Origin: Syntrophaceae bacterium UBA5761 | GTDB taxonomy: Bacteria > Desulfobacterota > Syntrophia > Syntrophales > UBA4778 | Direction: 5' to 3' | DNA length: 22,961 nt | Assembly: GCA_002418885.1 (NCBI GenBank) | Contig: DIEZ01000051.1 | Span: 25,172 to 48,132 of the forward strand | Part shown: positions 1 through 22,961 of the stretch, in pieces | Layout of the letters: every line of letters begins with the position of its first letter | How positions within the stretch are numbered: position 1 is the stretch's first letter | Notes under the pieces: generated by a model | What the model was told of the DNA's origin: nothing | What the model saw: only the letters and a program-made list of their open reading frames with translations | Databases searched by the model: none | Program-made: the position numbers and the translations under genes

Positions 1-2
1 TC

Positions 3-575
3 GCCGCCGTTCACAATTCCGCGGCGATCGCGAGCGGTATGGTCAGGGCGGGGGCCGACGTCATAACCCTGGACGGTTTCCGGGGCGGAACGGGGGCTGC
101 GCCGACCATGATCCGCGACAACGTGGGGATCCCCGTCGAGCTTGCCCTGGCGTCGGTGGATGAAAGACTGCGGCAGGAAGGCATCAGAAATCGGGCGTCC
201 TTGATCGTAGCGGGGGGTATACGCTGCAGCGCCGACGTGGTGAAGGCCATCGCCTTAGGGGCCGACGCGGTTTACATCGGCACGGCGGCGCTGGTTGCCG
301 TCGGCTGCACGCTGTGTCAGCGTTGCTACACGGGCAAATGCCCCTGGGGCATTGCCACTAACGACCCGTACCTGGCCAAGAGGATCAACCCGGAGATCGC
401 CCATGAGAGGCTTGCCAACCTGATCCGGGCCTGGGGCCATGAAATACAGGAGATGCTCGGCGGCATGGGGCTTAACGCCATCGAGAGCCTCCGGGGAAAC
501 AGGGAAAAACTAAGGGGTGTCGGGTTGAACGAGACGGAACTCCGAGTCTTGGGTATCAAGCACGCGGGGGCATAG
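3..575 (+). CDS. Glutamate synthase, FMN-binding domain protein (5'-truncated)
   Basis: The reading frame is open from base 3 of the window, so only the C-terminal 190 or so residues are present and the start lies outside. The visible part has the end of a glutamate-synthase TIM barrel: the segment around GFRGGTGAAP, then IVAGGIRCSADVVKAIALGAD, the phosphate-binding part for FMN. It is followed by a four-cysteine cluster motif (cysteine codons at 306, 315, 324 and 339, ending CPWGIAT), which fits the Fe-S site of glutamate synthase. In this split, archaeal-type enzyme the FMN domain is its own polypeptide. It reduces 2-oxoglutarate plus ammonia to glutamate, while the glutaminase and GXGXG parts are encoded separately, here at 2400-4245. 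The downstream ferredoxin and oxidoreductase probably supply its electrons. The assignment to the family is strong; the exact subunit name is less certain. Confidence 0.9.
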   Translation, partial: AAVHNSAAIASGMVRAGADVITLDGFRGGTGAAPTMIRDNVGIPVELALASVDERLRQEGIRNRASLIVAGGIRCSADVVKAIALGADAVYIGTAALVAVGCTLCQRCYTGKCPWGIATNDPYLAKRINPEIAHERLANLIRAWGHEIQEMLGGMGLNAIESLRGNREKLRGVGLNETELRVLGIKHAGA

Positions 576-661
576 CACAACAAGTTTAGGCCGGAAGGAG
601 CATCGGGGCTGTCAGCCCGTGATTAGAGTTCAGGAATGTGGATCGGATTGGGTTTGATTCC

Positions 662-1099
662 ATGAAAAGAGTTTACGCGAAAGAAGAGGTATGTATCGGG
701 TGTCGTCTCTGCGAGGTCGCCTGTGTCGTCGAGCATTCCGGGTCGAAAAACCCCGTAAAGGCCTTCAAGGGAATAAAACCGCGGCCGGTACCGAGGAACT
801 ATGTAGATGAGGGCGGCCCGTTGAGTTTTTCCGTGAATTGCCGTCACTGCGATGAGCCGCTTTGCGTTGCGGTCTGCATAGCGGGGGCGATGACGAAGGA
901 CGAGGCGAGCGGCGTGGTCAAACACAACGCGGAAAAATGCGCCGGATGCTGGTCCTGCATCATGGCCTGTCCTTACGGCGTCGTCAGGGTGGACCCGGGA
1001 AAAAACAGGGTCGTCAAATGCGACCTCTGTGACGGGCGTGGTACGCCCGCCTGTGTACAGGCTTGTCCCAACAGGGCCTTGGTGTTCGAGGAGAGGTGA
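662..1099 (+). CDS. 4Fe-4S ferredoxin subunit (HycB/DmsB-like), probable electron carrier of glutamate synthase
   Basis: This 145-residue soluble iron-sulfur protein has sixteen cysteines in four groups. From Met at 662 they are C11/14/17/21, C60/63/68/72, C93/96/99/103 and C120/123/131/135, enough for four [4Fe-4S] clusters. That layout is typical of electron-transfer subunits of the HycB/DmsB type. The start at 662 (MKRVYAKEEVCIGC) matches how such proteins usually begin. A GTG at 638 would add eight residues and has CAGGAA just upstream, so the start is not settled. The gene ends 4 bp before the flavoprotein start and follows the glutamate synthase FMN domain. I infer that it passes electrons from the FAD/NAD(P) protein to the FMN domain. 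It has no transmembrane segment or signal peptide. Confidence 0.88.
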   Translation: MKRVYAKEEVCIGCRLCEVACVVEHSGSKNPVKAFKGIKPRPVPRNYVDEGGPLSFSVNCRHCDEPLCVAVCIAGAMTKDEASGVVKHNAEKCAGCWSCIMACPYGVVRVDPGKNRVVKCDLCDGRGTPACVQACPNRALVFEER

Positions 1100-1103
1100 T
1101 TCA

Positions 1104-2366
1104 ATGAACTACGTCATCATCGGAAACGGCGCGGCCGCCGTGGGGGCGGTGGAGGGTATCCGGCGGACGGATAAGGAGAATCCCGTGACGCTCGTCTCCA
1201 ATGAGCCTTACCGGGCTTATGGCCGTCCGCTGATTTCCAACCTGTTGAGCGGAAAGATCAAGGAAGCGGACATCTACCTCCGGGCCGAGAATTTTTATGA
1301 AGTGCAGGGCGTGAGGCCCATTCTCGGCAAGAGGGCGACAGGGATAGATCTCGAAAAGAATAGAGTCCTCCTTGAGATCGGCGATGCCGTTCCCTTCGAT
1401 AGACTGCTCATCGCCACGGGGGGAATCCCCTTCATCCCACCCATCAGGGGTAAAGACGGGTCAGGAGTATACACCTTCACCACCCTCGACGACGCGAAGA
1501 AACTGGCGGCGCGTGTGGGCAAGGTGAAGAAAGCCGTCGTGGTCGGCGGCGGTTTGATCGGCCTCAAGGCGGCGGAGGGCCTTAATGACAGGGGGGTGAA
1601 GGTTACGGTGGTAGAGCTTGCGGACCGTATCCTGAGCTCCGCTTTCGACAGGCAGGCAGGCGACATCATCGAGAGGCGCCTCCGAGAGGTCGGCCTGGAG
1701 ATCATCCTCAACAACTCGGTCGAAGAGATCGTCAGGGTAAGGGGGCGCGTAAAAGGCGTTGCCCTGAAGAGCGGCGAAATGGTCGAAGCGAGCGATGTCG
1801 TCATCGCGATCGGAGTCGTGCCCAACAAGGCAATAGTGGAGGGGACCAGGATAATAACGAATCGTGGTGCGCTGACGGACGAGTACATGGAGACGAACGT
1901 GGCCGGCGTGTATGCGGCGGGAGACGTGGTCGAACCGACGGACCTTCTGCTCGGACAGAGGAGGGTGACGCCGATCTGGCCGAACGCCTACATCCAGGGA
2001 AAGTTCGCCGGGATGAACATGGCCGGGTCGCGAAAATCCTATGGCGGCAGCATACCGATGAATTCAATCGAATTCTACGGTATCCCCACCGTGTCGATAG
2101 GGGTGTCGAATCCCCCCGGCGAGGGTTACGAGGTCCGCACGTCGGGCGACCCGGCGGAGAATGTTTACCGGAAGATAGTCTTCAAGGATGATCGGTTGGT
2201 GGGCGCCGTTCTGGTGGGACGCATCGAAAAAGCGGGCGTTCTCACAGGCCTTATTGCCGACAGGGTCGACGTGGGGGCCTTCAAGGACGAACTGCTGGAA
2301 GGGGATTTCGGTTTTGTCCGTATACCCGTCGAGACAAGGAGGCGAATCCTGGCGGTGGCGAGATAG
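1104..2366 (+). CDS. FAD/NAD(P)-dependent pyridine nucleotide-disulfide-type oxidoreductase
   Basis: This 420-residue flavoprotein starts at ATG 1104, behind a strong GAGGAGAGG ribosome site. A longer in-frame reading would run back into the ferredoxin gene and is unlikely. The FAD site is visible at the N-terminus (VIIGNGAAAVGAVEG, residues 4-18). A second Rossmann motif for NAD(P)H (VVGGGLIGLKAAEG) lies in the middle, and a C-terminal FAD motif reads GVYAAGDVVE. No CxxxxC redox-active disulfide like that of glutathione reductase is obvious, so it resembles the NADH oxidase/nitrite reductase-like branch. Because it sits between the ferredoxin and glutaminase genes of a split glutamate synthase, I infer that it oxidises NAD(P)H and delivers electrons to glutamate synthesis. 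The electron donor cannot be read from the sequence. Confidence 0.88.
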   Translation: MNYVIIGNGAAAVGAVEGIRRTDKENPVTLVSNEPYRAYGRPLISNLLSGKIKEADIYLRAENFYEVQGVRPILGKRATGIDLEKNRVLLEIGDAVPFDRLLIATGGIPFIPPIRGKDGSGVYTFTTLDDAKKLAARVGKVKKAVVVGGGLIGLKAAEGLNDRGVKVTVVELADRILSSAFDRQAGDIIERRLREVGLEIILNNSVEEIVRVRGRVKGVALKSGEMVEASDVVIAIGVVPNKAIVEGTRIITNRGALTDEYMETNVAGVYAAGDVVEPTDLLLGQRRVTPIWPNAYIQGKFAGMNMAGSRKSYGGSIPMNSIEFYGIPTVSIGVSNPPGEGYEVRTSGDPAENVYRKIVFKDDRLVGAVLVGRIEKAGVLTGLIADRVDVGAFKDELLEGDFGFVRIPVETRRRILAVAR

Positions 2367-2399
2367 GCATAGAATACGGTTTGGCAATAGGAGTCGGCG

Positions 2400-3515
2400 G
2401 TGGGTTCTTGGGATTACCAGAAAGACATATCAGGTTGCGGACTTTCGGGTCTGATCAACAAAAAGGGAGAGAGGGTGAGCGGCGAGTTGATTGCCCGCTC
2501 CATCGCGACGCAGCATGACCGCGGCAACGGACTCGGCGGGGGTTTTGCGGCTTACGGGATATACCCGGAGTTCAAGGATCACTATGCCCTCCATGTGATG
2601 TGCGACGACAGGCGGGCCCTTGCGGAAGCCGAGAAATTCCTCAAGGACTCGGTCTACGTGACACACGAGGAGAGAATCCCCACGAGGCCGAACCGGAAGA
2701 TCATCAACGTGCCGATCCTGAAGCGCTATTTCGTCAAGCCCCGGGCGGAGACGGAAGGGACGACTTTCGACAAGGGGTTGAGCGAAGACGACTTTATGGT
2801 ACAGGTCGTGATGAGGGTCAACATGGATATAGCGGGGGCGTTCGTCTTCTCCAGCGGGAAGAACATGGGCGCCTTCAAGGGTGTCGGTTATCCGGAGGAT
2901 ATCGCCGATTTCTACCGCCTCGATGAATACTCGGGCTATCTCTGGACGGCCCACAACCGTTTTCCCACCAACACACCGGGCTGGTGGGGAGGGGCACACC
3001 CCTTTACGATCCTGGACTGGTCGATCGTCCATAACGGCGAGATCTCCTCTTACGGGATAAACAAACGCTACCTGGAGATGTTCGGCTACCACTGCACGCT
3101 CCTGACGGACACGGAGGTGGTGGCCTACCTTCTCGACCTCCTGGTCAGGAAGAACGGCCTGCCCATCGACCTGGCCTGCCTCGCCCTTGCGCCGCCTTTC
3201 TGGGAGGAGATCGACCGAATGGACGAGGGGAGGCAGAGGCTATGCAGGGCCGTCCGGATGGTCTACGGAAGCGCCCTTCTCAACGGCCCTTTTGCCGTCC
3301 TCTTTGCCCACAACGGGGGGCTTGTGGGGCTCAACGATCGGATAAAGCTCCGCCCCCTCGTGGCGGCGACGAAGAATGATACGGTTTACATGGCAAGCGA
3401 AGAGTCCGCCATCAGGGAGATCTGCCCGGACCCGGACCGTGTCTGGGCGCCGAAGGCAGGCGAGCCCGTGATAGCGGAACTGGAAAATAGAGATGGAGGT
3501 TGTTATGGAGATTGA
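2400..3515 (+). CDS. Class II glutamine amidotransferase, glutamate synthase domain 1 (GlxB/archaeal GltA-like)
   Basis: This 371-residue N-terminal-nucleophile glutaminase releases ammonia from glutamine for glutamate synthase. The likely start is GTG 2400, preceded by AGGAG about seven bases upstream. The family nucleophile is the N-terminal cysteine. Here Cys13, in ISGCGLSGL, aligns with it, so a 12-residue leader would have to be removed, as in PurF. Other family landmarks are the [18 protein letters not shown] segment, the [10 protein letters not shown] loop and [11 protein letters not shown]. The coding region overlaps the start of the GXGXG gene by 11 bases, which suggests coupled translation. 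In conventional bacterial glutamate synthase this domain is fused to the FMN domain; here it is separate, as in archaea and some anaerobic bacteria. Confidence 0.88.
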
Positions 3516-4245
3516 CGCCAGGGGGGTCCATTACAGAGATCTGAACAAGATGATCCGCGAGGCCGTGGCGGAGGGCGAGCGTCGTTTCGTCTTGAAAAAC
3601 GTCAACGGCCAGCGTTACATAGCCGACGGGATCGGGGAAAAGGTCAAGATCGACGTCTACGGCACACCCGGTCAGGATATGGGCGCCTTCATGAAAGGCC
3701 CCGAAATCATCGTCCACGGAAATGCCCAGGACGGCGTGGGCAATACGATGGATGAAGGCAGGGTCGCCGTCGAAGGTATGGCGGGCGACATCGTCGGCTA
3801 CGGCATGAGGGGGGGAAGTATTTATGTCCTGGGCGATGTCGGTTATCGTGTGGGGATACACATGAAGGCATACAGGGACAAAATCCCGGTCATCGTCGTC
3901 GGGGGCAAGGCGGGGGACTTCTTGGGTGAGTACATGGCCGGCGGCGTCATCATCCTCCTCGGTATGTTCGGGGAGGACAGGAACGGCAATCCGCCGGCGG
4001 GCCATTTTCTCGGGACAGGGATGCACGGGGGTACGATCTTCGTCCGCAAGGGAGTGGATGAGCACAGGCTTGGAAGGGGCCTTAAAGCCGTCGAGGTATC
4101 TCCTGACGACATGGAGACCATCAAACCTTACCTGAAGGAGTTTGCCCGGACCTTCGGTCTCGGACTTAAGGAAATCCTTGGTGAGCGATTCTACAAGATA
4201 GTTCCGGAAACCCACAGGCCGTACGGGAATATGTATGCCTATTAG
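3505..4245 (+). CDS. Glutamate synthase GXGXG-domain subunit (GltB domain 3/GlxC-like)
   Basis: This 246-residue protein is a right-handed beta-helix of the GXGXG family, the structural third domain of glutamate synthase large subunits. The repeated glycine turns are clear: [66 protein letters not shown] chose ATG 3505 because GGAGG lies six bases upstream, inside the end of the preceding gene; ATG 3493 would add four residues. Known family members hold the glutaminase and synthase sites together rather than carrying a catalytic residue themselves. It completes the split enzyme encoded with the genes at 3-575 and 2400-3515. A 44-bp gap separates it from hisH, the widest gap since the glutamate synthase flavoprotein gene apart from the 62-86 bp before the ferredoxin. 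Confidence 0.9.
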
Positions 4246-4289
4246 CGACGGTTGTTGAATGTGGTCGAGATTGATGATAACTTTTATTC

Positions 4290-4925
4290 ATGATTGCCGT
4301 TATCGATTATAGGGTCGGCAACCTGGGCAGCGTCCGGAGGGCGATAGAACGGTTGGGCTTCCCCTGCAAGGTCACCGGGGAAACGGACGAGATTCTCTCT
4401 GCAGAAAGGGTTATTTTTCCCGGTGTCGGCGCCGCGGGGAAGGCCATGGAATTTCTCAAGGAGACGGGCCTTGACGAGGCCGTCCGGGAGAGTCTCCGGC
4501 GGGAAAAGCCCATACTGGGGATATGCCTGGGGGCCCAGGTAATACTCGAGAGGAGCGAGGAAAACGGCACCCCCTGCCTCGGCCTCATCAAGGGAAAGGC
4601 CGTGCGGTTTCCCAAACCGTTGTACGGCGCCGCAGAAGGCCTGCTCAAGGTCCCGCATATAGGCTGGAACGGGGTGATTCCGCGGAGACGGCACCCCGTC
4701 CTCGAGGGGATCCGCGCCGCAGACGAATTCTATTTCGTCCACTCCTACTATCCCCTACCCGAAGAAGAAGACGTGATTGCCCTCACGGACTACGGCGTCC
4801 GGTTTCCCTCGGTCATCGGTTGCCGGAACCTCATTGCCGTCCAGTTTCACCCCGAGAAGAGCGGAACGGCGGGGCTCAGGCTCCTTAGGAATTTCTGCAT
4901 GTGGGACGGGCGTTATGTTGAGTAA
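4290..4925 (+). CDS. hisH: Imidazole glycerol phosphate synthase, glutaminase subunit HisH
   Basis: This 211-residue class I (triad) glutamine amidotransferase supplies ammonia to HisF in histidine synthesis. The N-terminus [18 protein letters not shown] is the HisH signature. The catalytic triad is Cys79 in GICLGAQ with His187 and Glu189 in FHPEKSG. The interface segments VPHIGWNGV (121-129) and FYFVHSYY (147-154) are also present. Length is normal for the family. The ribosome site before ATG 4290 is weak. The gene overlaps hisF by 11 bases, as expected for subunits of one heterodimer. No other histidine genes are in the window, so here the pair is grouped with other glutamine-using enzymes rather than with a his operon. 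Confidence 0.95.
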
Positions 4926-5694
4926 GAGGATCATCCCCTGTCTCGACGTCCGGGAAGGGAAGACGACCAAAGGGATTAAGTTCAAGGAAAATATCGATAT
5001 CGGCGACCCCGTGGAAATGGCCCGGTTTTACTACGAGGAAGGGGCAGATGAGGTCGTCTTCTACGACATCACGGCGTCGAGCGACAGGCGGGATATCATG
5101 ATCGACGTAGTGCGCCGCGTCGCCCGGGAGATCTACATCCCCTTTTGCGTCGGCGGCGGCATCCGGACGCTTGAAGACATGCGGGCCGTCCTCCTGGCGG
5201 GGGCCGAGAAGGTCAGCGTCAACAGCGCCGCGGTCCTGAACCCCCGGATCATCGCCGAAGGGGCTGAGGTCTTCGGAAGACAGTGCGTCGTCCTCGGGAT
5301 GGATGTGAAAAAAGTGGCCTCCTCGGACAGGATTCCGTCGGGCTACGAGGTAGTCATCGACGGGGGCCGGACTCGCATGGGCCGTGATGCGCTGGAGTGG
5401 GCCAAAGAGGCCGAAAGCCTGGGGGCAGGGGAGATATGCCTCAATTCCATCGACGCGGACGGGACACAGGAGGGCTATGAAATGACGCTCACGTCGCTCA
5501 TCTCCGAGAACGTGGGGATACCTGTGATCGCCTCAGGGGGGGCGGGGAATATCGACCACATCTACGACGTCCTCACAAGGGGAAAGGCCGATGCCGCCCT
5601 TGTTGCCTCCGTCGTCCATTACGGGACTCACAGCATCAGACAGATCAAGGAGGAACTGAACAGACGCAGGGTGAAGGTGAGGATGGCGTGGTGA
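4915..5694 (+). CDS. hisF: Imidazole glycerol phosphate synthase, cyclase subunit HisF
   Basis: This 259-residue TIM-barrel enzyme uses ammonia from HisH to turn PRFAR into imidazole glycerol phosphate and AICAR. The two catalytic aspartates fall at the canonical positions: Asp11 in RIIPCLDV and Asp130 in VLGMDVKK. Phosphate-binding loops FCVGGGIRT (77-85) and VIASGGAGN are intact, and [13 protein letters not shown] is the usual C-terminal half motif. The start at ATG 4915 gives the standard N-terminus [12 protein letters not shown]. Upstream in-frame codons lie inside hisH and would add a spurious extension. AICAR made by this enzyme feeds purine synthesis, which links it to the purF gene nearby. 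The sequence style ([22 protein letters not shown]) is what I expect from deltaproteobacterial HisF. Confidence 0.96.
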
Positions 5695-6803
5695 CGGTGA
5701 AAAGCAGAAAGGCGTTGCTCGTATTGGAAGACGGGACTGCGTTCGAGGGCAGGACCTTCGCCGGGGAAGGTGAAGTCGAGGGCGAAGTCGTTTTCAACAC
5801 GAGCATGACGGGCTACCAGGAGATTCTCACCGACCCCTCCTATTGCGGCCAGATCGTCGTCATGACGTACCCCCTGGTTGGGAACTACGGGATCAACCCG
5901 GAGGACATGGAATCGGCGAATATCCAGGTGGCGGGTTTCGCGGTCCGGGAGTATGAGCCGGCCCCGAGCAACTGGCGGTCCCGGATGACGCTCGCGGAAT
6001 TTCTTGACAGAGAAGGAATCGTCGGGATCGAAGGGGTGGACACGAGGGCGCTCACGCGGCGCCTTCGGCTGGCGGGGGCCATGAAGGGGGTCATCTCTAC
6101 GGAGGACCTCGACCCCCTTTCGCTTGCGGCGAAGGCCGGGGCCTCGCAAGGCCTTGTGGGACGCGACCTCGTGAAGGGCGTCTCCTGCCGGGAGGCTTAT
6201 CAGTGGCCCACGGCAGAGAGTCGTCACCACGTGGTTGTCCTGGACTTTGGCGTCAAGTTCAACATCCTGCGATGCCTTGCCGGGAGAGGCTGCAGAGTGA
6301 CCATCGTGCCGGCCTGGACGTCTGCCGACGCCGTGATGGCCATGAATCCCGACGGCGTCCTTCTTTCCAACGGTCCGGGAGACCCCGAGCCGATTACCTA
6401 TGCCGTGGATACCATCAGGAGACTGATAGGCCGGGTTCCTCTCTTCGGGATCTGTCTCGGCCAGCAGCTACTGGGGATCGCTCTCGGAGGGAAGACCTAC
6501 AAGCTTAAATTCGGTCATCGGGGCGCCAATCATCCCGTCAAGAACCTGCTCACGGGGAAGGTTGAGATCACCACCCAGAATCATGGCTTTTGTGTGGACG
6601 CCGACTCGATCAAGGACCCGGAGGTGGAGGTCACCCACGTCAACCTCAATGACGGAACCCTCGAGGGGATGCGCCACTGGGGCCTTCCTGCCTTTTCCGT
6701 CCAGTATCACCCGGAGGCTTCCGCCGGCCCACACGACGCGGCCTACCTGTTCGATGATTTTGTGGCGATGATGGAGAAAGGCTCGGCTGACGGCGGCCGG
6801 TGA
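5688..6803 (+). CDS. carA: Carbamoyl-phosphate synthase small (glutaminase) subunit
   Basis: This 371-residue glutaminase subunit passes ammonia to CarB to make carbamoyl phosphate for pyrimidine and arginine synthesis. The N-terminal CarA-specific domain begins [13 protein letters not shown], with [16 protein letters not shown] following. The class I amidotransferase domain has Cys256 in [11 protein letters not shown] and the His/Glu pair in [12 protein letters not shown] near residue 350. The start is one of three close GTG codons (5688, 5691, 5697). The GTG at 5691 forms the common GTGA overlap with the hisF stop, so translation is probably coupled. The gap to carB is only 6 bp. Confidence 0.96.
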
Positions 6804-6809
6804 CTGTTT

Positions 6810-9800
6810 ATGCCCAGACGATCGGACATCGAGAAAATCATGATCATCGGCTCCGGGCCCATCGTCATCGGCCAGGCCTGTGAGTTCGACTATTCGGGCA
6901 CCCAGGCTTGCAAGGCCTTGAAGGAAGAGGGGTACGAGGTGGTCCTGGTGAACAGCAATCCCGCCACGATCATGACCGACCCCGGCATGGCAGACCACAC
7001 CTACATCGAACCGATCACCCCCGAATTCGTGGCCCGGATCATCGAGAGGGAGCGGCCGCAGGCGCTCCTTCCGACGCTCGGCGGCCAGACGGGACTCAAT
7101 ACGGCTGTCCGGGTTGCCGACCTCGGCGTTCTTGAGAGGTACGGCGTGGAGATGGTCGGGGCCTCGGTGGAGGCCATCAAGAAGGCCGAAGACAGGGACC
7201 TCTTCCGGGAGGCCATGGGGCGCATCGGGCTGCGTGTCCCGAAGAGCGCCATCGTCCGCGACCTTAGGGACGCCCGGTCCGCCGCGGAAGAAATCGGGTA
7301 TCCCGTCATCGTGCGCCCCAGTTTTACCCTCGGCGGCACAGGTGGAGGCGTGGCGTACAACAGGGAAGACCTCGATAAGCTGACTGCCGGCGGCCTCGAT
7401 GCGAGCCTGATCCGTGAGGTCATGCTCGAGGAATCAGTCATCGGGTGGAAGGAGTTCGAGCTCGAGGTGATGCGGGACAGGATGGACAACGTGGTCGTAG
7501 TCTGCTCCATCGAAAACGTCGACCCGATGGGCGTCCACACGGGAGACAGTATAACTGTCGCGCCTGCCCAGACCCTGACGGACAGGGAATACCAGAAGAT
7601 GCGGGACGCCGCGATCGCCGTGATCCGTGAGATCGGTGTCGAGACGGGGGGGTCGAATATACAGTTTGCCGTCAACCCGGCGGACGGGGAGATGGTGGTC
7701 ATCGAGATGAACCCCCGGGTCTCCCGGAGCTCGGCCCTGGCCTCGAAGGCCACGGGTTTTCCGATCGCCCGGATCGCGGCCAAGCTCGCTGTAGGCTATA
7801 CCTTGGACGAACTGCCGAACGACATCACGAAAGAGACCGTGGCTTGCTTCGAGCCCGCCGTCGATTACTGCGTGGTCAAGATCCCGCGCTGGACCTTCGA
7901 GAAATTCCCCGACACAGAGGACATCCTCACCACCTCCATGAAATCGGTGGGAGAGACGATGGCGATCGGCCGGACATTCAAAGAGGCCCTGCAGAAAGGC
8001 CTTCGTTCGCTGGAGGTCGGCCGTTTCGGCTTCGGCGCCGACGGCCGCGGCTTCGAACAGAAAGGGGCGTTGCCGAGCCCGGACGAAATCCGGCTGAAAC
8101 TGGCGAACCCCAATTCTCAGAGGGTCTTCTACCTGCACTGCGCCCTGAAGGCAGGAATGGATATAGGGACTATCGGCGCCCTCTCGGGGATCGACCCCTG
8201 GTTCCTCCACCAGATGGCGCAGATCGTCGACACCGAGGAGGAGATCCGCCGGGCCCGCCCCTTGTCGGCCGAAACGCTCAGGAAGGCGAAGGCGGCGGGG
8301 TTCTCAGACGTGCAGCTTGCCCACCTTTTGCAGGCGTCCGATGACGACATCCGGGAGGAGCGCCGCCGTCTGGGGGTCGATCCGGTGTACAAGCTGGTGG
8401 ACACCTGTGCGGCGGAATTCGAGGCATACACACCCTACTACTATTCCACATATGAGAGGGAGAATGAGGTCCGTGTTGCGGACCGGGAGAAGGTGGTCAT
8501 CCTCGGAGGCGGCCCAAACCGGATCGGCCAGGGGATTGAATTCGATTACTGTTGTGTGCAGGCCTCCTTTGCCCTGCGCGAAGAGGGGATCGAGAGCATC
8601 ATGGTGAATTCCAACCCGGAGACGGTGAGCACCGATTACGACACCTCGGACAGTCTCTACTTTGAGCCCCTCACCAAGGAGGATGTCCTCAGCATCGTCG
8701 AGACGGAAAGGCCGATGGGCGTCATCGTTCAGTTCGGCGGTCAGACACCCCTCAACCTGGCCGCAGACCTGGAAAAGGCGGGCGTGCCGATCATCGGAAC
8801 CTCGCCGGGGAGCATCGCCCTGGCCGAAGACCGGGAGCTTTTCCGGGGTCTTCTCAAGAGGCTGGGACTGATCCAGCCCGAAAACGGCACGGCCCTGGGG
8901 GTCGAGGATGCCGTGCTGGTGGCGAAAGAGATCGGATATCCCGTCGTCGTGAGGCCTTCTTACGTTCTCGGTGGTCGGGCCATGCAGATCGCTTACGACC
9001 GGTCTTCGCTGGAGGACTTTACCAGGAAGGCCATGCTTGCCTCCCCCGGGCACCCGATCCTGATCGATAGATTTCTCGAAGAGGCCGTTGAGGTCGACGT
9101 GGACGCCCTTTCGGACGGCGAAACAACGGTCATCGGCGGTGTCATGGAGCATATAGAGGCGGCCGGAATCCACTCGGGCGACAGCGCCTGCGTTCTGCCG
9201 CCCCACACCCTCTCAGCGGCGATCATCGAGCAGATCAAGGAGAGCACCCGTGCCCTGGCGAAGGAACTCCCCGTGGTCGGCCTCCTCAACGTCCAGTACG
9301 CCGTCAAGGACGGCAGGGTCTACGTCCTGGAGGTCAATCCCCGCGCGTCGAGGAGCGTCCCCTTCGTCAGCAAGGCCACGGGGGTGCCCCTGGCGAAGAT
9401 CGCCACGAAGGTGATGGTCGGGAAGAAGTTGAAGGACCTGGGCCTGACAGGGGACCCTGAGCCCCGCCATGTGTCGGTGAAGGAGGTGGTACTGCCCTTC
9501 GACCGTTTCCCCGGCGTCGATATCCTCCTCGGGCCGGAGATGAAGTCGACGGGAGAGGTCATGGGCATCGACAGCGATTTCGGGTGCGCCTTCGCCAAAT
9601 CGCAGCTCGCCGCCGGCCAGAAACTGCCGACGGAGGGCTCGGTATTCGTCAGCGTCAGGGACGGGGACGACAAGGAAAAGGTGCTGCCGATCGTCAGGAC
9701 ACTCCACGACATGGGCTTCCGGATACTCGCGACCCAGGGCACGTCCCGTTGTCTGGACAGGGCTGGCATACCGAACAGGGCGGTCAAGAAGATCGCCGAG

Positions 9801-10067
9801 GGCCGCCCCCATGTCATCGACTACATCAAGAATGGGGCGATCCAGATGGTCATCAATACGGCGTCGGGGAAAAGGAGCGGCGAGGGGTCTGGAAAAATAC
9901 GACGGGCGGTGTTACGTTACAGCATCCCTTATTCAACGACACTGGCGGGTGCCTGGGCCATGGCCTCAGGGATCGAGAGACTGAAAAGGGGGACGCTTTC
10001 CGTCCGGTCTTTACAGGAGTTTCATAACGACGAGGTCAGCCGGGCCCGGGCGGCGTGCGGGAAATGA
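6810..10067 (+). CDS. carB: Carbamoyl-phosphate synthase large subunit
   Basis: This 1085-residue synthetase subunit is full length for the family, which is usually about 1070. It consists of two homologous halves. The first opens with [22 protein letters not shown] and its ATP-grasp domain contains [16 protein letters not shown]. The second opens with [21 protein letters not shown] and contains [16 protein letters not shown]. The C-terminal 140 or so residues form the MGS-like allosteric domain ([24 protein letters not shown], then [13 protein letters not shown]). The enzyme condenses bicarbonate, ammonia from CarA and two ATP. Both ATP sites look intact. Its stop overlaps the purF start as ATGA. 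Effector specificity cannot be judged by eye. Confidence 0.97.
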
Positions 10068-11509
10068 GCGCTCTGAAGAACAGGGATGACGGGATGGAGC
10101 GAAGGTTTGTTCTGTGCAGTGATGGCGGTGGGCCGCGGGAGTCCTGCGGCGTTTTCGGGGTTTACGGCCACGAGGAGGCGGCCAAACTCGTCTATTTCGG
10201 CCTCTATGCCCTTCAGCACCGGGGGCAGGAAAGCGCCGGGATCGTCTCTTCCACCGGGAAGGCCGTGTACGAGCACAAGCAGATGGGGCTCGTGACGGAA
10301 GTCTTCAACGAGGACATTCTGAACAGGTTGACCGGCAGGATGGCCATGGGCCACGTCCGGTATTCCACCACCGGCTCCTCGGTCCTGAAGAACGCCCAGC
10401 CTTTCGTCGTTCACCATTCGGGGAAGACGATCGCGATCGGACACAACGGCAACCTCGTCAACTCCCAGAGGTTGCGGCGCGAACTGGAGGAAGAGGGCTC
10501 CATATTCCAGACGACGATGGACAGCGAGATCATCGTCCACCTGATCGCGCGTAACCTCCGGCATGGGATGGAAGAGGCCGTCGTAAGAGCCATGGCGCAG
10601 ATAAAGGGGGCCTATTCCTGCGTCCTGATGACGGAGGGTGAGATCATCGCCATCCGCGACCCGAACGGCTGGCGGCCCCTGTGCCTGGGAAGGCTCGATG
10701 ACGCCTATGTCGTCGCCTCCGAGACCTGCGCCCTCGACCTGATTGACGCGGAATACGTAAGAGACGTCGAACCGGGGGAAATCGTCGTCATCGACGAGAA
10801 GGGTCTTAAGTCTCTCAAGCCCTTCCCCAAGGTAAGGAGAAGCTTCTGCATCTTCGAATTCATCTACTTTGCGAGGCCGGACAGCGACATCTTCGGTCGG
10901 AACGTTTATGCCGTCCGGAAGCGGCTCGGGAAGTCCCTGGCCAAGGAATATCCCCTCGAGGCCGACTTTGCGATGCCGCTTCCCGACTCGGGAAATTATG
11001 CGGCCATCGGATACAGTCAGGCTTCTGGTATCCCGCTTGAGATGGGCATGATCCGCAATCATTACGTCGGCAGGACATTCATCGCACCTTCCCAGTCCAT
11101 GCGGGATTTCGGGGTACGGGTCAAGCTCAACCCCGTGAGGGGCCTCTTCAAGGACAAGCGCGTGGTGATCGTGGAAGACTCGATCATCAGGGGAACCACG
11201 TGCAGGATGCGAATCAAAGCCCTGCGGAAGACGGGCGTCGGTGAGGTCCACATGATGGTGAGTTGCCCGCCCCATAGGTATCCTTGCTATTACGGGATAG
11301 ATTTTTCGACCAAGGGTGAACTGATCGCCTGCGGGCATTCCGTTGAGGAGATAAGGAACTACATCGGCGTCGACAGCCTGTGCTATCTCAGCATGGAGGG
11401 TATGGTCGAGGCGACGGGCATCCCGGCGGAAGATTTCTGCCTCGCCTGCTTTGACGGCAAGTACCCGGTTCCCCCCGAGGATGACTTCTCGAAAAAGTGC
11501 CTGGAGTAA
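10064..11509 (+). CDS. purF: Amidophosphoribosyltransferase (Fe-S type)
   Basis: This 481-residue enzyme makes phosphoribosylamine from PRPP and glutamine, the first step of purine synthesis. ATG 10064 overlaps the carB stop in an ATGA; a GTG at 10055 would add three residues. A 27-residue propeptide precedes the class II nucleophile, Cys28 in [12 protein letters not shown]. The PRPP-binding motif is [13 protein letters not shown]. Cys262, Cys408, Cys459 and Cys462 ([28 protein letters not shown]) match by eye the four [4Fe-4S] ligands of the Bacillus-type enzyme. The protein should therefore be processed, cluster-bearing and oxygen-sensitive, which fits an anaerobe. It lies 13 bp upstream of the NifA-like regulator gene, in the same likely transcript. 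Confidence 0.96.
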
Positions 11510-11522
11510 TGAGGTATCGCTC

Positions 11523-13055
11523 ATGCCGCCGACGAACATAGAAGAACTCCGACTACTATTTGCCGTCAGCCGGGCTCTCGGTGAGGGCAGCGACCTGAAG
11601 ACGACGCTCTACATGGTCCTGGATATTCTCTCCACGTCTTTGGGGATGATACGGGGAACCGTTACGATCCTGAACCCGCTGAGGGACGAGATCTCCATCG
11701 AGGTCGCCCATGGCCTTTCGAAGAGCGCGATTGAGCGGGGCAAGTACAAGGTAGGAGAAGGTGTGACGGGGAAGGTTATCGAGACGGGGACCCCTTTTAG
11801 CGTGCCGAAGATAAGCAAGGAGCCTCTCTTCTTGAACCGGACGGCAACGAGGAGGAGGTCGGAAACCGAAAAAGAGCTCTCCTTCATCTGTGTCCCCATC
11901 AAAAAGGGGACCCAGGTCGTCGGTGCGTTGAGCGTGGACCGTCCCTATGACGAGTCCTATTCGCTGGAAGAGGGGGAGGGGCTTCTGTCGATCGTCGCCG
12001 CCATGATCGCCCAGCATGTCATCAACCTGGAGACCGTCTATTTTGAGCAGGAGCAGCTTCGGCAGGAGAACCAGCGGCTGCGGGAAGAGCTTACGCGAAA
12101 GTACCGCATCACGAACATCATCGGGAACAGCAACAAGATGAAAGACGTCTTCCAGATGATTTCCCAGGTCTCGCGGAGCAACGCCACCGTGCTGATCCGC
12201 GGGGAAAGCGGCACAGGCAAGGAACTCGTGGCGAGCGCCATCCATTATGCGGGCGTCCGGGCGAAGAATCCCTTCGTCAAGGTGAATTGCGCGGCCATAC
12301 CCGCAAACCTCATCGAAAGCGAGATGTTCGGCCACGAGAGGGGTGCCTTCACCGGAGCCATCCGCCAGAAAGTCGGAAAATTCGAGATGGCCGACAGGGG
12401 GACCATCTTTCTCGATGAGATAGGGGCCGTCAGCATGGAGGTGCAGGCCAAGCTGCTCAGGGTCATCCAGGAAAAGGAGTTCGAGCGCGTCGGCGGGACG
12501 AAGACGATAAAGTCCGACGTCCGTATAATAGCCGCGACCAACAAGAATCTCGAGGAGGCCGTCGAGAAGGGCGAGTTTCGCGAAGACCTCTACTACCGGC
12601 TGAACGTCTTCCCGATCTACCTTCCTCCCCTCAGGGAAAGGAGGACCGACATCCTCCTGCTGGCGGATTACTTTCTGGAGAAGTATGCAGCGGAGAACAG
12701 GAAAGACATAGGCAGTTTCTCTAAGACAACCGTCGACATGCTGATGAACTACCACTGGCCGGGTAACGTCCGTGAACTCGAGAACTGCATCGAACGTGCT
12801 GTCCTGCTGTGCGAGGAGGGCGTGATCCAGGGCTACCATCTGCCTCCTTCGATCCAGGCGGTCAAGGAAACGGACCTCTCACCCGGGACGTCTCTGGAGG
12901 ATGCCGTGGAGAACATAGAGCGAGACCGGATGGTCGATGCCCTGAAGAGTACCCGCGGCAACATGGCCAAGGCAGCCAAGATCGTCGGGCTCACGGAAAG
13001 AAGGTTCGCCTACAGGGCCAAGAAGTACGGGATCGATTTCCGCTGGTACAGGTAG
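11523..13055 (+). CDS. nifA: NifA-like sigma-54-dependent transcriptional activator (GAF-AAA+-Fis)
   Basis: This 510-residue enhancer-binding protein starts at ATG 11523 with a GAGG motif upstream. A GAF sensor domain covers about residues 15-170, followed by a coiled-coil-like stretch (EQEQLRQENQRLREEL). The AAA+ domain spans about 195-430, with Walker A GESGTGKE (227-234), the sigma-54 contact loop GAFTGA (274-279), Walker B TIFLDEI and the arginine segment FREDLYYRLNVFP. The C-terminal Fis-type helix-turn-helix is at 466-505. The GAF-AAA-Fis order and close similarity in style to NifA support that name, but no nif genes are in the window, and the role could be general ammonium control. It precedes a -24/-12 promoter and an Amt-PII cluster, which are plausible targets. 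The clustered cysteines of oxygen-sensitive NifA are not evident. Confidence 0.85.
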   Translation: MPPTNIEELRLLFAVSRALGEGSDLKTTLYMVLDILSTSLGMIRGTVTILNPLRDEISIEVAHGLSKSAIERGKYKVGEGVTGKVIETGTPFSVPKISKEPLFLNRTATRRRSETEKELSFICVPIKKGTQVVGALSVDRPYDESYSLEEGEGLLSIVAAMIAQHVINLETVYFEQEQLRQENQRLREELTRKYRITNIIGNSNKMKDVFQMISQVSRSNATVLIRGESGTGKELVASAIHYAGVRAKNPFVKVNCAAIPANLIESEMFGHERGAFTGAIRQKVGKFEMADRGTIFLDEIGAVSMEVQAKLLRVIQEKEFERVGGTKTIKSDVRIIAATNKNLEEAVEKGEFREDLYYRLNVFPIYLPPLRERRTDILLLADYFLEKYAAENRKDIGSFSKTTVDMLMNYHWPGNVRELENCIERAVLLCEEGVIQGYHLPPSIQAVKETDLSPGTSLEDAVENIERDRMVDALKSTRGNMAKAAKIVGLTERRFAYRAKKYGIDFRWYR

Positions 13056-13393
13056 GGCAGGCGCCGGAGGCCTCAGGTTCGGTTCGAAGGAAGGATGCAG
13101 CCAAATCATCTTGGCGTGTGTATCCCATCTATGATGACATTAATGTGGTTTATTTATTCTAATACAACATTATTGTAATATATAACTCTTCGTTTTCCCG
13201 CCTGTCTCAACAATCTTCAATAAAATCAAATCGTTATATGCCACATCCTTCTTGGCATCGCAATTGCTCTTCCTTGAGAGTAACGGTACCGTAGATTCAC
13301 CTTGTGTAGTGTGTAGAAGAATTTTGATCAGGGGTAACTTGCATAATCCTACACCATCAATTTTTCATAGGGAAAATATGGAGGAGGTACTAT
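13056..13393 (+). other. Gene-free leader region between the NifA-like gene and the ammonium cluster
   Basis: These 338 bases carry no supported gene. The first 60 or so are GC-rich read-out of the upstream gene. The stretch at about 13130-13240 is AT-rich and includes a small inverted repeat, TACAA-CATTA-TTGTA (13163-13177), which could be a protein site but is too short to assign. The -24/-12 promoter lies at 13253-13268. A GGAGGAGG ribosome site at about 13379-13386 serves the next gene. I saw no TGT-N10-ACA NifA enhancer upstream of the promoter. Confidence 0.6.
13253..13268 (+). promoter_or_regulatory. Sigma-54 (-24/-12) promoter for the outer-membrane protein-amt-PII cluster
   Basis: The 16-base site TGGCATCGCAATTGCT fits the sigma-54 consensus TGGCAC-R-N4-TTGCW. 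Only the sixth and seventh bases differ, and the GG/GC doublets have the correct spacing. It lies about 125 bases upstream of the outer-membrane protein start and directly downstream of a gene for a sigma-54 activator. Transcription would begin near 13279, giving a leader of about 115 bases. The match is seen; regulation by the neighbouring activator is inferred. Confidence 0.7.
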
Positions 13394-14248
13394 ATGAAAA
13401 CATCCTCGAGCAACAAGACATTGTGGATTATCGGTTTTCTCGTCTCATGTATGTTGGCCGTCTACGCCGCGCCGCTTCACGCCGAAGAGGACAAGCCGAC
13501 CGGCGATGCGACGGTTGCCGTTCTGAGCAAGTACGTCTGGAGAGGACAGGAACTCAGCCGGAACAGCGTCGTCGTTCAGCCCTCCGCGACTGTCGGCTAC
13601 AAAGGATTCTCGGTCAATGTATGGGGTAATCTGGATACGGCGCCTTATTACAGCGGGACAGGTGACATAAGTTACAGCAACAACTGGACCGAAACAGATG
13701 TTACCCTGTCTTATTCGAAAACCATAGGGCTATTCAACCTGGGCGCAGGGTATATCTATTACGGACTTTCGGCGCCCAACAAGGACGCGTTAGACCCGCC
13801 GGATTCACAGGAAATTTTTGCCTCTGTGGGCCTGAACACGATCCTCTCGCCGACCTTAACAGCCTACAGAGAAATCTCTTATTACCACCAATGGTATTTT
13901 CTGCTGGGGGTCTCACACACGTTCGAACTGAACAAGATGGTTTCGTTGAAACTTGCGGCGTCGGCAAGCTATCTGCTGAGCACCGACGAGACCACCTATC
14001 CGGAGTATAACGACAACGCCCTGCCGACCGGCGACAAATTCAGCAATTTTCACGACGGAACCCTTACCGTCAGCCTGCCCGTCAAGGTGTCGTCGCACAT
14101 CACGCTGACGCCGATGTTCTCATTTGTCTTCCCGCTCTCGGGCGACGCAAAGGATGAAATGAAGGGTCGAGGGATGAGCGGAGAGATACCGTCGGACCGC
14201 AGCAGCACTTTTGCTTACGGCGGGCTGAGCGCAAGCTTCACCTTTTAG
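13394..14248 (+). CDS. Gcw_chp/TorF-family outer-membrane beta-barrel protein
   Basis: This 284-residue secreted protein has a clear signal peptide: a basic start, a hydrophobic core WIIGFLVSCMLAVYAA, and likely cleavage after PLHA at residue 30. The mature part begins with a YVWRGQELSRNSVVVQPSATVGY segment typical of the Gcw_chp/TIGR02001 (TorF-like) family. It alternates polar and hydrophobic residues in strands and ends in SASFTF, with a C-terminal phenylalanine as in outer-membrane barrels. A strong GGAGGAGG precedes ATG 13394. It is first in the cluster controlled by the -24/-12 promoter, with amt and a PII gene downstream. I infer a role in letting ammonium or small nitrogen compounds across the outer membrane. 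The substrate is unknown and the family is not well characterised. Confidence 0.82.
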   Translation: MKTSSSNKTLWIIGFLVSCMLAVYAAPLHAEEDKPTGDATVAVLSKYVWRGQELSRNSVVVQPSATVGYKGFSVNVWGNLDTAPYYSGTGDISYSNNWTETDVTLSYSKTIGLFNLGAGYIYYGLSAPNKDALDPPDSQEIFASVGLNTILSPTLTAYREISYYHQWYFLLGVSHTFELNKMVSLKLAASASYLLSTDETTYPEYNDNALPTGDKFSNFHDGTLTVSLPVKVSSHITLTPMFSFVFPLSGDAKDEMKGRGMSGEIPSDRSSTFAYGGLSASFTF

Positions 14249-14318
14249 CGCATAACGGGTGATGATTATGACTCAACCGGAAACAGTCCGTTCGCTTGAA
14301 AACAGGAGGCATACTATT

Positions 14319-15800
14319 ATGAAGAAATTGACCGGAATATTTCTCGTCTTATGGATTGGCATGATAGGGTTCTTTTGTATCTCGAATACGATAGCCCTCG
14401 CGGAAGAAGCGGCTCAAGGCCAGACAACCGCAGTCGGATCATCCGCTCCGGCGGTGCCGGAAAAAGCCGTTACACAGAAAGCGCTGGACGACGTGAAGAG
14501 TTCCCTTCAGGTGGGAATGGACACTGCATGGGTGCTATTTACCGCCTTCCTCGTCTTTTTCATGAACCTTGGATTTGGCATGGTGGAATCGGGGTTGTGC
14601 CGCGCCAAGAACACGGTCAATATCCTGGCGAAGAACTTCATTGTCTTCGCGATTTCCTCCGTCGCCTTCTGGGTGATCGGATGGGGGCTCATGTTCGGAA
14701 ACGGCAGCCCCTTTGTGGGGCATGAGGGCCTTTTCTTTGTGAGCGGGGCGGACAACAGCCCGGCCACAGGCGATGCTTACAAGGGCGTCTATTCGGCAAT
14801 CAACTGGACCGGTGTGCCGCTGTGGGCGAAGTTTTTCTTCCAGCTCGTATTTGCGGGAACCGCGGCGACCATCGTCTCGGGGGCCGTGGCGGAGAGGGTC
14901 AAATTCCGTTCCTTTATCTTTTTCTCCTTCGTGCTGGTGGGGATCCTGTACCCAATCACCGGCCACTGGATCTGGGGCGGCGGATTTCTTTCGGCCCTGG
15001 GAATGTTTGACTTCGCAGGCTCCACGGTCGTTCACTCCGTCGGCGGCTGGGCGGCCCTCGCAGGCGTGCTGCTCCTGGGGTCCCGTATCGGCAAATACCG
15101 CGCCGACGGCTCCGTCAACCCGATCTTCGGTCATAACATGTCCACGACCACCCTCGGCGGTTTTGTCCTGTGGTTCGGGTGGTTCGGATTCAACCCCGGC
15201 TCCACCATGGGCGTGGGCGACGGCAGCGCCATAGCGCATATCGCGGTTACCACGAACACCGCCGCCGCGACGGCGCTCCTCAGCTCGACCGTCACGTCAT
15301 GGATCCTGCAGAAGAAACCGGATCTCTCAATGATGATCAACGGCGCGCTGGCGGGGCTCGTGGCCATCACCGCTCCCTGCGCCTTCGTGAGTGTCGGCTC
15401 AGCGGCGATCATCGGTCTGGTTGCCGGTATTCTCGTGGTTCTGGCAGTCATGATGTTCGACCGGATCAAGATCGACGACCCTGTGGGTGCCCTTTCCGTT
15501 CACCTGGTTAACGGCATCTGGGGAACACTGGCGGTAGGTCTGTTCGCCGTGGACAAGATCACGGGAACGGCCACGGGGAGCGGCCTTTTCTACGGCGGCG
15601 GCTTCAAACTGCTCGGTGCCCAGGCTACAGGTGTCGCGGCCGCCGGGGCCTTTACGTTCATCGCGTCGCTTGCATTCTGGTATGTCATTAAACTGGTAGC
15701 GGGTTTAAGGGTGCCGCGGGAGGAAGAGATCGCCGGATTGGACCTCGGCGAACACGGTACAAAGGCCTATCCCGACTTCCAGGGATTCCTGACGAAATAA
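14319..15800 (+). CDS. amt: Ammonium transporter (Amt/Mep/Rh family)
   Basis: This 493-residue inner-membrane ammonium channel has a predicted signal peptide (MKKLTGIFLVLWIGMIGFF, then ALA-EE) and about eleven further hydrophobic segments. The family landmarks are FFMNLGFGMVESGL near the first channel helix, MFDFAGSTVVHSVGGWAAL with the first pore histidine, and GALSVHLVNGIWG with the second. The cytoplasmic tail EEEIAGLDLGEHGTKAY is the region that interacts with PII in known Amt proteins. I chose ATG 14319 because AGGAGG lies ten bases upstream; an in-frame ATG at 14259 would put twenty polar residues ahead of the signal peptide. The PII gene follows after 45 bp. Ammonium uptake under nitrogen limitation, gated by the PII partner, is the expected role. 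Confidence 0.95.
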   Translation: MKKLTGIFLVLWIGMIGFFCISNTIALAEEAAQGQTTAVGSSAPAVPEKAVTQKALDDVKSSLQVGMDTAWVLFTAFLVFFMNLGFGMVESGLCRAKNTVNILAKNFIVFAISSVAFWVIGWGLMFGNGSPFVGHEGLFFVSGADNSPATGDAYKGVYSAINWTGVPLWAKFFFQLVFAGTAATIVSGAVAERVKFRSFIFFSFVLVGILYPITGHWIWGGGFLSALGMFDFAGSTVVHSVGGWAALAGVLLLGSRIGKYRADGSVNPIFGHNMSTTTLGGFVLWFGWFGFNPGSTMGVGDGSAIAHIAVTTNTAAATALLSSTVTSWILQKKPDLSMMINGALAGLVAITAPCAFVSVGSAAIIGLVAGILVVLAVMMFDRIKIDDPVGALSVHLVNGIWGTLAVGLFAVDKITGTATGSGLFYGGGFKLLGAQATGVAAAGAFTFIASLAFWYVIKLVAGLRVPREEEIAGLDLGEHGTKAYPDFQGFLTK

Positions 15801-15845
15801 TATCTGCGGCGTAAAGCCTAAATTTCTGAAAGAGGAGAATGGATT

Positions 15846-16187
15846 ATGAAACTGATTATCGCAATTGTGCAGCCGGAAAAACTGACGGACGTCAAACAGG
15901 CGCTTTCCGAAGCCAATGTGGGGAAAATGACCGTCTCAAACGTGATCGGCTGCGGATCCCAGGGCGGGTATACCGAATCCTACCGCGGCGCCTTCACGGA
16001 AGTCAATCTGCTGGACAAGGTGCGCTTCGAAATAGCCGTGAATGATGATTTTGTCAAACCCACTGTTGACGCAATCATCAAGGGAGCGCGTACCGGTAAT
16101 ATTGGTGACGGGAAAATATTCATTGTCCCCCTGGAAGAATGTATTCGGGTACGCACGGGTGAAACGGGTAAAGTGGCGATCGGCTGA
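15846..16187 (+). CDS. glnK: PII signal-transduction protein (GlnB/GlnK family) lacking Tyr51
   Basis: This 113-residue protein is a full-length PII trimer subunit. A GAGGAG site precedes ATG 15846. Residues for ATP/2-oxoglutarate binding look conserved: Gln39, Lys58, Lys90, Arg101 and Arg103. The T-loop is unusual. Where most proteobacterial PII proteins read YRGAEY with the uridylylated tyrosine at 51, this one reads Y46-R-G-A-F-T51, so the modification site is threonine. The usual GRQKG just before is GSQGG. Known Amt-linked PII proteins plug the channel through the T-loop, which fits its position directly after amt. I infer control by effector binding rather than by uridylylation. Either glnB or glnK is possible; I use glnK for the amt linkage. 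Confidence 0.93.
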
Positions 16188-16229
16188 CCTGTCATTATTT
16201 TCACTGCCTGCAACGTTGTTATCACAAAC

Positions 16230-16271
16230 GCTCTCTGCCCCCAAAAAGTACAACTTTGGGGGGCAGAGAGC
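16230..16271 (+). terminator. Strong hairpin after the PII gene, possible terminator
   Basis: The arms GCTCTCTGCCCCCAAA and TTTGGGGGGCAGAGAGC pair over about 16 bp with one extra G, closing a loop of nine bases. The hairpin sits 43 bp after the PII stop. No T-run follows on the plus strand, so it may act as a partly effective terminator or as a 3'-end RNA stabiliser. Confidence 0.6.
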
Positions 16272-16710
16272 CGGATCTTCATTCTCGAATCTCCCTGACT
16301 TAACCAATATCCGCACCGGCGAGAGCTGAACGATGGTCAGGGTGATCATCCGGACGATGTCGTAGGAAGTTATCAAACATGACACGAAAGCCAACAGACA
16401 CTGAAGCGGAGCGGGCCCGGCAAAGTGCAAGGTGCCTCAGATTCGACATCTCCTCTTTTTAGAGGCACTCGATTCAAAAGTGCTCGAAGCGGAAGTGAAA
16501 TTTTTACAAAAGATTTCCCGCGCTGTCGTAACAGCCATTATCGTGAACGGGAATAAGAGGGAATAAGAGGGGACGCCATTTACACGTTCACATTATGAAG
16601 AGAAAGGCATGATAAGTATAATTCATGTCAAGGCAAGCCAGAAGAGGGGTGCGCGCTTGACGACTCCCTAAATATAAAGATGTAAAGGGTGTCCTCATTT
16701 TCCTTATGCA
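16272..16710. other. Gene-free spacer between the ammonium cluster and the broken regulator copy
   Basis: I see no supported gene, RNA or attachment site in these 439 bases. Minor structure includes a tandem pair of the 11-mer GGGAATAAGAG near 16549-16570, followed by GGGGACGCCATTTACACG. A small CCTCT-TTTT-AGAGG hairpin lies near 16452-16465. These may be remnants of lost genes or mobile DNA, but nothing here identifies them. Confidence 0.45.
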
Positions 16711-16916
16711 GGAAAAGGAGGACCGACATCCTTCTGTCGGTGGACTATTTCCTGGAGAAGTATGCCGTGGAGAACATAGAGCGAGACCGGATGGTCGATG
16801 CCCTGAAGAGTACCCGCGGCAACATGGCCAAGGCAGCCAAGATCGTCGGGCTCACGGAAAGAAGGTTCGCCTACAGGGCCAGGAAGTACGGGATCGATTT
16901 CCGCTGGTACAGGTAG
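16711..16916 (+). pseudogene. Truncated, internally deleted copy of the NifA-like regulator 3' end
   Basis: This fragment repeats the end of the gene at 11523-13055 but lacks its first 370 or so codons. It also has an in-frame internal deletion of 72 codons. The left part (16711-16761) corresponds to the segment coding RRTDILLLADYFLEKY and differs at roughly one base in seven or eight. From 16762 to the stop, 155 bases match 12901-13055 with a single A-to-G change (a Lys to Arg codon). The join falls on a shared ATGC. Similarity continues about 20 bases past the stop. The remaining frame (GTG 16689 to 16916, 75 codons) would encode little more than the Fis-type helix-turn-helix. Expression is possible but I see no good promoter, so I treat it as a relic. 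Confidence 0.8.
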
Positions 16917-17032
16917 GTCGAGCGCCGGAGGTCAGGCATCAGGGACAATGGTGTCGGCATCCCCGCCGATGCGGTATCGATACCGACGGATACGAATAGT
17001 GCCATGCAGAGATTTCCTTCCGCGGTTTCGTG

Positions 17033-18265
17033 TCATCCGTCCAGGGGACTCTTGACCCCCAGACGGTTCCTTGTGGCCACATGGGTGTATATCATCGTGG
17101 TCTGGACGTTGCTGTGGCCGAGCAGTTCCTGGATCGTCCGGATGTCGTAACCCTTCTCCAGCAGGTGGGTGGCAAAACTGTGTCTTAGGGTATGCACCGT
17201 AACCCGCTTTGAGAGCCCAGCCTTTTCGGCAGCAGCCTTAACCGCCTTTTGGAGCGTGTTGAGGTGAACGTGATGGCGGCGTATTACCCTCGCGCGCGGA
17301 TCAACGGAAAGGTCCCTTGAAGGGAACACCCAGTACCAGACCCACTCCTTGCCGGCGTTGGGGTATTTCCTCGAGAGGGCGTCCGGAAGAACGACACCGT
17401 CAACCCCGCTCGATACATCCTTCTCGTGTAGGTCCCTGACATGCTCCAAGTGTTCCCGCAGCTTTTCCTTGATGCTTTCGGGGAGCACCGTCATCCTGTC
17501 TTTGTCTCCCTTTCCTGCCCTCACCGTAAGATAGCCCTGTTCGAAATCGATGTCCTTTATCCTTAGCCTGATGCACTCACTCACCCTCAGTCCGCACCCG
17601 TAAGCAAGCTCTGCCATGAGCCTGACTGTGCCTTCCATCTGGTCAAGGAGCCTCAGCACCTCCTGCTTTGTGAGCACTACCGGCAGTCTTCTCCGCCTCT
17701 TGACGCGAACGGCTTCACTGAGGTCATGAATCTCTTTATTGACTACATTGCGGTAGAAAAAGAGTATGGCGTTGAATGCCTGGTGTTGTGTTGCCGCCGA
17801 AACCTTCCGCTCCACGGCCAGGTGGGAAAGGTAGTCACTGACATGGGAACTTTCAAGCTCCGAAGGATGCGCGCCCTTAAGGAACCGATAGAAGTCCCGC
17901 ACCCAACCCAGATAGGTCTTCTCTGTACTTAGGGAGCGATGCTTCAGCCTCAGTATGCGAACCAATTCTTCTTCCAGTCTTTCCCATTCCTCGGCCGTCT
18001 CCTGAGTTGAAGGGGCGTCATCCGAGGAAGCCTTGCCGAGGAAGTAACGGTACAGGTCAATGGCCTCCTTTGCCTGCTTGACCTGCCAATCCTCATGACT
18101 CTTGCCCATCTCTTTGAGGAAATACTCAACCTGTTCCTTGGTGAAAATCTGACCCGCTTTTATCCCGCAGAAGTTCTGAAACCTTGATACCCAGTTGATA
18201 AAGTAGGGGAGTCTTTTCTCCGGCGCCAACTTTTTTCCCAGGAGGAACTCCTTGAAGGTCTGCAT
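17033..18265 (-). CDS. intI: Integron integrase IntI (tyrosine recombinase), N-terminally extended
   Basis: This 410-residue site-specific recombinase inserts and excises gene cassettes. The catalytic residues are Arg227 ([13 protein letters not shown]), a Lys in GKGDKDR (252-257), His358 and Arg361 ([12 protein letters not shown]), His384 (LLGHSN) and the nucleophile Tyr393 (MIYTHV). The integron-specific insert lies at about 293-316 ([20 protein letters not shown], then VFPS), which separates IntI from XerC/D. The core-binding domain is at about 95-185. Residues 1-80 are an extra region that looks like a partial second SAM-like domain; IntI1 has about 337 residues. AGGAGA lies five bases before the ATG. 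The gene points away from the cassette array with its 5' end nearest attI, the classic layout. No LexA box was seen upstream. All catalytic residues are present, so it is probably active. Confidence 0.95.
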
Positions 18266-18529
18266 GATAATCTCCTATCCTATGTAATACTTAGTTTCTA
18301 TATAACATCATTCATTGAATTACAAATGATAATATGCCTGGAGCAATTACCAGATTTTGATTATCATGCATCACCTTAGCCCTTTGATGCCTTTAAAACT
18401 TGCCATATAATTCTCGAGACATATCCATATAGTACTTTTGAAAATGCTTGACAAGCATGAGAATCTCACCTACGGTTGCTGTGTAAGGCATAGAAGTCAA
18501 TGGAATATTAGAAACATATAATGTTAGCG
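18266..18529. other. attI recombination region with the intI and cassette promoters
   Basis: This AT-rich stretch of about 260 bases lies between the intI start and the first cassette. The recombination point is the core site GTTAGCG at 18523-18529, where the first cassette joins. Accessory integrase-binding sites cannot be picked out by eye. No protein-coding gene is supported here: the short frames run into the repeat. The limits of attI are an inference from integron architecture. Confidence 0.7.
18448..18476 (+). promoter_or_regulatory. Candidate cassette promoter (Pc)
   Basis: A perfect -35 hexamer TTGACA (18448-18453) stands 17 bases before a weak -10, TACGGT (18471-18476), reading into the cassette array. 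A second possibility is the perfect -10 TATAAT at 18517-18522, which directly abuts the attI core site but has only a poor -35. Integrons usually drive their first cassettes from such a promoter. Which element is used is not decidable by eye. Confidence 0.4.
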
Positions 18530-18721
18530 CCGCGCTGCGCGCGTCGCTAACGCGGAGTTGAGCGTAAGGCCCGCTCTCACGACTTTGTTTTTCATCTCCG
18601 ATGAAAACGCTCCGCGCGCTGACTCGCGCGTCGCTAACAAAGTCGTTCGAGCGTCGGCACTGCACCTGCAACGAAAGCCTTCGGCTTTCAGCAGGCGCGC
18701 TCCGACGCTCAACTCCGCGTT
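18523..18721 (+). repeat. 199-bp perfect direct repeat, copy 1: gene-less integron cassette
   Basis: The 199 bases are identical to 19562-19760, and both copies run exactly from core site to core site. The unit is thus a 196-bp cassette with almost nothing but recombination and hairpin sequence. Internal structure includes the inverted pair AACGCGGAGTTGAGCG (18549-18564) and CGCTCAACTCCGCGTT (18706-18721), a 10-bp pair CGACTTTGTT/AACAAAGTCG (18580-18589 and 18636-18645), and a hairpin TTTTCATC-TCC-GATGAAAA (18589-18607). The attC proper is near the 3' end. The unit encodes no convincing protein. Confidence 0.9.
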
Positions 18722-18725
18722 AAGC
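18632..18725 (+). other. attC site of gene-less cassette 1
   Basis: The inverse core CGCTAAC (18632-18638) and the core GTTAAGC (18719-18725) bound a 94-bp foldable site. Nested stems are GAGCGTCGG/CCGACGCTC (18649-18657 with 18702-18710), CCTGC/GCAGG and GAAAGCC/GGCTTTC, with unmatched bases between core and stem as in known attC sites. A second CGCTAAC at 18545-18551 could serve as a more distant inverse core, giving a 181-bp alternative that pairs too perfectly to resemble a normal attC. Confidence 0.8.
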
Positions 18726-18741
18726 CCTAGAAAGAAAACAT

Positions 18742-19497
18742 ATGAAGAAAAGCAAAAGCAATCGTTTTGGGCTCGCCCGAGAAATTCCTGAACCAATCCG
18801 TCGAGAAATAAGAAAACGAAGCGGATTCGGCTGTGTGGTCTGCGGAGGAGCCATTATCGAGTACCACCACTTTAACCCACCTTTTTCCGAAGCACTAACA
18901 CATACAGCCGAAGGTATTACAGCTCTCTGCCCTTCGTGCCACACAAAGGTCACCAGCGGCCGAATATCATTTTCTGCACTCCTTCAGGCAGTTGAGCACC
19001 CAAGCACATATCAGATTGGATTTTCGTCCGACAATCTCGAGGCTAGAGGTTTCCCTACAGTGGTGTTGGGTGGCCTAACCATCCAATCAACACCGATAAT
19101 TCTTGAAGTGGCTGGTCGCACATTATTGGGTTTCAGCCAACCGGAGTCACCCAACGCCCCTTTTGGTCTCAACGCTCTCTTTTGTGACAAGAACGGCAAG
19201 CCTATCGCAGAAATAGTCGAGAATCAATGGCGAGCCTTTGTCCACAATTGGGACGTAGATACCGTTGGCCTTCGAACTACCATACGTGGTGCTTATCGTG
19301 ACATTGCCCTTATCTTCCGGACTGAACCACCTTCGAAGATCGTTGTCGAGCGTATCCACATGTTCTTCAAGGGTCTACGAATAGAGGGTCAAGAAGGTTC
19401 GCATTTATCAACCTATTTGCCAAATGGTGATCTGTGGTTTCGGGCAACTAACACAGCATCAATAATCGGTTGTGCCAAAGGAATCGTCTTTAATTGA
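18742..19497 (+). CDS. HNH-endonuclease-like cassette protein with an unknown C-terminal domain
   Basis: This 251-residue protein has an HNH/zinc module at its N-terminus: Cys31 and Cys34 (CVVC), His42-His43 (EYHHFNPP), and Cys63, Cys66 and His67 (CPSCH). This arrangement is typical of HNH nucleases with a structural zinc. Residues 80-251 form a separate part rich in predicted beta strands, with GLNALFCDKNGKPIAEIVEN and RIHMFFKGLRIEG segments; I do not recognise it as a named domain. No signal peptide or membrane segment is seen. The ATG at 18742 lies 21 bases after the cassette core site, with only a weak purine-rich ribosome site. The stop is 7 bases before its attC. A DNA-cutting role is likely; involvement in phage defence is inference from the module and from the neighbouring cassettes. 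Confidence 0.8.
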   Translation: MKKSKSNRFGLAREIPEPIRREIRKRSGFGCVVCGGAIIEYHHFNPPFSEALTHTAEGITALCPSCHTKVTSGRISFSALLQAVEHPSTYQIGFSSDNLEARGFPTVVLGGLTIQSTPIILEVAGRTLLGFSQPESPNAPFGLNALFCDKNGKPIAEIVENQWRAFVHNWDVDTVGLRTTIRGAYRDIALIFRTEPPSKIVVERIHMFFKGLRIEGQEGSHLSTYLPNGDLWFRATNTASIIGCAKGIVFN

Positions 19498-19504
19498 CAA
19501 TTCG

Positions 19505-19568
19505 GCTTAACAAGTCTCTGCTGCGGAACCCGCAAACGGCGCGGGTCACGCAGAGCTTTACGTTAGCG
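19505..19568 (+). other. attC site of the HNH cassette
   Basis: The inverse core GCTTAAC (19505-19511) and core GTTAGCG (19562-19568) bound 64 bp. AAG-T-CTCTGC pairs with GCAGAGCTT, leaving one extrahelical T, and CCCGC pairs with GCGGG at the tip. The extrahelical base is the feature integrases use to choose the strand. The inverse core is the exact reverse complement of the cassette's own leading core at 18719. Confidence 0.88.
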
Positions 19569-19760
19569 CCGCGCTGCGCGCGTCGCTAACGCGGAGTTGA
19601 GCGTAAGGCCCGCTCTCACGACTTTGTTTTTCATCTCCGATGAAAACGCTCCGCGCGCTGACTCGCGCGTCGCTAACAAAGTCGTTCGAGCGTCGGCACT
19701 GCACCTGCAACGAAAGCCTTCGGCTTTCAGCAGGCGCGCTCCGACGCTCAACTCCGCGTT
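19562..19760 (+). repeat. 199-bp perfect direct repeat, copy 2: gene-less integron cassette
   Basis: These bases are identical to 18523-18721, base for base on reading. The copy occupies a full cassette slot between the HNH and nuclease cassettes. Only the base after the closing core TT differs (A in copy 1, G in copy 2), because that base belongs to the next cassette. Two separate insertions or a duplication of one short cassette would both explain it. Confidence 0.9.
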
Positions 19761-19764
19761 GGGC
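19671..19764 (+). other. attC site of gene-less cassette 2
   Basis: This is the same 94-bp attC structure as in the first copy, ending in the core GTTGGGC (19758-19764) that leads the next cassette. The inverse core is CGCTAAC at 19671-19677. The nested stems are unchanged. Confidence 0.8.
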
Positions 19765-19779
19765 GGGAGGAGATGAGAC

Positions 19780-20880
19780 ATGGCACTATGGAAGATCACA
19801 GACAAGGGACCGTCTCCCGTCAAGGAGACAAAGTTCAAAGACGAGAAACTGCTTGAGGAGCATCTTGAGGACTGGATAGCCGCCAAACCGATGCTTCTCG
19901 GGGAACCTCTCCTGATTTTCGGACGCCAGGTCCAAATACCGGATACGAAGGACCGTCTTGACCTGCTGGCCGTAGACCCGCAGGGCATGATTGTAGTCAT
20001 CGAACTCAAGCGCGGCCACATCAAGGACCCGGTAGACATTCAGAGTCTCCGGTACGCCAGCTATCTGGCGAAGTGGCGGTTTGAGGATTTCGAGAACGTG
20101 GCGAGGAACTACTTCGGCAAAGTCGGCGATCCGGAGTTCAACTTCAACGACAGGTTCGAGTCTTTCTGTGGGGAGTCCGGCGTGGATGTGATTCCCGATC
20201 TGAACCAAGACCAGCGCATCATCATTGTTGGCTCAGCAGTGCGCGAAAAGCTGGGCAGTGTTGCCCTGTGGCTCCGCGACCACAACATAGACATCAAACT
20301 CATTGAAGTTGCCGCTTACAGGGAGGCGGATACCGTTCTGGTCGAGCCGTCAACAATTATTCCGATGCCGGTGAATCGCTTCGTTTCAGTCGGGAAGCCT
20401 GGCACAGAGGGGCAGCAGCCTTGGGGAAGCGATGGTCGTGCGTGGCACCTTGAGCGGCGGTGCAGCCCGAAGACGAAGGAGATGATCCTGACGCTGGATC
20501 AGATCCTCCAGGATGAATTTGAACTCGAAGGACCGCGGTGGAATCAGAAGTACTATATCGCCTACCCAGTCAATGGCTACAATTGGCTTTGCATCAACAC
20601 AAAACCCCGATTCCTGGTGCTGGACTTCATAGTGAAGGCAGGAGTGTTCAAGACCGACGCTCTGGCAAAGCAGCTAGGCGTTGAGGTGTTCGACATGGAC
20701 GACTCTCTGGGGGAAAAGCTGGGGATGGCCAGTTCGGTCGTCGTGAAGAATCGGAACCCATCGTCGGATCGCGTCAGGTTCAGAATGAAGGAAGACTTCG
20801 ACTTGAAGAACGCGGCGTTCAAGGATTTCCTGAAGGATGCATTCAAGGCATTCACGAAACAGGAGAGCGCCCAACAATGA
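19780..20880 (+). CDS. NucS/DUF91-like PD-(D/E)XK endonuclease cassette protein
   Basis: This 366-residue protein has an N-terminal nuclease fold. The core is Asp61 in DRLDLLAVD, Glu75 and Lys77 in VVIELKRG, and Gln88 in DIQSLRYASYL, preceded by the helix LLEEHLEDWIAAKPMLLGE. This order matches the PD-(D/E)XK nucleases of the NucS/DUF91 group. The C-terminal half (about 180-366) is unrelated to anything I recognise. It contains an YIAYPVNGYNWLCINTKPR stretch and a lysine-rich end. GGGAGGAGA lies just before ATG 19780 and immediately after the cassette core site, so the cassette brings its own ribosome site. The stop codon lies inside the cassette's attC, and the last codons are read from the inverse core. 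Cleavage of branched or foreign DNA is plausible; the actual substrate is unknown. Confidence 0.83.
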   Translation: MALWKITDKGPSPVKETKFKDEKLLEEHLEDWIAAKPMLLGEPLLIFGRQVQIPDTKDRLDLLAVDPQGMIVVIELKRGHIKDPVDIQSLRYASYLAKWRFEDFENVARNYFGKVGDPEFNFNDRFESFCGESGVDVIPDLNQDQRIIIVGSAVREKLGSVALWLRDHNIDIKLIEVAAYREADTVLVEPSTIIPMPVNRFVSVGKPGTEGQQPWGSDGRAWHLERRCSPKTKEMILTLDQILQDEFELEGPRWNQKYYIAYPVNGYNWLCINTKPRFLVLDFIVKAGVFKTDALAKQLGVEVFDMDDSLGEKLGMASSVVVKNRNPSSDRVRFRMKEDFDLKNAAFKDFLKDAFKAFTKQESAQQ

Positions 20881-20928
20881 CCTGCACGCGACGGGCTACC
20901 CGCCCGCGCGTGAGGTCAGTCGTTAGCC
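20869..20928 (+). other. attC site of the NucS-like cassette
   Basis: The inverse core GCCCAAC (20869-20875) and core GTTAGCC (20922-20928) bound 60 bp. TGACCT-g-CACGCG pairs with CGCGTG-AGGTCA, with one extrahelical G, and GGGC pairs with GCCC near the tip. The site overlaps the last four codons of the nuclease gene. Confidence 0.9.
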
Positions 20929-20938
20929 AAGGACTGAA

Positions 20939-22504
20939 ATGCTGAAATTGAAACCTTCAAGCCTAGACTGGGCATTGGAGCATGTAAACCGGTTCGACGA
21001 TACAAGCATGTTGCCCTTGCCGTTTGAGTATTCCGCAATCCAACATGTGTGGCCCGAGATCAGATCGTACCTTTCGGAACAGGATGCCTTGACCTGGAAA
21101 GTGCGTGCCCATCGCTCACTGTTGGCCCCGAAAGGCCGATATGCTTTTCGAGTAATCACGCAATTGGATCCATTGGATTTTCTCCTCTTCGCGGCCCTTA
21201 TACGTGAGGTCGCCAAAGACCTTGAAAACAATCGAGTTCCGGTAGCACATAACGTGGTCTTCTCTTATCGACTTTTGCCCAAGAAAGACGGGAAACTCTT
21301 TGATCCTCTGATCGGCTACGATCAGTTTCTTGCCCGAAGTCGGGAGTTGCTGATGGATAAGACATATACTCACGTTGCTCTTGCCGACATAGCCGACTTC
21401 TATCCCAGAATATACCATCACCGCTTACACGGCGCCCTGTCAAACGCTACGACTCTTTCTCAGCACGTAGTCGCTATCATGAGGCTTCTGTCTGGTTGGA
21501 ACGGTACGGAAACCTTCGGAATACCGGTTGGAAATGCGCCTTCGCGTGTCCTTGCCGAAGTCGCCATAGCGGACGTTGACGAGGCCCTTATGGCGAACGG
21601 GATTAATTACATCCGGTTTAATGACGATTATCGCATCTTCACAAAGACCCATGCGGAGGCATATCGTGCCTTGGCATTTCTGGCTGAGGTTCTGTATCGA
21701 AACCACGGCTTAGCGCTTCAGCCACAAAAAACGCATGTGCTTCGCGTAAAGGAGTTCCGAAAGAGATACCTCTCCTCGCCGGAGGAAAGAGAAATCGACT
21801 CTCTCTATGAGAAGGTCCAAGAACTCATTAGTGAACTCGGCCTTTCAAGCTCCTACGAGGAGATAGAGTACTCTGACTTAAACGCAGAGCAACAAGAAGT
21901 AATCAATTCTCTGAATCTGAGTGGGCTTTTACAGGAGGAATTGGATAAGGCCGACATCGATTTCGGAGTAGTGAAATTCGTTCTTAGGCGGATGGGCCAG
22001 CTTGGTGATCCGTCCCTTGTCGACGAGCTATTCAACAGTATTGACGTCCTGTATCCTGCATTTCCAGATATAATTCAGTATTTTACGAGCCTCCGGAACT
22101 TGAAGACACCGCAATACCACGACATAGGCAAACGAGTACTGGACCTTCTCGAATCATCACTGGTTAGCGAGTTGGAGTATCATCGCATCTGGGCTCTGGA
22201 CCTCTTTGCTCATACCACGCAATGGGACAACGAGGACCGCTTCTTTACAATGCTTGGCACGGCACATGATGCATTTTCCCGCAGAAAGCTAATTCTGGCG
22301 ATGGGCAGAGCACACCAGAGGCATTGGTTCCAATCGCAATGGAGAAACCTCACGAACGAGGCGCCGTGGCCAAGAAGGGCTCTCCTGGCTGGGGCAAGTT
22401 GTATGGCTGCTGATGCTCGAAAACATTGGTACAAATCCGTGTTGCCGCAACTGGACGAACTCGAAAAGGGGGTTGTGAAATGGGCAACGGCAAATCCGTT
22501 TTGA
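20939..22504 (+). CDS. Reverse transcriptase of the Abi/unknown-group (defence-type) class
   Basis: This 521-residue protein has an RNA-directed DNA polymerase domain over about residues 60-275. Motif A is ADIADFYPRIYHH (Asp150), motif B is GIPVGNAPSRVLAEV (194-208), motif C is FNDD (227-230) in RFNDDYRIF, and motif D is HGLALQPQKTHV (256-267). FNDD departs from the common YADD but keeps both catalytic aspartates. Residues 290-521 are rich in helices and resemble the HEAT-like C-terminal half of Abi and unknown-group reverse transcriptases. They end in AADARKHWYKSVLPQLDELE. There is no maturase or endonuclease domain, so it is not a group II intron protein, and I see no obvious retron RNA. 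AAGGA lies six bases before ATG 20939. Phage defence is an inference from the family. Confidence 0.88.
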   Translation: MLKLKPSSLDWALEHVNRFDDTSMLPLPFEYSAIQHVWPEIRSYLSEQDALTWKVRAHRSLLAPKGRYAFRVITQLDPLDFLLFAALIREVAKDLENNRVPVAHNVVFSYRLLPKKDGKLFDPLIGYDQFLARSRELLMDKTYTHVALADIADFYPRIYHHRLHGALSNATTLSQHVVAIMRLLSGWNGTETFGIPVGNAPSRVLAEVAIADVDEALMANGINYIRFNDDYRIFTKTHAEAYRALAFLAEVLYRNHGLALQPQKTHVLRVKEFRKRYLSSPEEREIDSLYEKVQELISELGLSSSYEEIEYSDLNAEQQEVINSLNLSGLLQEELDKADIDFGVVKFVLRRMGQLGDPSLVDELFNSIDVLYPAFPDIIQYFTSLRNLKTPQYHDIGKRVLDLLESSLVSELEYHRIWALDLFAHTTQWDNEDRFFTMLGTAHDAFSRRKLILAMGRAHQRHWFQSQWRNLTNEAPWPRRALLAGASCMAADARKHWYKSVLPQLDELEKGVVKWATANPF

Positions 22505-22511
22505 AGAACAT

Positions 22512-22577
22512 GGCTAACGAGGCGCTGAACCCAATCGTGGCCCTGGCGGGCCACTCTGGGTTAGCTTTGTGTTAGGC
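22512..22577 (+). other. attC site of the reverse transcriptase cassette
   Basis: The inverse core GGCTAAC (22512-22518) and core GTTAGGC (22571-22577) bound 66 bp. GCT-g-AACCCA pairs with TGGGTT-AGC, leaving an extrahelical G, and GTGGCCC pairs with GGGCCAC around a TGGC loop. The site begins 7 bases after the reverse transcriptase stop. Confidence 0.9.
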
Positions 22578-22612
22578 GCCTCGCGATGTAGGCAACCCGA
22601 GGCTGGCGCTCG

Positions 22613-22961
22613 ATGACAGAACCTCAATCCATAGACTTGAATCCGGAGATTCGCCGCATCGTCGATGCCGCGCGCGGTGTATGGACCCGCCGGCTCATCG
22701 ACCATTCGCGAGCGAACTCCCTCCTCTTCTACCGCGACCTCAAGGTCGGCACTCTCGACCTGACTGCGGAGACGGAGGCTGTGGGCCGTCTGCTCGCAGG
22801 CGACAAACTGACAGTTGAGTCGCTGGTCTCGGCAGGCCGGTATGCGGAGAGCCCTGACCCCGTCGTACGTACCCGGGCCGAAGCCGAGGCGCGCCAGAAA
22901 GTACGAAGCACGCTCGTAGCGCTCCAGCGCAAGGCGTTGAGCAACCTCGAGGAGAAAGGTA
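22613..22961 (+). CDS. DUF4011-type helicase-associated protein, N-terminus (3'-truncated by the window)
   Basis: An open frame from ATG 22613 runs to the window edge without a stop, giving the first 116 residues. The segment AAR-GVWTRRLIDHSRANSLLF-YRDLKVGTLDL (about 19-51) resembles the start of DUF4011 domains, which lie at the front of large superfamily 1 helicases, some with a C-terminal Vsr-like nuclease. The rest visible is a charged helical stretch (RTRAEAEARQKVRSTLVALQ). The gene begins 42 bases after the preceding core site, so it occupies the next cassette position. No clear ribosome site is visible. If the protein is as long as usual for this family, the cassette would be several kilobases. 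The helicase part is not in the window, so the assignment rests on the N-terminus only. Confidence 0.6.
   Translation, partial: MTEPQSIDLNPEIRRIVDAARGVWTRRLIDHSRANSLLFYRDLKVGTLDLTAETEAVGRLLAGDKLTVESLVSAGRYAESPDPVVRTRAEAEARQKVRSTLVALQRKALSNLEEKG

Follow-up and report, generated by a model that had tools for sequence, protein, structure and literature searches.

The question raised by this locus is whether the cassettes at its right-hand end form a store of anti-phage genes or an ordinary, mixed collection of cargo. The locus lies in a stretch of 22,961 nucleotides from Syntrophaceae bacterium UBA5761 (hereafter the window), where a preliminary description had seen an integron array collecting defence functions. 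Judged from sequence comparison, the integron end is likely a bank of separately movable, single-gene anti-phage defences. This reading rests on two attC-bounded cassettes, one with a Drt8-family reverse transcriptase (RT) gene and one whose gene matches PDC-S11, a candidate defence family. The window spans contig bases 25172-48132, and its last base (22961) is also the end of the 48,132-base contig; the array is therefore unreadable beyond this point.

The array is headed by intI (17033..18265, minus strand), which encodes an integron integrase of 410 aa with about 100 extra N-terminal residues. The protein matches TIGR02249 over residues 101-409 with 433.9 bits (cut-off 265; E 3.7e-130) as well as Pfam Phage_integrase (E 6e-46). 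The cassettes run rightward from it on the plus strand. The segment between intI and the first G^TT junction (18266..18523) is presumed from its position to be the attI region. It contains five promoter-like sites, which is not clearly above the number in shuffled sequences (mean 3.2, sd 2.1). A close copy of this region, recognised by eye, stands before the gene-less element (described below) in G006:C15, a contig end without a detected integrase that comes from another family of the order. Across the order, integrases fall into two length classes of 301-380 and 410-523 aa, some of them possibly cut by contig ends.

Sites for cassette recombination were located with an attC finder written for this analysis, which is strict and misses sites elsewhere. 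On the array side it marks five sites (18632-18725, 19505-19568, 19671-19764, 20869-20928 and 22512-22577), with none on either strand of the first 15 kb of the window (a 2 x 15 kb control) and a background of 5 matches when the integrase side of 61 loci, 289,656 bases in all, was scanned. Taken singly, the sites fold below the energy of shuffled sequences (z -2.3 to -6.3). In all three complete coding cassettes, namely those of the HNH, PDC-S11 and RT genes, the opening 8 nt exactly complement the left core of the cassette's own attC site, which is a mark of a closed cassette; in two gene-less cassettes the corresponding match is 7/8. The TIGR02249 integrase and the five attC sites, set against an empty control, bear out the earlier claim of an integron array, and this array holds four coding cassettes (HNH, predicted PD-(D/E)XK, RT and an unfinished ORF) in addition to the two gene-less ones. 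The genes to the left of the integron are, as we take it from their translations, ordinary genes of nitrogen and nucleotide metabolism. Between a glnB-like gene and intI sits a duplicated, truncated end of a sigma-54-type regulator gene (16759-16936 vs 12898-13077, 96% over 180 nt), which is possibly a scar of the arrival of the integron.

The strongest assignment among the coding cassettes is that of the RT cassette (20923..22571, plus strand, attC 22512-22577). Its gene (20939..22504, plus strand) encodes a protein of 521 aa that matches the PADLOC Drt8 model with E 5.3e-155 over profile positions 1-492 of 493, Drt8 being a label from PADLOC's naming of UG groups as DRT types. Residues D150, D229 and D230 are invariant in eight aligned sequences, and we take them to be the catalytic aspartates of the RT motifs. 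The predicted model superposes on DRT6, DRT4 and AbiK over most of its length, at an identity of only 12-14% in the fold alignments. An RT palm with catalytic aspartates and a helical C-terminal half are common to this protein, DRT8 and other RT-helical-repeat enzymes of the DRT and Abi groups (DRT4, DRT6, AbiK, Abi-P2). On these comparisons, cassette-borne defence is supported for the RT gene.

The predicted nuclease lies in the adjacent PDC-S11 cassette (19759..20922, plus strand, attC 20869-20928). The gene (19780..20880, plus strand) encodes 366 aa, of which residues 12-197 match PADLOC PDC-S11 (E 1.5e-41). PDC-S11 is a candidate single-gene defence with a NucS-like protein, and the likeness is to the N-terminal half of the window protein, whereas its C-terminal half lies outside the profile match. 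The best five plasmid homologues are haloarchaeal and share 33.7-35.3% over 67-74% of the chain. Cassette-borne defence is tentatively supported for this gene by its profile match.

The HNH cassette (18720..19562, plus strand, attC 19505-19568) carries a gene for an HNH-domain protein of 251 aa (18742..19497, plus strand). Its best match, over the full length, is to phrog_6544 (E 1.8e-61), a phage family without an assigned function. Its homologues have phage structural genes nearby, both on a plasmid of Pseudomonas luteola and in a Klebsiella phage; a search of viral contigs for relatives of the RT, HNH and PDC-S11 proteins confirmed none. The best PADLOC match of the HNH protein has an E value of only 0.047, and on these profiles a defence role is not supported for it. 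The last cassette (22572..22961, plus strand) is the start of a further unit with an unfinished ORF (22613-22960), which had been described as a DUF4011-type protein. This assignment was not reproduced: the ORF has no match in Pfam (E <= 1), PADLOC or PHROG, PF13195 (DUF4011) has none in the whole source genome, and the ORF shows no similarity to two DUF4011 loci. Because only 116 residues are present, the missing match is no disproof. Among plasmids the ORF has no match, and among 297 genomes of the phylum it found only itself.

Of the protein identities proposed in the preliminary description, those of the RT (Pfam RVT_1, E 1.6e-11) and of the HNH and NucS-like proteins hold, the last two with Pfam matches (HNH, E 0.003; NucS_C, E 0.001) below the cut-offs. 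The broader statement that all coding cassettes encode nucleic-acid enzymes is not established, given the phage family of the HNH protein and a fourth ORF without a family match. Two of the four coding cassettes match PADLOC defence profiles, and the defence assignment is supported for the RT, tentatively for PDC-S11 and not for the HNH protein.

A scan of genome contigs for relatives of the RT yielded nine loci, 46-77% identical to the window protein, from Bacteroidales, Nostoc (two), Pyrinomonadaceae, Pseudomonadales, Poribacteria, KSB1, Aneurinibacillus and Geothermobacter (partial). Matches were found in 6 of 395 genomes of the phylum (E <= 1e-40) and 3 of 155 genomes of the class (E <= 1e-25), the source genome included in both counts, and Drt8 is the best profile for all ten RT relatives scanned. 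The preliminary description had suggested that the window's genes may work alone or in combination. No homologue of the HNH or PDC-S11 protein lies near any of the nine related RT genes, within flanks of up to 8 kb or to the contig end (a 19-residue HNH match in L011, E 0.047, was disregarded), and joint action is thus unsupported. Ten RT-neighbour genes that were scanned include no nuclease. A further Pfam scan of RT neighbours gave, among others, HNH in L004, T5orf172 in L003 and HsdM in L009; the L004 gene lies two genes after the RT and the L003 T5orf172 gene follows it, and both belong to families that differ from those in the window. In L008, a tyrosine recombinase 32% similar to the window integrase lies about 7 kb from the RT. 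Directly after the RT of the Pyrinomonadaceae locus is a gene (L006:9600-10598) with sub-cut-off matches to a nucleoside-deoxyribosyltransferase and an 8xMP membrane domain, possibly an RT partner in that lineage.

The association with integrons was examined in 15 Drt8-type loci (the window, L003-L010, L025, L027-L029, L148 and L149); L011 and L026, where the RT gene is incomplete, were left out. attC-like sites adjoin the RT in five of them, so that, as regards the integron context of homologues, Drt8-type RT genes stand beside such sites in four genomes besides that of the window. No attC was found beside the RT in the other ten, which include the two Nostoc loci and Aneurinibacillus. Among 86 control genes, three have a match of cassette start to core of 7/8, one of them a MAPEG gene in L007, and none reaches 8/8. 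The RT cassette of the window scores 8/8, as does that of L029, from a genome of another order of the phylum (G275); in this locus the RT frame is split into two ORFs and the hairpin motif of the gene-less element lies on both sides. In L003, a 4.2-kb contig binned as Bacteroidales, the match is 7/8 and the closing site (3425-3516) is weak, with a fold z of -2.1; it was found only with relaxed settings, which give 11 matches in 226 kb of background. Another attC-looking site lies at 188-259 of this contig. A second attC-like sequence, seen by eye at L003:731-800, has its right side apparently cut short. The RT genes of L003 and the window are 72% alike at the DNA level in the coding sequence only, so the attC sites are unrelated. 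In L007, a Pseudomonadales MAG, the match is again 7/8 and the site folds like an attC, although it failed the finder cut-off; the RT is followed there by the MAPEG gene, which is closed by a strict attC site (10107-10172).

The fifth locus, L148 (extended as L151), comes from the window's own order. A strict attC site ends 10 nt before the RT start and no closing site was found after the RT. A 287-aa ORF (L151:11328-12191) overlaps the RT end and has a PD-(D/E)XK-like motif, noted by eye; neither the window nor 16 other loci contain a homologue of it (E <= 1). In the sections of PMC12596737 consulted, DRT8 is described as having a PD-(D/E)XK domain, whereas the RT chain of the window has no such domain detectable with Pfam. 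The overlapping ORF may be the PD-(D/E)XK partner ascribed to DRT8 there, and the L151 pair is possibly a complete two-gene DRT8 unit at an array end. Since the RT chain of the window lacks the domain and the L151 RT is accompanied by a second ORF, the DRT8 system of the window may be incomplete. A limited search of literature on integrons, cassettes and defense-associated RTs, extending to parts of the papers, found no report of an RT cassette; absence is not proven by this.

The cargo of sister arrays provides a wider background. Integrase genes are present in 66 of 149 genomes of the order (E <= 1e-50), 58 of them over the curated cut-off. Sixty integrase places were taken, chosen for the presence of the integrase start, and the rest were left out. 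With the window this makes 61 loci, and 32 arrays, window included, have at least one detected site or gene-less motif. They contain 123 ORFs of at least 80 residues, 114 on the plus strand, of which three are in the window. The 111 cassette ORFs of the 31 other arrays were scanned beside 111 random members of a set of 283 control ORFs from the opposite side of the integrase, a set that excludes the window and ORFs of at least 700 aa. Among the PADLOC matches listed for array ORFs at E <= 1e-8 (25 of 82 families) are mad2 (5), which are probably methyltransferases, PDC-S11 (2), which is the same cassette in two genomes, PDC-S31 (2) and DitA (2), together with HEC-05, AbiTii, AbiU, PDC-S48, a type II methyltransferase and an effector-type HNH. 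Control ORFs also match PADLOC models, among those listed (25 of 43 families) mostly of ATPase, helicase, RecD, DinG and RtcR type. One methyltransferase protein matches 41 of the 82 array families and an HNH protein 16; at most about 26 of the 111 ORFs therefore match any model. The Pfam matches listed (25 of 62 families) include methyltransferases (5), HTH (4), PIN (2), ParE (2) and HigB (2) toxins, a catalase and a dehydrogenase. Among 16 hand-picked cassette proteins, eight have no match, five match HEC-05 (nearly full length), PDC-S48, AbiTii, PDC-S11 and a methyltransferase, and the remaining three (DitA, RT-Protease and a TIR effector, E 3e-6) are weak or partial and were not counted. 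By these profile matches, defence genes are a minority of cassette ORFs in the 31 other arrays of the order. Two arrays, L075 and L124 (G511 and G513), have in common a series of cassette proteins, that of the PDC-S11 gene included, whose starts and lengths agree, suggesting that a block of the array was either exchanged recently or inherited from a common ancestor.

This mixture makes room for a simpler explanation, namely that the window holds an ordinary array filled by chance accumulation, in which three nucleic-acid enzymes are a small-sample coincidence, the RT is a passenger and there is no defence phenotype. The four visible coding cassettes, one without a family match and one of a phage family, are consistent with this, as is the mix of Pfam families listed for the sister arrays with their minority of PADLOC defence families. 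Against it stand the strong Drt8 match and intact catalytic residues of the RT, the Drt8-type genes beside attC-like sites in four other genomes and the recurrence of PDC-S11 in another array of the order, and we consider an ordinary array rather unlikely.

It is also conceivable that the PD-(D/E)XK gene is the nuclease partner of the RT, brought beside it by the integrase to form a DRT8 system split over two cassettes. The two cassettes abut at 20922/20923 with the same orientation, and both the domain that the available part of PMC12596737 ties to DRT8 and the RT of L151 with its PD-(D/E)XK-like ORF (motif seen by eye) point the same way. Such a pairing is nonetheless very improbable, as PDC-S11 homologues are missing near all nine related RT genes, the L151 ORF shows no likeness to PDC-S11 even at E <= 1, the ten neighbours scanned hold no nuclease, and the L004 HNH and L003 T5orf172 genes are of other families. 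Still another possibility is that the RT serves the array itself, for example by making DNA that helps cassettes move, and is not a defence here. The proximity of attC-like sites in five of the 15 Drt8-type loci would fit such a role, and group II intron RT genes are known to associate with integrons (PMC7923331, from the part seen), but no attC was found beside the RT in the other ten loci, among them those from Nostoc and Aneurinibacillus, and most of the modelled chain has the fold of Abi/DRT enzymes. We regard this as extremely improbable.

The array has a further component in the two gene-less cassettes, which the preliminary description did not mention. Both are 196 nt long and on the plus strand (18524..18719 with attC 18632-18725, and 19563..19758 with attC 19671-19764). 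They are identical to each other, and the identity extends over 199 nt (18523-18721 and 19562-19760) and ends at both borders. The cassette is almost wholly palindromic, its hairpin co-varies, and it stands first after attI and is repeated within arrays; it was seen in the window, L097, L098, L123, L091, L013, L015 and L029. The co-variation concerns the core-site arms of this hairpin (GTTAGCG/CGCTAAC, GTTGCCG/CGGCAAC and GTACGG/CCGTAC). ORF-less cassettes with promoter activity are known from Treponema, one of them likewise first in its array (PMC6557892, as excerpted); in contrast to those, the cassette described here has an attC site and a body that itself consists almost entirely of inverted repeat, and it is repeated identically within the array.

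The element has no match among plasmids, and DNA matches occur in 5 of 60 relatives, the window genome included. Counting the window, 8 of 61 loci have its strict motif no more than 270 nt from the start of the integrase; six loci had less than 270 nt to inspect, one of these being a hit, and one hit was on the control side. When 60 integrases of at least 300 residues are compared by length, all eight loci fall among the 34 of at least 400 residues and none among the 26 shorter ones. Within arrays, L097 has three copies, the first at 99.5% to each of the other two, L098 has two at 99.3%, L091 two at 92%, and L123 six, mostly 97-100% over shared stretches and with internal deletions. In L123, five of the six copies directly follow, by eye, the attC-like site of a gene cassette, of which the strict finder marks only one. 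A pattern search for the hairpin gave 17 matching places, spread over 10 of the 155 genomes of the order, with a pattern that leaves out the shorter hairpins of L083, L091 and L123. At 16 of the 17 places, G018 being the exception, 7 or all 8 of the 8 arm positions are paired. By pattern match alone the hairpin occurs in 11 of 395 genomes of the phylum sample, and L029 places it outside the order. It is possible, if doubtful, that the two cassettes are copies of a parasite or helper specific to integrons, namely a family without cargo that resides beside attI in long-integrase integrons, keeps a co-varying hairpin and copies itself into nearly every cassette boundary, and that would thereby set where captured genes, the Drt8 cassettes of the window and L029 included, insert or are expressed.

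If the integron end is indeed a defence bank, the integrase would fold and recombine attC bottom strands and deposit cassettes close to attI, and a promoter there would drive transcription of the first of them. Its fold and published related helical-repeat RTs suggest that the RT, once a phage infects, would act as an oligomer that synthesises DNA with no ordinary template and would halt phage growth, probably at the cell's cost. The PDC-S11 protein would act as a nuclease, the cassettes of the HNH gene and the fourth ORF would be cargo, and every cassette would be expected to act alone.

The idea that integrons serve as anti-phage defence banks was already published in 2025 (Darracq, Getz, Kieffer, 2025, as cited in the consulted parts of PMC12444791 and PMC12409362). 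According to the latter, protection is given by at least 16 of 179 cassettes in Vibrio cholerae, where 88 unknown and non-redundant ones were expressed, and by 9 of the 57 cassettes tested in V. parahaemolyticus. As far as these accounts go, the cassettes there are likewise single-gene defences with their own attC sites, whereas the window differs in its host lineage, its N-terminally extended integrase and its Drt8-type RT cargo. What is odder here is the recurrent RT cargo and the gene-less cassette. Should the cassettes protect, DRT8 defence would be carried repeatedly, in unrelated hosts, as an integron cassette. This would join integrons as defence banks with DNA-writing immune enzymes, and the bank idea would reach beyond Vibrio and mobile integrons, into an environmental order rich in integrase genes.
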